From the NCBI GenBank assembly GCA_039819165.1, contig JBCBSM010000001.1:1116001-1180000 (forward strand): a stretch of DNA of 64,000 bases, written 5' to 3'. The stretch comes from Planctomycetota bacterium. GTDB lineage: Bacteria; Planctomycetota; Phycisphaerae; Phycisphaerales; UBA1924. The translations under genes were made by a program, and so were the position numbers. Shown in pieces: positions 1 to 64,000 of the stretch (the stretch's first letter is position 1; the number at the start of each line of letters is the position of its first letter). The notes under the pieces are model-generated. The model made no database searches and had not been told where the DNA came from. It worked only from the letters and a program-made list of their open reading frames with translations.

Positions 1-628
1 CGCGATCCAGGATGCCTACGTCGAATCGGCCCATCATCGCCGGGCTCGGCACGCTGTGGCTGCACAGGATGCGGCCCCTGGGCGTCTCGCACCGCAGCGC
101 GAGGGGCATGGCCCGCACGAAGGCCTCGATTCCAGCATGCACGCGATCCGCATCGTCGCCGAACATCCGCTCGACGCCGTCGTTGAACGCCTCGACGACG
201 CGGACGCCGTCCTTCACGATGCCCGATCCGACGATCTGCGCCAGCTCGTGGTTGGCCAGCAGCACGTGCACGTGCTCGGGGAAGGCCGCCTTGAGCGCCG
301 CCACCCGGGCCAGCGCCCGGTAGCTGAAGTCGATGCCGCCCACGAGGTTCTCGCCGTGGATCAGCTCGTGCAGCGTCAGGTGACTGCGCTCGTCGGCCGG
401 GGTCTCGGCGGGGTCGCCCGACAGGCCCGCCAGCCGCACCAGTGCCGCGAAGTGCTGCGGGTTGTCGTGCAGGTCGCCCGTGGCGATGAGACGACCCGGG
501 GCCTCGACCACCTCGATCGAGCCCCGCCGGCACGCCGTCGTCCGCGAGGCCTCCGCGGCGCGGTAGAAGACCTCCGCCACGGCATCGGCCGACGCGAGAT
601 CCAGGTGCTCGAACGCGAAGGCACGCAT
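1..628 (-). CDS. Calcineurin-like Ser/Thr phosphoesterase (partial, 3' end cut by the window edge)
   Basis: About 209 residues are visible from an ATG at 628; the gene runs off the left edge. The protein has the order of metallophosphoesterase motifs: GDLHDN near residue 42, a downstream HELIHGEN stretch where the second metal motif (GDxxDRG) normally sits, LANHE in place of GNHE, and SHS further on. The family cleaves phosphate esters using two metal ions, and some members are protein phosphatases. It begins 22 bases after the stop of a Ser/Thr kinase gene on the same strand, so the two look co-transcribed and may act on the same targets. The GDxxDRG motif is divergent, so substrate is uncertain. 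The family assignment is fairly secure; the protein-phosphatase role is inference. Confidence 0.75.
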   Translation of the reverse strand, partial: MRAFAFEHLDLASADAVAEVFYRAAEASRTTACRRGSIEVVEAPGRLIATGDLHDNPQHFAALVRLAGLSGDPAETPADERSHLTLHELIHGENLVGGIDFSYRALARVAALKAAFPEHVHVLLANHELAQIVGSGIVKDGVRVVEAFNDGVERMFGDDADRVHAGIEAFVRAMPLALRCETPRGRILCSHSVPSPAMMGRFDVGILDR

Positions 629-650
629 CGGGTGCGCCGCGGCGGGCGGC

Positions 651-1526
651 TCAGCTGGCCGCCGACGGGCGGACCTGCCTCTCGGCCTCGGCCCGCACGA
701 TGCCCAGGATGAGGTTCAACCGGTCGGCGACGTAGGCCATCGACTCGGGCCGCTTGGCCGGATCCACCTCGACGCACTGCATGATCACGTCGTTGAGCTT
801 GGGGTGGATGCGGGGATTGAGCTCGCTGGCGGGCTTGGGCTTCTCGATCAGGCTGTCGTCCAGCGAATTCACCAGGCTGTTGTTGTCCGCCAGGGCCGTG
901 GGGATCCGCTGCTGCGTGAGGCACGCGTACATGGTGGCGCCCAGGTTGTACACGTCGGTCTTGGGCGTGATCGCCCGGCGATGCACCTGCTCGGGGGCGA
1001 TGAAGTCCGGCGTGCCCTGGATGCGGGGCTTGACCGTGCCGGTCGCGCACGACTGGCCGAGGTCGATGATCTTGGCGGTGCCATCGGGCTCGATGACGAC
1101 GTTGTTGGGCTTCATGTCGGCGTGCACGAAGCCCCGCTCGTGCATGTGCGCCAGGGCCTGGGCCGTCTGGAAGAAGGCCGAGATCGCCTCCTCGAAGGTC
1201 TTGGGCGGCTTGGCCTCCATCGACACGCCGTCAACCAGGTCCATCACCAGGAACAGTTCCTTGGTCTGCAGGAGTTGCTTCTTCTTGATCATCCGCCGGA
1301 TCTTGCGGATGTTGGGATGGTCCAGCTTCGTCGAAACCTTGAACTCGTACTCGGCCTGCTCCAGGAAGCGCTGGTCCTTGGCGTCCTCCCGCTTGACGTG
1401 CTTGAGCGCGCAGATCTGCTTGCTACGCTCGTCCTGCGCAAGATAGATGATCGACGCCGCCCCGCGACCGAGTTCGTCGAGCACGCGGTGCCCTTCGATG
1501 ACATCTCCCTTGCGAAGCGGCTGCAC
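651..1526 (-). CDS. Serine/threonine protein kinase (Hanks type, soluble)
   Basis: A 291-residue kinase domain protein. Visible motifs are the glycine loop GRGAAS (residues 20-25), the ATP lysine K42 in CALKH, the catalytic loop HADMKPNN (D137, N142; HRD is changed to HAD), the metal-binding DLG (D155, instead of DFG) and an APEQ activation-segment end. All catalytic residues are present, so it should be active. There is no membrane segment or sensor domain, unlike many bacterial kinases. I chose the GTG at 1526 because an AGGA lies just upstream and the kinase fold starts right after it; a longer reading back to 1643 is proline/arginine-rich and unlikely. It is followed at 22 bases by a phosphoesterase gene, suggesting a kinase-phosphatase pair. 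Confidence 0.88.
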   Translation of the reverse strand: MQPLRKGDVIEGHRVLDELGRGAASIIYLAQDERSKQICALKHVKREDAKDQRFLEQAEYEFKVSTKLDHPNIRKIRRMIKKKQLLQTKELFLVMDLVDGVSMEAKPPKTFEEAISAFFQTAQALAHMHERGFVHADMKPNNVVIEPDGTAKIIDLGQSCATGTVKPRIQGTPDFIAPEQVHRRAITPKTDVYNLGATMYACLTQQRIPTALADNNSLVNSLDDSLIEKPKPASELNPRIHPKLNDVIMQCVEVDPAKRPESMAYVADRLNLILGIVRAEAERQVRPSAAS

Positions 1527-1874
1527 CGTGCGTCCTTCTCCCTGCTGCCGAGCGCCGCCCGGACGGCTCCCCGTGCGATCCGGCATCCCGGGCGGCGGCC
1601 GGCGACGCGGCGCTCGCCCGGTCGCGGGGCTCCGCCCGACCAAGCAAGTACGGTAGCCGGTCTATCGGCCGATGCGGTCCGTCCATCGCGGCGAAACCCG
1701 CGGCCCACGCCGGCCGAAACCGGCAGATCGTCCTCCCCGCGGAGCATGAACGCGAATGCACCCAGCGCGAATGCACACGCGCCCGGAGGTCCCGAGGCTC
1801 CGTCTATGTGTTCGACGCGTCGGCTGCCCGGTTTCACGCCGCGGCGGCGGGCCGCGGGCATGCGACGGCGCCGC
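1527..1874. other. Intergenic region between kinase and amidase genes
   Basis: No convincing gene is seen in these 348 bases. The only structure noted is a direct repeat of CGCGAATGCAC at 1751-1761 and 1766-1776 (15-base period). The region should hold the promoter of the minus-strand kinase gene. Confidence 0.4.
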
Positions 1875-2573
1875 TTAGCGAGCCGGGATGCCCGACTCGG
1901 CAAGGCGCTGGTAGAAACCCTCGCGCGGGAAGAAGCGGCCCGGGCTGGAGACCTCGGCCAGATCTTCATGCAATTGGATTCTCGACATCGGAATATCGAG
2001 CTCCCGGGCGAGGGCCGACACGGCAACCACGAGCCGATCCATCTGGCGGCGGCCGAAGGGCTCGAGCCGTCCGTCACCGACGAGGCAGATGCCGATCGAG
2101 TCGCGATTGAGCTCGAGCGAGCGTGGGCCGGCGACGTGGGCGCCGGGCTGTTGCTTCTGCCAGCGAGACCCAACGTGCAGCTCGCCGTCGGCCATGCCGC
2201 GGCCGTTGCCGATGATGAAGTGGTAGCCGAGCCCCGCGAGGCCCTGGGCCTCGTGCTGGCGGGCGATCTGGGCGGCGTCGCCGTGGCGGCCCTGGCTGTG
2301 GTGGATCACGATCCGCGTCCACCGCGAGCGGTCGAGGCCCTCGGGCGGCGCGGTGATCGTCTCGAGCGGCACGCTCGCGTTGGCGGCGGCCATCGGGATG
2401 ATGCGGCCTCCCACTGCCGGCGCCCGCTGGCCGTCGATGGCCAGCAGCACCATCGCCATCAGCAGCATCGAGCACGCGAACGAGCCGACGATCAGGCCCT
2501 GTCGAGAACCAAACAAGACCCGTGCAAATTCGGGGGCACTGCTCGCGTCCTTGCGGGGGCCTTGGTGCTTCAT
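1875..2573 (-). CDS. N-acetylmuramoyl-L-alanine amidase-like (Amidase_2/PGRP) membrane-anchored protein
   Basis: A 232-residue protein with a short cytoplasmic tail, one membrane segment (about residues 27-46) and an Amidase_2 domain (about 80-230). The domain shows HHSQG (H91/H92), GYHFIIGNG with the conserved Tyr117, GAHV, IGICLVGD and H202. In active enzymes of this family zinc is held by two His and one Cys or Asp eight residues after the second His. Here that position is Ser210 (SSPGRFFP), the same type of change seen in non-catalytic peptidoglycan-recognition proteins. The protein may therefore bind cell-wall peptide without cutting it, or use an altered site. It lies in a run of minus-strand envelope and RNA-modification genes. 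Confidence 0.8.
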   Translation of the reverse strand: MKHQGPRKDASSAPEFARVLFGSRQGLIVGSFACSMLLMAMVLLAIDGQRAPAVGGRIIPMAAANASVPLETITAPPEGLDRSRWTRIVIHHSQGRHGDAAQIARQHEAQGLAGLGYHFIIGNGRGMADGELHVGSRWQKQQPGAHVAGPRSLELNRDSIGICLVGDGRLEPFGRRQMDRLVVAVSALARELDIPMSRIQLHEDLAEVSSPGRFFPREGFYQRLAESGIPAR

Positions 2574-2717
2574 CCGGTGCTCTGTTCCGTGCGCGTGTGC
2601 GGGCTGCGGCCTTGCAACCCGTGGCAGTGATCGGACAACCCCTCCGGCGTGCTTCGCAAAACGTCCGTGGATGTCGCGGCCGCGCCGGTTTGTACCGATC
2701 GGCCCGTCCTGCCAAAC

Positions 2718-2957
2718 CTATCGCGGCGCCAATCGCCCTGCAATGTTGGGACGCTGGCGCCCAAACTCGTCCCGTACAAACGCCTCGGCATCCTGGTTTC
2801 TTATGCGGTCGTACCGCTGGAAGGGCGAACGGATCTGGCTGCCGCTCACCAGCGGATCCCGGCAGCCGGCGACCGCGGCCGACGCAACGACCACCGCCAC
2901 GCCCGCGCAGAGTCGGAGTATGCAGCGGCGTGCCGGATTGCGGGGCGTCGTCGCCAT
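2718..2957 (-). CDS. Small hypothetical lipoprotein
   Basis: A 79-residue protein starting at the ATG at 2957. It has an arginine-containing n-region, a hydrophobic core and a lipobox ending VAGC (Cys32), so it should be exported and lipidated. The mature part is only about 48 residues, charged and without a family I recognise. A TACACT hexamer lies 8 bases before the start codon and overlaps a long perfect dyad. The lipoprotein prediction is good; the function is unknown. Confidence 0.65.
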   Translation of the reverse strand: MATTPRNPARRCILRLCAGVAVVVASAAVAGCRDPLVSGSQIRSPFQRYDRIRNQDAEAFVRDEFGRQRPNIAGRLAPR

Positions 2958-2965
2958 GCACCAAG

Positions 2966-2997
2966 AGTGTACCGCCCGTCTTTCGACGGGCGGTACA
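2966..2997 (-). promoter_or_regulatory. Promoter -10 (TACACT) merged with a 13-bp perfect dyad
   Basis: TACACT on the minus strand (2971-2966) sits 8 bases before the lipoprotein ATG. It overlaps a perfect 13-bp inverted repeat, 2968-2980 with 2985-2997, separated by four bases. The repeat covers the region where the -10 and spacer would be, so it could be an operator. It could also act as a hairpin terminator for trmL upstream, but there is no T tract after it. Confidence 0.45.
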
Positions 2998-3022
2998 CCG
3001 GAGGAGGAGAGAGAGATGCTGC

Positions 3023-3068
3023 GTGCTCGTTGCTTGTCGCGGCCTCTTGCGAGCCGCACAACGAGCAC
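3023..3068. repeat. Inverted repeat (10-bp outer and 5-bp inner stem) after trmL
   Basis: GTGCTCGTTG at 3023-3032 pairs with CAACGAGCAC at 3059-3068, and GCGGC at 3039-3043 pairs with GCCGC at 3053-3057. It lies just downstream of the trmL stop on the minus strand and ahead of the dyad at 2968-2997. It may be a transcript end structure or a small structured RNA. Confidence 0.5.
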
Positions 3069-3074
3069 ACATAG

Positions 3075-3656
3075 CTATACGCTGGGGCCCCGGTTTTGTT
3101 CTCGAACGGCCAATATTTCCGCGGTCCGCCGCCCCCGATCGACCAGCTCGCCGGCGTCCCCGACGGCCGCCTCGCCGCGGGCGACGAGTTGCCGCACTCC
3201 CTCGCAGAGCGCCGCGCAGACGGCGGTGGCGAGGTTGAGCGAACGCTCACCGGCGAGCATCGGCAGGTGCACGCAGCGGTCCTCATTGCCACGCAGGACG
3301 GAGCCGGGCAGGCCGACGGTCTCCCGCCCGAACACGAGGTGGTCGCCGCGGCGTAGCGGAGCCTCGAAGGCCGGCCGGCCGCGGCGTGCGGTGAAGTACC
3401 ACCGCGTCGGGTTGGGATAGGAGCTCTCGTATGCCGGCCAGTTCGCGTGGACGGAAGGGGCGAGCCGGGGCCAGTAGTCCAGCCCGGCGCGGCGGAGGGC
3501 CTTCTCGTCGAGGCTGAATCCCAGCGGCTCCACCAGGTGGAGGGCCGCACCCATCGTCAGACAGGTGCGGCCGATGTTGCCGGTGTTGTTGGGGATCTCG
3601 GGCTCGTGCAGCACCACGCCAAAGAACGGATCGGCCGGGGCGGGTGGGTGCTGCAT
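3075..3656 (-). CDS. trmL: tRNA (cytidine(34)-2'-O)-methyltransferase TrmL
   Basis: A 193-residue SPOUT methyltransferase that 2'-O-methylates the wobble nucleotide of tRNA-Leu isoacceptors, using SAM. Family marks are the N-terminal motif PEIPNNTGNIGRTC (about 16-29), the LGFSLDEKALRRAGLDYW segment, VFGRETVGLP with the knot Gly/Glu, and RSLNLATAVCAALCE near the end. The length suits TrmL, which has no N-terminal RNA-binding domain. The ATG at 3656 is chosen because the family begins with a short strand about ten residues before PEIPNN; the longer reading is a shadow of the upstream gene. It starts 20 bases after the stop of the thioredoxin-like gene, suggesting one transcript. Confidence 0.93.
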   Translation of the reverse strand: MQHPPAPADPFFGVVLHEPEIPNNTGNIGRTCLTMGAALHLVEPLGFSLDEKALRRAGLDYWPRLAPSVHANWPAYESSYPNPTRWYFTARRGRPAFEAPLRRGDHLVFGRETVGLPGSVLRGNEDRCVHLPMLAGERSLNLATAVCAALCEGVRQLVARGEAAVGDAGELVDRGRRTAEILAVREQNRGPSV

Positions 3657-3675
3657 GGCTCGGGGCGGGCGGAGC

Positions 3676-5010
3676 TCAGTTGCCCGTGCGGGCAAGGAAC
3701 TCGGCGTCGAGGCGGCGCCGCTCCTGCACGGCCGGATCGACGGCGACCATGCGGTCGAGGGCCGCTCGGAACCGATCGTTGCGCGGGGTGCCCATCCAGC
3801 GGAGCGTGCCATCGCTGCTGTAGAGCATCACGATGGGCCAGGGGAAGCGGCGCTGGAGGCGTCGGAGGATCTGCCGCGGCTCGGTCGAGGTCTCGTTGAG
3901 CGACGTCGCGAGCCACTCGAACTCCCGGTCGAAGGCCGTCGACTGCTCGAACTGGGTGCCCCGGAGCTGCCGTTCGATCGTGCGCTGGAAGGCCTGCTCC
4001 GCCTCGGCGACGCGCTCGGGGTTGCTGCGGTAGTCGCTGGGGTTGACGTCCAGCAGCGGCACGATCGTGCTGACGACGGCGACGTCGCGACCGTAGTCCT
4101 TCTGGAGCTGGCCCATGTAGCGGTGCAGCCCGTCGTAGCTGGCCAGTAGCGTGGGCGACCAATAGTGCACCACGATGACGCGGCCCTGGAAGTTGGGCTT
4201 CTGGCCGATCCAGTTGACGCTGCCGGCGTTCAGATCGAGCACCGGGCGATTGCGATCGCTCTGGAACCGGCCGCCCGTGTCGCTCTCGTAGTCACGCCAG
4301 CGAGCGGGCCAGTCGGCGTCGTCGTAGGCAATCGCGTCGACGCCCGCAATGGTCCAGTCGGGGATCTGGGCGATGTCGCCGCGGCTCACGCTGGCGATCC
4401 GCTGGCGATCCCGCATCCGCTGCTCGGCGGCGGACTCGAGCTTGGCCTCGACGCCCGCGGCGTCGTCGAAGCTCTCGTTGACGAGCCTCCGCGTCGCCTC
4501 CCGCAGCGCGCTGCGATCGATGTCGGCGTAGCGCAGCTGGCCCGCGCGGTCCACGAGGTAGTAGTCCGGGTCGAGGTCGACCTTGAGTGCCTCGCGGAGC
4601 TTCGAGCCCGCGTCGCGGGCGAAGGGAAACTCGATGCCGCGGCGGGCGGCGATGTCGGCGGCTCCCTCGTAGGCCTCGTCGGCGTGCACGCCGATGACGA
4701 CCAGCCCCTTGCCGCCGTGCTGCTCGGCCATCTGCTGGGCGGCCCGAGCGGCGGGGATGGACGCGCTGTGCCAGCTGGCCCAGGTGACCAGCAGCACGGG
4801 CCGGCCCTCGATGTCCTGCGGCCGCACGGGCGTGCCGACCCAGTCGGTCAGCCCCTCGAGCAGGCTGGCATCGAAGCGGCTGAGCTCCATGGCGTTGAGG
4901 GCCTCTCGGCGCTCGCCCGCGCCCTCGCGGGTGATGTCGGGCTCGGCCTGGCCGAAGGCCGTTCCGGTAGCGACGCCGAGGCAGGCGATGGTCTGCAGCA
5001 ATCCGCGCAT
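3676..5010 (-). CDS. Secreted protein with two thioredoxin-like domains lacking active-site cysteines
   Basis: A 444-residue protein with a signal peptide (MRGLLQTIACLGVATGTAFGQ). Two thioredoxin/TlpA-like units are visible: the first has LLVTWASWHSAS (about 75-90), the second VIVVHYWSPTLL (about 275-290). In redox-active relatives these places read WCxxC; here both cysteine pairs are missing, so it cannot be a normal thiol oxidoreductase. The region between contains a VDRAGQLRYADID stretch, typical of the thioredoxin-fold core after the active site. The ATG at 5010 has an AGGG upstream and starts a clear signal peptide. It heads the probable transcript with trmL. The fold call is inference from sequence pattern; the role is unknown. 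Confidence 0.7.
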   Translation of the reverse strand: MRGLLQTIACLGVATGTAFGQAEPDITREGAGERREALNAMELSRFDASLLEGLTDWVGTPVRPQDIEGRPVLLVTWASWHSASIPAARAAQQMAEQHGGKGLVVIGVHADEAYEGAADIAARRGIEFPFARDAGSKLREALKVDLDPDYYLVDRAGQLRYADIDRSALREATRRLVNESFDDAAGVEAKLESAAEQRMRDRQRIASVSRGDIAQIPDWTIAGVDAIAYDDADWPARWRDYESDTGGRFQSDRNRPVLDLNAGSVNWIGQKPNFQGRVIVVHYWSPTLLASYDGLHRYMGQLQKDYGRDVAVVSTIVPLLDVNPSDYRSNPERVAEAEQAFQRTIERQLRGTQFEQSTAFDREFEWLATSLNETSTEPRQILRRLQRRFPWPIVMLYSSDGTLRWMGTPRNDRFRAALDRMVAVDPAVQERRRLDAEFLARTGN

Positions 5011-5104
5011 GAGTTCGTCCCTTCGAGAGATCTCCGTCCGATCCACTAGGATGCCCGAGCGACCCGCCGCCGGCAGAACGCCCGGGCCACGGACACGCCC
5101 CACT

Positions 5105-5998
5105 CTATAGACGTGAGCCGGCGGCGGAAGTTCCCTCGTTCGGGGCCGGTTCGCACACGGCCGCCAGGGCGATGGCCGCCGCCACCGCCACGTTGAGCGA
5201 ATCGACGCCGGGTGCCATGGGGATGCGAGCCCGATGCCGGCAGGCGGACATCGCCGCCTCGCTCAGCCCCGGACCTTCGGCCCCGACCATCAGGGCCACC
5301 CTGGCCGGCGGGCTCCGCAGTTGCAAGTCCGCAATCGGGATGGCATCGGCTTCGGGCGTCAACGCGAGCGTCTCGAAGCCGGCCCCGTCGAGCACCTCCA
5401 GGTCGCCCGGCCACTCGTCGGCGGTCGCCGTCGGCACGCGGAGCGCGTGGCCCATGGACACCCGCAGCGCCTTGCGATACAGCGGATCGGCGCAGCCGGG
5501 CGCCAGCACGACGCCCCGGCGCGGCGGCCCGAGGGCCGAGAACGACCTGTAGAGCGATCCGATGTTGTCGTGGTTGGACAGGCCCTCGAGCACGAGCAGG
5601 GCGTTGCAGGATTCGGCGAGCTCGGCGACCGACGGGCCGGGCGTGCGGCGGCCCAGCGCGAGCACGCCGCGGTGCATGTCGAAGCCCACGATGCGTTCGG
5701 CCAGGGGGCGCTCGGCGATGAACACGGGGGTGCCGCCGGGCAATCGCTCGAGTTCGGGCCGCAGCGTCTCGAGCCGCGTCGGCGTGATGAGCACCGACTC
5801 AACCGGGTAGGCCGAGGCGAGCAGCTCGCCGGCGACGATCTCTCCCTCGGCGAGGAATCGACCCCCCAGCCCGGTGCCGCCGTTCCGCTGGACGCGGAGC
5901 CAGGCGTCCTTCTGGTTGCGGTAGGGCACCAGCCTGGGGTCGTCGAGGTCGTCGACCGGCGTCCAGGCGGGGCCCGTGGTGCTCGCGTCGGGGGTCAC
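5105..5998 (-). CDS. SpoU/TrmH-family RNA 2'-O-methyltransferase
   Basis: A 297-residue methyltransferase with an N-terminal substrate-binding region (about 25-110) and a SPOUT domain (about 125-290). Motifs are VLEGLSNHDNIGSLYRSF (motif 1), VALMVGAEGPGLSE (motif 2) and IPMAPGVDSLNVAVAAAIAL (motif 3), which carry the trefoil knot and SAM site. The family methylates ribose in rRNA or tRNA; which RNA cannot be told here. I chose the GTG at 5998 because upstream codons run into the divergent uppP gene, and a CAGAAT hexamer lies 5 bases before it. Confidence 0.87.
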   Translation of the reverse strand: MTPDASTTGPAWTPVDDLDDPRLVPYRNQKDAWLRVQRNGGTGLGGRFLAEGEIVAGELLASAYPVESVLITPTRLETLRPELERLPGGTPVFIAERPLAERIVGFDMHRGVLALGRRTPGPSVAELAESCNALLVLEGLSNHDNIGSLYRSFSALGPPRRGVVLAPGCADPLYRKALRVSMGHALRVPTATADEWPGDLEVLDGAGFETLALTPEADAIPIADLQLRSPPARVALMVGAEGPGLSEAAMSACRHRARIPMAPGVDSLNVAVAAAIALAAVCEPAPNEGTSAAGSRL

Positions 5999-6098
5999 GG
6001 GTGATTCTGCACGCCGGATCGCCCGATGGCTACCGTCGACGCCCGCTGGTTGCCGCGCGTCGACTGGCGACCCTCGGACGCACCGGAGACCCCCAGGC

Positions 6099-6956
6099 AT
6101 GGACTTGTGGCAGGCCATCGTGCTGGGGCTGGTCGAGGGCATCACCGAGTACCTCCCGGTGAGCTCGACGGGGCACCTGATCCTGGCGTCGGGGCTGATG
6201 GGGCTCGATACGCCCGAGAACAAGTCGGCGGTCGACGCGTTCAACATCGTGATCCAGGGCGGGGCGATCCTTGCGGTGCTGGGGCTCTACCGCGAGCGGG
6301 TCTGGCAGATGCTGCGGGGGCTGCTGGGCCGCGACCGCGCGGGCCTGCGGCTGGCGATCAACATCCTGATCGCCTTCCTGCCCGCCGTCGCGCTGGGGCT
6401 GCTGTTCGAGGAACTGATCGACCGCTACCTGTTCCACGCCACGCCGGTGCTGATCGCGCTGGCGATCGGCGGCGTGTACATGATCGTGCTGGATCGCAAG
6501 CTCGTGGCGCCCCGGCGGAAGGCCGACGCGGGGCGGACCATCGAGGAGCTCACGCCGCTGCGGGCCCTGGTCATCGGGCTGATGCAGTGCGTCGCCATGG
6601 TGCCGGGCACGAGCCGCTCGATGATGACCATCACCGGTGGCGTCGTCGTCGGCCTGAAGCCCAAGGACGCGGCGGAGTTCAGCTTCCTGCTCGGGCTGCC
6701 GACGCTGGGCGGCGCCTGCGTGTACAAGCTCGCCAAGGACCTGCGGGGCGACGAATCGAGCATGCTCGAGCAGCTCGGCTGGGTGAACCTCGCCGCGGGG
6801 ATCGCCGTCGCGACCGTTTCGGCGGCACTCGCGGTCAAGTGGCTCGTGGGCTTCCTCAACACGCACGGCCTGGCGGTGTTCGGCTGGTACCGCATCGCGC
6901 TCGCGGGCGCGCTGCTCGCCGCCGTCCTTGGGGGACTGGTGCAGATAGGCGGCTAG
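6099..6956 (+). CDS. uppP: Undecaprenyl-diphosphate phosphatase UppP/BacA
   Basis: A 285-residue polytopic membrane enzyme that removes a phosphate from undecaprenyl diphosphate so the lipid carrier can be reused in cell-wall and O-antigen synthesis. The two hallmark motifs are present: EGITEYLPVSSTGHL (residues 13-27, with the catalytic Glu and His) and MVPGTSRSM (about 166-174, catalytic Ser and Arg). Length is normal. The ATG at 6099 starts the first membrane helix directly and has GGAG upstream. It is transcribed away from the SpoU methyltransferase gene across a 100-base gap. Confidence 0.95.
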   Translation: MDLWQAIVLGLVEGITEYLPVSSTGHLILASGLMGLDTPENKSAVDAFNIVIQGGAILAVLGLYRERVWQMLRGLLGRDRAGLRLAINILIAFLPAVALGLLFEELIDRYLFHATPVLIALAIGGVYMIVLDRKLVAPRRKADAGRTIEELTPLRALVIGLMQCVAMVPGTSRSMMTITGGVVVGLKPKDAAEFSFLLGLPTLGGACVYKLAKDLRGDESSMLEQLGWVNLAAGIAVATVSAALAVKWLVGFLNTHGLAVFGWYRIALAGALLAAVLGGLVQIGG

Positions 6957-6966
6957 GCGGCGGCCC

Positions 6967-7278
6967 CTAGACGCTGAAGAACCACAGGAAGTAGGAGATC
7001 GAGAGCGTCAGGAAGGCGCTCTTGGCGAAGATGGCGTCGATCAGCACCACCAGCTGGGCCCCGCTGACCACCAGACCCGCAAAGCCAAACCAATCGGGGC
7101 GCTTGATCAGCGCGATGATCGACGCGACGAAGGCGAAGGGCGACGCGAGCCCGCAGGTCACGAAGCCCGCGAAGGCCAGCAGCGCCGCCATCCGGCCGGG
7201 CGTGCCGGGCACCGGCTCGTGGGGCTGCAGCGGCGCAGAGCCGGCGTGGCGGAACTTGACCTTGCTGAGGATCGCCAT
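6967..7278 (-). CDS. Small integral membrane protein (hypothetical)
   Basis: A 103-residue protein from an ATG at 7278. After a 30-residue polar N-terminus with a PxPGTPGR stretch it has three hydrophobic segments (about 31-50, 58-77 and 84-102). The N-terminus carries no signal peptide. It resembles small planctomycete membrane proteins that join a proline-rich tail to a few helices, but I do not recognise a family. TACCAT lies 8 bases before the start codon. Its 3' end meets uppP tail to tail with 10 bases between stops. Confidence 0.6.
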   Translation of the reverse strand: MAILSKVKFRHAGSAPLQPHEPVPGTPGRMAALLAFAGFVTCGLASPFAFVASIIALIKRPDWFGFAGLVVSGAQLVVLIDAIFAKSAFLTLSISYFLWFFSV

Positions 7279-7286
7279 CCGCGTAG

Positions 7287-7292
7287 ATGGTA
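7287..7292 (-). promoter_or_regulatory. Candidate -10 element TACCAT, 8 bases before the start codon
   Basis: The hexamer matches TANNNT and sits 8 bases upstream of the ATG at 7278. No clear -35 is seen. Confidence 0.35.
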
Positions 7293-7321
7293 CCGCCAGG
7301 GGCCGGAATCGGCCCGGCGGG

Positions 7322-8290
7322 TCAGAACTCGACGGCGACGTAGAGCAGTTCGGGCCGGGACAGCACCCGGGGCGCCTCGGGCGCTCGCACGCGGGCCTCG
7401 ATGAGGCCTGCGGTGTCGATGTCGCCGCGGGCGAGCATGGCGAGCGCATCGGAGACGGGGCCGTCGCGGGCGCCGAGCAGCTCTAGCTCGTTGCGGACGA
7501 CCGCGCTCAGGTCGGCCGTCGCACTGGCTTCGGACGCGCTGGCGAGGATGATGGTGCCACGCGGCCGGACCAGCCCGAGCGCCAGGTCGAGCGAGCGCTC
7601 GGAGCCCATGCAGTCGACGACGACGGTCTGGTCCTCGCGGCGGCCGACCTCGTCGGCGTGGCGATGCTGGATGCCCCACTTCTCGGCGCGGCCGAAGACC
7701 TCGGGCCGCCACCCCAAGATGCGGACGGTGGCGTTGAGCTGCGCGATGACCTGGGCGGCGAGCAGCGCGTTGAGGTTGTCGCCCAGCACCGTGACGTAGA
7801 CCTTGCCCTGCATGCGGATCATGCGGGCGGCGTGGATGGCCCGTGCCAGCGGCTGGGCGAGCAGCGCCACGGCGTCGTCCATGCCGTCGGGCACCAGCGC
7901 GAGGTTCCGCCATGGGATCGCCACCGATCCGGAGAGTGTGCCATCCAGCCGGCCCGCGCCGAGGGTGTCGCCGTCGCGGCAGTGCTGCGGAACGCCCGCG
8001 CGGCACATGTCGCAGGTGCCGATGGCCACGCGGGAGGCGCACGCCACGCGGGCCTTGAGCAGCCGATCCCGGATGCTCGTGGGCGCTTCGTCGCCGACCT
8101 CGGAGACCACGCCGACGAGGTCGCGGCCCAGGATGGCGTCGGCCCGAGCGTCACGGGCGGCAGCGGCGACGCGCTCGGGCACGTCTCCCGCAAGCCGCAC
8201 GCGGACGACCGCGTGGTCGGGCGGGCAGCCGGGCGTGGCGGCGGCGTCGAGGAACGAGGGCTGCGATCCGCGGGCGGCGATGGCTTCCAA
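7322..8290 (-). CDS. Medium-chain dehydrogenase/reductase-like protein with degenerate zinc sites
   Basis: A 322-residue protein with the alcohol-dehydrogenase layout: a GroES-like N-terminal half and a Rossmann half with VTVLGDNLNALLAAQV (about 167-182) in place of the usual GxGxxG. The structural zinc lobe is partly kept (C93, C96, C104), but one of the four cysteines is absent. The catalytic-zinc GHE motif reads GRD (residues 55-57). It may bind a nucleotide without zinc catalysis. The start is a TTG at 8290 with GGAG six bases upstream; no ATG fits better. The product resembles glucose/sorbitol-dehydrogenase relatives, but the substrate cannot be named. Confidence 0.7.
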   Translation of the reverse strand: MEAIAARGSQPSFLDAAATPGCPPDHAVVRVRLAGDVPERVAAAARDARADAILGRDLVGVVSEVGDEAPTSIRDRLLKARVACASRVAIGTCDMCRAGVPQHCRDGDTLGAGRLDGTLSGSVAIPWRNLALVPDGMDDAVALLAQPLARAIHAARMIRMQGKVYVTVLGDNLNALLAAQVIAQLNATVRILGWRPEVFGRAEKWGIQHRHADEVGRREDQTVVVDCMGSERSLDLALGLVRPRGTIILASASEASATADLSAVVRNELELLGARDGPVSDALAMLARGDIDTAGLIEARVRAPEAPRVLSRPELLYVAVEF

Positions 8291-8317
8291 GCAGAACTCC
8301 GTGCGTAAGCCCGCCGC

Positions 8318-9154
8318 CTACCGGGGCGCCCGAGAGAGCCCGATCGGCGTCGAGGGCGTCTCGTTGGGCGGCGGCGGCAGCACCGGCACGATGTACTCGT
8401 ACCAGGCCCTACTTCGGCTGAAGACCGGGTAGATGTACTCTTCCTGGCCGGCGAACCAATCGCTCTCGCTATCGGACCAGCGCTGCCAGCGCTCGAAGTC
8501 CAGCCCGTAGTCCTGGCCCGTCAGCGTCGCCAGCGAGCCTGCGGCCGAGCGGTGCACCGTCAGGCTCTGCTCGAGGTCGGAGCGCAGCGATTCGATGAGG
8601 GCGAGCACCACCTCGCTCTGGGGGTACTGCCCGAGCGCGAGCGCCGCCTCCACGCGGATGGTCTCCTCGGGCTCGATCTCCGGATCGATCAGCTCGATCA
8701 GCCTCGGGACGGCATCGGGGTCGTGCATCCGCTGCAGGCCCATGGCCGCCGCGCGGCGGACCAGCGGATCTTCGTCGTAGAGCGCGTCGATGAGCAGCGC
8801 GGCGTCGGCGGCGCGACCGTGCGCCGCGATGCCCCGCGCCGCGGCGGCCCGGACGCTGGCGTACTCGTCATCGAGGTTCTCGCGGAAGATGTCGACGACG
8901 AGTTCATCGGGCTCGACGAGCTGGTTTGCCAGCCGCACCGTGCCGCGATAGCGTGCATCCGGGTCGTACGGATCCTGCGCGAGCTCGGCGACGTTCTCCT
9001 GCGGACCCGCGAACAGGTTGTTCAGCACGCTCCCCTCGCCGAGTTGTGGCGCGAGTTCGTCCAGCGCACAGCCCCCCAGCAGCACGGGAATCAACGCCAG
9101 CATGACAACGGCAGGGCACTCTGCACGATGCGTGGATCGAGGAACGCGGAACAT
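8318..9154 (-). CDS. HEAT-repeat lipoprotein
   Basis: A 278-residue exported protein with a lipobox LLGGC (Cys29) and a chain of HEAT-like helical repeats (about 70-215), for example SVRAAAARGIAAHG, PLVRRAAAMGLQRM and TIRVEAALALGQY. HEAT repeats are protein-binding scaffolds. The C-terminus holds an aromatic stretch (WFAGQEEYIYP) and a proline run. The ATG at 9154 is favoured over one at 9103 because it gives an arginine n-region and has TAGCAT 5 bases upstream. Its 5' end overlaps or abuts that of the divergent lipoprotein gene. Confidence 0.75.
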   Translation of the reverse strand: MFRVPRSTHRAECPAVVMLALIPVLLGGCALDELAPQLGEGSVLNNLFAGPQENVAELAQDPYDPDARYRGTVRLANQLVEPDELVVDIFRENLDDEYASVRAAAARGIAAHGRAADAALLIDALYDEDPLVRRAAAMGLQRMHDPDAVPRLIELIDPEIEPEETIRVEAALALGQYPQSEVVLALIESLRSDLEQSLTVHRSAAGSLATLTGQDYGLDFERWQRWSDSESDWFAGQEEYIYPVFSRSRAWYEYIVPVLPPPPNETPSTPIGLSRAPR

Positions 9155-9905
9155 CCGGCATGCTATCGGCGCCGCGGCCGCCGGCGTGGCCCTGTGCTGC
9201 GCGGCGGGCTGGGGCAATGGCTGCGGGGCGGGACCGCCCGCACCCTCCATGGAGGCGATGCCCGACCTGGGCGGGCCGGTCTTCTACCTGCCCGGGCCCT
9301 TCGAGGCGATCAACACGCGGCGAGTCGGGACGGGGCCGGCGATCGAGGAGTTCGTGGAGGTCTCGCCCGAGGCGGATGGCGCGTGGACCGTCCGATTCCG
9401 CCGCGCCGGCAACGACGCCGCATCCGTCGTCGGCGTGCGGCGCCTGGCCGACGGGCGGCCGGCGACGGAGTTCCTCGTCGACGCCCAGCGCAACGAGACG
9501 GCGGTGTTCGACCCGCCGCTCGCGCTCGTGCCCCGGCCGGGCGCGGCGCTCCCGGCGACCGAATCCGCCGACGTGCGGCTGTACGACGGCGTCTGGACGC
9601 CGGAGGAGGCACGCGCACGCGAGCCCTCGGAGCGGGGGACGGCCGAGCGACGCTTCCGGGGCATCGAGCAGGCGTCCTGGAGCGCCGAGGACGATCCGCG
9701 GCCGGCCTGGACGCTGCACCACGACCTCGTGCTGGTGCTGTCGCCGGCGCGGGTCCGCCAGCGGTACGAGAGCACCGCCGTGCCACGGCTGGGCATCGTC
9801 GACGAATCACTGGCGCTGCGGGTTTCGGTCTTCGGCGTGCCCGTGCAACGCCGACGTGAGGCCGTAGAACTCACCGAGATCGTGGTGCCGCGGGCCGAGC
9901 CCTAG
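9132..9905 (+). CDS. Hypothetical secreted protein or lipoprotein
   Basis: A 257-residue protein if the GTG at 9132 is used; this gives a short basic n-region (MDRGTRNIRH) and a strongly hydrophobic alanine-rich core, a good signal peptide. An ATG at 9102 is the alternative. A Cys in GNGCGAG after the core could be lipidated. The mature part looks like an all-beta protein (repeated short charged strands, YDGVWTPEEA, WTLHHDLVLVL) with no family I recognise. The gene is divergent from the HEAT lipoprotein gene and their 5' ends overlap by about 23 bases. Confidence 0.6.
   Translation: MDRGTRNIRHAIGAAAAGVALCCAAGWGNGCGAGPPAPSMEAMPDLGGPVFYLPGPFEAINTRRVGTGPAIEEFVEVSPEADGAWTVRFRRAGNDAASVVGVRRLADGRPATEFLVDAQRNETAVFDPPLALVPRPGAALPATESADVRLYDGVWTPEEARAREPSERGTAERRFRGIEQASWSAEDDPRPAWTLHHDLVLVLSPARVRQRYESTAVPRLGIVDESLALRVSVFGVPVQRRREAVELTEIVVPRAEP
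9160..9165 (-). promoter_or_regulatory. Candidate -10 element TAGCAT of the HEAT lipoprotein gene
   Basis: The hexamer ends 5 bases before the ATG at 9154, so transcription would start at or next to the start codon. Confidence 0.4.
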
Positions 9906-9907
9906 CC

Positions 9908-10714
9908 CTAGGACTGGCCCCGTTGCTCGCGCAGGGCGATCGGCGGATCGAGGATCTCGCGCATCAGGATCGCCTGGCGGAGCGCGGCGCGGGTGAAGAC
10001 GCCGCGCTGCGCGGTGCCACGGGCTGCGCGGAGGATCGCGTCGCCGGAAGCCTCGGCGGGTACGGCGGGCATAGGGGGCGCCGCCACGGATGGCCGCCGA
10101 CGCTCGGCCGACGGCGTCGGCGTGGGCCGTTCCCGCCGGCGTTCGGGCGTCCGCGTGCGGGGGGTGGGCTCGGTGGCGCGGCGGGCGGGCGATCGGCCGG
10201 CCGAACCCGACGACGTCCGCCGGCTGGGCTGCGGAGCCGGCCGTGGCTGCGGGCGGGGCTGGCCGGCCTGCCGCTGCGACGTCGGCGTGCGGACCTGTGC
10301 CTGCGGTTGCTGCGCGGGCCCCGGCGACTGCCGCCGGGCGGGCTGCTGGCGGCGCTGGGCCTCGGCGGCCTCGCGGCGGCGGCGGATCTGCTCCTGGAGC
10401 TCGCGCTGCCGCGCCTCGGCGGACTGCCTCGCGCCCTCCTGGCGGCGCTTGGCGAGTTCCTCCAGCCTCTGGCGGGGCGTGAGCTGCTGGGGCGCAGGAG
10501 TCGCGGCCGGCGGCGATCGGGATGGCCCCGATGCGCCGGCCGTCTGGGATTGCCCGGTGCGGAGGGCCTCGAGCCTCGCACGCCCCCGCTGCTTCTCCAG
10601 CCGCTTACGCTGCATCGCCTCATCGACCTGCTTGAGGATCCAGCCGGCGGCCGTGACGCCGATGGTCAGCAGGAAGATGAGCAGGCTGATGTTGCCTTGG
10701 ATCCATTGCCACAT
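9908..10714 (-). CDS. Single-pass membrane protein with Pro/Arg/Gln-rich linker
   Basis: A 268-residue protein with an N-terminal membrane helix (about 7-28) followed by a charged coiled-coil-like part (about 29-125) and a long disordered linker rich in Pro, Arg and Gln (about 125-215). A conserved-looking C-terminal helix, RQAILMREILDPPIALRE (about 247-264), ends it; this kind of short tail recurs in planctomycete membrane proteins with disordered linkers. No enzymatic motif is visible. It lies on the same strand as the ABC ATPase gene 11 bases upstream, so it may be co-transcribed. Confidence 0.65.
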   Translation of the reverse strand: MWQWIQGNISLLIFLLTIGVTAAGWILKQVDEAMQRKRLEKQRGRARLEALRTGQSQTAGASGPSRSPPAATPAPQQLTPRQRLEELAKRRQEGARQSAEARQRELQEQIRRRREAAEAQRRQQPARRQSPGPAQQPQAQVRTPTSQRQAGQPRPQPRPAPQPSRRTSSGSAGRSPARRATEPTPRTRTPERRRERPTPTPSAERRRPSVAAPPMPAVPAEASGDAILRAARGTAQRGVFTRAALRQAILMREILDPPIALREQRGQS

Positions 10715-10725
10715 AGTGATTCACG

Positions 10726-11526
<801 letters not shown>

Positions 11527-11532
11527 GCCGCT

Positions 11533-11538
11533 ACGCTA
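11533..11538 (-). promoter_or_regulatory. Candidate -10 element TAGCGT of the ABC ATPase gene
   Basis: The hexamer is followed by 6 bases and then the ATG at 11526, the spacing expected for a leaderless mRNA. Confidence 0.4.
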
Positions 11539-11595
11539 CCCGCTCGATGGACGCGGCGACGAGCATGCGTTGCCCCAAAGGCCCGGAGCACGGCG

Positions 11596-12600
11596 ATGGC
11601 GAACCAGAACGGCGACACTTCGGGGGCGGATCGCGGCAGCGTGGCGGTGACGGGCGCGACGGGCTTCGTCGGCCGCGCCGTCGTGGATGAGCTGCTCGAG
11701 CGTGGGTGGCGCGTGCGGGCACTCGCCCGCGGCCGGGAACGCGCGAACCAGTGGATCGGCGACGACCGCATCGAGGTCGTGTACGGCGACGTCCGCGACC
11801 CGAAGACGACGGGCGATCTCGTCGCGGGGGCTTCGGCGGCCATCCACCTCGTGGGCATCCTGCGGGAGGGCCGCGACCAGAAGTTCGAGGAGCTGCACGT
11901 CGACGCCACCCGCAACGTCGTGCGGGCCTGCCGCGACCGGAAGGTGCGGCGGTACGTGCACATGTCGGCGCTGGGCGTCGACGACGAGGGCCGCTGCGAG
12001 TACCAGCGGACCAAGTTCGAGGCCGAGACCATCGTCCGCGGCAGCGATCTGGACTGGACGATCCTGCGGCCGAGCCTGATCCACGGGCCGGGCGGCGAGT
12101 TCGCCGAGCTGATCGCCGGCTGGTCGCGGGGCGAGATCCCGCCGTTCATCGGCCTGCCCTACTTCCGCCGGCCCGAGGCCGACCTCCGCGTGCCCCTGGG
12201 CGGGACCGACTACGTCGACCCCTGCGTGCAGCCGGTCTTCGTGGGCGACGTGGCGGCGTACTTCGCCGAGGCGCTCGAGCGGCCCGAGACCATCGGCGAG
12301 GTGTTCAACGTGGTGGGCCCCGAGCGGATGAGCTGGCCCGAGATGCTCCAGTTCGCGCACGGGCACGTGCCGCACGCCAAGAAGGGCCTCAAGCCCATGT
12401 GGGTGCCCGCGGAGATCGCGGCGGCGAAGGCCCAGGTGGCGAGCTTCGTCGGGCTCGGGCGGCTGCTGCCCTTCGACGCGGGCATGGCGACCATGGGCGG
12501 CCAGGACTCCACCGCCGAGATCGATCGCGGCCGCGGCTACTTCGACGCCGAGCCGAAGTCCTTCCGCGAGAGCTTCCCGGAGTATGCCGGCACGCTCTAG
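11596..12600 (+). CDS. NAD(P)-binding SDR protein (NDUFA9-like / atypical SDR)
   Basis: A 334-residue extended SDR. The nucleotide-binding motif VTGATGFVGRAVV is at about 18-30, followed by YGDVRDP, an HLVGIL strand, HMSALGVDD and YQRTKFEAE, where the Tyr-x-x-x-Lys pair is kept. RPSLIHGPG and a VFVGDVAAYF segment are typical of the NDUFA9/complex-I-associated and NmrA-like atypical SDRs. The family often binds NADP and isomerises or reduces quinone, isoprenoid or sugar substrates; here no partner genes tell which. The ATG at 11596 leaves a ten-residue lead to the first strand. Confidence 0.85.
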   Translation: MANQNGDTSGADRGSVAVTGATGFVGRAVVDELLERGWRVRALARGRERANQWIGDDRIEVVYGDVRDPKTTGDLVAGASAAIHLVGILREGRDQKFEELHVDATRNVVRACRDRKVRRYVHMSALGVDDEGRCEYQRTKFEAETIVRGSDLDWTILRPSLIHGPGGEFAELIAGWSRGEIPPFIGLPYFRRPEADLRVPLGGTDYVDPCVQPVFVGDVAAYFAEALERPETIGEVFNVVGPERMSWPEMLQFAHGHVPHAKKGLKPMWVPAEIAAAKAQVASFVGLGRLLPFDAGMATMGGQDSTAEIDRGRGYFDAEPKSFRESFPEYAGTL

Positions 12601-12783
12601 GGGCGATCCCTCGCATCGATCGGCTGAGCGGGCTACCGGACCGTTCACCGCGCGGGCGGCGCCGGTCGTGCCGGCCACGCCGCATGCCATTCGTCCCGCT
12701 TCCATCCGTCGCGCGCCACCCCCTCGCCGGCCGGCGGCATCGGGCCGATGCACACCGGGGGAGATGGGTGAGGAGCCGACCGG

Positions 12784-13737
12784 ATGGCAACGACGGGGAC
12801 GCGACCAGTGTGTGACCTGCCGATTTCGGAACTGCCGTCCGCATCTGCGTCGGTGGTCGTAAGCCTGAGCCGCAAGGGCATCGTCACGATCGGCGACCTG
12901 CTGGCCGCCGACTTCGACGAGGTGGCCTACCAGCTCGACAGCTTCGACGACGCGGAGGTTCTGGTGAAGGAGGCGCAGGCGATGGCCGATGGCACGCAGG
13001 GCGAGGACGCGCAGCCCGAATCGCAGCAGGACGGCAACGCCGACGGTGCGGCCGACGAGACCACGCCCGAACAGTCCACGCCCAACCAATCGAAGTCCAA
13101 CGGACCGACCTCGCAGCAGCGTGCGACCGAGCCCAAGCCAACCGCCGGCCAGGTTGGTCTGGCGACGGCGATGCAGGCCGTGCTCTCGCTCGACGGCGGC
13201 GCCTTCGCCTCCATGCAGGCGTCGGGCGCCGCGGCCCAGCGGCTGGCGGCCGCGGCGCTCATCATCCAGCACGGGGGCGGCGAGGACGAGGCCGTCGCCG
13301 CCGGCCTGCTGGACACCATCGATCCCAAGGCCCCCTGCGTCGACCGCGAGGACGCCCAGGTCCGCTTCGGCGAGCCGGCGGTCGATCTGCTCGAGCGGGC
13401 CGAGCTGCTGCTCACCGTGCCCATGAGCCCGAGCGGCAAGCCCTCGAACGTGCACGCCAAGCTGGTCGAGGTGGCCGACGCGTCGGCCCTGCTGGTGGCC
13501 TCCAGCGGCGCCGTGGCCGCGGGCCGGGCGGTGCTGTCCCGCCACCAGACCGTGGGCGACGCGGTATGGAGCCTCTTCCAGGGCGGCCGCGAATTCGCGC
13601 TGTGGTACTTCGGCTCGATCGCCAAGGGCCTGGGCCCGGCGCTCAAGCGAGCGGGCCACGACGCCCTCGCCCACGAGCTGTGGTCGGTCATCCGGGCCCT
13701 CGAAGCCGCGGGCGGCGAGGAACGCAAGGCCGCCTGA
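12784..13737 (+). CDS. Helix-hairpin-helix (RNAP alpha-CTD-like) plus degenerate HD-domain protein
   Basis: A 317-residue protein. Residues about 12-55 (ISELPSASASVVVSLSRKG then TIGDLLAADFDEV) resemble the helix-hairpin-helix of the RNA polymerase alpha C-terminal domain. A disordered Gln/Asn/Pro-rich linker runs from about 65 to 120. The rest resembles the HD phosphohydrolase fold of RelA/SpoT-like proteins: AAALIIQHGGGEDEAVAAGLLD, then RFGEPAVDLLERAELLL, and REFALWYFGSIAKGL near the end. The metal-binding His-Asp pair expected after AGLL is missing (LLDT), so hydrolysis is doubtful. GAGGAG precedes the ATG. The gene is followed by rnr. Confidence 0.65.
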   Translation: MATTGTRPVCDLPISELPSASASVVVSLSRKGIVTIGDLLAADFDEVAYQLDSFDDAEVLVKEAQAMADGTQGEDAQPESQQDGNADGAADETTPEQSTPNQSKSNGPTSQQRATEPKPTAGQVGLATAMQAVLSLDGGAFASMQASGAAAQRLAAAALIIQHGGGEDEAVAAGLLDTIDPKAPCVDREDAQVRFGEPAVDLLERAELLLTVPMSPSGKPSNVHAKLVEVADASALLVASSGAVAAGRAVLSRHQTVGDAVWSLFQGGREFALWYFGSIAKGLGPALKRAGHDALAHELWSVIRALEAAGGEERKAA

Positions 13738-13845
13738 GTCCATCCGGCCTCTCGGCCAGCTCCGATCAAGCCAAGCCCGCGCCCAACGCTCCCCGGGGCG
13801 TTGCACCGATAGCCTTGCCGTCCGGGCGACGTGATCGCCCGCGAC

Positions 13846-13860
13846 GGAGGTTTCACCATC
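13846..13860 (+). promoter_or_regulatory. Shine-Dalgarno GGAGG placed before a possible ATC start codon of rnr
   Basis: GGAGG is followed by 7 bases and then ATC in the rnr frame. A TAG stop in frame at 13810-13812 limits upstream starts to the GTG at 13831, which has no such site. Confidence 0.4.
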
Positions 13861-16341
13861 GCTCCTGCCGCCCAATCCGACGCCGTGCTGAAGTACCGCA
13901 GCCTCGTGCTGCGACACGTGGGGCACGAGCAGTACGAGCCCACGCTGATCGCGTCGCTGGCCGAGGAGCTGCGCGCCGACGATGTTTCCGAGTTCGAGGC
14001 CGCCATCCGGGGCCTGGCCGACGCCGGCGAGATCGCCGTCGGCCACGCGGGCCACGTCTCGCTGCCGACGCTCGAGAGCCTGGGCGAGGAGATCGAGGGC
14101 GTCTTCCAGCGCACCGGCAAGGGCTTCGGCTTCGTGCGTCCCGACGTCAAGGTCCGCGAGGGCCAGATCTTCTGCCCCGCCGAGGCGACCCTGGGCGCGT
14201 TGTCGGGCGACCGCGTCCGCGCGCAGGTCCGCCGCGATCGCAAGCGGGAGGCCTCGGGGCGCGGCGGCTTCGGGCCGCAGTACGTGGCCGCGATCGTGGA
14301 GATCGTCTCCCGCAAGCGATCGAGCTACGCCGCCACCATGCAGCAGCGTGGGCAGACCTGGCTTGCAATGCCCGACGGCGACACATCCATCGGGCCGATC
14401 GTGATCCACGACGCCGAGAGCAAGTACGTCAGCGAGGGCGACAAGGTTGTCGTCGATCTCGTCGAATACCCCGAGGGCGGCGCGCTAGCCGAGGGCGTCA
14501 TCACGCGGGTGCTGGGCGAGGCCGGCAAGCCCGACGTCGAGACGCAGGCGGTGATCGCGGCCTACGGCCTGCCGCCCGACGAGTTCCCCGATGCCTGCCT
14601 GGACCAGGCCCGCGAGGCGACGCGGCGCTTCGACGCCGCGATCGAGGCGTTCCTCTCCGACGGCCCCACCGCGCTGCCCGGCCGCCTCGACCTGACCAAG
14701 CAGTTCATCTGCACGATCGATCCGCCGGACGCCAAGGATTACGACGACGCGATCTCGATCACGCGGACCGACGACGGCTGGGAGCTGGGCATCCACATCG
14801 CCGACGTCGCGTTCTTCATCGATCCCGGCTCGCCGCTGGACCGCGAGGCCCGGGACCGCGGCAACAGCGTGTACCTGCCCCGGCACGTCATCCCGATGCT
14901 GCCCGAGATTCTCAGCAACGGCATCTGCTCGCTGCAGGAGCGGGTGCCCCGCTTCGCCAAGTCGGTGTTCATCCACTACGACCTGTCGGGCCGGGTGACC
15001 AAGACGGGCTTCGCCCAGTCGATCATCAACTCCGCCAAGCGGATGACCTACCTCGAGGCCCAGGCCCTCATCGACGGCAACGAGGAAGAAGCCAAGAAGC
15101 ACGCCCGGACGGCGACCGACTACACGCCGAAGCTCAGGAACACGCTCAAGGCGATGGACGGGTTGGCCCGGACCATCCGCGAACGGCGGCGGCGGGCCGG
15201 CATGATCCACCTCGACCTGCCCGACGTCGAGCTGATCTACGACGACAACGGGCACGTCGTCGACGCCGAGCCCGAGGACGACGCCTTCACGCACACCATC
15301 ATCGAGATGTTCATGGTGGAGGCCAACGAGGCCACCGCCCGGCTGTTCGAGCGGATGCACGTGCCAGTCATGCGGCGCGTCCACCCCACCCCCGCGCCCG
15401 CGGGCATGGAGGAGGCCGGCAAGGTCGCCAAGGTCGCGGGCTACAGCATCCCCAAGAACCCGACGCGCGAGGAACTGCAGGCCCTCCTGGACGCCACCCG
15501 CGGCAAGCCCAGCGCGCGGGCCGTGCACATGGCCGTGCTCCGCACGCTGACCAAGGCCGAGTACTCGCCGGCGGCCATCGGCCACTTCGCGCTGGCGAGC
15601 GACGCCTACTCGCACTTCACCAGCCCGATCCGCCGCTACGCCGACCTGCTGACCCACCGGCTGCTGCAGGCGTTCCTGGCGCTCACCGACAACGGCCAGA
15701 ATCCGCCCGCGGGAGACAAGCAGATGAAGCTGCTGGGCCGCAAGCTGGCCGATCACGACGCCTACATCGAGCAGCAGGACCTCGTGGTCATCGGGCGGCA
15801 CATCTCGGACACCGAGCAGAACGCTACCGAGGCCGAGCGGGAGCTGCGGGCCTTCCTCGTCCTCCAGCTGCTGAGCAACATGGTGGGCGAGGTTTTCGAC
15901 GGGGTGATCACCGGCATCACGCCGCGAGGCATTTACGTGCAGATCGACAAGTACCTGGCCGACGGCTTCATCCGGATGGTCGACCTGCCGGGCGACACCA
16001 CGCGCGAGGGCCGCACGCCCAAGTGGATCCAGGTGCGGGACACGGGCGCGCTGGTGGACAAGCACTCGGGCCGCTCGTTCAACTTCGGCGACCGCGTCCG
16101 CGTGCAGATCGGCGCCGTCGACCTTCCCAAGCGGCAGCTCGAGCTCTTGATCGCCGACGCCGACTCGCGGGCCGCCGGCAAGGCCAAGCCGGTCGAGGGG
16201 CTCACGCTGGGTGGGGGCGGCGGCGGGCTGGAATCCGCCGGCGGCACCGGCTTCAAGAAGATGCCCGGCGGGACACGGCGCAGCCGGAAGAGCAAGGCCC
16301 GCGACAAGGGCAAGAAGGACTACCGGCGGGACAAGAAGTAG
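13858..16341 (+). CDS. rnr: Ribonuclease R (RNase II/R 3'-5' exoribonuclease)
   Basis: About 830 residues with an N-terminal winged-helix-like segment, cold-shock domains, the RNB catalytic domain and a C-terminal S1 domain (GVITGITPRGIYVQID) followed by a basic tail. The catalytic Asp cluster IDPPDAKDYDDAISI and the downstream HFTSPIRRYADL motif are intact. RNase R degrades structured RNA and takes part in rRNA and tmRNA quality control. The start is uncertain. A GTG at 13831 has no ribosome-binding site, whereas GGAGG at 13846-13850 lies 7 bases before an ATC at 13858, the same spacing as moxR and the carbonic anhydrase gene. I list the ATC; the in-frame GTG at 13831 adds 9 residues. Confidence 0.93.
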   Translation: MAPAAQSDAVLKYRSLVLRHVGHEQYEPTLIASLAEELRADDVSEFEAAIRGLADAGEIAVGHAGHVSLPTLESLGEEIEGVFQRTGKGFGFVRPDVKVREGQIFCPAEATLGALSGDRVRAQVRRDRKREASGRGGFGPQYVAAIVEIVSRKRSSYAATMQQRGQTWLAMPDGDTSIGPIVIHDAESKYVSEGDKVVVDLVEYPEGGALAEGVITRVLGEAGKPDVETQAVIAAYGLPPDEFPDACLDQAREATRRFDAAIEAFLSDGPTALPGRLDLTKQFICTIDPPDAKDYDDAISITRTDDGWELGIHIADVAFFIDPGSPLDREARDRGNSVYLPRHVIPMLPEILSNGICSLQERVPRFAKSVFIHYDLSGRVTKTGFAQSIINSAKRMTYLEAQALIDGNEEEAKKHARTATDYTPKLRNTLKAMDGLARTIRERRRRAGMIHLDLPDVELIYDDNGHVVDAEPEDDAFTHTIIEMFMVEANEATARLFERMHVPVMRRVHPTPAPAGMEEAGKVAKVAGYSIPKNPTREELQALLDATRGKPSARAVHMAVLRTLTKAEYSPAAIGHFALASDAYSHFTSPIRRYADLLTHRLLQAFLALTDNGQNPPAGDKQMKLLGRKLADHDAYIEQQDLVVIGRHISDTEQNATEAERELRAFLVLQLLSNMVGEVFDGVITGITPRGIYVQIDKYLADGFIRMVDLPGDTTREGRTPKWIQVRDTGALVDKHSGRSFNFGDRVRVQIGAVDLPKRQLELLIADADSRAAGKAKPVEGLTLGGGGGGLESAGGTGFKKMPGGTRRSRKSKARDKGKKDYRRDKK

Positions 16342-16346
16342 CGCCG

Positions 16347-18221
16347 CTACCCGTCGCCGCCAACGGTGTCGGCCCACTCGGGAGCGCGGTAGCTCACCGG
16401 GCCGGGCCGGCGCTCCTGCCAGTCGGCCCCCTTCGTGACCTCCCGCGCGGCCCGCACCCCGTGCTTGCCGGCGTCGGCCTCGATCTCGGGCGGCTCCGGC
16501 GGCTGCTCCTGCAGCACGTGCAGCGTCTGCGTCGGGAAGGCGAATCGCACGCCCAGCCGCTCGGCCAGCCGCATGACATCGAGCAGGAATCGCTCGCGTT
16601 CGCGGAGCTCGGTCGCCCAGTCGGGGCAGGCGTGGAACATGTACACCAGCACGTCGATGCTCGAGGCGCTGAACTTGTTGAGGTAGACGTGGAAGTAGTC
16701 CTTCCGCGTGTAGGGATGGCGGCGGACGAGGTCCCGCACGCCCTCGCAGAAGGCCGACACCGCATCGGGCGGCGTGTCGTAGGTCAGCCCGATGTGGGTC
16801 CTGAAGCGGCGGTAGCGGCGGCGGCCGTAGTTGTCGACCGTGGCGCGCACCAGCGTGGCGTTGGGCACGGTGACCAAGGAGTCGTAGAACGTGCGGATGC
16901 GGGTTGAGCGCATGCCCAGCTCTTCGACGGTGCCCTCGACGTCATCGACGACGACCCAGTCGCCGACCTCGAAGGGGCGGTCGGCGATGACCGCGATGGA
17001 CCCGAAGAAGTTCTCGATGGTGTCCTTGGCGGCGAAGGCGACCGCCAGGCCACCGATGCCCAGGCCCGTCAGCAGCGGCAGGATCTCCTGGTCCAGCGAG
17101 TTGGCCACGTAGATCACGCCGAAGACGACCACGATCACCTTCGCGACCTTGCGGCCCAGGGGCACGAGCAGGTCGTCGACCTTGGTGGTGCTCCGCTCGG
17201 CCCGCTTCATGAGCACGTCGCCCGCGAGGTCGACCAGGCGGAATCCCGCCCAGATCGCCGCCAGCACGAGGATCGTCAGCACCGCGACGCCGATGATGAC
17301 CTCGGCCAGCCGTCCGAGCCCCAGCAGGTGCTGCCCCCAGTACCACACCGTGGCGGCGGCGAGCAGCGCAAAGGGCCGCGTCGCGCGGCGCACGACCTTG
17401 GGGTCGGCCTCCACGCCGCGGCGGGCGAAGAACAGCCACCACAGGAACCGCAGCAGCAACGCCGCGAGCAGGTCGGCGACGACGCCCGCCGCCACGATGG
17501 CTGCGATCAGCAGCCACTTCCACACCGGAATGCCGACCACCTTCGCCCAGACCACCCGCTCGGAGAGCAGCGGCTCGAGGTTGGCCGAGACCCAGGCCTC
17601 GATGCGGAGCGGCAGCGTCAGCTCGCCGTCCTCGTCGCCCCACTGCACGGGCAGGCGGGCGACCTTGCGGAACAACTCCTCGGAGCCGTCGACCGTTGCG
17701 CTCGAGAACGCCCATCCGCCGTCGGCGTCGGCGACGAGCGCGATCTGCTGCTCCTCGGCGACGCGGGCCGCCTCCCGCTGGCCCTCCAGGATCGAGCCGC
17801 CGTACTCGTACGGGAAGTACGCGAAGCGCTGGATCGGCTCGCCGCGCTCGCGGGCCCGCTCGAGCGCGGGCCGATCCGGCAGCGCAAACCGGGAGATGGT
17901 GCCCATCCGCTTGAGGGCCTCGTGCAGCCGGATGGCGGTGTTGACCGCCGACACCGCCTCGGGCCCCGACAGCCCGAGCACGCGAGCGAGATCATCCTCG
18001 GCGTCGGCCCGCTCCCGGGAGAAGGCCGGACTCTCGCGGTAGGTCTCGACGGCCCGCAGGAAGGTCATCATCGACGCCCGGGGGCTCTCGAAGCGTGGGT
18101 CGACGGGCTCGGTTTCGGCGGCCGGCGGCTCGGGCGGCGGCGTGTCCTGCGCCGCCGCCACGGGCGCATGCAAGAGCGCCCCCGCCATCACGGCCACGAT
18201 CGGGATCCATCGGTGCAGCAT
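16347..18221 (-). CDS. MscS-family small-conductance mechanosensitive channel with periplasmic N-domain
   Basis: A 624-residue protein with a signal peptide (MLHRWIPIVAVMAGALLHAPVAAAQ), a periplasmic region of about 210 residues, and five or so membrane helices (about 235-440). The MscS core follows: the pore helix region GLGIGGLAVAFAAKDTIENFFGS (about 405-427) and the beta domain FEVGDWVVVDDVEGTVEELGMRSTRIRTFYDSLVTVPN. The C-terminal alpha-beta domain ends near residue 580. The channel releases solutes under hypo-osmotic stress; large periplasmic domains in this family are often linked to sensing. TAGCAT lies 5 bases before the ATG. Confidence 0.9.
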   Translation of the reverse strand: MLHRWIPIVAVMAGALLHAPVAAAQDTPPPEPPAAETEPVDPRFESPRASMMTFLRAVETYRESPAFSRERADAEDDLARVLGLSGPEAVSAVNTAIRLHEALKRMGTISRFALPDRPALERARERGEPIQRFAYFPYEYGGSILEGQREAARVAEEQQIALVADADGGWAFSSATVDGSEELFRKVARLPVQWGDEDGELTLPLRIEAWVSANLEPLLSERVVWAKVVGIPVWKWLLIAAIVAAGVVADLLAALLLRFLWWLFFARRGVEADPKVVRRATRPFALLAAATVWYWGQHLLGLGRLAEVIIGVAVLTILVLAAIWAGFRLVDLAGDVLMKRAERSTTKVDDLLVPLGRKVAKVIVVVFGVIYVANSLDQEILPLLTGLGIGGLAVAFAAKDTIENFFGSIAVIADRPFEVGDWVVVDDVEGTVEELGMRSTRIRTFYDSLVTVPNATLVRATVDNYGRRRYRRFRTHIGLTYDTPPDAVSAFCEGVRDLVRRHPYTRKDYFHVYLNKFSASSIDVLVYMFHACPDWATELRERERFLLDVMRLAERLGVRFAFPTQTLHVLQEQPPEPPEIEADAGKHGVRAAREVTKGADWQERRPGPVSYRAPEWADTVGGDG

Positions 18222-18226
18222 CGGCG

Positions 18227-18232
18227 ATGCTA
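18227..18232 (-). promoter_or_regulatory. Candidate -10 element TAGCAT of the MscS gene
   Basis: Followed by 5 bases and the ATG at 18221. It is the same hexamer and spacing as at 9160-9165. Confidence 0.4.
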
Positions 18233-18347
18233 GAGCATGACGAGTTTGGGTGGATTGCTCGGACAGTCCGGCCGGCGTCGCCGCGGCGCCGGCCTCATCG
18301 AGCGAGTGTGCGGCCGGACGGCCGCTACGGAGCATCGCAAAGAAGGT

Positions 18348-19337
18348 CTAGCGGAGGTCCATCGGCTCCCAGGGGAAGCCGGCGGGCATGCGGTCCGGGC
18401 GGTCGTGCAGCCAGGCCACGAGCCACTCGAAGGCGTCGACGAGCCGTGGTCCCGGGCGATTGAACATCTGGTTGCCGTTGACCAGCGCGACGCGGCCCGT
18501 ACGCACGGCGGGTAGATCGACAAACCAGGCGTTCTCGGCGAGCTCGGCGGCGACGCGGCGGGTCTGCGCCAGATCCAGCCCGCACGGCGCGATCACCAGC
18601 GCCTCGGGCGCCGTGGCCGCGAACACCTCGGGCGGCACCGCGATCGATCGGCCGGCGACCCGCTCGCTCTGCATGGGGCCGATGGCGGCGCCGGCCTGGT
18701 GCTTCGCCACGGTCTCGTTGAGCGGGTGCCGCCCGCCGGCGCGCTCGATGAGTTGCACGTTCCAGTGGCCGGCGATGAAGAGCGGGTCGGTCCACTCCAG
18801 AAAGCCGACGACGGGCGCGGGGCCGAAGGTCGCCACGATGTCGGCGGCGGCGAAGAAGCGCTCCCGCAGCGCCGCGACGGCGCGCGTCGCGTCGGCGGTG
18901 CGTCCGATCACCTCGCCGATCCGCAGGCAATCGTCGTAGACGTCCTCGGGCGTCTCGGGGCGGAGCGTGACGACGGCAGGCGTGCGGCCAGTGGACGCCG
19001 CGATCGCGCGGGCGGCGGCCTCGACCGCCGGCAGATGGATGGCGCACACATCGCAGAGATCCTGCGTCAGAATGATGTCGGGCCGCAGCGCCTCGAGCGT
19101 CTCGGTGTCCAGGACGTAGAGGGAGTCCTCGGCATCTCGATCCTGGCGCACGAGGCGGTCGACCTCGCGGGCTGCGCCGGGCTTCACCCCCAGCGCGGTG
19201 CGGGCCGACGTCAGCACGGACAGGTGGTCGAGGCCGGCGGGATGATCGCACTCGTGGCTGCGGCCGACGAGCAGCGACGCCCCGCCAACCAGGCAGAGGA
19301 TCTCGGTGGCCGATGGGAGCAGGCTGGCGACACGCAT
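18348..19337 (-). CDS. Cobalamin/iron-complex binding protein, BtuF-like, no signal peptide
   Basis: A 329-residue protein of the TroA/BtuF helical-backbone binding fold. It opens with VASLLPSATEILCLVG, the usual start of this family, followed by VGRSHECDHP, LRPDIILTQDLCDVCA, WTDPLFIAGHW and APCGLDLAQT. These segments match the family often annotated as cobalamin-binding protein that lacks a secretion signal. The start at 19337 leaves only one residue before the first strand, so no signal peptide is possible. No permease gene lies beside it. It is divergent from gspD across 117 bases. A role in corrinoid or metal-complex binding is inferred from the family. Confidence 0.8.
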   Translation of the reverse strand: MRVASLLPSATEILCLVGGASLLVGRSHECDHPAGLDHLSVLTSARTALGVKPGAAREVDRLVRQDRDAEDSLYVLDTETLEALRPDIILTQDLCDVCAIHLPAVEAAARAIAASTGRTPAVVTLRPETPEDVYDDCLRIGEVIGRTADATRAVAALRERFFAAADIVATFGPAPVVGFLEWTDPLFIAGHWNVQLIERAGGRHPLNETVAKHQAGAAIGPMQSERVAGRSIAVPPEVFAATAPEALVIAPCGLDLAQTRRVAAELAENAWFVDLPAVRTGRVALVNGNQMFNRPGPRLVDAFEWLVAWLHDRPDRMPAGFPWEPMDLR

Positions 19338-19454
19338 GCGGGGTGGCGGCTTGCTGGAGGATCGTTCGGATTGCCGATGAGCGGATCGCGGCGGCCCGGC
19401 GGTGGCCCGCGGCGCTCGACCCTGATAGAACCGTAGCCCGCGCGGAGAAAGACG

Positions 19455-21974
19455 ATGGCCGCAACGCACGCCGACACCACGAACGAGCCCCGTACACGCC
19501 GGGCGTCGACGGCCGCCCGGAGGCTGCTGCGAGCCGCCGGCCTGTCGGTTGGCGTCGCTTCGATGTCGCTCGCGCAGGATGGCACCCAGCAGCAGCAACA
19601 GCAGGGCCGGCCCCAGGGCGAGCAGGCCCAGCGGCAGCAGCAGCGCGTCACGCCGCCGGCCGCGGACGACGTCATCACCATCAGCCCCTTCGCCGAGCCC
19701 GTGGAACTCCGCATCTTGCTGGACATCGCCGTCCGCGAGCTGGGCGTGCAGATCGCCGTCGACACCTCCCTGACCGGCACGGTCGTCATCACCCAGGAGC
19801 TGCGCATCCCGAGGAACGAATTCCTCGGCGTGATCAACTCGTTCCTGGAGCAGAACAACTTTGCGCTGGTGCCGGGCGCGCTCGAGGACTTCTACGAGGT
19901 TCGGCCAACCGGCAACATGCCCGTTACGACGGGCGACTCGCTGCCGACGACGCTGATCATCCGCACGCCCAACAGCAAGCCGAGCATCATGCAGCAGGCC
20001 ATCTCCGCGCAGGTGGCGGCGACGAGCGGGCAGATCCGGCTGTCGGCGCTCGACGAGCTCGGCGTGCTGATCGTGACCGCGACGCCGGGCAAGGTCGTCG
20101 AGGTGCGGCGGCTGGTCGAGTCGATCCTCTCCGAGCGGAGCGAGCAGGGGCTGATTCCCTTCGACCTCCGCTTCGTGTCGGCCCCGGCGGCGCGGGAGCG
20201 GGTGCTCCAGTTCGCGGGCGTCGAGTCCCAGCAATTCGCGGTGCCCGCAACGCCCACGCGGGGGCAGGGCCGCGACGACGGCCAGGGACCCTCGATCGTG
20301 TCGGCCCTGAGCAACCTGGGCGAACGGCTGATCGTGGCGCCGACGGGCAACCGGCTGATCTTCCGCGGCACGCCCGACGAAGCCGTCCGCGTGGCCGAGC
20401 TGCTCGAGCTGGTCGACCAGCGGGACACGCTCGAGCCCCGGCGGTACTTCACGGGCACAGTGACGCGCGACATCGGCCGCTTCGCGGAGCTGCGGGGGCT
20501 CGGCACCGTCATCGAGGTGACCACGGCCGACGCCGCCGGCGGTCTTGGCGGGGTGGCCGCGCCGCGGCAGATCCCGGTGCGGGGCGTCGGCGTGGTTGGC
20601 GGCGATGCGGGCCAGCAGGCCGGCGGGTCGCTGATCGCCGTCGACGAGGCCCAGCAGTCCATCGTGTACTACGGCACGGCCGAGCAGCAGGACCTGTTCG
20701 CCGAGTTCGTCGAGCGCTTCCGCCCGGGCGACGACCAGATCATCATCCGTCCGTACCGGCTGTCCTGGGCGGACGCGGAATCGGTGGCCGATCTGCTGAC
20801 CGAGCTCGTCGAGGGGACCCGCCGCGCGGTGGATAGCCCGTTCCAGCAGGGCTCGGAGCGCGTCGGCGCGCTGCCGCTGCAGCCCCCGCCGGGCCAGGTC
20901 CAGCAGGGCCAGACGCCTCTTGGCGATGCGACGGGCGATGTCCAAAGCGAGGAGGCGTTCGTCACCTTCGACGAGGGCACCAACCAGGTGTTCGTGCGGG
21001 CGCCGCAGCGGCTGCAGCCGCAGTTCGAGCGGATCATCCAGACCATCGACCGCCGGCGGCCGCAGGTGTTCATCGACGCGAAGATCGTGGCGGTGACGTG
21101 GTCCGACGACATGCGGCTGGCCTTCGAGACGCAGTTGATCAACGCCGGCGGCTCGGGCGGCGTGCTGCAGCAGAACTTCGGACTAACCGAGGCATCCGGC
21201 GACGCCACGGAGACCAACGTGGTGACCGACGCGCTGCTGGGCCTGACGGCCGCCGTCGTCCAGACCGACTTCGTCCCCATCATCATCAACGCGCTGCAGA
21301 ACCAGGTGAACGGGCGGATCCTGGCGTCGCCGCAGTTGTTGGTGGACGACAACACCGAGGCGTCGATCGCCTCGATCGAAGAGCAGCCCTTCACGACCGC
21401 CACGCAGGGCAGCGAGACGACCGAGGTCTCCTTCGGCGGCTTCGAGGAGGCGGGCACCACGCTGACGGTAACGCCGCAGATCAACGCCAACGGCTTCGTC
21501 ACGCTGTCCTACGACGTGGAGTTGTCGGACTTCATCGGGGCCGGCTCGGACGGCATCCCGCCGCCCAGGACGCAGAACAACGTCACCTCGGAGTCGGTCA
21601 CGATCCCGAGCGATTCGACGATCGTCGTCGGCGGCATCACCGTGGACGACGTCGCGGACACGATCATCAGCGTGCCGCTGCTGGGCGACATCCCGCTCAT
21701 CGGGCTGCTCTTCCGCGACACCAACCTCAGCGACAGCAAGACCACGGTCTACGTGTTCATCACGCCCACGGTGCTCTACAACCCGACGATCTCGGACTAC
21801 GAACTGCTGACCGAGGGACCGCGGGAAGTCGCCGGCCTGGGCGACGACCTGCCGCCGCTGGAGACCTCGATGGTCCGCGTGCTGCTGCCGCTGGACATCG
21901 ACGATCCGCTGCGCAGAGAGTTCGAGGAGCCCATCGAGATCGAGGGCCCCACGCCGCTGGGCGACGGGCGGTAG
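19455..21974 (+). CDS. gspD: Type II secretion system secretin GspD
   Basis: An 839-residue outer-membrane secretin. A signal sequence (about 20-40) is followed by a Gln-rich stretch, an N0-like domain (about 74-125), N1-N3 repeats (about 150-500) and the C-terminal secretin barrel (about 535-785), with VNGRILASPQLLVDDNTEA, VTIPSDSTIVVGGI and SVPLLGDIPLIGLLFRDT as signature stretches. It would form the outer-membrane pore through which folded proteins leave. It precedes gspE by 3 bases. No gspC, F, G-M or prepilin peptidase is in this window. A GGAG lies 7 bases before the ATG. Confidence 0.93.
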   Translation: MAATHADTTNEPRTRRASTAARRLLRAAGLSVGVASMSLAQDGTQQQQQQGRPQGEQAQRQQQRVTPPAADDVITISPFAEPVELRILLDIAVRELGVQIAVDTSLTGTVVITQELRIPRNEFLGVINSFLEQNNFALVPGALEDFYEVRPTGNMPVTTGDSLPTTLIIRTPNSKPSIMQQAISAQVAATSGQIRLSALDELGVLIVTATPGKVVEVRRLVESILSERSEQGLIPFDLRFVSAPAARERVLQFAGVESQQFAVPATPTRGQGRDDGQGPSIVSALSNLGERLIVAPTGNRLIFRGTPDEAVRVAELLELVDQRDTLEPRRYFTGTVTRDIGRFAELRGLGTVIEVTTADAAGGLGGVAAPRQIPVRGVGVVGGDAGQQAGGSLIAVDEAQQSIVYYGTAEQQDLFAEFVERFRPGDDQIIIRPYRLSWADAESVADLLTELVEGTRRAVDSPFQQGSERVGALPLQPPPGQVQQGQTPLGDATGDVQSEEAFVTFDEGTNQVFVRAPQRLQPQFERIIQTIDRRRPQVFIDAKIVAVTWSDDMRLAFETQLINAGGSGGVLQQNFGLTEASGDATETNVVTDALLGLTAAVVQTDFVPIIINALQNQVNGRILASPQLLVDDNTEASIASIEEQPFTTATQGSETTEVSFGGFEEAGTTLTVTPQINANGFVTLSYDVELSDFIGAGSDGIPPPRTQNNVTSESVTIPSDSTIVVGGITVDDVADTIISVPLLGDIPLIGLLFRDTNLSDSKTTVYVFITPTVLYNPTISDYELLTEGPREVAGLGDDLPPLETSMVRVLLPLDIDDPLRREFEEPIEIEGPTPLGDGR

Positions 21975-21977
21975 GCG

Positions 21978-23651
21978 ATGGGCAAGCTCGCGCTGCGGGG
22001 CAGGGGCAACGGAACGAACGGCGACGCCGGCGCCAGCGGCGCTCCGTCGGGCGAGAACCTGCCGGGGGTCGCAAGGGCGCTGCGCGTCCCGCGGCTGACG
22101 GCCGAGGCGCTGCGGGCCTTCCGCCAGATGCCCGGCTCGGACACCGAGCCCTGGGACCTGCTGATCTCGGCCATGGCGACCGACGAGCAGACGTCGCTCA
22201 AGCTGCTAGCGGAGCGCACCGGGCTGCCCTTCGTCGCCGAGCCGCGCCTGAGCGAGTCGGCGATGCGGTTCTACGAGGTCGTGCCGCCGCCGGTGGCCCG
22301 CGAGCGGCACGTGGGCGGCGTGAAGAGCGACGGGCGGGTGATGACCGTCGCGACGGCGCAGCCCATGCAGCCGGCCTTCTTCGCCGAACTCGAGGACCAC
22401 CTGAACATGCCGGTGCGGCTGGTGCTCACGCCCCGCGCGGTCGTCCAGAGCCTCGTGAACCGCGGCTACGAGCAGCGACAGGACCTCGTCTCGGAGATCA
22501 TCGAGGAGATGCCCCTCGACGAGGGGGCCATCGCCAGCGCCGCGGGCTCGATCGGCTCGTCCAACGACCTGCTCGCGCTCGCGCGGCAGGGACCGGTCAT
22601 CCGCCTGGTCAACATGATCCTCTTCGAGGCCCTGCGGCGGCGGGCCAGCGACGTGCACATCCACCCCGAGGAGACGCGGCTGACCATCCGCCTCCGCGTG
22701 GATGGCATGCTCGTGGACGCCTTCAGCCCCCCGCTGTCGCTGGCGGCGGCGATCTCCAGCCGCCTCAAGGTCATGACCGAGCTGGACATCGCCAACCGGC
22801 ATTCGCCGCAGGACGGCCAGACGACCGTCCGCGTCGGCAGCCACAAGGTCGACATCCGCCTGAGCGTCATCCCGACGGTGCACGGCGAGCGGATCGTGAT
22901 GCGCCTGCTCGACCAGGGGCAGACGCGGCTGAGCCTCGACACCCTCGGCATGACGCCCGAGATGCAGCAGGAGCTGCAAGAGACCGTCGATCGGCCCAAC
23001 GGCATGCTGCTGGTCACGGGGCCCACGGGTTCGGGCAAGACGACGACGCTCTACTCGGCGCTCGCGATGGTCGACCGAGACAGCCGCAACGTGATGACCA
23101 TCGAGGATCCGGTGGAGTACCGCCTCGAGGGCATCAGCCAGATGCAGGTCAACGTCAAGCGGGGCGTGACCTTCGCCACGGGCCTACGCAGCCTGCTGCG
23201 GCAGGACCCCGACGTCATCCTGGTCGGCGAGATCCGCGACCACGAAACGGCCGAGCTCGCCGTGCAGGCGTCGCTGACGGGCCACCTCGTGCTCGCGACG
23301 CTGCACACCAACGACGCGCCGAGCGCCATCCCTCGCCTGCTGGACATCGGCGTGGAGCCGTTCCTGGTCACCAGCTCGCTGCTGGGCGTGATGGCGCAGC
23401 GGCTCGTCCGCAAGCTGGCCACGAAGGAAGAGAAGGCCGAGACCGGCGAGCGCTACCGCGGGCGGATGGGCGTGTACGAGCTGATGCGCATGAACGACGA
23501 GCTGCGGACGCTGACCGCGCAGCGGGCCGATGGCGTGCTGCTGATGGAGGCCGCCAAGCGGGCGGGCTTCAAGCCGATGATCGAGGATGCCCGCGTCAAG
23601 GCCCAGAAGCGGCTGACCGACGAGGACGAGATCCGCCGCGTCCTTGCCTAG
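21978..23651 (+). CDS. gspE: Type II secretion ATPase GspE/PilB family, without the zinc domain
   Basis: A 557-residue secretion ATPase. An N-terminal GspE-II domain (about 50-155) is followed by the ATPase: GPTGSGKTT (Walker A, about 346-354), the Asp box IEDPVEY, Walker B DPDVILVGEIRD and the His box TGHLVLATLHTND. Members normally have a four-cysteine zinc domain between the His box and the C-terminus. Here the segment reads MAQRLVRKLATKEEKAETGERYRGRMG, with no cysteine and a shortened loop. It would power pseudopilus assembly with GspD. It is separated from gspD by 3 bases and likely co-translated. Confidence 0.93.
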   Translation: MGKLALRGRGNGTNGDAGASGAPSGENLPGVARALRVPRLTAEALRAFRQMPGSDTEPWDLLISAMATDEQTSLKLLAERTGLPFVAEPRLSESAMRFYEVVPPPVARERHVGGVKSDGRVMTVATAQPMQPAFFAELEDHLNMPVRLVLTPRAVVQSLVNRGYEQRQDLVSEIIEEMPLDEGAIASAAGSIGSSNDLLALARQGPVIRLVNMILFEALRRRASDVHIHPEETRLTIRLRVDGMLVDAFSPPLSLAAAISSRLKVMTELDIANRHSPQDGQTTVRVGSHKVDIRLSVIPTVHGERIVMRLLDQGQTRLSLDTLGMTPEMQQELQETVDRPNGMLLVTGPTGSGKTTTLYSALAMVDRDSRNVMTIEDPVEYRLEGISQMQVNVKRGVTFATGLRSLLRQDPDVILVGEIRDHETAELAVQASLTGHLVLATLHTNDAPSAIPRLLDIGVEPFLVTSSLLGVMAQRLVRKLATKEEKAETGERYRGRMGVYELMRMNDELRTLTAQRADGVLLMEAAKRAGFKPMIEDARVKAQKRLTDEDEIRRVLA

Positions 23652-23674
23652 GGCGGATCCGCCGGCCCGGTCCA

Positions 23675-23680
23675 TACGAT
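23675..23680 (+). promoter_or_regulatory. Candidate -10 element TACGAT of the permease gene
   Basis: Five bases separate TACGAT from the ATG at 23686, which suggests a leaderless start inside the gspE-permease gap. Confidence 0.4.
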
Positions 23681-23685
23681 CGCGA

Positions 23686-25290
23686 ATGGGGGGACGCGAC
23701 CCACGGCAGGGCGGCATGCCCGGGTCCGTCCGGACCGTCGGGGTGCTCGTAGCGTGCGCCATCGTGGCCGGCGTACTCGGGTGCGCGGTTGCTCTTCCGG
23801 CCGTGTGGACGATGGTCGACGTGCTTAGCAGCGCCCGGGCCGGCGATGCCGAGGTCGGCTGGCTCGGGCTGGGTGCATCGGGTGGACGGCGGCTGGCGCT
23901 GACCCTCGGCGTCGCGCTCGTCATCGCGGCGCTGGCCACCGCGCTGGGCTGGCCGATCGCGCGTGTGCTGTCGCGTGGCCCACGGGTCGCGTCGTGCGTG
24001 CTGGTCGCGCTGCCGCTGCTAATGCCGGCCTACCTCGCGTACTCGGGCTGGGGTGAGCTGCGGGCTCCCGACACCGTGCTGGGCCAGTGGCTCGCGCGGG
24101 GGCCGTCGTGGCGGGCGATCGCGTTCGGCAAGACCCTGGCGATCCTCGGGCTCGCGGCATGGTCGGCGCCGCTGGCGGCGCTGGTGCTCGCGCCCTCGCT
24201 GGCGACGGTTTCTCGGCAGCAGATCGAGGCGGCCGCCGGAGCCTCGCCCGTGCGGCGGCTGTGGCTGCACGCGCGGCTGGCCCGGGGAGCGCCTCTGCGC
24301 GCCGCGGCGCTGGTGTTCCTGGTGATGCTCGGGTCGGCGGTGCCCTTGCACCTGGCGCAGGTGGAGACGCTGGCCATCCACGTCTGGCGGACGCTGGCCG
24401 AGACGGGCCCGGACGGCCGCTGGCGGGCGTGGCTTGCCGCCTGGCCGCTGCTGGTGGTCGCGTTGGTCGCGGCGGCCTGGATCGCGGGCTCACTGACGCG
24501 AGGCGCCGCGCCCGGCGGGGTGGCCCCGCCACGCTGCCCGAAAGCGATGCGTGCGTTCGCCATCGGCATCGTCGGGGTCGGCGTGGTCGCGCCCGGCGCG
24601 TTGATGGCGTGGCGGGCGGGCGGAGTCGCGCCGATCGTGCGATTCGTCGACTTCCACGGCGCCGCGATCGCCGATTCGCTCGTGCTCGCCGCCGCTCTTG
24701 GCGGCCTGGGGGCGGCGCTGGCGGTCTCGGTGGGCTACCTGCTCGGCACGCGGGCGCGGCTGCTGGGCGTCGCGGCCATCGCCGGGCTCGCATTCACGGC
24801 GCTCACGCCCGGCGTGCTGGTCGGGGCGGCGTTCGCGCGGCTGGGCGTGGCGGCGTGGTGGCCGCTCGATGGCGTGACGCTGCACGCCCTGGCGATGCTG
24901 GCCCGCTTCGGCGTCGTGGCGGCCGTCGCGGGCGCGCTGATGGTCCGCGCCGAGCCGGTCGACCTGGCCGACGCGCGGCAGCAGCTGGGCGACGGCGGCC
25001 CGGCGTCGTGGCTGCGGGCGACGGCCCCGGCGACGCTCGGGCTCTCGTCGCTCGCCGGGCTCGCCACGGCGGCCCTTACGCTGCACGAGATCGAGGCGAC
25101 CGTGCTCGTGCTGCCCGCCGGGCGCGGCAGCCTTGCGCAGGTGCTCCTGGATCTGCTGCACTACAACCGCGAACGGGACCTTGCGGCGGGCACGGCGCTC
25201 GTCGTCGCCGGCGGCTCGGCGCTCGCGATCGCGGCGGCCGGCGTCGCGGCGGTGCTCCGGCGGAGGGCATCCCGATCCCCGATCGGGTGA
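23686..25290 (+). CDS. Two-half ABC transporter permease (iron(III)/thiamine-type, FbpB/ThiP-like)
   Basis: A 534-residue membrane protein with about twelve hydrophobic segments in two similar halves. Each half carries a degenerate EAA loop: EAAAGASPVRRLWLHARL in the first and DARQQLGDGGPASWL in the second. This duplicated layout is that of FbpB/ThiP permeases, which import iron(III) or thiamine with a periplasmic binding protein and an ATPase. Neither partner is adjacent. A start at 23686 is preferred (TACGAT upstream); ATG 23716 is an alternative. It follows gspE and precedes the NHL gene, all on the plus strand. Confidence 0.8.
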   Translation: MGGRDPRQGGMPGSVRTVGVLVACAIVAGVLGCAVALPAVWTMVDVLSSARAGDAEVGWLGLGASGGRRLALTLGVALVIAALATALGWPIARVLSRGPRVASCVLVALPLLMPAYLAYSGWGELRAPDTVLGQWLARGPSWRAIAFGKTLAILGLAAWSAPLAALVLAPSLATVSRQQIEAAAGASPVRRLWLHARLARGAPLRAAALVFLVMLGSAVPLHLAQVETLAIHVWRTLAETGPDGRWRAWLAAWPLLVVALVAAAWIAGSLTRGAAPGGVAPPRCPKAMRAFAIGIVGVGVVAPGALMAWRAGGVAPIVRFVDFHGAAIADSLVLAAALGGLGAALAVSVGYLLGTRARLLGVAAIAGLAFTALTPGVLVGAAFARLGVAAWWPLDGVTLHALAMLARFGVVAAVAGALMVRAEPVDLADARQQLGDGGPASWLRATAPATLGLSSLAGLATAALTLHEIEATVLVLPAGRGSLAQVLLDLLHYNRERDLAAGTALVVAGGSALAIAAAGVAAVLRRRASRSPIG

Positions 25291-25311
25291 ACCCCGGGCG
25301 CGATCCACCGG

Positions 25312-25317
25312 TAGGAT
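25312..25317 (+). promoter_or_regulatory. Candidate -10 element TAGGAT of the NHL propeller gene
   Basis: Exactly 6 bases separate TAGGAT from the GTG at 25324. It may be the head promoter of the long operon that follows. Confidence 0.45.
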
Positions 25318-25323
25318 GGCGGC

Positions 25324-26442
25324 GTGCAAGGAAGGCAGGACGCTCCGGATGGCCCCCGCGGCACGAGCCACCCCGCGCGGGGCGGGTGGGCCGCGGCATC
25401 GATCCGCGTCGTGCTGGTCGCCGCGGCCTTCATCCTGGCCGGACTCATGCCGGCGTGCGAGCACGCGGCCGGAGCACTCGAGCCGGCCGCGGTCCGCTAC
25501 ATCGGGCAAACGGGCACCTCGCCGGGCCAGCTGCTGTACCCGCGGGCGATCGACGCCGACGGCCGGTACCTGTGGATCATCGACAAGACCGCCCGCATCC
25601 AGCGGATGGACCCCGCGACCGGGCTCGTCGACCTGTGGTGGACCACCCCCGTCAGCGTGCTCGGCAAGCCGACGGGCATCACGGTGCTCGCCGACGCGGT
25701 GCTCGACGGCGAGGTCGTCGCCACGCCCGACCGGCCGCTGGTGATGGTCGTCGACACGCACTACCACCGCGTGCTGCTCTACCGCCCGCCGGATGCGCAC
25801 GGCCCGGACATGCGCGCCCCCGCCGACGCCGAGATGATCGCGCGCTTCGGCGCGTTCGGCGACGGACCCGGACAGTTCGTCTACCCCACCGACGTCGCGG
25901 TACTGCTGGGCGAGGACGGCCGGACCATCGAGCGGTTCTTCGTGAGCGAGTACGGCGGCAACGACCGCGTACAGGCCTTCGACGACCGCTTTGCGTTCGA
26001 GTTCGAGTTCGGCGAGCCCGGAAGCGTGATGCTGGGCGACGAGGGCGTGGTCTTCGAGCGGCCACAGTCGCTGGCGATCGTGGGCGAGGAGCTGATCGTC
26101 GCCGACGCCTGCAACCACCGGCTGGGCCGATTCACGCTCGATGGCGAGCACCTGGGCTGGATCGAAGGCGATGCGTCCGATGCTGCCGACGGTGGCGACG
26201 ACGAGGGCTTTCGGTATCCCTACGGCCTGACCGCGGTGCCGGGCGGCGTGCTGGTGACCGAATTCGGGGGCGGTCGCGTGCGGCGGGTCGACCTTGCGCG
26301 CGGCGGCTCGATGGCGACATGGGGCGGCTCGGGCGAACTCGTCTCGCCCTGGGCGGCGGCGGTCGTCGACGACGATCTGCACGTGCTGGATTCGAGGCGG
26401 GACCGCATCGCCGTGGCCGACGTTCCCGGGGGCGGATCGTGA
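25324..26442 (+). CDS. NHL-repeat six-bladed beta-propeller protein, probable lipoprotein
   Basis: A 372-residue exported protein with a hydrophobic signal core and a Cys in MPACEH (about residue 45) as possible lipidation site. Repeated blades are visible: GQLLYPRAIDADGRYLWIID, GQFVYPTDVAVL, FERPQSLAIVGEELIVADACNHR, FRYPYGLTAVPGGVLVTEF and SPWAAAVVDDDLHVLDSRRD. These follow the pattern of NHL repeats, which form binding propellers. The GTG start has TAGGAT 6 bases upstream. Its TGA overlaps the GTG of the following VWA gene (GTGA), so the two are translationally coupled. Confidence 0.8.
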   Translation: MQGRQDAPDGPRGTSHPARGGWAAASIRVVLVAAAFILAGLMPACEHAAGALEPAAVRYIGQTGTSPGQLLYPRAIDADGRYLWIIDKTARIQRMDPATGLVDLWWTTPVSVLGKPTGITVLADAVLDGEVVATPDRPLVMVVDTHYHRVLLYRPPDAHGPDMRAPADAEMIARFGAFGDGPGQFVYPTDVAVLLGEDGRTIERFFVSEYGGNDRVQAFDDRFAFEFEFGEPGSVMLGDEGVVFERPQSLAIVGEELIVADACNHRLGRFTLDGEHLGWIEGDASDAADGGDDEGFRYPYGLTAVPGGVLVTEFGGGRVRRVDLARGGSMATWGGSGELVSPWAAAVVDDDLHVLDSRRDRIAVADVPGGGS

Positions 26443-29400
26443 CGCCGGGCGGGCCGGTGCTGGCCGTGCTCACCGTCGGGCCGATCGAGTTCGCGCAGCC
26501 CGCGTGGCTCTGGCTGCTCGTGGTGCTGGTGCCGCTGACGCTGCTCATCGGCCGCAAGAGCCTCTCGGGCATGGCGACGGCGAGCCGCCGCGTGGCGCTC
26601 GGCGTGAGGATCGTCGTGCTGGCGATGGTGGTCGCGGCGCTCGCCGAGCCCCACTTGCGGGACGAGGCCGAGGACGTCGCGGTCACCGTGATCACCGATC
26701 GCAGCCGATCGGTGCCGCCGCCCGCGCAGCAGCGGGCCCGCACCTACGCCCGCGGCCTGCTGGACGCGCACAAGGCCCAGACCGATCGCTTCGGCAGCAT
26801 CGCAACGGCGCGGGAGGCGTTCATCGGTTCGCTGCCCAAGACGCTGACCGACGACGTCGAGCAGACCTACAGCGGCCGCACCGACCAGACCGACCTGGCC
26901 GAGGCGCTCCGGCTCGGTCTGGCCATCCGCCCGCCCGATGCGGCCTACCGCCTCGTGCTGATGACCGACGGCAACGAGACCGCGGGCGACCTGCTGGCCG
27001 AAGCCCGCGCCGCCCGCGCCCAGGGCGTGCCCATCGACGTGCTGCCGCTGCGGTACAGCTACCGCAACGAGGTCATCGTCGAGCGGCTGCTCGCGCCGGC
27101 GACCGCGCGGCGAGATGAGAACGCCAACCTCCGCGTCACGCTCAACTCCGAGGGGCCCGCGGAGGGCACGCTGTCCATCCTCGCCAACGGGCGGCCCATC
27201 GACCTCGACCCCACCAGCGAGGGGCTGGGCGAAATGGTCTCGCTGCGGCCCGGTCCCAACACCTTCGTGGTGCCCATCCGCGTGCCCGCGGCCGAGGCGC
27301 TGCAGTTCGAGGCCGTCTTCGAGCCCGCGGGCGGTGCGGGCGAGCAGGACACCATCCTGGAGAACAACCGGGCGCTCGCCACGACGTTCGTCGCCAGCGA
27401 GGGCCGGGTGCTGGTGCTCACGCAGGAGGGCGGCGACGCGGGCGCGTTCGTGCGGGCGCTGCGGGATTCGGGCATCGCCGCCGATGTGCGTGAGGCGGCG
27501 CAGATCCCCGATACGCTCGCGGCGCTGAGCGCCTTCGACGCGATCGTGCTGATGAACCAGGCCGCCGCCGACTTCAGCTTCCAGGCCCAGGACCAGATCC
27601 GCCAGTACGTGCACGATCTGGGCGGCGGGCTCGTGATGATCGGCGGGCCCAACAGCTTCGGCGCGGGCGGCTGGCAGAACACGCCGCTCGAGGACGTGCT
27701 GCCCGTCCGCCTCGACCCGCCGCAGAAGCGGCAGCTGCCCCGCGGCGCGCTCGCCCTCATCATGCACTCCATCGAGATGCCCCAGGGCGTCTTCTACGGC
27801 CAGCAGACCGCCAAGGCCGCCGTCGACGCGCTGACCCGCAAGGACTTGGTGGGCATCAACGAGTTCACGGGCTTCGGCGGCAGCACGCGGTGGGTGCTGC
27901 CCATGAGCGAGGTCGGCGATCGCTCGCCGGCGTATCGGGCCATCGACGACCTGCGATTCGGCGACATGCCGACGTTCAATCCGTCGCTGCAGATGACCTA
28001 CGACGCGCTCGTCGAGGCCGACGCGGCCGTCAAGCACGCCATCATCATCAGCGACGGCGACCCCAGCTACAGCAACCGCATCCTCGCGCAATTCCAGAAG
28101 GCGCAGATCACCATCAGCACCGTGGGCGTGTTCCCCCACTCGCCGGGCGACTTCAATTCGCTCAGGAACATCGCCCAGCAGACCGGCGGCAGGTTCTACC
28201 CGGTCACGCAGCAGGCCCAACTGGCGACGCTGCCGCAGATCTTCATCCGCGAGGCGCAGACCGTCAAGCGGCCGCTGATCTGGGAGGGCACGCCCTTCGT
28301 GCCCACCATCACGCCCGGGCTGACCGAGGCGATGCGGGGCATCCGCGGCGTGCCGCCCATCATGGGCTACGTCGTCGCCGGCGAGCGCGAGGGGCTCGCC
28401 ATCGTCTCGATGCGGGGCAAGGAGAACGACCCCATCATGGCCCAGTGGCAGCACGGCCTGGGCCGCGTGCTGGCCTACACCTCCGACGCGCTGCCCCGCT
28501 GGAACACCATGTGGCTGGGCTGGGGCGAGTACCAGAGCTTCTGGGAGCAGCACGTCCGCTGGACCATGCGCGCCACCGGCGACGCCAACGTCCGCGTCAC
28601 GACCGAGACCGACGGCGACCGCACCCGCGTCATCGTCGAGGCGACCGATCCGGGTGGCCGGCGGCTGAACTTCGCGCAGTTCGCCGGCCGCATCGCGACG
28701 CCCGACGGCTCGGGCGCCGAGATCAGCCTGCAGCAGACCGGCCCGGGCCGCTACGAGGGCAGCTTCGACAGCGAGGACGCCGGCTCCTACGTGCTCAGCC
28801 TGGGCTACGACGCGCCGGGCCAGGACGGCGCCCGCCTGGAGGGCACGGTGCAGGCGGCGGTCGATCGGCCGTTCGCCGACGAGTTCCGGGCGACCCAGGC
28901 CAACGAGGCCCTGCTCCGCCGCGTTGCGGAGCTTACCGGCGGGCGGGTGCTGCCCGACGATCCCGCCGCCGAGGACGCCAACGTCTGGCGGCGCGACGGC
29001 GTCGAGATGCCCGTGGCGCTCAGCAGCGTGTGGCTGCCCACCGCCATCCTCGCCATCGGCCTCTTCCTCGTCGACGTCGGCGTCCGCCGCGTGCGGATCG
29101 ACGTCATGGGCTTCCTTCGCGTGCTGCGGCGCGGCGCGCGGTCGGGCGAGAAGACGGCCGCCCAGCAGATCGATGCGCTCCGCGAGGCCCGGGCCAAGGC
29201 CCAGCAACGCCTGGCTCGGCCCGACGCCGGCCCGAGCGAGAAGGTCCGCGCGGCGATGCGCGAGGAGGACCGCCGCGCCACCGCCAAGGCCCGCTTCGAG
29301 GTCGACGAGGCCGACCTCAAGGGTGCGGGGCCGAGCGTCGTCGAGTCGGCAGACGGCGCGGCCAGGCCGGCCCGGCCCGCGGCCGAAGCGGACGCGACAA

Positions 29401-29480
29401 CCAACCAGGACGACGAGGGCATGTCGCGGCTGCTCAAGGCCAAGCGGCGCACCCGCGAGGAAATGGACGACCAGCAGTAG
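26439..29480 (+). CDS. Large VWA and GATase-like membrane protein (YfbK/BatA-like)
   Basis: A 1013-residue protein. Two N-terminal membrane segments (about 20-37 and 52-68) lead into a VWA domain with a complete MIDAS start DRSRS (D87-S91) and LMTDGNE. A GATase1-like domain follows (about 320-450, FDAIVLMNQ and GGGLVMIGGPNSFG). A second VWA-like segment (AIIISDGDPS near 530) precedes a beta-rich part, a C-terminal membrane helix near residue 860 and a charged cytoplasmic tail of about 140 residues. Such proteins in planctomycetes sit with MoxR/DUF58 and are thought to assemble or chaperone envelope complexes. GTGA overlap with the NHL gene. Confidence 0.88.
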   Translation: MTPGGPVLAVLTVGPIEFAQPAWLWLLVVLVPLTLLIGRKSLSGMATASRRVALGVRIVVLAMVVAALAEPHLRDEAEDVAVTVITDRSRSVPPPAQQRARTYARGLLDAHKAQTDRFGSIATAREAFIGSLPKTLTDDVEQTYSGRTDQTDLAEALRLGLAIRPPDAAYRLVLMTDGNETAGDLLAEARAARAQGVPIDVLPLRYSYRNEVIVERLLAPATARRDENANLRVTLNSEGPAEGTLSILANGRPIDLDPTSEGLGEMVSLRPGPNTFVVPIRVPAAEALQFEAVFEPAGGAGEQDTILENNRALATTFVASEGRVLVLTQEGGDAGAFVRALRDSGIAADVREAAQIPDTLAALSAFDAIVLMNQAAADFSFQAQDQIRQYVHDLGGGLVMIGGPNSFGAGGWQNTPLEDVLPVRLDPPQKRQLPRGALALIMHSIEMPQGVFYGQQTAKAAVDALTRKDLVGINEFTGFGGSTRWVLPMSEVGDRSPAYRAIDDLRFGDMPTFNPSLQMTYDALVEADAAVKHAIIISDGDPSYSNRILAQFQKAQITISTVGVFPHSPGDFNSLRNIAQQTGGRFYPVTQQAQLATLPQIFIREAQTVKRPLIWEGTPFVPTITPGLTEAMRGIRGVPPIMGYVVAGEREGLAIVSMRGKENDPIMAQWQHGLGRVLAYTSDALPRWNTMWLGWGEYQSFWEQHVRWTMRATGDANVRVTTETDGDRTRVIVEATDPGGRRLNFAQFAGRIATPDGSGAEISLQQTGPGRYEGSFDSEDAGSYVLSLGYDAPGQDGARLEGTVQAAVDRPFADEFRATQANEALLRRVAELTGGRVLPDDPAAEDANVWRRDGVEMPVALSSVWLPTAILAIGLFLVDVGVRRVRIDVMGFLRVLRRGARSGEKTAAQQIDALREARAKAQQRLARPDAGPSEKVRAAMREEDRRATAKARFEVDEADLKGAGPSVVESADGAARPARPAAEADATTNQDDEGMSRLLKAKRRTREEMDDQQ

Positions 29481-29528
29481 CACCCGGTTCCAGCACCCGC
29501 TCGGGGCGAATCGGCCGGAGGGAAGACC

Positions 29529-30574
<1,046 letters not shown>

Positions 30575-30578
<4 letters not shown>

Positions 30579-31081
30579 TGAAGAAACTCCCTGCGATCGC
30601 CTTCTCCATCTTCGCCACGAGTCTCGTGTGGACCACGAGCGGGTGCGCCGGTACGAGTGAGGGGGCCGCACGCAGACATGCCGGGGAGATGCTCGTTGTG
30701 GTACAACGAGGCGATGAGTGGAAGCTGCACGAAGCGAGGCAACTCGCCGACGGCGCGGAGGCGCTGGGCTTGCGTGGACTGGTCGTCGAATTCGATGCGG
30801 AGTCCGAAGCGCGCCCGACTCCGTCCTTGCTGTTCGCCAGGCGGGATGAAGCTCCGTTCGAACTCGACGTGATGCTCTTCGCTGCGCAAGGTACAGACGC
30901 CATGGACGGCTGGCTGGAACTCCGGGAAACCAGCTCCGCCCGTGCAGGCGTCGATCGCCTAGTCGGCCACGTTCGAGTTCAAACCAGTAAGGGCTGGGCG
31001 CGCGTGCAGATTCCGATCGATTCCCTGGCCGACGCCCGGGAGCCGATGGAGCTCACGTGGATTCCAATGGAACAGGATTAG
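30575..31081 (+). CDS. Hypothetical lipoprotein inserted between moxR and DUF58 genes
   Basis: A 168-residue protein with a basic n-region (MMKKLP), a hydrophobic core and lipobox TSGC (Cys24). The mature part has alternating beta-like and charged stretches (MLVVVQRGDEW, LRGLVVEFDAE, WARVQIPIDSL). I do not recognise a family. Its ATG overlaps the moxR TGA (ATGA). Its DNA is visibly less GC-rich than its neighbours and uses more A/T-ending codons, a hint of separate origin. Confidence 0.7.
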
Positions 31082-31105
31082 AAGACCGGAGCCGAAGAAC
31101 CACGC

Positions 31106-32059
31106 ATGCTGCGCACCGAGAACCCAAAACGCCCGCAGACCGTCGACGACCTGCTCGACGCCGCGCTCGTGGCGCAGCTGTCGCGCGTCGACATCCACAG
31201 CCGCAAGATCTTCCGCGGCAAGCTGCAAGGCGAGCGGCGGAGCAAGAAGCGCGGCGAGAGCGTCGAGTTCGCCGACCACCGGCCCTACGTCGCCGGCGAC
31301 GACCTCCGCCACGTCGACTGGAACATCTACGGCCGCCTCGACCGCCTCTTCCTCAAGCTGTTCATGGAGGAAGAAGACCTCTCGCTGCACCTGGTGCTGG
31401 ACTGCAGCGGATCCGCCGACTGCGGCAGCCCGAACAAGTTCGCGTTCATGCAGCGGGCGGCGATGGCGTTGGGCTACATCGGGCTGGTCAACCTCAACCG
31501 GGTCAGCGCGACCGCCATCGCGAGCTCGCAGGACGACAACGGCGACGGCACGGGCGTGCTGACCTCCGTCCGCAACCTGCGCGGTCGCCGAAGAGTGCAC
31601 GAGCTGGGCCGCTGGATGTGCAGCCTGGAGCCCGGCGGCGACCTGCCCTTCACCGAGGCCTGCAAGCGGATCGCCCTCTCGCGGACCGGCCGAGGCGTGA
31701 TGGTCGTGCTCAGCGACCTGCTCATCAAGGAAGGCTACGAGGACGGCCTCCGGCTGCTGACCGGCCGCGGCTACGACCTCGTCGTGCTCCAGGTGCTCAG
31801 CCCGCAGGAGCTGGAGCCCGATGCCGCCGGCGGCGTCGCGGGCGACCTCCGCCTGCGGGACGTCGAGGACCGCGACCACGCCGAGGTGACCATCTCGGCC
31901 CCGCTGCTCAAGCGGTACAAGAAGGTCGTCGAGGCCTACATGCGGCAGGCCCGCCTGTTCTGCGCCGCCCGCGAGATCACGCACCTGGGCGTCCGCAGCG
32001 ACACGCCCATCGACACGCTGCTGATGGACTACCTCCGCAAGCGGGGGGTGCTGCGATGA
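31106..32059 (+). CDS. DUF58 domain protein (VWA-like)
   Basis: A 317-residue protein with the DUF58 hallmark RRSKKRGESVEFADHRPYVAGDDLRHVDW in residues about 45-72 (start, HRPY and DDLRHVDW most typical). It then has a VWA-like core with intact DxSxS (D99-S103, DCSGS) and a GVMVVLSDLL strand. The family is the standard partner of MoxR; it may bind metal-dependent protein ligands. It is predicted cytoplasmic, with no signal or membrane helix. It ends with an ATGA overlap into the BatA-like gene. Confidence 0.93.
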   Translation: MLRTENPKRPQTVDDLLDAALVAQLSRVDIHSRKIFRGKLQGERRSKKRGESVEFADHRPYVAGDDLRHVDWNIYGRLDRLFLKLFMEEEDLSLHLVLDCSGSADCGSPNKFAFMQRAAMALGYIGLVNLNRVSATAIASSQDDNGDGTGVLTSVRNLRGRRRVHELGRWMCSLEPGGDLPFTEACKRIALSRTGRGVMVVLSDLLIKEGYEDGLRLLTGRGYDLVVLQVLSPQELEPDAAGGVAGDLRLRDVEDRDHAEVTISAPLLKRYKKVVEAYMRQARLFCAAREITHLGVRSDTPIDTLLMDYLRKRGVLR

Positions 32060-34170
32060 CCTGGCTCACCCCCGCCCTCGCCGGCATCGCCGCCGCGATC
32101 GCCATCCCCTCGCTGCTGCTGCTGTACTTCCTGAAGCTGCGTCGGCGGGATGTCGAGATCAGCTCCACGCTGCTGTGGAAGAAGGCCGTGCAGGATCTGC
32201 AGGCCAACGCGCCCTTCCAGAAGCTGCGTCGGAACATCCTGCTGTTGCTCCAGCTGCTTGCGCTGGCGGCGGTGCTGATCGCGCTCGCCCAGCCGCAATT
32301 CGAGGGCGAGCGGGCCACGCGGGGCCGCCACGCGATCATCATCGATCGCGGCGCCTCCATGCGCACCCTCGACGGCATCGACGGAGACGGCCTGCCGGGC
32401 GTGACGCGGCTCGAGGAAGCCAAGCGCCGCGCCATCGAGCTGGTCGAATCGCTCCGCGAGCCGGGCATCCTCTCCGGTTTCGGCGGCGACAGCTCGGCCG
32501 ACGAGGCGATGGTCGTCGCCTTCGACAACACGGCCGAGGTCGTGCAGCCGTTCACGAGCGACCGCAGCCTGCTCCGCGCCGCGATCGAGTCCATCGAGCC
32601 CAGCGACGCGAGGTCGCTCATCGACGAGCCCCTGCGGCTCGTGCGGGCCCAGGCGCCCCGCCGCACCCGCGTCGACGAGCGCGACGGCGGCATCGTCGAG
32701 CTGCCGCCCGACTCGGTGGGCACGATCCACGTCTACAGCGACGGCGGAGTCGAGGGCGGCGGCGAGGTCGATCTGCACCCCGAGGACGTGATCGAGTACG
32801 TCGCCATCGGCGACGAGGACGCCGGCAACGTCGGCATCACCGCCATCGACGCCAAGCGGCAACTCCGCACGCCCGAGGAGGTCTCGATCCTCGTCGGTCT
32901 GCAATCGACCGCCATGGCCGAGCGCACCGTCGCGGTCGAGCTGCTGATCGACGGCGTGTCGGCCGCCGCCCGCAGCGTCACGCTGCCGCCGGCCGAGATG
33001 CGGTCGACCAGCGACGAGTTCGGCCGGGCCCAGGAGCGACTATCGCCGGCGACTGGAGGCCTGGAGTTCCGCATCGAGCGGGCGCGCGGCGCCACCATCG
33101 AGGCCCGCATCGCCGACGGCTCGGGCCTGGCGCCCGACGCCTTCGACCGCGACGACCGCGCCTGGGTCGTGCTGCCCGGCGCCAAGCGGCTGCGGCTCGC
33201 GCTCGTGACGCGGGGCAACCTGTTCCTCCGCGAGGGGCTCGGCGCATTGCCCGTCGAACGGGTCGAGGTCTTCACGCCCGAGGGCTTCGCCGGCATCCGC
33301 GACCCGTTCGCCCGCTTCGATGCCGTCGTGCTCGATGGCTGGCTGCCCGAGCCGCCCGAGGCCGCGCCCTTCGGACTGCCGCAGGGCGGCTGGCTTGTGT
33401 TCGATGCGGTGCCCGCCGGGCCCGAGGGGCTCACCGACCTGGGCGCAACGGGCCCGACCGAGATCGTCGACTGGTTCCGCGACCATCCGACGCTCCGGGG
33501 CCTCACGCTCTCGGGCGTCTCGATCTTCGAGGGGCGGCCCGTCGAGCTGCCCGAGGGCGGCGCCGGCACAGTCATCGCATCGACCAGCGAGGGGCCGGCC
33601 ATCGTCGCGCTCGACTCTGCCCGCACCCGCGTCGTCTGCGTGCCGTGGAGCGTGGCCGAATCGACGTGGGGCCTGGATCCCAGCTTCATCGTGTTCCTGG
33701 GGCAGGCCGTCCGCTACGTGGCCGAGGGCGGCCCGGGCGATGCGCTGCGGGCCAGCCGCCCGGGCGACACGCGCATCGAGGTCCTGCCCCGCGGCGTGGA
33801 GTCGGCCCAACTGGTCAAGCCCGACGGCGAGCGGCTGGCGATCCCGGTGGACCCGACCGGCCGCGCCGTCGTCGGATCGCTCGCCGACGCCGGCCTGTAC
33901 GCGCTGCGCTGGGACGGCCCGCCGGGACCCGCGGACGAATCGGTCGACGGCGACGCCCGCCGCCGCTTCGCGGTGAGCCTGCTCGACGGCGGCGAGTCGA
34001 ACATCCGCACGGCCGCGACGCTGACCATCCGCGCCAACGAGATCGAGGGCGCCACCGCGGGCGGGGCCGCCGCCCGCGCGCCGAAGCCCGTGTGGCCCTG
34101 GCTGCTCGTCGGCGCACTCGCCATCCTCATGGTCGAGTGGTACGTGTACAACCGCAAGGTGCAGCTGTGA
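32056..34170 (+). CDS. BatA-type VWA membrane protein with altered MIDAS
   Basis: A 704-residue protein with two N-terminal membrane helices (about 8-27 and 60-79) flanking the BatA segment LKLRRRDVEISSTLLWKK, a VWA domain (about 92-260), a long beta-rich periplasmic part and a C-terminal helix (WLLVGALAILMVEWYVYN). The MIDAS motif reads DRGAS (D97-S101): the first Ser of DxSxS is Gly, so metal binding may be weakened. A paralogue at 42068-44119 keeps DASAS. It overlaps DUF58 by ATGA and the next gene by GTGA. Confidence 0.87.
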   Translation: MTWLTPALAGIAAAIAIPSLLLLYFLKLRRRDVEISSTLLWKKAVQDLQANAPFQKLRRNILLLLQLLALAAVLIALAQPQFEGERATRGRHAIIIDRGASMRTLDGIDGDGLPGVTRLEEAKRRAIELVESLREPGILSGFGGDSSADEAMVVAFDNTAEVVQPFTSDRSLLRAAIESIEPSDARSLIDEPLRLVRAQAPRRTRVDERDGGIVELPPDSVGTIHVYSDGGVEGGGEVDLHPEDVIEYVAIGDEDAGNVGITAIDAKRQLRTPEEVSILVGLQSTAMAERTVAVELLIDGVSAAARSVTLPPAEMRSTSDEFGRAQERLSPATGGLEFRIERARGATIEARIADGSGLAPDAFDRDDRAWVVLPGAKRLRLALVTRGNLFLREGLGALPVERVEVFTPEGFAGIRDPFARFDAVVLDGWLPEPPEAAPFGLPQGGWLVFDAVPAGPEGLTDLGATGPTEIVDWFRDHPTLRGLTLSGVSIFEGRPVELPEGGAGTVIASTSEGPAIVALDSARTRVVCVPWSVAESTWGLDPSFIVFLGQAVRYVAEGGPGDALRASRPGDTRIEVLPRGVESAQLVKPDGERLAIPVDPTGRAVVGSLADAGLYALRWDGPPGPADESVDGDARRRFAVSLLDGGESNIRTAATLTIRANEIEGATAGGAAARAPKPVWPWLLVGALAILMVEWYVYNRKVQL

Positions 34171-36278
34171 TCGGCCTTCGGACGGTCGCGCTGCTGGCGG
34201 CGCTCCTGGTCCTGGCGTGCGGCCCGACGCGCGGGCAGGATTCGACGCCGGCCGACGAATCGACGGGCACGGCCGGCGACGCAGTCGAGGCGCAGCTCGC
34301 GAGCCCCGTCACCGTGCTGCTCGACATCGGGTACGCGGGTGTGCTGCCCGGGGGTGCGTGGGCGCCCGTGCGCGCGGTGCTCACCGGCGGCGACGATCCC
34401 GTGCAGGGCGTGCTCCGCCTCCGAGTGCCGGTGTCGGCCGACGAGACCATGATCTTCGAGACGCCGGCGGCGACGACGCCGGGCCGCGAGACCATCGTGC
34501 CCTTCGCGGCGTGGATACCCCAGGAACTCTTCGAGCTCTCGATCGAGTTCGTCGACGCCCGCGGCCGCCCGATCGCCGGATCCCGATACACGCGGACGGG
34601 CGAGGAGGGCACCATCCGTCTCACCGCGACCACGCCGGCCTCGGTGATGCACGCCGTTGCCAGCCCCTCGCTCCGCACCGCCCTGACCGACATCGGCGTC
34701 ACGGTCTCGTCGGCCATCCCGCGGACGATCGGCGGCGCGCCGTGGATCCCGGGCAACGCCATCGCCTATGACGGCCTCGATGCCCTCGTTGTCGACGGCC
34801 AGCGGGGGCTCGCGCTCGAGCAGCCGAACCTGCGGGCGATGCGCGAGTGGCTCGCGGGCGGCGGATGCCTCGTCGTCGCCAATGCGGACGAGCTCAACAT
34901 CGAGGCAATCCTGGGCCCGCTGCGGCCCGAGGGGCTGTCCATCGGCCAGCCCGAGGACGCCGCCGTGCCGGGCATCGAGGGGGCACGGCTTGTCCGGCCT
35001 ATCCGCCTGTCGCCCTTGCCCGCGGGCTGGACCGGCGAGGGCGATCTGGGCGGCGGCCGATGGGTCTACGCCAGCGGGCCGGTCGGCATGGGATGGCTGG
35101 TGCTCTCGGCCTACGACCCGGATTTCCTAGCCGACGACGGACTGCGGGGTGCTTCGATCGACGCGTGGCGGGGCGTCCTCCGCACGGTCTTCGAGTCGGG
35201 CCGGGCGCAGCGATTTGATCAGGCGGCCCTCGGCGACTACGGACCCACGCGCGACGAACGCGCCACGCTGCTTGCGTACGACAAGATCGGCGAGGTGCCG
35301 CCCGTTGGGCTGGGCATCGCCGGCGCAATCTTCCTGCTGGTGCTCGGGCTCGCGGTCATGGTCGGCCTCGGCGATCGGCTGCTGCTGCGGCGGCTGCACG
35401 CCACGTCGAAGTGGTGGCTCACCTCGCTCGCATGGATAGGCGTCGCGTCGGTGGCCGCGTACTGGATGCCGTCCCTCGTCCGCGACGGACCGACGCTGGT
35501 CACCCGGCTGCGGGTCGTCGACGTGCACCAGCCCGCGGGCGTCGCCCGCGTCCAGGGCATGGCGGGCGTGTTCCTCAACCAGCCGCGGTCGATCGAGCCG
35601 GCCGACCGCGGACGGCCGCTGTGGCTCAGCCCGCAGGCCAACCCCTACGAGTACCGCGTCGCGCGCGGATCGGCGACGGGCGGGTTCCGGATGCGGCCGA
35701 CCGCGGGCGGCTACTTCTGGCCCCAGCCCATCCGCTCGGGCATCTGGACGCTGACGACCCTTCGCGAGCAGGGCGTCGCCGCCACGCCCGCGTCGGCCGA
35801 GGTCACCCGTGAGAACGGCGCGCTGCGGCTGCGGCTGTCGGGCATCGACGCCGATCGCCTGCTGCACGCCGCGGTGCGGACCGGCGGCCGCTGGTGCGAC
35901 CTGGAGCGCACCACGCCCGCGAACAACGGACGCGACCTGGTCTTCACGCCCGCGGCGTCGGCCTGGAGCGAGTGGCCCCCCCGCGTCTGGACGCCCCGAA
36001 CCGATGAGCAGCGCTCGAGTCGATGGTGGCGGCCCGAGGAACCCCTCAGCCGGGGGCTGAGCCGACCGGGCGAACTGCTGGGCCTGCCCGACGCCTCGAC
36101 CAGGACGCCCGCGCTCGACGCCCTGAGCGACGACGACGGGTGGGCCGTCGTACACCTGCACCTGCGTGACGAGGAGCCCGGTTCGATCGACGCGGGCGAC
36201 GCCCGCCACCTGACGCACACGATCTGCCGCATCGCCGTCCCGGTGCGCGGCGACGCCGCCTCCGGAGCCGACCCATGA
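34167..36278 (+). CDS. Large exported membrane protein of the MoxR/VWA operon
   Basis: A 703-residue protein with an N-terminal signal (LLAALLVLACG, where the Cys might be lipidated). An ectodomain of about 370 residues contains a GATase-like piece (LRAMREWLAGGGCLVVAN). Two membrane helices follow (about 385-405 and 418-435) and then a second beta-rich extracytoplasmic part. Paired helices between two soluble parts are typical of the unnamed large protein that accompanies BatA-like genes and gliding-type ABC exporters. GTGA overlap upstream and ATGA overlap with the ABC ATPase gene. No catalytic motif is seen. Confidence 0.7.
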   Translation: MIGLRTVALLAALLVLACGPTRGQDSTPADESTGTAGDAVEAQLASPVTVLLDIGYAGVLPGGAWAPVRAVLTGGDDPVQGVLRLRVPVSADETMIFETPAATTPGRETIVPFAAWIPQELFELSIEFVDARGRPIAGSRYTRTGEEGTIRLTATTPASVMHAVASPSLRTALTDIGVTVSSAIPRTIGGAPWIPGNAIAYDGLDALVVDGQRGLALEQPNLRAMREWLAGGGCLVVANADELNIEAILGPLRPEGLSIGQPEDAAVPGIEGARLVRPIRLSPLPAGWTGEGDLGGGRWVYASGPVGMGWLVLSAYDPDFLADDGLRGASIDAWRGVLRTVFESGRAQRFDQAALGDYGPTRDERATLLAYDKIGEVPPVGLGIAGAIFLLVLGLAVMVGLGDRLLLRRLHATSKWWLTSLAWIGVASVAAYWMPSLVRDGPTLVTRLRVVDVHQPAGVARVQGMAGVFLNQPRSIEPADRGRPLWLSPQANPYEYRVARGSATGGFRMRPTAGGYFWPQPIRSGIWTLTTLREQGVAATPASAEVTRENGALRLRLSGIDADRLLHAAVRTGGRWCDLERTTPANNGRDLVFTPAASAWSEWPPRVWTPRTDEQRSSRWWRPEEPLSRGLSRPGELLGLPDASTRTPALDALSDDDGWAVVHLHLRDEEPGSIDAGDARHLTHTICRIAVPVRGDAASGADP

Positions 36279-37207
36279 TCGAGGCCCGCAAGCTGACCAA
36301 GCGATACGGACGCGTGCTCGCGCTGGACGACCTGACGCTGGACATCGCCGCGGGCGAGGTCTTCGGCTTCATCGGCCCCAACGGCGCGGGCAAGAGCACC
36401 ACCATGAAGATCCTGGCGTGCCTGCTGCGGCCCGACTCGGGATCGGCCACCATCGACGGGTTGGACATCCACCGCGACGGCCGCCACATCCGCCGCATCA
36501 TCGGCTACATGCCCGACTTCCTGGGCGTGTACGAGGACCTGACCGTCGACGAGTACCTGCAGTTCTTCGCATCGGCCTTCGAGGTCCCCCGCGGCAAGCG
36601 GCGCTCGGTCGTCGACGGCGTGCTCGAGCTGACCGACCTGACCGACAAGCGGCGGTCGCCCGTCAGTGGCCTAAGCCGCGGCATGACCCAGCGGCTGGGC
36701 GTCGCCCGCGTGCTCATCCACGATCCCAAGGTGCTGCTGCTCGACGAGCCCGCCAGCGGCCTGGATCCGCGGGCCCGCATCGAGATGCGAACGCTGCTCG
36801 CCGAGCTGGGCCGCATGGGCAAGGCGCTGATGATCAGCTCGCACATCCTCAGCGAGCTGGCCGAGCTGTGCAGCACCATCGGCATCATCGAGAAGGGCGC
36901 GCTGCTGTACGCCGGCTCCATCGAGGAGGCCTACCGTCGCGCCGGCGGGGGCGAGCGGATCCGCATCGCGCTCGAGGACGGCCTGCCGCCCGAGGCCGCC
37001 GTCGGCGTGCTCCGCGACGACCCCCGCGTCGCCCGCGTGCGCGAGGCCGACGGCGAGCTAGTCGTCGAACTGGCGGCCGACACCTCGGGCCGCCACTTCC
37101 TCATCGAGCGGCTGAGCGGCGCCGGCGGCCGCATCGCCGCCATGCGGCCCGAGGAGGTCAAGCTCGAGGATGCCTTCCTACGGCTGACCAAGGGCACCGT
37201 GCAGTGA
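36275..37207 (+). CDS. ABC transporter ATP-binding protein (ABC-2 exporter type)
   Basis: A 310-residue ATPase with Walker A GPNGAGKST (34-42), signature LSRGMTQRL (about 133-141), Walker B LLLDEPASGLDP (about 154-165) and the switch His in SSHIL. A C-terminal part of about 90 residues follows the ATPase, as in CcmA/GldA/NatA-type exporters. The partner permease starts by a GTGA overlap. Being in the same coupled operon as MoxR and VWA genes suggests the exporter serves the same envelope process. Confidence 0.92.
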   Translation: MIEARKLTKRYGRVLALDDLTLDIAAGEVFGFIGPNGAGKSTTMKILACLLRPDSGSATIDGLDIHRDGRHIRRIIGYMPDFLGVYEDLTVDEYLQFFASAFEVPRGKRRSVVDGVLELTDLTDKRRSPVSGLSRGMTQRLGVARVLIHDPKVLLLDEPASGLDPRARIEMRTLLAELGRMGKALMISSHILSELAELCSTIGIIEKGALLYAGSIEEAYRRAGGGERIRIALEDGLPPEAAVGVLRDDPRVARVREADGELVVELAADTSGRHFLIERLSGAGGRIAAMRPEEVKLEDAFLRLTKGTVQ

Positions 37208-39069
37208 GCGAGCGTGCCGACGCCCCCGATCGGAGCACCCCCGCCGCCGGCGGCTTCGCGCCCGCGCGGTGGGCGTACCTCGCGTGCCGGCTGTTCGTGG
37301 GCCCGATCTTCCAGCGCGAGGTGCAGGCGATCGGCCGCCGCCGCGCACCCTACCTGGTCCGCGGCCTGTACGCGCTCGCCCTGCTGGGCCTCACGACGCT
37401 GATCTTCCTGGCGACGTGGGACGGCGCAGGCGGCAGCGCCGCCAGCCGGCAGGACCAGCTCGAGGACATCGCCCCCGCGATGCTCGCCGCCGTCGCCATC
37501 GGCCAGATGGCGATGCTGGCGTTCATCGCGCCGGTACTCACCGCCGGCGCCATTGCCGACGAAAAACGCACCCGCACCCTCGCCACGCTGCTGACCACCC
37601 CGCTGGGCAGCGGCGGGCTGGTCGTCGGAAAGCTCGGCGCCCGCACCGTGCAGCTCGTCATCCTCGTGCTGCTGCCCACCCCCATGCTGCTGGCGCTGCG
37701 GGTCTTCGGCGGCATCGAGGCCGAGGCGGTGCTGGCCTCCACCGCGCTGGCGCTGTCCCTGGGCATCCTGGCGGCGTCGGTGTCGCTGCTGTTCTCGATC
37801 TGGAACACGCGGACGCCCACCGTCGTCTTCTTCGCCCTGTGCTCCACGGTGCTCATCGTCGCCGGGCCCATCGGCTGGCACATGCTCATCAACCTGACCG
37901 GCCTCGACCCGAGGTGGCTGCCCGAGCTTCGCGCCGTCACGCCGCTCACGCAGATGCTGCTTGTGATCCCCGAGCTGGCCCAGGACCTGGGCTACACCAG
38001 CGTGGCCCAGCTCCGCGACCGCTGGCTGCTAGGCATCGCGTACAACCTCGCGTGGTCGCTGGCGCTGGTCCTGCTGGCGATCTACATCCTGCGGGGCACG
38101 CTCCGCCGCGAGATGGGCGAAGAGGCCGGCTGGTCGATGAGGCGACGGACCCGCGAGCAACCGGACGACGCGAAACGCCGCCAACGCAGTCGGCCCCGGG
38201 CCGCCCCGTCCCGCGATCGCGACGCGAGGACCATCGGCGACCGCCCCGTGCTGTGGCGCGAGCTGCGGCAATCGGCGCTGGGCGGCCCCAACCAGACCTT
38301 CGCCGCCGGCGCCATCGGCGTGTCGATCCTGCTGATCGTGTACGTCACCGCGGGCATAAGCCACACTGGCATCACGCCCACGGCCCTGATCATCCTGCTG
38401 CTGACCGTGACCGCCCAGACGGCGCTCTCGGCCCCCGCCGGCCTCGCCGCCGAGCGGGACGGATCGAACTGGGACGTGCTGCTTGCCACGCCGGTGACGC
38501 CAAGCCAGATCGTGCTGGGCAAGGCCCTGGGCGCCATCCGCCGCATGTGGCTGCTGCCCGCCGTCGTCGGCATGCACCTGGTCCTCGTGATGGCGACGGG
38601 CTGGTTCCACCCCATCGGCGCGCTGCACGCGCTCTTGGTGGTCGGCGGCGCGATCGTCATGCTCAGCGGCACCGGCGCCATGCTGGGCTTGCTGTGCCGC
38701 CGCGGCACGACCGCGTCGGTGCTCAACCTGGGCCTGCCGCTGGTCCTGTGGGTCGCGCTGCCCATCTGCGTAGGCCTGTGCGTGCAGCTCATCGGCATGG
38801 ACTACGACACGACGCAGGCGCTCGGCGGCGTCATCCAGATCAGCAACCCGTTCTACGTCCTCGCCGAGGCCGCCATGACCGGCGTCGCCGAGAACGACGC
38901 CTATCGCTACTTCCTGCGGTACGACCTAGCCTGGTCCGAACGCGACGTCCGGCCGCTGGAGTTCACGGCGTTCGCGCTGGCCAACGCCGCGATCATGGCG
39001 AGCCTGGGCGTGGCGGCCACGCTCGTGGCGATCTGGCGGTTCAACCGCTGGGCGGGACGCTCGAGCTAG
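37204..39069 (+). CDS. ABC-2-type permease, two-half fused
   Basis: A 621-residue membrane protein. Two halves each have five to six hydrophobic segments and the ABC-2 hallmark segments ADEKRTRTLATLLTTPL (about 120-136) and AAERDGSNWDVLLATPVTP (about 415-433). The halves are joined by a very basic loop (about 315-345). The duplicated motif shows that it is a fusion of two ABC-2 half permeases. It is the last gene of the long coupled operon and pairs with the preceding ATPase. The substrate cannot be told from sequence. Confidence 0.85.
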   Translation: MSERADAPDRSTPAAGGFAPARWAYLACRLFVGPIFQREVQAIGRRRAPYLVRGLYALALLGLTTLIFLATWDGAGGSAASRQDQLEDIAPAMLAAVAIGQMAMLAFIAPVLTAGAIADEKRTRTLATLLTTPLGSGGLVVGKLGARTVQLVILVLLPTPMLLALRVFGGIEAEAVLASTALALSLGILAASVSLLFSIWNTRTPTVVFFALCSTVLIVAGPIGWHMLINLTGLDPRWLPELRAVTPLTQMLLVIPELAQDLGYTSVAQLRDRWLLGIAYNLAWSLALVLLAIYILRGTLRREMGEEAGWSMRRRTREQPDDAKRRQRSRPRAAPSRDRDARTIGDRPVLWRELRQSALGGPNQTFAAGAIGVSILLIVYVTAGISHTGITPTALIILLLTVTAQTALSAPAGLAAERDGSNWDVLLATPVTPSQIVLGKALGAIRRMWLLPAVVGMHLVLVMATGWFHPIGALHALLVVGGAIVMLSGTGAMLGLLCRRGTTASVLNLGLPLVLWVALPICVGLCVQLIGMDYDTTQALGGVIQISNPFYVLAEAAMTGVAENDAYRYFLRYDLAWSERDVRPLEFTAFALANAAIMASLGVAATLVAIWRFNRWAGRSS

Positions 39070-39072
39070 GGC

Positions 39073-39095
39073 GAGCCGGGCCGGCGACGCGGCTC
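39073..39095. terminator. Possible bidirectional hairpin between convergent genes
   Basis: GAGCCG at 39073-39078 pairs with CGGCTC at 39090-39095 between the permease stop and the nitroreductase stop. No T tract follows on either strand, so the assignment is weak. Confidence 0.25.
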
Positions 39096-39750
39096 ACGCC
39101 ACGACCATGATCTCGTCGAGGCCCTTGCGCTGCAGCTTCGGCACGACGCAGTCGTCCGCCGGATAGCCCACGGGGATCAGCAGGAAGGGCCGCTCGTGGT
39201 CGGGCCGCTGCAACACGTCCTTGAGGAAGCCCATCGGGCTGGGCGTGTGCGTCAGCGTCGCGAGCCCCGCATGGTGCAGCGCCGCCAGCAGCATGCCGGT
39301 CGCGATGCCGACCGACTCATTGAGGTAGTACACCTGGCCGCCATCATCGGTCTTGGCGAGCTTGAACACCACGATCAGCCACGGCGCGATCTCGAGGAAG
39401 GGCTTGCGCTCGTCCGTGCCGAAGGGCCGCAGGTCCTCGAGCCACTCCTCGCTCGCGCGCCGCTGGTAGAACTCCCGCTCCTCGGCCTCGGCAGCGGCAC
39501 GGATCTTGGCCTTGACCTCGAGATCGCCCACGGCCACGAACCGCCAGGGCTGCTTGTGCGCTCCGCTGGGCGCGGTGCCCGCCGCCCGGATGCACTGCTC
39601 GATGACCGCCCGGTCTACCGGCCGATCGCTGAACATCCGCACCGTCCGCCGGCGATCCATCACGTCGGCGAAGCGCCGAGCCGCCTCGAGCGATGGTTCC
39701 TCGGGGGTGTAGGGGTCGAGGGGGATGAACGTCTCGGGGTCGGATGCCAT
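39094..39750 (-). CDS. Nitroreductase-fold protein similar to iodotyrosine deiodinase
   Basis: A 218-residue flavoprotein-like protein. RRTVRMFSDRPV (about 33-44) and TAPSGAHKQPWRF (about 59-71) are the FMN-binding segments. The lid motif AEEREFYQRRASEEWLEDL, with its Glu, Tyr and Lys (in RKPFLEIAP), resembles that of iodotyrosine deiodinases, and VPKLQRKGLDEI closes the protein. Bacterial relatives can reductively dehalogenate halotyrosines or reduce flavin substrates. CATAAT lies 5 bases before the ATG. The family call is strong; the substrate is inference. Confidence 0.87.
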   Translation of the reverse strand: MASDPETFIPLDPYTPEEPSLEAARRFADVMDRRRTVRMFSDRPVDRAVIEQCIRAAGTAPSGAHKQPWRFVAVGDLEVKAKIRAAAEAEEREFYQRRASEEWLEDLRPFGTDERKPFLEIAPWLIVVFKLAKTDDGGQVYYLNESVGIATGMLLAALHHAGLATLTHTPSPMGFLKDVLQRPDHERPFLLIPVGYPADDCVVPKLQRKGLDEIMVVA

Positions 39751-39755
39751 GCGTG

Positions 39756-39761
39756 ATTATG
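39756..39761 (-). promoter_or_regulatory. Candidate -10 element CATAAT of the nitroreductase gene
   Basis: Five bases separate the hexamer from the ATG at 39750. It is one of the best -10 matches in the window. Confidence 0.45.
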
Positions 39762-39861
39762 ACCCGGACGAACCGCCGCCGGCGACAGGATGCCCGGCAT
39801 CTCCGGCGGTTGCCGCGCCAAACCCGAGGACGAACCCCCGCATCGATCACCGCCCGATCGC

Positions 39862-39867
39862 TACCCT
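39862..39867 (+). promoter_or_regulatory. Candidate -10 element TACCCT, exact leaderless spacing
   Basis: Six bases separate the hexamer from the ATG at 39874. Confidence 0.4.
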
Positions 39868-39873
39868 CCCCGC

Positions 39874-40494
39874 ATGGCGGACATCAAGCCCACCACCATC
39901 GCCCAGTACCTTGCCACGCTGCCGCCGGAGCGCAAGAAGCTCATCCAGGCGGTCCGCAAGACGATTAAGGCCAACCTGGATCCCAAGCTCAGGGAGGGCA
40001 TCCAGTACGGCATGATCGGCTACTTCGTGCCCCACTCGGTGTACCCGCCGGGCTACCACTGCGACCCCAAGCAGCCGCTGCCGTTCGCGGGCATCGGCAA
40101 CCAGAAGAACCACGTCGGCTTCTACTTCTTCTGCGTGTACCAGAGTGAGGACGTCAAGAACTGGTTCGTCGATGCGTGGAAGAAGACCGGCACCAAGCTG
40201 GACATGGGCAAGGCCTGCATCCGCGTCAAGACCCTCGACGACGTGCCGCTGGGGGTCGTGGGCGAACTCGTCAGGCGCGTGACGGCCGATGAGTTCATCG
40301 AGACCTACGAAGGCCACTTCGGCGGCACGCACCCCGGCAAGAAGGCGGCGGCGAAGAAGACGGCAGGTCGAACAACCAAGACGACGGCCAAGAAGGCAAC
40401 CAAGAAGACCAGCAAGTCGGCATCGAAGCGCACATCCAAGAAGACGGCCAAGACGAGCCGGAAGAAGGCGCCCGCCCGCCGGTCTCGCGGCTAG
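39874..40494 (+). CDS. DUF1801 (YdhG-like) protein with histone-H1-like lysine-rich tail
   Basis: A 206-residue protein. The first 150 residues carry the DUF1801 pattern (YLATLPPERKKLIQAVRKTI, GMIGYFVPHSVYPPGY, VGFYFFCVYQ, MGKACIRVKTLDDVP). The last 50 residues are almost only Lys, Ala, Thr, Ser and Arg, in repeats like AAKKTAGRTTKTTAKK, as in histone H1 and bacterial H1-like proteins. Such tails bind DNA without strict sequence. It is thus a possible nucleoid-associated or DNA-targeted enzyme-like protein. TACCCT lies 6 bases before the start. Confidence 0.8.
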   Translation: MADIKPTTIAQYLATLPPERKKLIQAVRKTIKANLDPKLREGIQYGMIGYFVPHSVYPPGYHCDPKQPLPFAGIGNQKNHVGFYFFCVYQSEDVKNWFVDAWKKTGTKLDMGKACIRVKTLDDVPLGVVGELVRRVTADEFIETYEGHFGGTHPGKKAAAKKTAGRTTKTTAKKATKKTSKSASKRTSKKTAKTSRKKAPARRSRG

Positions 40495-40507
40495 CGGTCC
40501 CGCGGGC

Positions 40508-40879
40508 CTAGCCGCGGAGCCCCAGGCCGCACTCGGGGCAGAGGCCCTCGGCCGTCGACTCGCCCGTGTAGCGGCACCGCGGGCAGCCGACGTCCGGCAC
40601 CGCGACGATCCATCGGCTCAGGATGCCGGCCGTCGCGGCCAGCGCCGCGCCCACGGCGAGCATCGCCACGCCGTGGCTCATGGAGTGGCCCTCGCCGACG
40701 CCGACGTAGATGTTCCACCCGAGGCTCAGCTTGCCCAGCATCAGGCCGAAGGCCAGCCGCGCGAGCACGAGGTACCCCCCCGCGACCAGCAAGAGCACCG
40801 CCAGCAGCCGCAGACCCCACAGCACGGCCGCTCGCGTCGTGCGTACCCGCTGGATGTGCCGCGCCTCGTCCAAAACCAT
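40508..40879 (-). CDS. Membrane protein with C-terminal zinc ribbon
   Basis: A 123-residue protein with two membrane segments (about 18-45 and 66-88) and a C-terminal CPRC-x14-CPEC zinc ribbon (about 99-118). The ribbon would lie on the cytoplasmic side if the N-terminus is inside. Similar TM-plus-ribbon genes lie at 47819-48571 and 53879-54322. Function is unknown. TATGGT lies 5 bases before the ATG. Confidence 0.75.
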   Translation of the reverse strand: MVLDEARHIQRVRTTRAAVLWGLRLLAVLLLVAGGYLVLARLAFGLMLGKLSLGWNIYVGVGEGHSMSHGVAMLAVGAALAATAGILSRWIVAVPDVGCPRCRYTGESTAEGLCPECGLGLRG

Positions 40880-40884
40880 GTCCC

Positions 40885-40890
40885 ACCATA
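40885..40890 (-). promoter_or_regulatory. Candidate -10 element TATGGT of the minus-strand zinc-ribbon gene
   Basis: Five bases separate it from the ATG at 40879. Confidence 0.35.
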
Positions 40891-40916
40891 CCCGCCGGCG
40901 GGACCTGCGGCTGCAT

Positions 40917-40922
40917 TACAAT
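40917..40922 (+). promoter_or_regulatory. Candidate -10 element TACAAT of the plus-strand zinc-ribbon gene
   Basis: A good match to TATAAT, 41 bases before the ATG at 40964. Here a leader with a Shine-Dalgarno site (GAGGGGAGG) follows, in contrast to the leaderless type. Confidence 0.4.
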
Positions 40923-40963
40923 CGGCGTCCACGACGGCCACGAGGCGATCGAGGGGAGGCGTG

Positions 40964-41305
40964 ATGCTCGGAGACATCTTCGACGGCGGCGACGGTCCAC
41001 GGAGCGGCGGCGGCTCGGGAGCGGCGGCAACCAAGATCCGCCGCCTCGAGGACCGCATCGACCAGCTCGTGCTCATCAACATGGCCATGTGGTCCATCCT
41101 CAGCGAAAAGGCCAGGGTTGGAGAGGACGAGCTGATCGCCCGCGTCGAGGCCCTCGACCTTGCCGACGGCCAGGCGGACGGCAAGATGCGAGTCGCCATC
41201 ATGGACTGCCAGGCCTGCGGACGCCGGCTGAACATCCGCCACCAGAAGTGCCTCTACTGCGGCGCCGAGATGCAGGGCAAGAGCGCTTTCGACAAGGTGC
41301 TGTAG
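40964..41305 (+). CDS. Small zinc-ribbon protein
   Basis: A 113-residue soluble protein. A flexible Gly/Ser-rich N-terminus is followed by a coiled-coil-like helix (about 24-58) and a C-terminal CQACGRRL-x8-CLYCGAEM zinc ribbon (about 82-102). No enzyme motif is seen. GAGGGGAGG lies just before the ATG; an in-frame GTG at 40961 directly precedes it. It is divergent from a membrane zinc-ribbon gene and lies ahead of rlmE. Confidence 0.75.
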   Translation: MLGDIFDGGDGPRSGGGSGAAATKIRRLEDRIDQLVLINMAMWSILSEKARVGEDELIARVEALDLADGQADGKMRVAIMDCQACGRRLNIRHQKCLYCGAEMQGKSAFDKVL

Positions 41306-41382
41306 GTCCTACGCCTATCCCGGAGAGTCCGGCGGCTTCCCCGCCATCGCGGGGCTCGTTGGGACGGCCGCCCCCGCCGAAC

Positions 41383-41388
41383 TACCCT
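41383..41388 (+). promoter_or_regulatory. Candidate -10 element TACCCT of rlmE
   Basis: Five bases separate it from the ATG at 41394. It is the same hexamer as at 39862-39867. Confidence 0.35.
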
Positions 41389-41393
41389 GCTGC

Positions 41394-42071
41394 ATGCCGC
41401 GGCGCGTGCTGCACGACGAGTACTTCAAGAAGGCCAAGGCCGACGGCTACGCGGCACGCTCGGCCTACAAGCTCCGCGAGATCCAGGAGAAGCGCCGCCT
41501 GCTGCGGCCGGGCGACGCCGTGCTCGACCTGGGCTGCGCCCCGGGCTCCTGGCTGCAGGTCGCCGCCGAGATCGTGGGGCCCCGCGGTCTGGTCGTGGGC
41601 GTCGACCTCCAGGCCGTCCGCGCGGGCCTGCCGCCCGGCGTCGAAACCCTCCGCGGCGACGTGACCCGCATGCCAGCCGCCGACATGCTTGCGCCGGTCG
41701 TCCGGCATCGGGGCAAGGGCGCCCTCTTCGACGCCGTGCTCAGTGACATGGCCCCGAGCACGAGCGGCGCGGGTGACCACTACAAGTCCGTCCGGCTGTG
41801 CGAGGCCGTGCTCGATCGGCTGCGCGAGCTGCTCCGCCCCGGCGGCGCCCTCTGCTACAAGGTGTTCGAGGGGGAGACCTATCCCGACCTCGTCGCGCGC
41901 ACCGCACGCGCGTTCTCGTACTGCCGGGGCATCAAGCCCAGGGCCACCCGCGAGGTCTCCAGCGAGATGTACGTCGTCGCGCGGGGCTTCGAGCCCGCGG
42001 CGCAGCAGGTCGTGCGGCCCCGCGGCGTCGCCACCCCGCCACCCGAGCCGCGCGAGGGCTGGCAGGCGTGA
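41394..42071 (+). CDS. rlmE: 23S rRNA (uridine-2'-O)-methyltransferase RlmE/FtsJ
   Basis: A 225-residue SAM-dependent enzyme that methylates the 2'-O of U2552 in the 23S A loop, a late step in 50S assembly. Marks are RSAYKLREIQEK (catalytic Lys of the K-D-K-E tetrad), the SAM motif VLDLGCAPGSWLQVA (about 43-57), VLSDMAPSTSG (catalytic Asp), YKVFEG (Lys) and the final SSEMYVVARGF (Glu). About 20 extra residues follow the fold. Its stop overlaps the GTG of the next gene (GTGA), an odd pairing with a VWA protein. Confidence 0.94.
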   Translation: MPRRVLHDEYFKKAKADGYAARSAYKLREIQEKRRLLRPGDAVLDLGCAPGSWLQVAAEIVGPRGLVVGVDLQAVRAGLPPGVETLRGDVTRMPAADMLAPVVRHRGKGALFDAVLSDMAPSTSGAGDHYKSVRLCEAVLDRLRELLRPGGALCYKVFEGETYPDLVARTARAFSYCRGIKPRATREVSSEMYVVARGFEPAAQQVVRPRGVATPPPEPREGWQA

Positions 42072-44119
42072 CCTTCCTCGCCCCGCTGGCCGGCATCATC
42101 GCCGGCGCCATCACGGTGCCGACGCTGGTGGCCTTCTACCTGCTCAAGCTCCGCCGCCGGCCCGTGCGGATCAGCAGCACGCTGTTCTGGGACGCCGCCG
42201 TCCGCGACGCCCAGGGCAACATCCCCTGGCGGCTCGTGCGGCCGCACGCGCAGTTCTTCCTGCAGCTGCTCGCGCTGCTGCTGCTGCTGCTCGCGTTTGC
42301 CCGGCCCGCGATCCCCGGCACCATCGGCTCGCGGCTGATGATCGTGCTGGACGCCTCGGCATCGATGGGCTCGAGCGACGCCGAGGACGACGGCGAGCCC
42401 CGCACCCGATTCGATGCCGCCCGCGACCGCATCCGCGACCGCCTCGGTGAGCTGCTCGCCGGCGGCTCGGCGCGGCAGGTCATGCTCGTGTCGCTCGCGC
42501 AGGAGGCCACGCCGCTGACGCCCTGGACGGCCAACCGCGGCGTGCTGCGGGCGGCCCTCGACGCCGCCGAGCCCACCGACCAGCCGGCGTCGATGGACGC
42601 CCTCGCCGAGCTGATCGAGGCCGCCACGGGCGGCGACCAGCTGCCGCTCGATGCCGAAGAGACCGAGGCCGGCCCCCGCCGCCTCGACGTCCTGCTGGTC
42701 ACCGACGGCGACCTGCCCACGACGAGCGATCCGCTGCCGGCGAACATCGTGGTGCAGCGCGAGCGTGTGCCACTGGGCGATGCGTTCGCGGGCGTCGGCA
42801 ACGCCGCGATCGTCGCCGCCAGCGCCCGGCGGGACTACGACGACCCCGCGAGCCTCCGCGTGTTCGCGCGGGTGCAGGCCGTGGGCGGCGCGATGCGGCC
42901 CACGCTCGTGCGTGCGGCCCTGGACGGCGAGGTGGTGGCCGAGCGATCGGTCGATCTCTCGCCGCCCGCCGAGGGCGACGCCCGCGACGCGACCGCGACG
43001 GTCAACCTCACCATCGATGCACCCTCCGAGGGCGTGCTGTCGCTGCTGCTGCCCGGCGGCGACCTGCTGCCCGCCGACGACGCCGCCTCGCTCTGGCTCC
43101 GCACCGCCGGCCGCCCCCGCGTCGTGCTCGTGATCCCCGACGGCGGCATCATCGATCCGCAGCGGCCCGGGCCCGCGTGGCTCATCGCCGCCGTACTCGA
43201 GGAGATGGACCTCGGCGCGCTCCGCGTCGTCCGCGCCTCGACCTGGGCACAGCTCGCCGCCGGTCGCGAAACCCCGCCCTTCGACGTCGTCGTATTCGAT
43301 CGCGTGGCGCCCGATCGCCCGCCACGGATCCCCTCGATGCACTTCGGTCCCCCGCCACCGGTACCGGGTCTGGCGATCGGGGCGGCCACGCCCGGTGCGC
43401 TTCCGCTGACGCGCGTGGTCTCGTGGCGCCGCACGCATCCGCTGATGCGGGACCTCGCCCTCGACCAGCTCGTCGTCGCCGAGCCGCTGATGATCGAGAA
43501 CGAGCCGGATGGGGACTCAGAGCCGGGACCGAGCGCTGGCGTGACCACGCTCGCGACGGGTGAGCGCGGCCCGCTGATCGTCCTCGTCGAGGATCGCGGC
43601 CTCCGCCGCATCTGGGTGGGCTTCGAGCTCGCCCAGTCGTCCTGGCCCCGGCTCGTCAGCTTCCCGCTGTTCCTCGCCGAGGCGGTCGACTTCCTGGCCC
43701 TCCGCGGCATGCGTGACGCCGCGGTGGCCTTCCGCACGAGCGAGGCCGCCTCCATCCGCCTCTCGTCACCAAGGGACCGCGTGGAGTTCGCCGGCGGCGG
43801 TAGCGGCGACACGCGGCTTGTTCGGCAGTTCCGCTCGCCCGTGTCGACGCCCCGCCTCGGCGCGATACCGCGCGCCGGGGTCTACACGCTCGTCGACCCC
43901 GTGCCGGGAGACCAGCGGGCCCTGGCCGTGAATCTGCTCGATCCGCGCGAGAGCGCGCTCGCGGCGGGGGTTGCGTTCGAGAGCGAGGATGCCGCCAGCG
44001 GCATCGGTCCGCAGGCGGGCGACGGCGGTGAGCGGGACGTATGGCACTGGTTCGTGCTGGCCGCCCTGGCCATCCTCGCGATCGAGTGGTTCCTCTCGGC
44101 CCGGGCACTCTCGAGCTGA
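42068..44119 (+). CDS. BatA-type VWA membrane protein (second copy, intact MIDAS)
   Basis: A 683-residue paralogue of the protein at 32056-34170: the same BatA N-terminus with two helices around LKLRRRPVRISSTLFW, a VWA domain and a C-terminal helix (WFVLAALAILAIEWFLS). Its MIDAS reads DASAS (D95-S99), complete. The middle part differs strongly. It is translationally coupled to rlmE and has no MoxR or DUF58 next to it. It probably uses the distant MoxR or acts alone. Confidence 0.85.
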   Translation: MTFLAPLAGIIAGAITVPTLVAFYLLKLRRRPVRISSTLFWDAAVRDAQGNIPWRLVRPHAQFFLQLLALLLLLLAFARPAIPGTIGSRLMIVLDASASMGSSDAEDDGEPRTRFDAARDRIRDRLGELLAGGSARQVMLVSLAQEATPLTPWTANRGVLRAALDAAEPTDQPASMDALAELIEAATGGDQLPLDAEETEAGPRRLDVLLVTDGDLPTTSDPLPANIVVQRERVPLGDAFAGVGNAAIVAASARRDYDDPASLRVFARVQAVGGAMRPTLVRAALDGEVVAERSVDLSPPAEGDARDATATVNLTIDAPSEGVLSLLLPGGDLLPADDAASLWLRTAGRPRVVLVIPDGGIIDPQRPGPAWLIAAVLEEMDLGALRVVRASTWAQLAAGRETPPFDVVVFDRVAPDRPPRIPSMHFGPPPPVPGLAIGAATPGALPLTRVVSWRRTHPLMRDLALDQLVVAEPLMIENEPDGDSEPGPSAGVTTLATGERGPLIVLVEDRGLRRIWVGFELAQSSWPRLVSFPLFLAEAVDFLALRGMRDAAVAFRTSEAASIRLSSPRDRVEFAGGGSGDTRLVRQFRSPVSTPRLGAIPRAGVYTLVDPVPGDQRALAVNLLDPRESALAAGVAFESEDAASGIGPQAGDGGERDVWHWFVLAALAILAIEWFLSARALSS

Positions 44120-44163
44120 GTTCGTGTCGAGCGAGTTCTCGCGCCAGCGGTGCCCCTGTCGCA

Positions 44164-45858
44164 CTAATTCCCGCCGACGGCGACGCCGAGCCCGCCGCCC
44201 CAGCCCGACGGATCCAGCCGCACCCGCCCAACCGCATCCACGCCGGGCAGCTGCGGCCGGGGCCAGGACAGCCGGGGCCCGTCGTGCGGCAGCGACTCGA
44301 TGCCCAGCAGCATGGTGCCGTCGTCCTCGAGCCACGCCGGATCGATCGGCAGCGAGAGCGACCACTGCCCATCGCCCCGCACCACGGCGGCCTGCTGCCG
44401 GACCGCACCGAGCGACGCGGTCGTCACGCCCGTGCACCAGACGCTGACGACGCCGCGGGGCGCCCCGGCCGGCCCGAAGGAGATCCGGACGCGGTCGAAG
44501 CCGCCGCGCGTTTCGCGGGAGAGCGCGCAGCCCGGGCGATCCACCTGCACGTGCACCACCCAGCCGCTCGCCCCCGCGGGCAGCACGGGCCTCGGATCGC
44601 GATGCACCAGCCCGCCGACCCAGCCGGGATCGCCCGCCCTCGGCGCCCGCGCCCGCTGCGCCCGCAGGCTCGGCCACGTCCAATCGAACCAGAACGGGCC
44701 GACGGCAAACCCCGGCGGCTCGATCGGCGCCGCGCCGGCACCCGCGGCGAGCCGGCGCACCTCGCCGGCGAAGCGGACCCGCCACACGCCCGCCGCGGCA
44801 CCCTCGACCGGCGGGGGGGGCAGCGCCACACGGGCCACCTCGCCCGGCCGCACCATGCCGTGCGCCACCCAGTCGCCGCCCGGCGCCCGAAGCGACAGCA
44901 GCGCCGGAGCCCCGCCCGTATTGGCCACACGCACGGTGCCCGCAACCGGCCCGCCCGCGTCATCATCGATCCACGCGACCCAGGCCTCCGCCGCCGACAG
45001 GTACCGCCGCGCGGCACGCACCACCGACGCGTCGTCCGCGCCGCGGCGCAGGATGTCGTCGAGCAGGTCGTCGATCGCCCCCACGTCCTGGGGCCACGCC
45101 GGCAGCGGGCCGCCCTCGGTTGAGACCACGCCGGTGAGCGCCGCGACGAGCCGGCGAGCGACCGCGGGGTCGGCGCGCCGCAGCCGCGCGTGCGCCGACC
45201 GCCACCGGGAAGCCCACTGCTCGGCCCACGCCGCGGCGAGCGGATCGGCCAGGGGGAGCGACGCCTCGTCGGCGGTCCACGGATCGAGCCGCGCAATCGC
45301 GAGCCGCGCCCGCCACCGCAGCCGCGGATCCAGCAACTCGGGCATCGCGCGCGACGCCAGCAATCGCGCACGGGCCGCATCCGGCCCCGGCCCCCGCACG
45401 GGTACAGCGCTCGCTCTCGCGGCGTCTGACGGCAGCAACCAGCGGATCGGCAGCCGCCGGCCCTCGAACCAGACCGCCTGGCCGAGCGCGTCCCCCGGTA
45501 GTTCAGCGACCAGCATCGGCACGCCTGCGCCCGGCGTCGAGCCGCCCCACCGGTACGCCGGCCCCAGCCAGCCCGACGACGCATCGTCGCGCGTCGCGGC
45601 GATCGTCGCGATGCGGGCGGGGATCTGCCGCCCATCGGCCAGCCGCAGGCTCGCAGTCGATGCGTCTTCGGCGGCCGCCGACGAATCTGGCGTCAGCTCC
45701 AGTTCCGCCACCAGCACTTCGCCTGGCTCGACGGCGAGCATCGGCCGCACCGGCCGGGGTCCGACGCCGGGTGAGGCCTGGCACGCCGCCAGCACCAGCG
45801 GCAGAATCGCGACCAGCCAGGCTTGCCACGGCCCGCCGAACCCGCGATGCTTGGCCAT
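44164..45858 (-). CDS. Large hypothetical lipoprotein
   Basis: A 564-residue exported protein with lipobox LAAC (Cys26) after a hydrophobic core. The mature part mixes beta-rich segments with an Ala/Arg-rich helical middle (about 150-260). No conserved motif is recognised; repeated Trp residues (VWFEGRR, WVHVQVDRPG type) hint at carbohydrate or cell-wall contact, but this is a guess. GGGAGG lies upstream of the ATG. Its start codon overlaps that of the divergent aquaporin gene inside the palindrome CCATGG. Confidence 0.65.
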   Translation of the reverse strand: MAKHRGFGGPWQAWLVAILPLVLAACQASPGVGPRPVRPMLAVEPGEVLVAELELTPDSSAAAEDASTASLRLADGRQIPARIATIAATRDDASSGWLGPAYRWGGSTPGAGVPMLVAELPGDALGQAVWFEGRRLPIRWLLPSDAARASAVPVRGPGPDAARARLLASRAMPELLDPRLRWRARLAIARLDPWTADEASLPLADPLAAAWAEQWASRWRSAHARLRRADPAVARRLVAALTGVVSTEGGPLPAWPQDVGAIDDLLDDILRRGADDASVVRAARRYLSAAEAWVAWIDDDAGGPVAGTVRVANTGGAPALLSLRAPGGDWVAHGMVRPGEVARVALPPPPVEGAAAGVWRVRFAGEVRRLAAGAGAAPIEPPGFAVGPFWFDWTWPSLRAQRARAPRAGDPGWVGGLVHRDPRPVLPAGASGWVVHVQVDRPGCALSRETRGGFDRVRISFGPAGAPRGVVSVWCTGVTTASLGAVRQQAAVVRGDGQWSLSLPIDPAWLEDDGTMLLGIESLPHDGPRLSWPRPQLPGVDAVGRVRLDPSGWGGGLGVAVGGN

Positions 45859-46600
45859 GGCCAATCCCCTCCCGGTCGCCCGGCTCCGACGCGTCGCGCC
45901 GGCCCTGCTCGCCGAGTTCCTGGGCACGTTCGCCCTGTGCTTCTTCGGCTGCGGCTCGGTCGTCGTCGCGTCGATGCCCGAGACCGACGGGTACGCGTAC
46001 GGCAAGCTGCTGACCATCGCTCTCGCCCACGCCCTGGTCCTCGTGGTCTTCGTGACCGCGATGCTGCCGGTCTCGGGTGCGCAGTTCAACCCGGCGGTCT
46101 CGCTCGCGCTCTTCGCGCTCAACAAGCAGAATCTCATAAAGGCCGCCAGCTTCATCGCGACGCAATTGTTCGCCGCCGCCTGCGGCGTGGGCATGCTGGT
46201 GTTGCTCATCGGCGAGGAGCCCGTCCGCGCCGCCACCGCCGGCGCCACCATCGGCACGCGGACCGAGGCCGGCGACGTGCTGGCCGTGCTCGGGCTGGAG
46301 TTCTTCGCCACCTTCGCCCTCATGTACGCCATCCTCATGGTCATCGTCGATGGACGCGGCAAGGGCTGGCACAATCCCATCGTCGGCGGCCTCGTCGTCG
46401 GCGGCATCGTTGCCGTCTGCATCCTCTCCATCGGCCCGCTCACCGGCGCCTCGATGAACCCCGCACGCAGCTTCGGCCCGGCCCTCTACGGGTACTGGGC
46501 CATGCACTGGGCCTACTGGGTCGGCCCCATCACCGGATCGCTTGCCGCCGCCCTCGTGTACGGCGTGCTGGGCAGGGTCGATCCCAACCGCTCAATCTAG
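45857..46600 (+). CDS. Aquaporin / glycerol-channel family (MIP) protein
   Basis: A 247-residue channel with six helices and both NPA boxes: SGAQFNPAVSLALF (about 74-87) and TGASMNPARSFGPAL (about 197-211). The spacing and the FxxGCG start (LGTFALCFFGCGS) suit the MIP family. It carries water or small neutral solutes; the residues after the second NPA (Arg) favour a water channel, but glycerol cannot be excluded. The ATG at 45857 overlaps the start codon of the minus-strand lipoprotein gene. Confidence 0.93.
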   Translation: MANPLPVARLRRVAPALLAEFLGTFALCFFGCGSVVVASMPETDGYAYGKLLTIALAHALVLVVFVTAMLPVSGAQFNPAVSLALFALNKQNLIKAASFIATQLFAAACGVGMLVLLIGEEPVRAATAGATIGTRTEAGDVLAVLGLEFFATFALMYAILMVIVDGRGKGWHNPIVGGLVVGGIVAVCILSIGPLTGASMNPARSFGPALYGYWAMHWAYWVGPITGSLAAALVYGVLGRVDPNRSI

Positions 46601-46610
46601 CCGCCCAATC

Positions 46611-46616
46611 TACAAT
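46611..46616 (+). promoter_or_regulatory. Candidate -10 element TACAAT, exact leaderless spacing
   Basis: Six bases separate TACAAT from the ATG at 46623, so the mRNA would start at the A of the start codon. No -35 is evident. Confidence 0.5.
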
Positions 46617-46622
46617 CGCGGC

Positions 46623-47816
46623 ATGAACCGACACGCCATCCGACCCGTCGCCCTCGCCGTCCTGGCCTCCGTCGCCACCGCCTGCGCCCAGCAGCCCATC
46701 GAGGGCCCGGTGCCGATCACCGGCGAGACCCCAAACGCCACGGGCTACGCCATCGAGGTCGTGCTCGACGGCCTCGACCACCCATGGGCCATCGCCTGGC
46801 TGCCCGACGGCCGCCAGATCATCACCGAACGCCCCGGCAACGTGCTGCTCGTGGACGGCTCGGACATCGAGTACGTCGAGGGCGCGCCCCCCGCCGCCCC
46901 GCTGGGCCAGGGCGGCCTGATGGACGTCGCGCTGCACCCCAACTTCGCGACCAACAACGTCGTCTACTTCACCTACGCCAGCGGCACGGCCCGGGCCAAC
47001 CGCACGATCATGGCTCGCGGCACGCTCGCGCTCGACGCCGACGGCGGCCCGCGGATCGACGGCCTCGAGGAGATCTTCCGCGTCGCCCACGACAAGCGCG
47101 GCGGCCAGCACTTCGGCAGCCGAATCCTCTGGCTGCCCGATGGCACCATGCTCGTCTCCATCGGCGACGGCGGCAACCCGCCCGTGCGGCTCGGCGACGA
47201 CTGGATCCGCAACACCGCCCAGTCCCTCGACCACCACTTCGGCAAGACCCTCCGCCTCAACGATGACGGCACGCCGGCCGATGGCAACCCCTTTGCGGTC
47301 GGCGACGGCGCCACGGGCATCGCCGCCACCGTCTACACCTACGGCCACCGCAACATCCAGGGCATGGCCCGCAACCCCGAGACCGGCACCATCTGGGCCA
47401 CCGAGCACGGCGCCCGCGGCGGCGACGAGCTCAACCGCATCACGCCGGGCTCCAACTACGGCTGGCCGCTCGCGACCTACTCCCGCGAGTACCGCGGCCC
47501 CCGCATCAGCGACACCACCACCCTCGAGGGCGGCGTCCAGCCCGATGTCGTCTGGACGCCCTGCATCGCTCCCAGCGGCCTGGCGTTCTACACGGGCGAC
47601 CAATTCGAGGACTGGCAAGGCGACCTCTTCGCCGGCGGGCTCATCCTCGAGCAGATCCGCCGAGTCGACCTCGACGGCGACGACGTCGTCAAGATCGAGA
47701 CCATCCCCATCGGCAAGCGCGTCCGCGACGTCCGCCAGGGACCCGACGGCTTCCTCTACGTCCTCACCGATGAGCAGCAAGGCCAGCTGCTGCGGCTGGT
47801 GCCGTCGGAGGAGTAA
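46623..47816 (+). CDS. PQQ-dependent aldose sugar dehydrogenase (YliI/GSDH-like)
   Basis: A 397-residue exported protein; the signal ends in a lipobox-like ATAC. The six-bladed GSDH propeller shows DHPWAIAWLPDGRQIITERPG (about 44-64), GLMDVALHPNF, GGQHFGSRILW, GHRNIQGMARNPETG, TEHGARGGDELN and a final GFLYVLTDE. His and Arg residues of the PQQ site are in the HRNIQG and EHG segments. The family oxidises aldoses with pyrroloquinoline quinone in the periplasm. PQQ synthesis genes are not in the window. TACAAT 6 bases upstream. Confidence 0.92.
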   Translation: MNRHAIRPVALAVLASVATACAQQPIEGPVPITGETPNATGYAIEVVLDGLDHPWAIAWLPDGRQIITERPGNVLLVDGSDIEYVEGAPPAAPLGQGGLMDVALHPNFATNNVVYFTYASGTARANRTIMARGTLALDADGGPRIDGLEEIFRVAHDKRGGQHFGSRILWLPDGTMLVSIGDGGNPPVRLGDDWIRNTAQSLDHHFGKTLRLNDDGTPADGNPFAVGDGATGIAATVYTYGHRNIQGMARNPETGTIWATEHGARGGDELNRITPGSNYGWPLATYSREYRGPRISDTTTLEGGVQPDVVWTPCIAPSGLAFYTGDQFEDWQGDLFAGGLILEQIRRVDLDGDDVVKIETIPIGKRVRDVRQGPDGFLYVLTDEQQGQLLRLVPSEE

Positions 47817-47818
47817 GG

Positions 47819-48571
47819 GTGCGCCTTGCCGGTCCGCGAGCGCGATGGTTCGGCTCTCCGGCCCTGGTGGCTGCGCTGGCAGCCTTGCTCGTCGTCGACT
47901 TCCTCACGATCCCGGTCAATGGCAAGTCGCGATCGCACGTCAAGTCGGTCGTCCTCGGTGCAACACACGAGGATGCCGCAACGAGTACTCGCTTTCGAAA
48001 TGCGCTTGCGGGGCACTTCGAGCGCCGGGATGGCGATCTTGGCTTCTACTGGATGCCGCCCTTTCCCCACAACGCCGTGTTCGCTGACACTGAGTTCTAT
48101 CAAACGCAAGCTTACGTCGATGGGCCAAGGACGACCGGGCTGTACCATCCGACCAGATACAACTGCGAGCTGTCATTTCGCAATCCGTTCGCGGACGAGA
48201 AAGATCCACCGACCAACGAAATGGAGATGGCCTTGCTCGCCGCTTCAAGGAATGCGCCAGAGTGGGCTAATTGGAGCCGCCGCGATCTCGATCTACACCT
48301 ACTCATAGAGATGCTCGAGTCGGGCGAGTACTCAAGAGAACACGCTCTTCCAGCTGGCTACATACGAAGCCTGCTCGCCGCACTCACACTCACACTCTTG
48401 GTGTACTGCACGATTCGAGGCCGTCCCGATCTGTGGGTGGCCCGCTGGCTCGATGCGTTCCGCACGCGACGACTCCCCCCCAACCACTGCCCCACCTGCC
48501 ACTACGACGCCACCGGCCTTTCCCGCTGCCCGGAATGCGGCTCGGACGTCGCACCTACAACCCCCGTGTGA
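47819..48571 (+). CDS. Membrane protein with C-terminal zinc ribbon, lower GC
   Basis: A 250-residue protein with an N-terminal hydrophobic helix (about 13-33), an extracytoplasmic part of about 150 residues, a second helix (about 184-200) and a C-terminal ribbon CPTCHYDATGLSRCPECG (about 224-241). The outer part has no recognisable domain. Much of the gene is less GC-rich than its surroundings, so it may be a later insertion between the sugar dehydrogenase and pseudopilin genes. It starts two bases after the previous stop and overlaps the next start by GTGA. Confidence 0.7.
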   Translation: MRLAGPRARWFGSPALVAALAALLVVDFLTIPVNGKSRSHVKSVVLGATHEDAATSTRFRNALAGHFERRDGDLGFYWMPPFPHNAVFADTEFYQTQAYVDGPRTTGLYHPTRYNCELSFRNPFADEKDPPTNEMEMALLAASRNAPEWANWSRRDLDLHLLIEMLESGEYSREHALPAGYIRSLLAALTLTLLVYCTIRGRPDLWVARWLDAFRTRRLPPNHCPTCHYDATGLSRCPECGSDVAPTTPV

Positions 48572-49242
48572 GAGCCGCCTTCACCCTCATCGAGCTGCTG
48601 GTCGTCGTGGCGATCATCGCGCTGCTGCTGGGCATCCTGCTGCCCGTGCTCGCCGGCGCCCGAGAGGCCGGCCGCACCACGCTCTGCCTGAGCAACCTCC
48701 GCCAGAGCTACCTCATCTGTGCGCAGTACGCCGACGCCTACGGCGGCCGCGGCCCCGCCATCGGCCAGCCCTACGGCAGCACGCCCAACTGGGCCCTGGT
48801 CGTCCAGTTCGAGGCCAACGGCGGGCAGGGGACCAATCCCGGCGAGATCTACAACGAGGAGAGCGTCCTCGTCTGCCCCGCCTGCCAGGCGCAGACCGCC
48901 GAACGCATGACCCGCACCTACGCGATGAACGCGACCGGGCACGCGGGCGCCCCCGGCGACCGCGACGACTACGACGCCGGCGTCACCTCGATCAACTTCG
49001 ACCTCGTCGCCGAACCGTCGACCACGCCACTCATCGTGGACGCCGCGCAGCTCGAGCCCGCCCCCGGGCTGCCGCCGCCGACTCGGACCGCCAGCGTCCT
49101 CGACTTCCGCAACCAGGCGCACGTCGAGCAGCGGCTGGGCTTCTGGCACGCCGACGGCCGCGCCTTCCACGCCGTCCGATTCGACGGCTCGGCGCGCCCA
49201 GCCACCGAGGTCGATCCCCGCTGGCTCGAGCCGCTGCCCTAG
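48568..49242 (+). CDS. Type II secretion pseudopilin / prepilin-type protein
   Basis: A 224-residue protein with a very short leader and the prepilin motif AFTLIELLVVVAIIALLLGILLPVL in residues 5-29 (shown here by its start AFTLIELL and the hydrophobic helix). A polar leader (VRA) is cut by prepilin peptidase before AF or F. The C-terminal part, with FWHADGRAFHAVRFDG, is the DUF1559-like or H-X9-DG type common in planctomycete pseudopilins. It could be assembled by the GspD/E machinery encoded at 19-24 kb. Its GTG overlaps the previous stop. Confidence 0.85.
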   Translation: MRAAFTLIELLVVVAIIALLLGILLPVLAGAREAGRTTLCLSNLRQSYLICAQYADAYGGRGPAIGQPYGSTPNWALVVQFEANGGQGTNPGEIYNEESVLVCPACQAQTAERMTRTYAMNATGHAGAPGDRDDYDAGVTSINFDLVAEPSTTPLIVDAAQLEPAPGLPPPTRTASVLDFRNQAHVEQRLGFWHADGRAFHAVRFDGSARPATEVDPRWLEPLP

Positions 49243-49265
49243 CCGACGTCCACCTCTCGGATCGC

Positions 49266-50966
49266 TCAGCCGCAGCCCGACTCGAACGCGTTGAAGAACG
49301 CCAGGAAGTCGTACAGCGTCAGCGATCCGTCGGTGTCGATGTCCGCCCGTGCGTCGCCGCCGTCGAAGGCCGCCTGGAACTCCAAGAAATCGAACGCGTC
49401 CAGCGCACCATCGCCGTTGAAGTCCGCCGCGCAGAGGCCGGCGAGCAGGGCGTCGATCGCCGCCGCCATGTCGGGCAGCGGGCCGATGTGCCCGCCCGCG
49501 CCCTGCGGCACGCCGGTCGAGACGAGCAGGTCCCGCATCTCTTCGGGCGAGAGCAGCGCGCCCCGGGCCTTGGCGATGCCCTGGAGCGACGCCGCCGCCG
49601 ACGCCACGATGGGCGAGGCCGAGCTCGTGCCGCCGAAGAAGCCGGTGTAGCCCTGGTCGGGATCGCCGCCCGGGCGGGCGAAGTCGCCGTAGCCGGTCGT
49701 GAACACGTTGCTGCCCCAGCCCTGCACGTTCACGCGGCTGCCGAAGGTGCTGAAGAAGAGCGCGTCGTGCCGGCGGTCCGGGCTGCCGGCGCCGACGATG
49801 ATCGCCCCACTGTCGCCGCGGTCGCGGTACCCGGCGTACGCGGGCGAATCCAGGTCCTGGGCGCCGTTGCCCGCCGCCGCCACCATGATCACGCCCCGGT
49901 CGGCACCCACGCGGGTCACGACCCAGACGGTCGGGTCGAGTTCGGCGGGCGCAAAGTCGCCGCCGGGGCCGACGGTCTGCATCTCGAGCAGCACGACGTC
50001 GCCGGCGTCCACCGCGCCGATGGCGCTCGAGATCGCGCCGATCCGGCGGCTGCCGCCCTCGATGGTCCACTCGGGAAAGAACAACGCCTGGGCGTCGGGC
50101 ACCAGCCCCGTGACGCCGTATCCGTTGTCGCCGCCGGTGATCTGCCCGAGCACCGCGGTGCCGTGCTCCTCCCAGCCCAGCACGAAGATCTCCGGGTCCG
50201 GCGTGTGCCCCGGCTCGGGAATCACGCCGCAGAGGTCCTCGTGACCCTCGCGGAACCAGTACTCGCAATCCGCGACGCGCACGCCCTCGCCCCGGCCGCC
50301 CGGGTGCGCCCACGCCGACACCATGTCGATCCCCGGATCGGCCTCGTGGTATCCCTGGAAGCCGCGGAAGTCCGGAGTCAGCGGCATGAGATCCGAGCAG
50401 CCGTCGCCCGAACCCGGCGAACCGCCGGCCGCGAAGCCAGCACCCGCAACCGGCCCCAACGCTGCCGTCCCCGGCGGCGGCATGCCCAGACGCTCGTAGT
50501 ACACGTACTCGACGAGCGGAGAGGCCTGCAGCGTCCGGGCCACATCCGCAATGGCCGCGTCGTCGACTTCGACCACCATGATTCCCGCCAGATCGGGCTG
50601 GGCTCGGCCGCTGCGATCCGCCGCCTCTGTTTCCAGCCTTGCCAACTCGGCAATGGGTAGATCAATCAGCGGTTCGAAGCGAATGACGGCATCGCCGGCG
50701 CCCGCCGCGACACCAAGGGCCGCGCGGAAGCCTCCAAGGTTCGCGCCTGCGAGGCTCGCGAGCGCGCCGCCCCGGGACCGCATAAGTACGCCATCACGGA
50801 ATTTCACGGTGAGTCGGTGGGGCTCCGCCGGTCGATCTGCGGCGAGCGACACGCGGATCGGCTCGCGCGGCTGGAGCGCCGCCTGTCCGAGAACCTGCCC
50901 GGCGGATCCGCCCAGGCCCACGCCCAATGCGAGCGCGCACGCACAACGCCAATCGATCGCCACCAT
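49266..50966 (-). CDS. Secreted subtilisin-like serine protease with dockerin-like C-terminus
   Basis: A 566-residue protein: signal peptide (about 1-28), an N-terminal propeptide-like part (about 50-165) and an S8 catalytic domain with Asp233 (VRVADCEYW), His268 (EEHGTAVLG), oxyanion Asn367 (AAAGNG) and Ser448 (GGTSSASP). Two calcium-loop repeats of the dockerin type end the protein (DFNGDGALDAFDFLEF and DIDTDGSLTLYDFLAF), followed by a final GCG. A like C-terminus is found at 56387-57640. The repeats may anchor the protein outside the cell. AGGAGG precedes the ATG. Confidence 0.88.
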   Translation of the reverse strand: MVAIDWRCACALALGVGLGGSAGQVLGQAALQPREPIRVSLAADRPAEPHRLTVKFRDGVLMRSRGGALASLAGANLGGFRAALGVAAGAGDAVIRFEPLIDLPIAELARLETEAADRSGRAQPDLAGIMVVEVDDAAIADVARTLQASPLVEYVYYERLGMPPPGTAALGPVAGAGFAAGGSPGSGDGCSDLMPLTPDFRGFQGYHEADPGIDMVSAWAHPGGRGEGVRVADCEYWFREGHEDLCGVIPEPGHTPDPEIFVLGWEEHGTAVLGQITGGDNGYGVTGLVPDAQALFFPEWTIEGGSRRIGAISSAIGAVDAGDVVLLEMQTVGPGGDFAPAELDPTVWVVTRVGADRGVIMVAAAGNGAQDLDSPAYAGYRDRGDSGAIIVGAGSPDRRHDALFFSTFGSRVNVQGWGSNVFTTGYGDFARPGGDPDQGYTGFFGGTSSASPIVASAAASLQGIAKARGALLSPEEMRDLLVSTGVPQGAGGHIGPLPDMAAAIDALLAGLCAADFNGDGALDAFDFLEFQAAFDGGDARADIDTDGSLTLYDFLAFFNAFESGCG

Positions 50967-51122
50967 GTTGCCTCCTCGAGCCCCGCGGCCACCAGAACGG
51001 CCGCCGCGCACTCTGCCCACGGTGTGTATGCGCCTGCTGGGTCAGACGGTTACGTGGCGGCTACGAGTTCGGCCGTGCCGCTACCATCCGGGCTCACCTC
51101 TCGCCGAGCAGGATGCCCCTTG

Positions 51123-52790
51123 ATGCCGACGGATCGACCACGCCGAGCAAGCCACGCCGGCCGCCTCGCCCGCCTGAGCGCGGCCCTGGATTGGCGCAAC
51201 GCCGTCGGCATCGTCGACATCCTCCGCCAGCCCGCCGACGACGCCCGGGGCCTGGACGAGCAGGGCCGCCTCCGCTCGGGCCGGCTCAAGGGCCTCTCGA
51301 TGGCCGCCGCCATCTGGGTGCTCAGCTGGCCCATCTTGGTCGAGAGCGCCCTCAACGCCCTGGTCGGCCTGACCGATACGCTGCTGACCAGCGAGATGGA
51401 CAGCGTCGAGGGCGCCGCCAGCGCGGTGCAGGCCGTCGACGCCATCAGCGCCGCCAGCTTCATCATGTGGTTCATCGGGCTGGCGATCATGGCGCTGGGC
51501 ACCGGCGCCACCGCCATCATCAGCCGCAGCATCGGCAAGGGCCGCACCGGCGTCGCCAATGCCGCCCTGGGCCAGTGCCTGCTGCTGTGCGTCATCATCG
51601 GGGCGCTCGTCGGCGGCATCGTGGCGCTGTCCACCCTCTTCCTGCCCGACCTCATGGGCCTCGAGGGCGAGGGGGCCGAGGCCTTCCGCGCCTACATGTT
51701 GATCATCGCCGCCTTCGTGCCCACCGCCGGCATCCTCTTCGGCGGCATCGCCTGCGCACGCGGCGCGGGCGACTCGGTCCGCCCCCTGTGGGCCATGATC
51801 GCCCGCAACATCGTCAACATCATCGCGAGCTGGGCCCTCAGCGGCGTCGACATCTCCATCGCCGCGACGGCCACCGACGGCGAGATCATGCGGACGGTGC
51901 TGCTCGAGAACCCCTTCGGCTTCGACATGGGCATCGTCGGCATCGCGCTCGGCACCGTGCTGGGCGACTGCGTTGGCGCCGCGATCATCCTGTGGATGGC
52001 CTTCAGCGGCACCTGGGGCATCCGCCTCAAGCTCCGCCGCCTCCGCCCCCACTGGCACACCGCGAGGCGGCTGATCCGCCTGGGCCTGCCCAACTACGCC
52101 GAGACCATGGGCATGTGGGCCGGCAACTTCATGGTCGTCTTCATGGTGGGCCACATCGCGATCCGTGACGCCGCGGGCGAGGTCCTCAGCAACGCCGGCA
52201 CGCTCGGTTCGCACATGTGGGCCATCCGCATCGAGGCGCTCAGCTTCCTGCCGGGCTTCTCGATGGGCATCGCCGCCGCCACCCTCGCCGGCCAGTACCT
52301 GGGTGCGGGCAGCCCGCGGCACGCGATCCGCGCGGTCATCATCTGCGCCGCGATCGCCTCGACCATCATGGGCCTCATCGGTGTGGCGCTCATCCTCTTC
52401 CCCCACGAGATCACCCGGGCCCTCACGCCCGTGCCCGAGCATCTCCGGCAAGTCCCGCCGCTGCTCTACGTCTGCGGCTTCATCCAGGTGCCCTTCGCGC
52501 TGGCCATCGTCTTCCGCCAAGCACTCCGCGGCGTCGGCGACGTTCGAGTGGTCATGGGCCTGACCTGGTTCACCACCTACGGCGTCCGGCTGCCGGCGGC
52601 CTACCTCGTCTCGGGCGTCCGCATCCCGCTGCCCGACGGCACCGAGCTGCCCAACCCCCTTGGCGAGCTCATGGGCTGGGACCCGAGCCTCACACGCATG
52701 TGGATCGCCATGTGCGGCGAGCTGATCATCCGCGGCATCGTCTTCACCGTCCGCTTCGGCCAGGGCACCTGGACCAAGCTCGAGGTCTAG
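51123..52790 (+). CDS. MATE-family multidrug/toxin efflux transporter
   Basis: A 555-residue protein with an N-terminal cytoplasmic extension of about 60 residues and twelve helices in two MatE halves (about 63-300 and 310-545). Typical segments are LSWPILVESALNALVGLTDTLL, FGMGIVGIALGTVLGD-like turns, and RLGLPNYAETMGMWAGNF at the start of the second half. The family exports cationic drugs by sodium or proton antiport. The extra N-terminal arginine-rich part is unusual in length. The substrate is not deducible. Confidence 0.92.
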   Translation: MPTDRPRRASHAGRLARLSAALDWRNAVGIVDILRQPADDARGLDEQGRLRSGRLKGLSMAAAIWVLSWPILVESALNALVGLTDTLLTSEMDSVEGAASAVQAVDAISAASFIMWFIGLAIMALGTGATAIISRSIGKGRTGVANAALGQCLLLCVIIGALVGGIVALSTLFLPDLMGLEGEGAEAFRAYMLIIAAFVPTAGILFGGIACARGAGDSVRPLWAMIARNIVNIIASWALSGVDISIAATATDGEIMRTVLLENPFGFDMGIVGIALGTVLGDCVGAAIILWMAFSGTWGIRLKLRRLRPHWHTARRLIRLGLPNYAETMGMWAGNFMVVFMVGHIAIRDAAGEVLSNAGTLGSHMWAIRIEALSFLPGFSMGIAAATLAGQYLGAGSPRHAIRAVIICAAIASTIMGLIGVALILFPHEITRALTPVPEHLRQVPPLLYVCGFIQVPFALAIVFRQALRGVGDVRVVMGLTWFTTYGVRLPAAYLVSGVRIPLPDGTELPNPLGELMGWDPSLTRMWIAMCGELIIRGIVFTVRFGQGTWTKLEV

Positions 52791-52944
52791 CGGCCGCGAC
52801 GCCCGGCCCGGACGCACACGACCCGCGTTGCATTAGGAACGCCCCTAATGGACGCGCTGCCGATCAGCCGCCGCGCTTCCATCCTCTGCTCGTCCGCGTG
52901 GCCGGACGTTCGCACCGAGTCGATCGCACCCAAGGAGACGATCC

Positions 52945-53664
52945 ATGCTTACCAAGACCTGGACCGCCGCCCTCGCCCTGCCCCTCGTCGCGCTCGCGGG
53001 CCTGCCGATGGCAAGCTGCACCACTTCCGGAGAGCTCGACGAGGTCATGACCGCCGACCGGCAGGCCGAGTTGACCCCCGACGAGGTGCTCACCGAGCTC
53101 AAGGAGGGCAACGAGCGGTTCCTCCGCGGCGACGGCCACACCTACGACTGGCTGGGCCAGGCCGAGGCCACCTCCACCGGCCAGTTCCCCAAGGCCATCG
53201 TGCTGGGCTGCCTCGACAGCCGCGTGCCGCCCGAGGTCGTCTTCGACAAGGGCATCGGCGACATCTTCGTCGGCCGCGTCGCCGGCAACTTCGAGAACCA
53301 GGACATGCTCGGCAGCTTCGAGTTCGGCACCAAGGTCGCCGGCGCCAAGCTCATCGTCGTGCTGGGCCACACCGGCTGCGGCGCCGTCAAGGGCACCATC
53401 GACCAAGCCGAGCTGGGCAACCTCACCGCGACGCTGGCCAACATCGAGCCCGCCGTCCGCGAGTCGGTCCGCACGGGCGAGCAGCGCAGCTCCGCCAACG
53501 CACCCCTCGTCGACCGCGTGATCGAGGCCAACGTCCGCCGCACCGTCGCCGACATCCAGCGCGACAGCGACGTCATCGCCGGCCTGGTCCGCGACGGCGA
53601 CCTCAAGGTCGTCGGCGCCGTCTACGACATCCGCACCGGCCGCGTCCGATGGCTCGACAGCTAG
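52945..53664 (+). CDS. Beta-class carbonic anhydrase, periplasmic lipoprotein form
   Basis: A 239-residue protein. Signal peptide with lipobox MASC (Cys25). The catalytic core has Cys89-Asp91-Arg93 (VLGCLDSRVPP), His142 and Cys145 (LGHTGCGAV), the full zinc set plus the Asp-Arg dyad. The enzyme interconverts CO2 and bicarbonate, here outside the cytoplasm. AGGAG lies 7 bases before the ATG. A hairpin follows the stop. Confidence 0.93.
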   Translation: MLTKTWTAALALPLVALAGLPMASCTTSGELDEVMTADRQAELTPDEVLTELKEGNERFLRGDGHTYDWLGQAEATSTGQFPKAIVLGCLDSRVPPEVVFDKGIGDIFVGRVAGNFENQDMLGSFEFGTKVAGAKLIVVLGHTGCGAVKGTIDQAELGNLTATLANIEPAVRESVRTGEQRSSANAPLVDRVIEANVRRTVADIQRDSDVIAGLVRDGDLKVVGAVYDIRTGRVRWLDS

Positions 53665-53681
53665 GGCCGACTGCATCCGAG

Positions 53682-53701
53682 CCGCGTGCGCAGGCACGCG
53701 G
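53682..53701 (+). terminator. Possible hairpin terminator after carbonic anhydrase gene
   Basis: An 8-bp perfect stem (53682-53689 with 53694-53701) and 4-base loop begins 18 bases after the stop. There is no T tract, so it is a weak terminator candidate. Confidence 0.35.
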
Positions 53702-53765
53702 GCCCATTCCAAGCTAGCTAGTTCGCCCGGCCTCGCGCACCAGCACGAGTCCGGGCGTTCTGGTG

Positions 53766-53771
53766 TATCAT
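53766..53771 (+). promoter_or_regulatory. Candidate -10 element TATCAT, exact leaderless spacing
   Basis: Six bases separate TATCAT from the ATG of the short upstream reading frame at 53778. Confidence 0.45.
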
Positions 53772-53777
53772 GTCGCG

Positions 53778-53882
53778 ATGTTCGGCCTCCCGGGACATGC
53801 CAAGGGCCCCACTCCTCCATCGACAATCGCGGCCAGCCCTGCGACCTGCCGCGAACGCGGAGCCACCCGGCGGGCCGAATGA
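53778..53882 (+). CDS. Short 34-codon leader reading frame coupled to zinc-ribbon gene
   Basis: An ATG at 53778, preceded at 6 bases by TATCAT, opens a frame of 34 residues (begins MFGLPGHAKG, ends RRAE) whose TGA overlaps the ATG at 53879 (ATGA). It may be a translated leader that couples or controls the next gene. The alternative is a non-coding leader. The peptide has no known family. Confidence 0.45.
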   Translation: MFGLPGHAKGPTPPSTIAASPATCRERGATRRAE

Positions 53883-54322
53883 ATAGCACCGGGCGCATGA
53901 GCACGCACCTGATCAAGCTTCGCGGCCGAGATGACCGCGGCCAGCGCATTCCTCTTCATCCGCCGGCCACAGCGCCCGACGTCGAGCCAACGCGGCTCAG
54001 CTCGCGGGGGGGAATCGCCATCCTCGGAGGATCGCTGCTGCTCGTGGCAGCGGTCGTGCTGTTACCCGTCATGGTCACCCTTGTCCTGGTCGGCGTGCTC
54101 TTCGTGGCGCTCATCATCAAGGCGATGCTCGATCGCTGCACGGGGTACGCGCGAGCCGCGCTCAAGACGCTCGATCGCGCCCAGTGCCCATCGTGCCGCT
54201 ACGACCTCGGCGGTCTCGCATCCCATCCCGACGGTTGCATCCTCTGCCCCGAATGCGGCGCCGCCTGGAGGGCCGACCACATCGGCCGAGTTGGGGATGC
54301 CGCCCGCACCACCCCCGCGTGA
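53879..54322 (+). CDS. Membrane protein with C-terminal zinc ribbon
   Basis: A 147-residue protein with a polar N-terminus of about 40 residues, one or two adjacent hydrophobic segments (about 45-82) and a ribbon CPSCRYDLGGL-x8-CPECG (about 104-126). The wording C-P-x-C-x-Y-D-x-x-G-L matches the ribbon at 47819-48571. Function is unknown. Its start overlaps the short leader frame; an in-frame ATG at 53897 is an alternative start. Confidence 0.72.
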   Translation: MNSTGRMSTHLIKLRGRDDRGQRIPLHPPATAPDVEPTRLSSRGGIAILGGSLLLVAAVVLLPVMVTLVLVGVLFVALIIKAMLDRCTGYARAALKTLDRAQCPSCRYDLGGLASHPDGCILCPECGAAWRADHIGRVGDAARTTPA

Positions 54323-54334
54323 TGCCCCGCGAAC

Positions 54335-54340
54335 TACCGT
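54335..54340 (+). promoter_or_regulatory. Candidate -10 element TACCGT of the outer-membrane protein gene
   Basis: Five bases separate it from the ATG at 54346. Confidence 0.35.
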
Positions 54341-54345
54341 GCGGC

Positions 54346-55890
54346 ATGGCCGCGTGTCCTCACCATCTCGCCATGCTCACGACCCTCGCCGGAGGGGCGT
54401 GCTGCGCAATCGCGTCCGCACAGGCGGCCGCCGGCAATGGTGACCAGGCCGCCGACGCAGCCCCCGTTGCCCCCGTCGACATCCCGCCCCTCGTCGTGGA
54501 CGAGCCCGCCCGGCCCTGGCGGGTGCAATCCGCCCTCGGACTCCCCGCCTGGATCGCCATCGAGGGCGACCACCGCACCCGCTACGAATACCTCGAGGGT
54601 CGATTCCGCGCAGGCCGCAGCGGCAGCGACCAGGGCTTCTTCTTCCGCACCCGCGTCAAGCTCACCGTTAGCGCCGCCGAGGGCGGCGTGGGCGGCTTCG
54701 GCCCCGAGGCCGTCGTCGAATTCGTCGATACCCGCCAGGCCCTGGCCGACGAGGGTTCGGCCATCAGCAGCACCGCCGTCAACCCCGCCGAGATCGTCCA
54801 GGCCTTCGGCCGCCTCCGCTTCGGCGACGACGCAAGCCCGTTCGGCATCGAGTCGTTCGTGCAGGCCGGCCGCTTCACGCTCGACCTGGGCAGCGGTCGC
54901 CTCATCGCCCGCCACAACTTCCGCAACGCCTTCCAGACCTACACCGGCGTGCTGGCGGGCGTCGACGGTGCGCGGGGCGAACGACTCCGCGCCTTCTGGA
55001 CGCTGCCAAGCCTCCGACGCCCCGGCAACCTCGACGCGCTGCTCGACAACAGCGTCGCCCTCGACGAAGAGGACATCGACGTGCAGCTCTTCGGCGTGTA
55101 CGCCCGGCTGCCGGTGCTCGGCGAGCCGCAGGCCCGCGAGCCCGGCCGGCTCATCGCCGCCGCCGCGGCCGAGGCCTTCGCCTACGGCCTGCTCGAGGAC
55201 GATTCGACCGGCCGGCCCACCCGCAACCGCAACCTCGCGACCCTCGGCGGCCGCATCGTGACCCGGCCCACGCCGGGCTACGCCGACGCCGAACTCGAAG
55301 CCGCCGTGCAGTTCGGCTCCTCGCGGCTCTCGACGTCATCCACCGACGACCTCAACCACCTGGCCTTCTACACGCACGCCGAGGTCGGCTACACGCTCGC
55401 CACCGCCGGCCCGGATACCGATCGCGGCACCCGCCTCGCCCTCGAGTTCGACTTCGCCACCGGCGACGGCGACCCCGACGATGGCGACAACGGCCGTTTC
55501 GACCAGCTCTTCGGCTCCCGCCGCGGCGACTTCGGACCCACCGGCACCTTCGGCCCCTTCGGCGCCAGCAACGTCATAGCCGTCGGCTACCGCGTCGAGA
55601 CCGACCCCACCGAGCGGCTCTCTATCGACATCGGCCAGCGCTGGTATTGGTTGGCCGACTCGAGCGACGCCTGGCCCTTCGCCGGCCTGCAGGACCCCAC
55701 CGGCGCTTCGGGCCGCACCCTCGGCACCCTGCCCGAGGTCCGCGTCCGCTACGAACTCGTGCCGGGCAGCGTTCAACTCGAAGCCGGCGCCGCCATCCTC
55801 TTCAAGGGCGACTTCGCCCGCAATGCCCCGGCTGCCCCCGACGATGACACGTCGGTGTTCGCCTACGCGTCCACGACCGTGCGCTTCTGA
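54346..55890 (+). CDS. Alginate-export (AlgE-like) outer-membrane beta-barrel protein
   Basis: A 514-residue protein with a signal sequence (TTLAGGACCAIASAQA). Alternating beta strands fill the rest (HRTRYEYLEGRF, GFFFRTRVKLTV, VVEFVDTRQA, NHLAFYTHAEVGY, ALEFDFATGDGD, DIGQRWYWLADS, VRVRYELVPG), and the last residue is Phe, as in outer-membrane barrels. The RTRYE and EFxDxR stretches match the alginate-export family. It probably carries sugars or polymers across the outer membrane; the substrate is unknown. An ATG at 54322 overlaps the previous stop (TGATG) and is an alternative start. Confidence 0.75.
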   Translation: MAACPHHLAMLTTLAGGACCAIASAQAAAGNGDQAADAAPVAPVDIPPLVVDEPARPWRVQSALGLPAWIAIEGDHRTRYEYLEGRFRAGRSGSDQGFFFRTRVKLTVSAAEGGVGGFGPEAVVEFVDTRQALADEGSAISSTAVNPAEIVQAFGRLRFGDDASPFGIESFVQAGRFTLDLGSGRLIARHNFRNAFQTYTGVLAGVDGARGERLRAFWTLPSLRRPGNLDALLDNSVALDEEDIDVQLFGVYARLPVLGEPQAREPGRLIAAAAAEAFAYGLLEDDSTGRPTRNRNLATLGGRIVTRPTPGYADAELEAAVQFGSSRLSTSSTDDLNHLAFYTHAEVGYTLATAGPDTDRGTRLALEFDFATGDGDPDDGDNGRFDQLFGSRRGDFGPTGTFGPFGASNVIAVGYRVETDPTERLSIDIGQRWYWLADSSDAWPFAGLQDPTGASGRTLGTLPEVRVRYELVPGSVQLEAGAAILFKGDFARNAPAAPDDDTSVFAYASTTVRF

Positions 55891-56091
55891 GCGGCGTCGG
55901 GCCCACTGCACGCATGAATACCCCTATTCCTACAACATGAGATCGCATCGGCCTCGTTTCTTGCATGTTGCGGGCGACACATGCCCAGAGAATCGGCTTC
56001 GGCCGAACCGTATCACGATTCTGGACCGAGTCGACCACGCACAACGACACCGGACCGCCACGCAGGTGTCGCTCTGGAAAGGACGCCGCAG

Positions 56092-56386
56092 ATGCTCAAG
56101 CTGCTCGTACTGGGCCTGACCGCGCTCGCCACACAGAACACCGCCACGGATCGACCGCACGCGGATACGCGGGACAACACGATCACGGTCGCGCGCCTGC
56201 CGCTCTCGATGTATGCGATCAACGCGGCGTTCGTAGAAGTGATCGCGGAGGAGGTCCGCTTCGAGGTCGAGTACCTCGACGGCATCCACACCGACCTCTT
56301 CCCCGCGCTCGCCGAGGGCAAGGCCGACCTGCTCACGTCCATCTGGCTGCCCTACGGCCACAAGACAGGTCGACATATCCATCGGA
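56092..56386 (+). pseudogene. Truncated glycine-betaine-type ABC substrate-binding protein
   Basis: From the ATG at 56092 (AAAGGA upstream), a signal-like start (MLKLLVLGLTALATQ) is followed by about 65 residues that match the N-terminal part of OpuAC-type binding proteins: ITVARLPLSMYAINAAFVEV, VEYLDGIHTDLFPALAEGKA and SIWLPYGH. Full-length members have about 300 residues; here the likeness stops near 56368. The open frame then runs on to 56610 as a low-complexity Arg-rich tail antisense to the neighbouring gene. I read it as a broken gene remnant. Confidence 0.65.
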
Positions 56387-57640
56387 CTAGCGACAGCCCG
56401 CCGCGAACGCGTTGCCAAACGCCAGGAAATCGAAGATCGTCAGCTCGCCGTCGCCGTCCAGATCGGCGGCGGCATCGCCCGCATCGAAGGCGGCGGAGAA
56501 ATCGGCAAAGTCCGCCGCCGACAGCGCGCCATCCCCATCAACGTCGGCCACCGACGCGCACACGAGCACGAACTCGAGCGCCTGCCCGCTCAGCCCCGGG
56601 AACGCGATGAACTTGTCCACCAGTTCGCCCGTCGCCGGATCGAACCGCACGATCGTGTCGGCTCCCGTGCTCGAGACGTAGAGCAGGCCATCGGGTCCGA
56701 AGCCCATCCCCCGCGGCGCGAGCAGGAAGCGCTCGCCCGTATCCGGATCGATGCCCGGGTCGAACACCGCAAGCAGTTCGCCGGTGTCGGGGTCGTAGGT
56801 CCGCACGGAGGTCACGGCATCGGGATCGCCGAACGGCGCCTCGCTGGATAGCACGATCTGCGTCGCGTCCGGACTCAGGATCACGTCCAGCGGGCTGAGA
56901 TCCGCGTCGATCACGGCACCCGGCGCAGGGTCGGTCGTGTTGTCGACCAGCGTCGTGATCGCGCCCGTGTCACCATCGATCCGCAGCAGCGTGCCGCCGC
57001 CCGTGCCGCCGGCGCTCGGCGCGAGGGCCCCGTTGCCGATCACCAGGTCGCCGTCGGGCAGGAACACGAATCCCCGCGGGAACTCGATGTCGGCCGCCAC
57101 GGGGTCGAACACCGGCCCGATCTGCATGCCGTCGGCCCCGTCGATCTCGATCACCGTGCCGTCGTCCCGCGACCCTATGAAGAAGTTGCCCCCGGGCCCC
57201 CACACGCCGCCGCCCGGCCCCTGGCTCGGCGGCAGGGGCGTGCCGCCCGTGCCCGCCGACGTCGTCAGCACGCTGAAGACACCCACGAATCCACCCGACG
57301 GCGTGTACTCGAACACCTCGTTCGTGCCCGTGTTCACGAAGATGTTGGCGTCCGCGTCGCCGAACGGACCCCGCATCACCACGTCCCGCGGGTCGAACAG
57401 CGTGCTGCTGTCGAAATCGGCGAACACCTCGATGAACGAGCCGTCCACGCCGCTGAAGCGCAGCACCGCGTCGTTGCCGTCGCCGAAGCCCGGACTCGAG
57501 GAAATGACGTCGAACGCCGGCACCTGACCGGGCGCCGCCATCGCGACCGTGAGCACCACGCCGCCGGCGACCGTACGCCGCCATCCCCCGACACCCCGCC
57601 GCGCTCCGACCAGATCCGATTCCACGCACTCGTTCATCAT
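56387..57640 (-). CDS. Secreted beta-propeller-like protein with dockerin-like C-terminus
   Basis: A 417-residue exported protein. After an N-terminal signal (about 1-40, GGVVLTVAMAAPG) it has repeated blade-like segments (VLRFSGVDGSFIEVF, VFEYTPSGGFVGVF, GNFFIGSRDDGTVIEI, FPRGFVFLPDGDLVIGNG, PRGMGFGPDGLLYVSS) of the NHL/streptogramin-lyase type. It ends in two dockerin-like calcium loops (VDGDGALSAADFADF, LDGDGELTIFDFLAF) and a terminal AAGCR. GGAG lies before the start; a second in-frame ATG follows directly. Confidence 0.82.
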   Translation of the reverse strand: MMNECVESDLVGARRGVGGWRRTVAGGVVLTVAMAAPGQVPAFDVISSSPGFGDGNDAVLRFSGVDGSFIEVFADFDSSTLFDPRDVVMRGPFGDADANIFVNTGTNEVFEYTPSGGFVGVFSVLTTSAGTGGTPLPPSQGPGGGVWGPGGNFFIGSRDDGTVIEIDGADGMQIGPVFDPVAADIEFPRGFVFLPDGDLVIGNGALAPSAGGTGGGTLLRIDGDTGAITTLVDNTTDPAPGAVIDADLSPLDVILSPDATQIVLSSEAPFGDPDAVTSVRTYDPDTGELLAVFDPGIDPDTGERFLLAPRGMGFGPDGLLYVSSTGADTIVRFDPATGELVDKFIAFPGLSGQALEFVLVCASVADVDGDGALSAADFADFSAAFDAGDAAADLDGDGELTIFDFLAFGNAFAAGCR

Positions 57641-57743
57641 CGTCGCTCCCGCCCCGCCGGGCACTCCTGGCCGCTGGTGCCACCCACCAACACGGAAAGC
57701 GTGCAAATCCCGGTCGCAACAGCAGTGTTCCGATGAACGCGGC

Positions 57744-57769
57744 AAAAAAAGACCGCGTGCAACACGCGG
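57744..57769 (-). terminator. Rho-independent terminator of ahcY
   Basis: On the minus strand a 7-bp perfect stem CCGCGTG/CACGCGG (57769-57763 with 57759-57753) is followed by a TCTTTTTTT tract (57752-57744), about 50 bases after the ahcY stop. It is the clearest intrinsic terminator in the window. Confidence 0.85.
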
Positions 57770-57821
57770 CCCCGATCGCGATCCGATCCCGGAGCATCGC
57801 CCGGGTCAAAGCCCCATGAGT

Positions 57822-59312
57822 CTAGTATCGGTAGTGCTCGGGCTTGTACGGCCCCTCCACCGGCACACCGATGTACTCGGCCTGCTCCTGGCTGAGCTTG
57901 GTCAGCTTGACGCCCAGCTTGTCGAGGTGCAGCCGAGCAACCATCTCGTCGAGGTGCTTGGGCAGCACGTACACCTTATTCTTGTAGTCCTCGTTGTTCT
58001 CGTGCAGCTCGATCTGCGCGATCACCTGGTTGGTGAAGCTGGCGCTCATCACGAAACTCGGGTGGCCCGTCGCGCAGCCGAGATTGAGCAGCCGGCCCTC
58101 GGCCAGCACCAGGATGCTCTTGTCCATGCTCTTGAAGTAGAACTCGTCGTACTGCGGCTTGATGTTCCGACGCTCGACGTCCGGATCCCGGGCGAGCTTC
58201 TCCATCTGGATCTCGTTGTCGAAGTGGCCGATGTTGCCCACCACCGCCTTGTCCTTCATCCGCTTCATGTGCTCGAGCGTGATGATGTCCTTGTTGCCCG
58301 TGCTCGTGATGAAGATGTCGGCCGTCTCGACGACATCCTCCATCGTCAGCACCTCGAGGCCCTCCATCGCCGCCTGCAGCGCGCAGATGGGGTCGACCTC
58401 GGTCACGATCACCCGGCAGCCCTGGCCCTTGAGGCTCTGCACGCAACCCTTGCCCACGTCGCCGTAGCCGAACACCACGGCCACCTTGCCGCTCAGCATG
58501 ACGTCCGTGGCGCGGTTCAGCCCGTCGATCAGGCTGTGCCGGCAGCCGTAGACGTTGTCGAACTTGCTCTTGGTCACGCTGTCGTTGACGTTGATCGCGG
58601 GGAACGGCAGCGTGCCGCTCTCGGCGAACTGGTACAGCCGATGCACACCCGTCGTCGTCTCCTCGCTGACGCCCTTGATGCCCGGCACCACCTTCTGGAA
58701 CCAGCCCGGCGTCTCGGCGATCGTGCTGCGGATCGTCTCGAGGATGTGCTTGTACTCCTCGGGCTCGACGCCCTCGTTGAAGTCCGGCACGCTGCCCGCA
58801 TCCTCGAACTCCTTGCCCTTGAGCAGCAGCAGCGTGGCATCGCCGCCATCATCCACGATCTGGTCCGGGCCGCTGCCGTCGGGCCACGTCAGCATCTGCC
58901 TGGTGCACCACCAATATTCGGCCAGCGACTCGCCCTTCCAGGCGAACACCGGGATGCCCTTGGGGCTCTCCGGCGTGCCGCCCGTCTCGGGGCGACCGAC
59001 CACGACCGCCGCGGCGGCGTTGTCCTGCGTGCTGAAGATGTTGCACGAGCACCACCGCACGTCGGCACCCAGCTCGGCCAGCGTCTCGATCAGCACCGCC
59101 GTCTGCACCGTCATGTGCAGGCTGCCGGCGACCTTCAGACCCGCTAGCGGCTTGCTCGTGCCGTACTTCTCCTTCAGCGCCCCGAGCCCGGGCATCTCCT
59201 GCTCGGCAAGGCGGATCTCGTTGCGGCCGCTCTCGGCCAGCGCAAGATCGGCCACCTTGTACTGCAGCTGGCCCCGCTCGGTCGTCGCGATATCCGTCGT
59301 CAGCGTCGTCAT
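57822..59312 (-). CDS. ahcY: S-adenosylhomocysteine hydrolase (adenosylhomocysteinase)
   Basis: A 496-residue enzyme that splits S-adenosylhomocysteine to adenosine and homocysteine, relieving product inhibition of methyltransferases. Motifs: [29 protein letters not shown], the NAD site [24 protein letters not shown], and C-terminal [13 protein letters not shown] with the ending KPEHYRY. Length is close to the bacterial form with the extra insert. AGGAAGGG lies before the ATG at 59312. It follows the ArsR-methyltransferase gene at 58 bases and ends in a strong terminator. Confidence 0.96.
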
Positions 59313-59370
59313 GCTGTCCCTTCCTGAGAACTGAAGTGAAATCGAGCCGCCGGGCTGCTCGCCCACGCGC

Positions 59371-60414
59371 TCACGATGTCGAATCCTGCGTGTCCTTCTC
59401 GTACCCGTCTTCACCGTTCACGCGCGAACCCTCCGACGCAGGCTTCACCGCGATCGCCGCGAACACGTCCGGCCCCTTTGCCTCCGGCGTGCTCGGCAGC
59501 GGCCGGTGCGACCGCAGCCACAGTCCGGCGTCCTCGCACCACGCCGCAAGCTGCGATCGCTCGAAGCCCGCCCACGCGTGCCCCATCTCGCGGAGCAGCT
59601 CCTCGCGCGTGTGCGCGAGCATGTCCACGAGCACCAGCCGCCCGCCCGGCCTCAGGATCCGCGCAACCTCGGCGAGCACCCGCGTCGGCTCGTCGGCATG
59701 ATGCAGCACCAGGCTCAGCACGGCCAGGTCCACCGACGCATCGCCGAGCGGCAGAGCCTCGGCCGATCCCAGCTCAAACCGCACGTTGGAGCGAGCACCG
59801 ACGCGCTCCCGCGCGGCCTCCAGCATCGCCGGCTCGCGATCGATGGCGATGACCTCGCCGCTCACCGGCGCGAGCACCGCCGCGAATGCCCCCGTGCCGC
59901 ACCCGATGTCGGCCACGACCTGCCCCTCGGGCAGCAGCGCAACCAGCGCCTCGCTGGCGTAGCGATCGCCGAACAGCTCGCGGCTGACGTCGTCCCAGCC
60001 CGCGCCGAGCCGCCCGAAGAAGGCGGCCGAGCTGGGCTTCCGCTCCGCGACGACCGCACGCAGGCGGCGGGCGTCTCCCTCGACGTCCGCCGCCCGCTCG
60101 GTCGCGGCTCGCACGCGGAGCCACAGCCCGCGGAGTTCCTCGGGCAGGTCATCGGGCACGCAGCGGTACAGCGTGGCGGTGCCCGCCGCCCGCCGCTGTA
60201 CCCAGCCGTGGTCCGCCAGGCCCTTGAGCCGGCGGCTCACCGTCGACTGCGGCATCTGCAGCACTTGGGCGATCTCGCCTACCGCGAGTTCCTCGGACTC
60301 CAGCACGCGGAGCATCCTCAGCCGCACCGAGTCGGCGATCGCCGATAACGCGCCTGCAAGGTCGCGCAGATCGGTGCTGGACTCGGATTGGTGGAGATCG
60401 TTGGCGGCTTTCAT
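59371..60414 (-). CDS. ArsR-family regulator fused to a SAM-dependent methyltransferase
   Basis: A 347-residue fusion. Residues about 15-90 form an ArsR winged helix ([42 protein letters not shown]). Residues about 135-320 form a class I methyltransferase with GCGTG (171-175), [27 protein letters not shown] and [14 protein letters not shown]. There are no obvious metal-binding cysteines in the HTH part. Fusions of this kind lie beside ahcY in many bacteria and are thought to respond to SAH or SAM. A 14-bp palindrome sits over its predicted transcription start. Confidence 0.9.
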
Positions 60415-60417
60415 CCA

Positions 60418-60459
60418 TTCATCCGGATGAAGTGTAGAAGCACGCCGCCGGAAGGCAAA
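60418..60459 (-). promoter_or_regulatory. Promoter and palindromic operator of the ArsR-methyltransferase/ahcY operon
   Basis: On the minus strand, TTTGCC/TTGCCT (around 60459-60453) is followed by 16-17 bases and TACACT (60436-60431). The perfect palindrome TTCATCCGGATGAA (60431-60418) comes next and ends 3 bases before the ATG at 60414. The palindrome covers the predicted +1, a position that would allow repression by the ArsR protein itself. Confidence 0.6.
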
Positions 60460-60476
60460 TCCGTGCGGGAGATCCG

Positions 60477-61208
60477 CTAAGGTCGCGGGTCGGGCGGCGC
60501 CGCGCCGGGCGCCAGCAGCCCCTCCTCGACCGCCTCGGCCGGAGCCTGGACGAACGTTCGGCCGGGCGTTTCGCCCAGCGAGCGGATCCGCTCGGCGATC
60601 TGCTGGTCCGAATAATCGAACCACAGCGCCATGGCGTATCTATCGAGGGCCCGCTCGTCGTCGCCCAGTTCGTGGTAGAACTCCGCCAGGGCGAACTGCG
60701 GCTCCCGGGTCTGCCCGCGGTCGATCCGAGCCGCGGACAGCAACGCCCGCTCGGCCTCATCGGGATCGTCCATGAGCTGGGCGTAGCGGCCCAGCCGCAG
60801 GTAGTCCTCGATCCGGCCTGGCTGCTGCGTCCGCTGGCGGAGCAGCGTGGTCAGCTTGTCCCACTGCCGAGATGCGAACAACGCCCCAACGTACACCTCG
60901 AGCACCTCCTCGTCCTGCGGATCGGACAGGTAGACCCGCTCCAGGAAGGGCTCGGCCTCGGCAGGGCGATCCAGGGCCAGGAGGGCCCGCCCGCGGCCGA
61001 GGTCGGCCGCCCGCGGCACGGGGTACACGACCGCGTACTCCTCCCACTCGGCGAGCGAGCGCTCGTACTCGCCCCGCTCGTAGGCGGACTCGGCGGCCTG
61101 GCGGATCTCGCCCGCCGAACGCGTGGTCTGGCAGCCCGCCGGCGCCAGCAGCCCGAGGGCAATGAGGAACGGGACGACGACGACGCGGAGGTGGTTGGTG
61201 CTGCGCAT
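60477..61208 (-). CDS. TPR-repeat lipoprotein
   Basis: A 243-residue exported protein with lipobox APAGC (Cys26). TPR-like helices follow: AAESAYERGEYERSLAEWEEY, GRALLALDRPAEAEPFLERV, YVGALFASRQWDKLTTLLRQ, LGRYAQLMDDPDEAERALLSA and LAEFYHELGDDERALDRYAMAL. TPR lipoproteins often serve in outer-membrane or envelope assembly. GATAAT lies 8 bases before the ATG. Confidence 0.82.
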   Translation of the reverse strand: MRSTNHLRVVVVPFLIALGLLAPAGCQTTRSAGEIRQAAESAYERGEYERSLAEWEEYAVVYPVPRAADLGRGRALLALDRPAEAEPFLERVYLSDPQDEEVLEVYVGALFASRQWDKLTTLLRQRTQQPGRIEDYLRLGRYAQLMDDPDEAERALLSAARIDRGQTREPQFALAEFYHELGDDERALDRYAMALWFDYSDQQIAERIRSLGETPGRTFVQAPAEAVEEGLLAPGAAPPDPRP

Positions 61209-61216
61209 ACGCTGCG

Positions 61217-61222
61217 ATTATC
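61217..61222 (-). promoter_or_regulatory. Candidate -10 element GATAAT of the TPR lipoprotein gene
   Basis: Eight bases separate GATAAT from the ATG at 61208. Confidence 0.4.
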
Positions 61223-61256
61223 GGCGCTCGACGCCGGCGAAAGCGAGCGACACCGC

Positions 61257-61658
61257 GTGAACTCGCCCCCGATCCGCCTGCCAACCGTCCTGCTGCGGCA
61301 CGACCTGCCCGACGGCACCCGCCACTTCGATTGGATGCTCGCCGCCGAGCCCGATCCCGACTCGCCTCTTGTCACCTTCCGGGTCGAGGAACGCATCGAT
61401 CGCGGCCCGCCCGCGTTCCGGGCCGAGCGGCTCGCAGACCACCGCCGCCGCTACCTGGACTACGAGGGCCCCATCTCGGGCGGCCGCGGCCGGGTCTCCC
61501 GAGTGGCCTCGGGCGAGTGCACGATCCGGGGCCTCGGAGACCATGAGATCGATCTCTTGATCTCTCTTGACCGCCTGGAGGGCCCCCTCCGGGGCATCGC
61601 GCTCGGCGACGACCGGGCCCTCTGGCGGTTCTCGCGGCCCGCGTCGCACGCCGGCTGA
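61257..61658 (+). CDS. Stand-alone LigD 3'-phosphoesterase-like domain protein
   Basis: A 133-residue protein. RHDLPDGTRHFDWMLAAE (about 13-30) and ADHRRRYLDYEGPISGGRGRVSRV (about 60-83, its core LDYEGPISGGRG) match the pattern of the phosphoesterase domain found at the N-terminus of LigD DNA repair ligases. The His and Asp residues in RHDLPDGTRHFDW correspond to metal ligands there. No ligase or primase domain or Ku gene is in the window. The GTG at 61257 is the only sensible start. Confidence 0.65.
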   Translation: MNSPPIRLPTVLLRHDLPDGTRHFDWMLAAEPDPDSPLVTFRVEERIDRGPPAFRAERLADHRRRYLDYEGPISGGRGRVSRVASGECTIRGLGDHEIDLLISLDRLEGPLRGIALGDDRALWRFSRPASHAG

Positions 61659-61691
61659 GCAAAACCGCTTCGAGATTCCGAAGGACTCTGG

Positions 61692-61697
61692 TATTCT
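61692..61697 (+). promoter_or_regulatory. Candidate -10 element TATTCT with weak -35 TTCGAG (17-base spacer)
   Basis: TATTCT (61692-61697) has TTCGAG 17 bases upstream (61669-61674). It would start an RNA just before the tandem hairpins at 61713-61766. Confidence 0.35.
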
Positions 61698-61712
61698 GTT
61701 GTGGAGCCGTTC

Positions 61713-61766
61713 GCGCTCCCGCCATGGTCGGCGGGAGCGCAGCCCGGCCGCGTGGGGTTGCCGGGC
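61713..61766 (+). promoter_or_regulatory. Two tandem hairpins in the leader of the 61818 gene
   Basis: An 11-bp perfect stem (61713-61723 with 61730-61740, 6-base loop) is followed one base later by a 7-bp stem (61742-61748 with 61760-61766). Both are in the leader between the -10 element and the ATG at 61818. They may be a regulatory RNA element. Confidence 0.5.
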
Positions 61767-61817
61767 CGACAGCATGGCGCCGACGAGGACGGCCATCGGT
61801 GCCGGGGATGCGTCCCG

Positions 61818-62138
61818 ATGCCCGATTTCCAGCCCAACGTTGCGCCCGAGCCCAGCCCGGGCAACTCCAAGATCCGCACGCTCGGCAAGCTGGGCCCCCA
61901 GCCCGAGGACGAGAGCGGCTGGCGGCGGCACGCCCAGCTGACCGGCACCGGCGCCACCCACGTCAAGAGCTTCCATTGCAAGCTCCAGGGCGATTCGCTC
62001 GCGCACCTCGACCAATCCATCAACGAGTGGCTCGAGAAGCACGAGGACTGCGAGATCAAGCTCGTCACCACCCAGGTCGGCGAGTGGTCGGACAATCTCG
62101 GCAAGGCCCCCCACCTCATCGTGCAGGTCTGGGTGTAG
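61818..62138 (+). CDS. Conserved-looking hypothetical protein
   Basis: A 106-residue soluble protein with a proline-rich N-terminus (about 1-30) and an alpha-beta part (HVKSFHCKLQGDSLAHLD, INEWLEKHEDCEIKLVTTQ, LIVQVWV). The pattern of a helix between strands ending in an aliphatic strand suggests a small compact fold. No family is recognised. A structured leader precedes it. Confidence 0.65.
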   Translation: MPDFQPNVAPEPSPGNSKIRTLGKLGPQPEDESGWRRHAQLTGTGATHVKSFHCKLQGDSLAHLDQSINEWLEKHEDCEIKLVTTQVGEWSDNLGKAPHLIVQVWV

Positions 62139-62243
62139 ATCTCTCTTGAGCGCTCCGTGGCGGCCTGGCGGCCGCACACTCGCGTCGTTCGGACGGCGCC
62201 GGCGTGATGACGGCGCGGCACACCGGCCTGCGAACGCTCACCA

Positions 62244-62255
62244 CCCGGTACCGGG
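62244..62255. repeat. 12-bp perfect palindrome upstream of the asparagine synthetase gene
   Basis: CCCGGTACCGGG ends 18 bases before the GTG at 62274. It could be an operator; no repeat copy was seen elsewhere. Confidence 0.3.
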
Positions 62256-62273
62256 CGGACCGATATCCCCCCG

Positions 62274-64000
62274 GTGTGCGGCATACTCGCGATCGCGCGG
62301 CTCGATGACCGCCCGCTGGACCTGACCGACAACCAGGGCCGGCGGATGCGGGACACCCTCGCCCACCGCGGGCCCGACGGACAGGGGCTCTGGCGGACCG
62401 ACGGCGTCGCGCTCGCGCAGCGGCGGCTCGAGGTCATCGCCCCGGGCCATGCCGGCCACCAGCCCATGCACTCGGCCGACGGCCGCTGGTCGCTGGTGTA
62501 CAACGGCGAGGCCTACAACGACGCGGAGCTGCGCGAGTCGCTCGGCCCGGCCGCCCCGAGATCGCCCTGCGATACCGCGACGATCGTGCAGCTGCTGCAG
62601 GCCGAGGGTCCCGACGGGCTCTCTCGCATTCGCGGCATGTTCGCGATCGCCGCGTACGACCATGCCGAGCGGCGGCTCGTGCTCGCCCGAGACCCGCTGG
62701 GCATCAAGCCGCTGGTGTACGGCTTTGCGGACGGCGGCCGCGAACTGGTGGCCGCCAGTGAGGTCGCTGCCATCTTCGCCCACCCCGGCATCTCCCCGGC
62801 GATCGATCCGCTGGGCGTGTCGGCCTACCTCACGACCATCCGAACCGCGACCGCCGGCCGCACGATGTTCGAGGGCGTCCGGATGCTCCAGCCCGGCGAG
62901 GTCCTCGAGTTCGACCTCCGCACCGGCGCGTCCCGCGGGTGGCGCCTCGGCACCGAGGCCGATGCGGCGACGCCGACGCGGGAGGCGCTGGTCGACTCCG
63001 TCCGCGCACACCTGCGGGCCGACGCCCCGGTGTGCTCGCTGCTCAGCGGCGGTCTTGACAGCGCGATCATCACCGGCATCGCCCGCGGCCACGAGCACGG
63101 CATCGCGACGTTCACCGCCGGCGACGACGCGGCCGATGGCGGCAAGAACGACGACGCCGACCCGGCCCACGCCCGCCGCCTCGCCGAGGAGTGGGGCCTG
63201 CCGCTCGCCGAGGTCCGCCTCGACGCCGGCGGCTTCGTGCGGGGCATCGAGACCCTGATCGAACGCACGGGCCAGCCGGTGGGCACGCCCAACGAGGCGG
63301 CCATCCACGCCCTGGGCTGCGCCATGCGGGCCCGTGGCTACGTCGTCACGCTCAGCGGCGAGGGTGCCGACGAGCTCTTCGGCGGCTACCACGGGCCGCT
63401 GTCCGAGGCCGCGGCCCACGTCGACGCGGGCGATCGCGACCCGGGGCTTCACCATCTGCTGTCGGCGGCGTGGATGACGCCCGAGGCCACGCAGCTCGTG
63501 CTCGCGCCGCACCTCGCTCAGCGCGTGCAAGGCGACGCCTGGCTCGTCGAGAGCTACCGCGCCGCGTTCGAGGAGGAGGCCGCTCGCCCCGGTCCGGCGG
63601 TGGCCTCGCCCCGCGACGCGGCGATGCGGGCCCACATGCGATTCCTCCGCCGCATCAACCTAACGGGCCTGCTGCAGCGGCTGGACTCGACGCTCTCGCA
63701 ATCGGGCATCGAGGGCCGCGTGCCCTTCGCCGACCGCCGCGTCTGGGCGCACGCCGACGCGTTAGCCACGGAATGCCTCTTCGATCCAACGCGGCCGCCG
63801 CACGAGGGCACCAAGATCGCGCTGCGGCGGGCCTTCGCGGGCGACCTTCCCGAGCGGGTGCTCTCGAGGCCCAAGGCCAGCTTCCCGCTGCCGTTCCAGC
63901 GCTGGCTGCCCGCGCTCGTCGCGCGCATCGATGGCGACCCGATCGTCCGCGACGTGGTCGCCGGCGAAGCCTGGGAGCTGGTCCGCGGCGATCCCGCGAC
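62274..64000 (+). CDS. asnB: Asparagine synthetase, glutamine-hydrolysing (partial, 3' end cut)
   Basis: About 575 residues are visible. The GTG at 62274 places the nucleophile Cys at position 2 (CGILA), as the class II amidotransferase domain needs. HRGPDGQG, QRRLEVI, VYNGEAYND and RDPLGIKPL complete the glutaminase. The synthetase domain has the ATP loop SLLSGGLDSAII and LSGEGADELFGGY. It makes asparagine from aspartate, glutamine and ATP; related enzymes amidate other acids, so the substrate is likely but not certain. Confidence 0.9.
   Translation, partial: MCGILAIARLDDRPLDLTDNQGRRMRDTLAHRGPDGQGLWRTDGVALAQRRLEVIAPGHAGHQPMHSADGRWSLVYNGEAYNDAELRESLGPAAPRSPCDTATIVQLLQAEGPDGLSRIRGMFAIAAYDHAERRLVLARDPLGIKPLVYGFADGGRELVAASEVAAIFAHPGISPAIDPLGVSAYLTTIRTATAGRTMFEGVRMLQPGEVLEFDLRTGASRGWRLGTEADAATPTREALVDSVRAHLRADAPVCSLLSGGLDSAIITGIARGHEHGIATFTAGDDAADGGKNDDADPAHARRLAEEWGLPLAEVRLDAGGFVRGIETLIERTGQPVGTPNEAAIHALGCAMRARGYVVTLSGEGADELFGGYHGPLSEAAAHVDAGDRDPGLHHLLSAAWMTPEATQLVLAPHLAQRVQGDAWLVESYRAAFEEEAARPGPAVASPRDAAMRAHMRFLRRINLTGLLQRLDSTLSQSGIEGRVPFADRRVWAHADALATECLFDPTRPPHEGTKIALRRAFAGDLPERVLSRPKASFPLPFQRWLPALVARIDGDPIVRDVVAGEAWELVRGDPA

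Follow-up and report, generated by a model that had tools for sequence, protein, structure and literature searches.

The locus raises the question of what a perfect palindrome does directly in front of a gene that joins an ArsR-type regulator to a methyltransferase fold. The window (the whole 64,000-nucleotide stretch of planctomycetal DNA that was analysed) contains this gene, followed by ahcY, on the minus strand. The sequence-only reading, an earlier description made from the letters without database searches, had taken the palindrome for an operator and considered it likely that the methyl cycle is under feedback control. Judged by comparison among genomes, the palindrome is most likely the core of a longer conserved operator, the predicted site of a SahR-type regulator. 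The 347-aa protein itself is, with high probability, a SahR-type repressor that would sense S-adenosylhomocysteine (SAH) and control the SAM cycle.

Organization of the sahR-ahcY locus

The elements of the locus are as follows.

60453..60458, minus strand: -35-like hexamer TTGCCT, matching TTGACA at 4/6 positions, 16 nt from the -10-like hexamer; weak
60431..60436, minus strand: -10-like hexamer TACACT, matching TATAAT at 4/6 positions and abutting the predicted operator; similarly placed in relatives
60410..60431, minus strand: predicted operator, the 22-bp inverted repeat TTCATCCG-GATGAA-TGGATGAA, with the start codon within its right arm
60418..60431, no strand: 14-bp palindrome TTCATCCGGATGAA, the predicted operator core
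59371..60414, minus strand: sahR-like gene, 347 aa, ArsR-type winged helix and class I SAM-methyltransferase fold
57822..59312, minus strand: ahcY, adenosylhomocysteinase, 496 aa
57749..57773, minus strand: terminator-like hairpin with a T run, located after ahcY

Along the minus strand, TTGCCT (60458-60453) is followed by 16 nt, TACACT (60436-60431), the palindrome, TGG and the ATG at 60414. The palindrome had been described as perfect over 14 bp and placed between TACACT and the ATG, and this is accurate: TTCATCCGGATGAA is exact at 60418-60431, where its first base is also the final T of TACACT. No other exact copy exists in the genome. The predicted operator, of the general form TTCATCCG-N6-CGGATGAA, lies between the -10-like hexamer and the ATG of the ArsR-HTH/methyltransferase-fold gene, and the expected +1 would sit within the palindrome. 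By itself the palindrome is weak evidence and proves nothing, because perfect 14-bp palindromes occur in the window at chance level (16, against a mean of 16.3 and a range of 10-24 in 20 first-order Markov simulations).

The two promoter hexamers together match 8/12 consensus positions, which is under the threshold of a strict scan, and such a sigma-70 scan found no promoter. At the other end, the hairpin at 57749-57773 is probably the end of the sahR-ahcY operon; terminator-like sites number four in the scanned stretch, against 0.9 expected. The gene just upstream of sahR (60477-61208, minus strand) has weak tetratricopeptide-repeat matches and, by eye, a lipoprotein signal.

The regulator protein

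The regulator has the ArsR-family winged-helix DNA-binding domain typical of SahR at about residues 27-72 (HTH_5, 34.6 bits for a cut-off of 22; HTH_20, 39.2 for a cut-off of 27), and a class I methyltransferase domain at about residues 160-275 (Methyltransf_11, 94.3 bits). Both domains are found in the one open reading frame, 59371-60414, in agreement with the fusion to a SAM-dependent methyltransferase that had been read from the sequence. Equally correct was the description of the next gene as one that destroys SAH, since ahcY begins 58 nt downstream of the regulator frame.

An AlphaFold model built from 45 aligned sequences shows two domains, with a mean pLDDT of 89.8 and a pTM of 0.65. 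G171, G173 and D192 are invariant among the aligned homologues and D169 is present in 44/45; we take these four to be residues of the SAM/SAH pocket. The C-terminal SAM-methylase-type domain of a SahR is thus present, with its pocket motifs conserved, and would be able to hold SAH. Among the best 60 of 185 sequence matches in the PDB, the best-aligned stretch falls on the HTH or on the methyltransferase portion, never on both. Two-domain matches found with Foldseek are weak, the best being Rv2258c at a TM of 0.40.

Conservation of the operator

In the class, 150 genomes were searched and 74 carry the regulator. Of these, 72 loci were used, G103 and G132 being left out as their matches are cut by contig ends. 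Upstream of 65/72 homologues the repeat is matched at no fewer than 11/16 positions, compared with 128/2434 background windows, and upstream of 56/72 at no fewer than 12/16, compared with 19/2434. It is therefore the longer unit, and not the palindrome alone, that exceeds chance. Among the 65 sites over the matrix threshold, the core ATCCGGAT occurs in 54, an exact 8+8 repeat in 13 and exact 14-mer symmetry in ten. The proposal of the 14-mer as the operator therefore stands for the place, where a candidate operator does lie, while its extent has to be redrawn to the 22-bp inverted repeat; conservation in relatives likewise belongs to this repeat and not to the exact 14-mer symmetry.

In close relatives the 14-mer is mostly imperfect, and a longer repeat, CTTCATCCG-N6-CGGATGAAG, stands straight after the -10-like hexamer. 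In the window the start codon falls within the right arm; by eye, this is often so in these relatives too. Over the 65 class sites, in a best-of search run without a control, the top -10-like hexamer begins 5 or 6 bases ahead of the operator, and so abuts it, in 48; in 37 the top -35-like match stands at a distance of 17 nt. This placement of the operator on the promoter suggests repression.

The link with ahcY is also conserved, this gene lying downstream on the same strand in 62/72 class loci. Seven of the 72 lack a good operator at sahR, and five of those seven genomes (G107, G102, G084, G125 and G006) have it before ahcY instead. In the loci L019, L027, L028, L031 and L033, sahR by eye directly follows other coding sequence, without an operator of its own.

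The spacer is conserved too, with GAT at positions 9-11 of the oriented 22-mer in about 50/55 class sahR sites. The two sides of the site thus differ (ATCCGGAT and ACGGAT), and this asymmetry sets it apart from a plain dyad and is not explained by a simple dimer bound to one.

Presence of the operator follows presence of the regulator. The exact core ATCCGGATNNACGGAT was found in 47/74 class genomes with the regulator and in 6/76 without it, and its reversed control in 0/150 (Fisher p 2.5e-13, uncorrected for relatedness, the compared genomes being related to one another). The genome studied here is without the exact core, as a T replaces the C in its site. In the six regulator-less genomes the core stands before ahcY once, in G115 (79% complete), and within open frames in the remaining five. 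Within the order, the repeat occurs at one mismatch or fewer in 43/61 genomes, compared with 1/61 for the reversed control.

The predicted regulon

We trained a matrix on class sahR sites (55, without that of the window) and applied it to genes outside the training set. It scores at least 16 at metH in 40/40 order genomes with a full-length metH, against 0/556 in the background (maximum 8.7); a forty-first genome, G164 (78% complete), was left out as it has a distant match only. Sites were also found at 11/30 metK loci (background 0/327) and 3/30 metF loci (background 0/304), these loci being taken from 39 and 41 genomes with matches, respectively.

In the genome itself, the best match to the repeat is the sahR site, with one mismatch, followed by G000:C1:1538516-1538537 with two; six further places have three mismatches, compared with four places for the reversed control. 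The second-best site lies upstream of the methionine synthase gene metH. A homocysteine S-methyltransferase domain (275.9 bits) is present in the protein that starts at L002 1551; the MetH activation domain is encoded in a second, overlapping frame downstream. No operator is found upstream of the genome's own metK and metF, and metK is without a site in the four genus mates examined. A search for further copies at other methyl-cycle genes had been suggested; it succeeds for metH, here and in all 40 order genomes with a full-length metH, and fails for the genome's own metK. The two convincing sites of this genome, at sahR-ahcY and metH, make up its predicted regulon.

The methionine synthase gene is split in this genome into overlapping frames of about 630 aa (the homocysteine domain) and about 600 aa (the rest), at L385 175-3817, which corresponds to C1:1538574-1542216. 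Stop-to-stop frames of 637-679 aa suggest the same split in the four genus mates. Most other genomes of the order have metH as one frame of about 1200 aa.

At one mismatch or fewer, the order holds at least 53 sites, of which 23 lie at sahR-ahcY or ahcY, 14 at metH, eight at metK and three at metF; 48 of the 53 examined are thus at these genes and five are unassigned. At the class level, 39 further core sites outside the known sahR or metH places were examined: six at ahcY, five at metH, nine at metF and 19 elsewhere, several of the last inside open frames. The SahR core regulon (sahR, ahcY, metH, metF and metK) is hence recovered across the order and class, metK and metF in some genomes only. 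These sites lend comparative support to the feedback loop on the methyl cycle, which is very likely right as far as genome comparison can tell. Domain make-up, operator conservation, regulon membership and regulator-operator co-occurrence are direct results of computation.

Some operator-like sites lie near other genes. In G080 (L352 1998-2019; PWM 24.6), such a site is found about 230 nt before a cobalamin adenosyltransferase frame (Pfam, 200.3 bits) and, if real, would tie B12 supply to MetH. A strong one in G074 (L371 1998-2019; PWM 29.0) lies about 220 nt from a frame of a pyridoxal-phosphate enzyme family, by eye a threonine synthase. Another strong site, in G184 (L176 2001-2022; PWM 27.7), has no sahR, ahcY, metH, metK or metF match within its 4-kb stretch.

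Interleaved half-sites

Two 22-bp sites can overlap at an 8-bp shift, with ATCCGGAT common to both. A good extra left half-site is present at 16/65 sahR sites, 18/39 metH sites (39 of the 40 metH loci were used, the site of the fortieth presumably being too close to the end of its stretch), 7/11 metK sites and 4/9 sites at ahcY alone, while shifted controls average 0.3 or less with a maximum of two. A looser count gives 37/40 metH loci, a figure inflated by the shared core. The sahR site of the window has no good extra half-site (score -6.7, at the -10; random about -15), and the genome's own metH has both half-sites. Interleaving may explain why the 14-mer stands out though the operator extends beyond it.

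Comparison with SahR and SamR

The closest described system is SahR. Novichkov and colleagues are said to have found in 2014, in Desulfovibrio, that SAH releases SahR from DNA and that its sensor domain is related to methylases. Leyn et al. 2014 (PMC4239095) place SahR in the ArsR family and describe its response to SAH. By their account it occurs in alpha-, delta- and some gammaproteobacteria and has a 20-bp palindrome and a core regulon of sahR, ahcY, metH, metF and metK. According to the same paper, gammaproteobacterial SahR has the consensus ATC-10 nt-GAT in common with SamR of the Xanthomonadales, for which SAM is suggested as the effector and which has a 24-bp site and a wider methionine-synthesis regulon, with metK as its only SAM-cycle gene. 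Taxon-specific substitutions in SahR motifs are mentioned in a 2016 paper (PMC5343134). For Ensifer aridi, sahR expression is reported as highest in a sahR mutant, in line with autoregulation (PMC8877191).

The system described here shares with SahR the ArsR-type HTH, the linkage to ahcY, the targets sahR, ahcY, metH, metF and metK, and a palindromic operator of about 20 bp with ATC-N10-GAT, the consensus being taken from the published wording. A methylase-type sensor domain, which SahR reportedly also has, completes the likeness. The differences are that the present system occurs in Planctomycetota and other phyla besides Proteobacteria, that its half-site is CGGATGAA with the core ATCCGGAT, in place of the other palindromes, mostly with GATATC, of the alphaproteobacterial and Leptospira homologues examined, and that many promoters carry extra interleaved half-sites. 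With SamR, compared by description only, it shares the character of a SahR-like regulator of methionine and SAM genes and ATC-N10-GAT; SamR differs in its longer site, its broader regulon and the lack of SAM-cycle genes other than metK. As the parts, the targets and the spacing consensus are the same, we class the system as SahR, now in another phylum and with a half-site of its own. The type of switch is known and is found here outside the group in which it was first described; the additions are the operator boundaries and the regulon. In the literature searched, mostly without subscription papers, no report of SahR outside Proteobacteria was found.

Homologues in other phyla and DNA specificity

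Eighty named relatives were assigned by eye, from their record titles, to Planctomycetota, Gemmatimonadota, Acidobacteriota, Myxococcota and others, and some of the bins may be mislabelled. The operator is found in 63/80, at sahR in 58 and only at ahcY in five, against 0/2576 in the background. The remaining 17 have no site at sahR or ahcY, and eight of them are without an ahcY match in the stretch examined.

Four alphaproteobacterial homologues and one from Leptospira, which lie beside metF, metH or ahcY, show 27-34% identity in full-length alignment. The four alphaproteobacterial ones adjoin metF, with metH further on in three, and the Leptospira homologue is part of a sahR-ahcY-metH cluster. 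Upstream of the Sphingomonas homologue is the palindrome ATATAAAGATATCTTTATAT, which is near-identical in Methylobacterium and Rhizobium; the Novosphingobium homologue has a different repeat with 12-bp arms.

In Leptospira interrogans (L204, NZ_CP020413.2), sahR, ahcY, a 4Fe-4S protein gene and metH stand in a row, and a perfect 24-bp palindrome, GGATATCAAGATATCTTGATATCC, is located at 4924-4947, just before the sahR start. This is a SahR-like locus in Spirochaetota.

A midpoint-rooted tree of 46 proteins separates the alphaproteobacterial and spirochaete rows from the rest, with a support of 92/89, below the star mark of the tool. At position 58 of the recognition helix, T is present in 77/85 proteins, 58 of which have a ATCCGGAT-type site at sahR. 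The other eight have R, and 0/8 have such a site there. A joint reading, which we put forward tentatively and hold to be rather less than probable, is that the ATCCGGAT-type proteins are a SahR lineage of their own, whose specificity is set by a few recognition-helix residues, with interleaved half-sites giving a graded SAH response. Members of this lineage would occur in Planctomycetota, Gemmatimonadota, Acidobacteriota, Myxococcota and others. Some promoters, chiefly those of metH and metK, could take up two dimers; the 14-mer would be the overlap of two sites, and at the genome's own sahR-ahcY the second outer half would be taken by the -10.

Proposed mechanism and alternative explanations

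In the proposed mechanism, the ArsR-type winged helix would bind TTCATCCG-N6-CGGATGAA, from the -10 to its own start codon, and shut off sahR-ahcY, with a second bound site upstream of metH. The methyltransferase-fold domain, its SAM/SAH pocket kept, would serve as the sensor, and a rise in SAH would cause the protein to leave the DNA. AhcY would then split SAH to homocysteine, which MetH would remethylate to methionine. For this scheme we infer DNA binding by the protein, repression rather than activation, and SAH as the effector.

The choice of effector admits another answer. With the same regulator and operator, the signal could be SAM as a co-repressor, as proposed for SamR (Leyn et al., PMC4239095), or the SAM/SAH ratio. 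The pocket motifs fail to tell SAM from SAH, and metK is a target in 11/30 order genomes. Against this, the commonest partner is ahcY (62/72), the substrate of whose product is SAH; metH has the site in 40/40 genomes, but metK has none in the genome itself or in its four genus mates. Desulfovibrio SahR, moreover, responds to SAH, as cited in PMC4239095 and PMC8877191. A SAM-type signal is accordingly rated as unlikely.

In a further alternative, the inverted repeat would act in RNA, as a 5' hairpin or a riboswitch hiding the start codon, which indeed lies within the right arm in the window and, by eye, in close relatives. At gathering score, Rfam returned nothing in 57500-61500 nor in L002, L100 and L102 (the operon and the genome's own metH, metK and metF stretches), leaving these without a match to a known RNA family such as a SAM or SAH riboswitch. 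RNA starting from mid-operator folds no better than its shuffles (z 0.37). Most of the left arm, which adjoins the -10-like hexamer, would escape transcription, the asymmetric core is found in both orientations at variable distances from starts, and the operator follows the protein gene across genomes. On the Rfam result, the shuffle-level folding, the two orientations and the tracking of the regulator, the RNA element was rejected as very improbable.

Still less credible is the fusion of an ArsR-type switch for metal or arsenic to an arsenite methyltransferase, with ahcY merely clearing its SAH. The protein does share the winged-helix family of the ArsR/SmtB metal sensors, exceeds the NCBIfam HTH_metalloreg cut-off (60.5 for a cut-off of 55) and weakly matches arsenite methyltransferase models. 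The score of that match falls well short of the cut-off (72.3 for a cut-off of 263), and the protein differs from ArsR/SmtB sensors in its extra methyltransferase-fold domain, its SAM-cycle targets and its lack of metal-site cysteines. ELCVC is the type of motif that binds metal in ArsR; the corresponding stretch of the HTH here reads ELAVGEI, without a cysteine, and Cys occurs only at 85, 172 and 293. The sub-cut-off match, the absent cysteines and the assigned sites at ahcY, metH, metK and metF led to rejection of this explanation.

A chance palindrome without function, for which the chance-level density of perfect 14-mers and the exact 14-mer being kept in only 10/65 sites would speak, has a negligible probability and is rejected, as far as comparison can do so, by the conservation of the 22-bp repeat here and at other SAM-cycle genes.

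Significance

The SahR-type reading names a regulator, an operator and a set of targets through which Planctomycetota and several other phyla would control the methyl cycle. 'ArsR/methyltransferase' fusions beside ahcY become annotatable. With recognition-helix type and operator type going together, a shift in specificity inside a single family can be put to the test.
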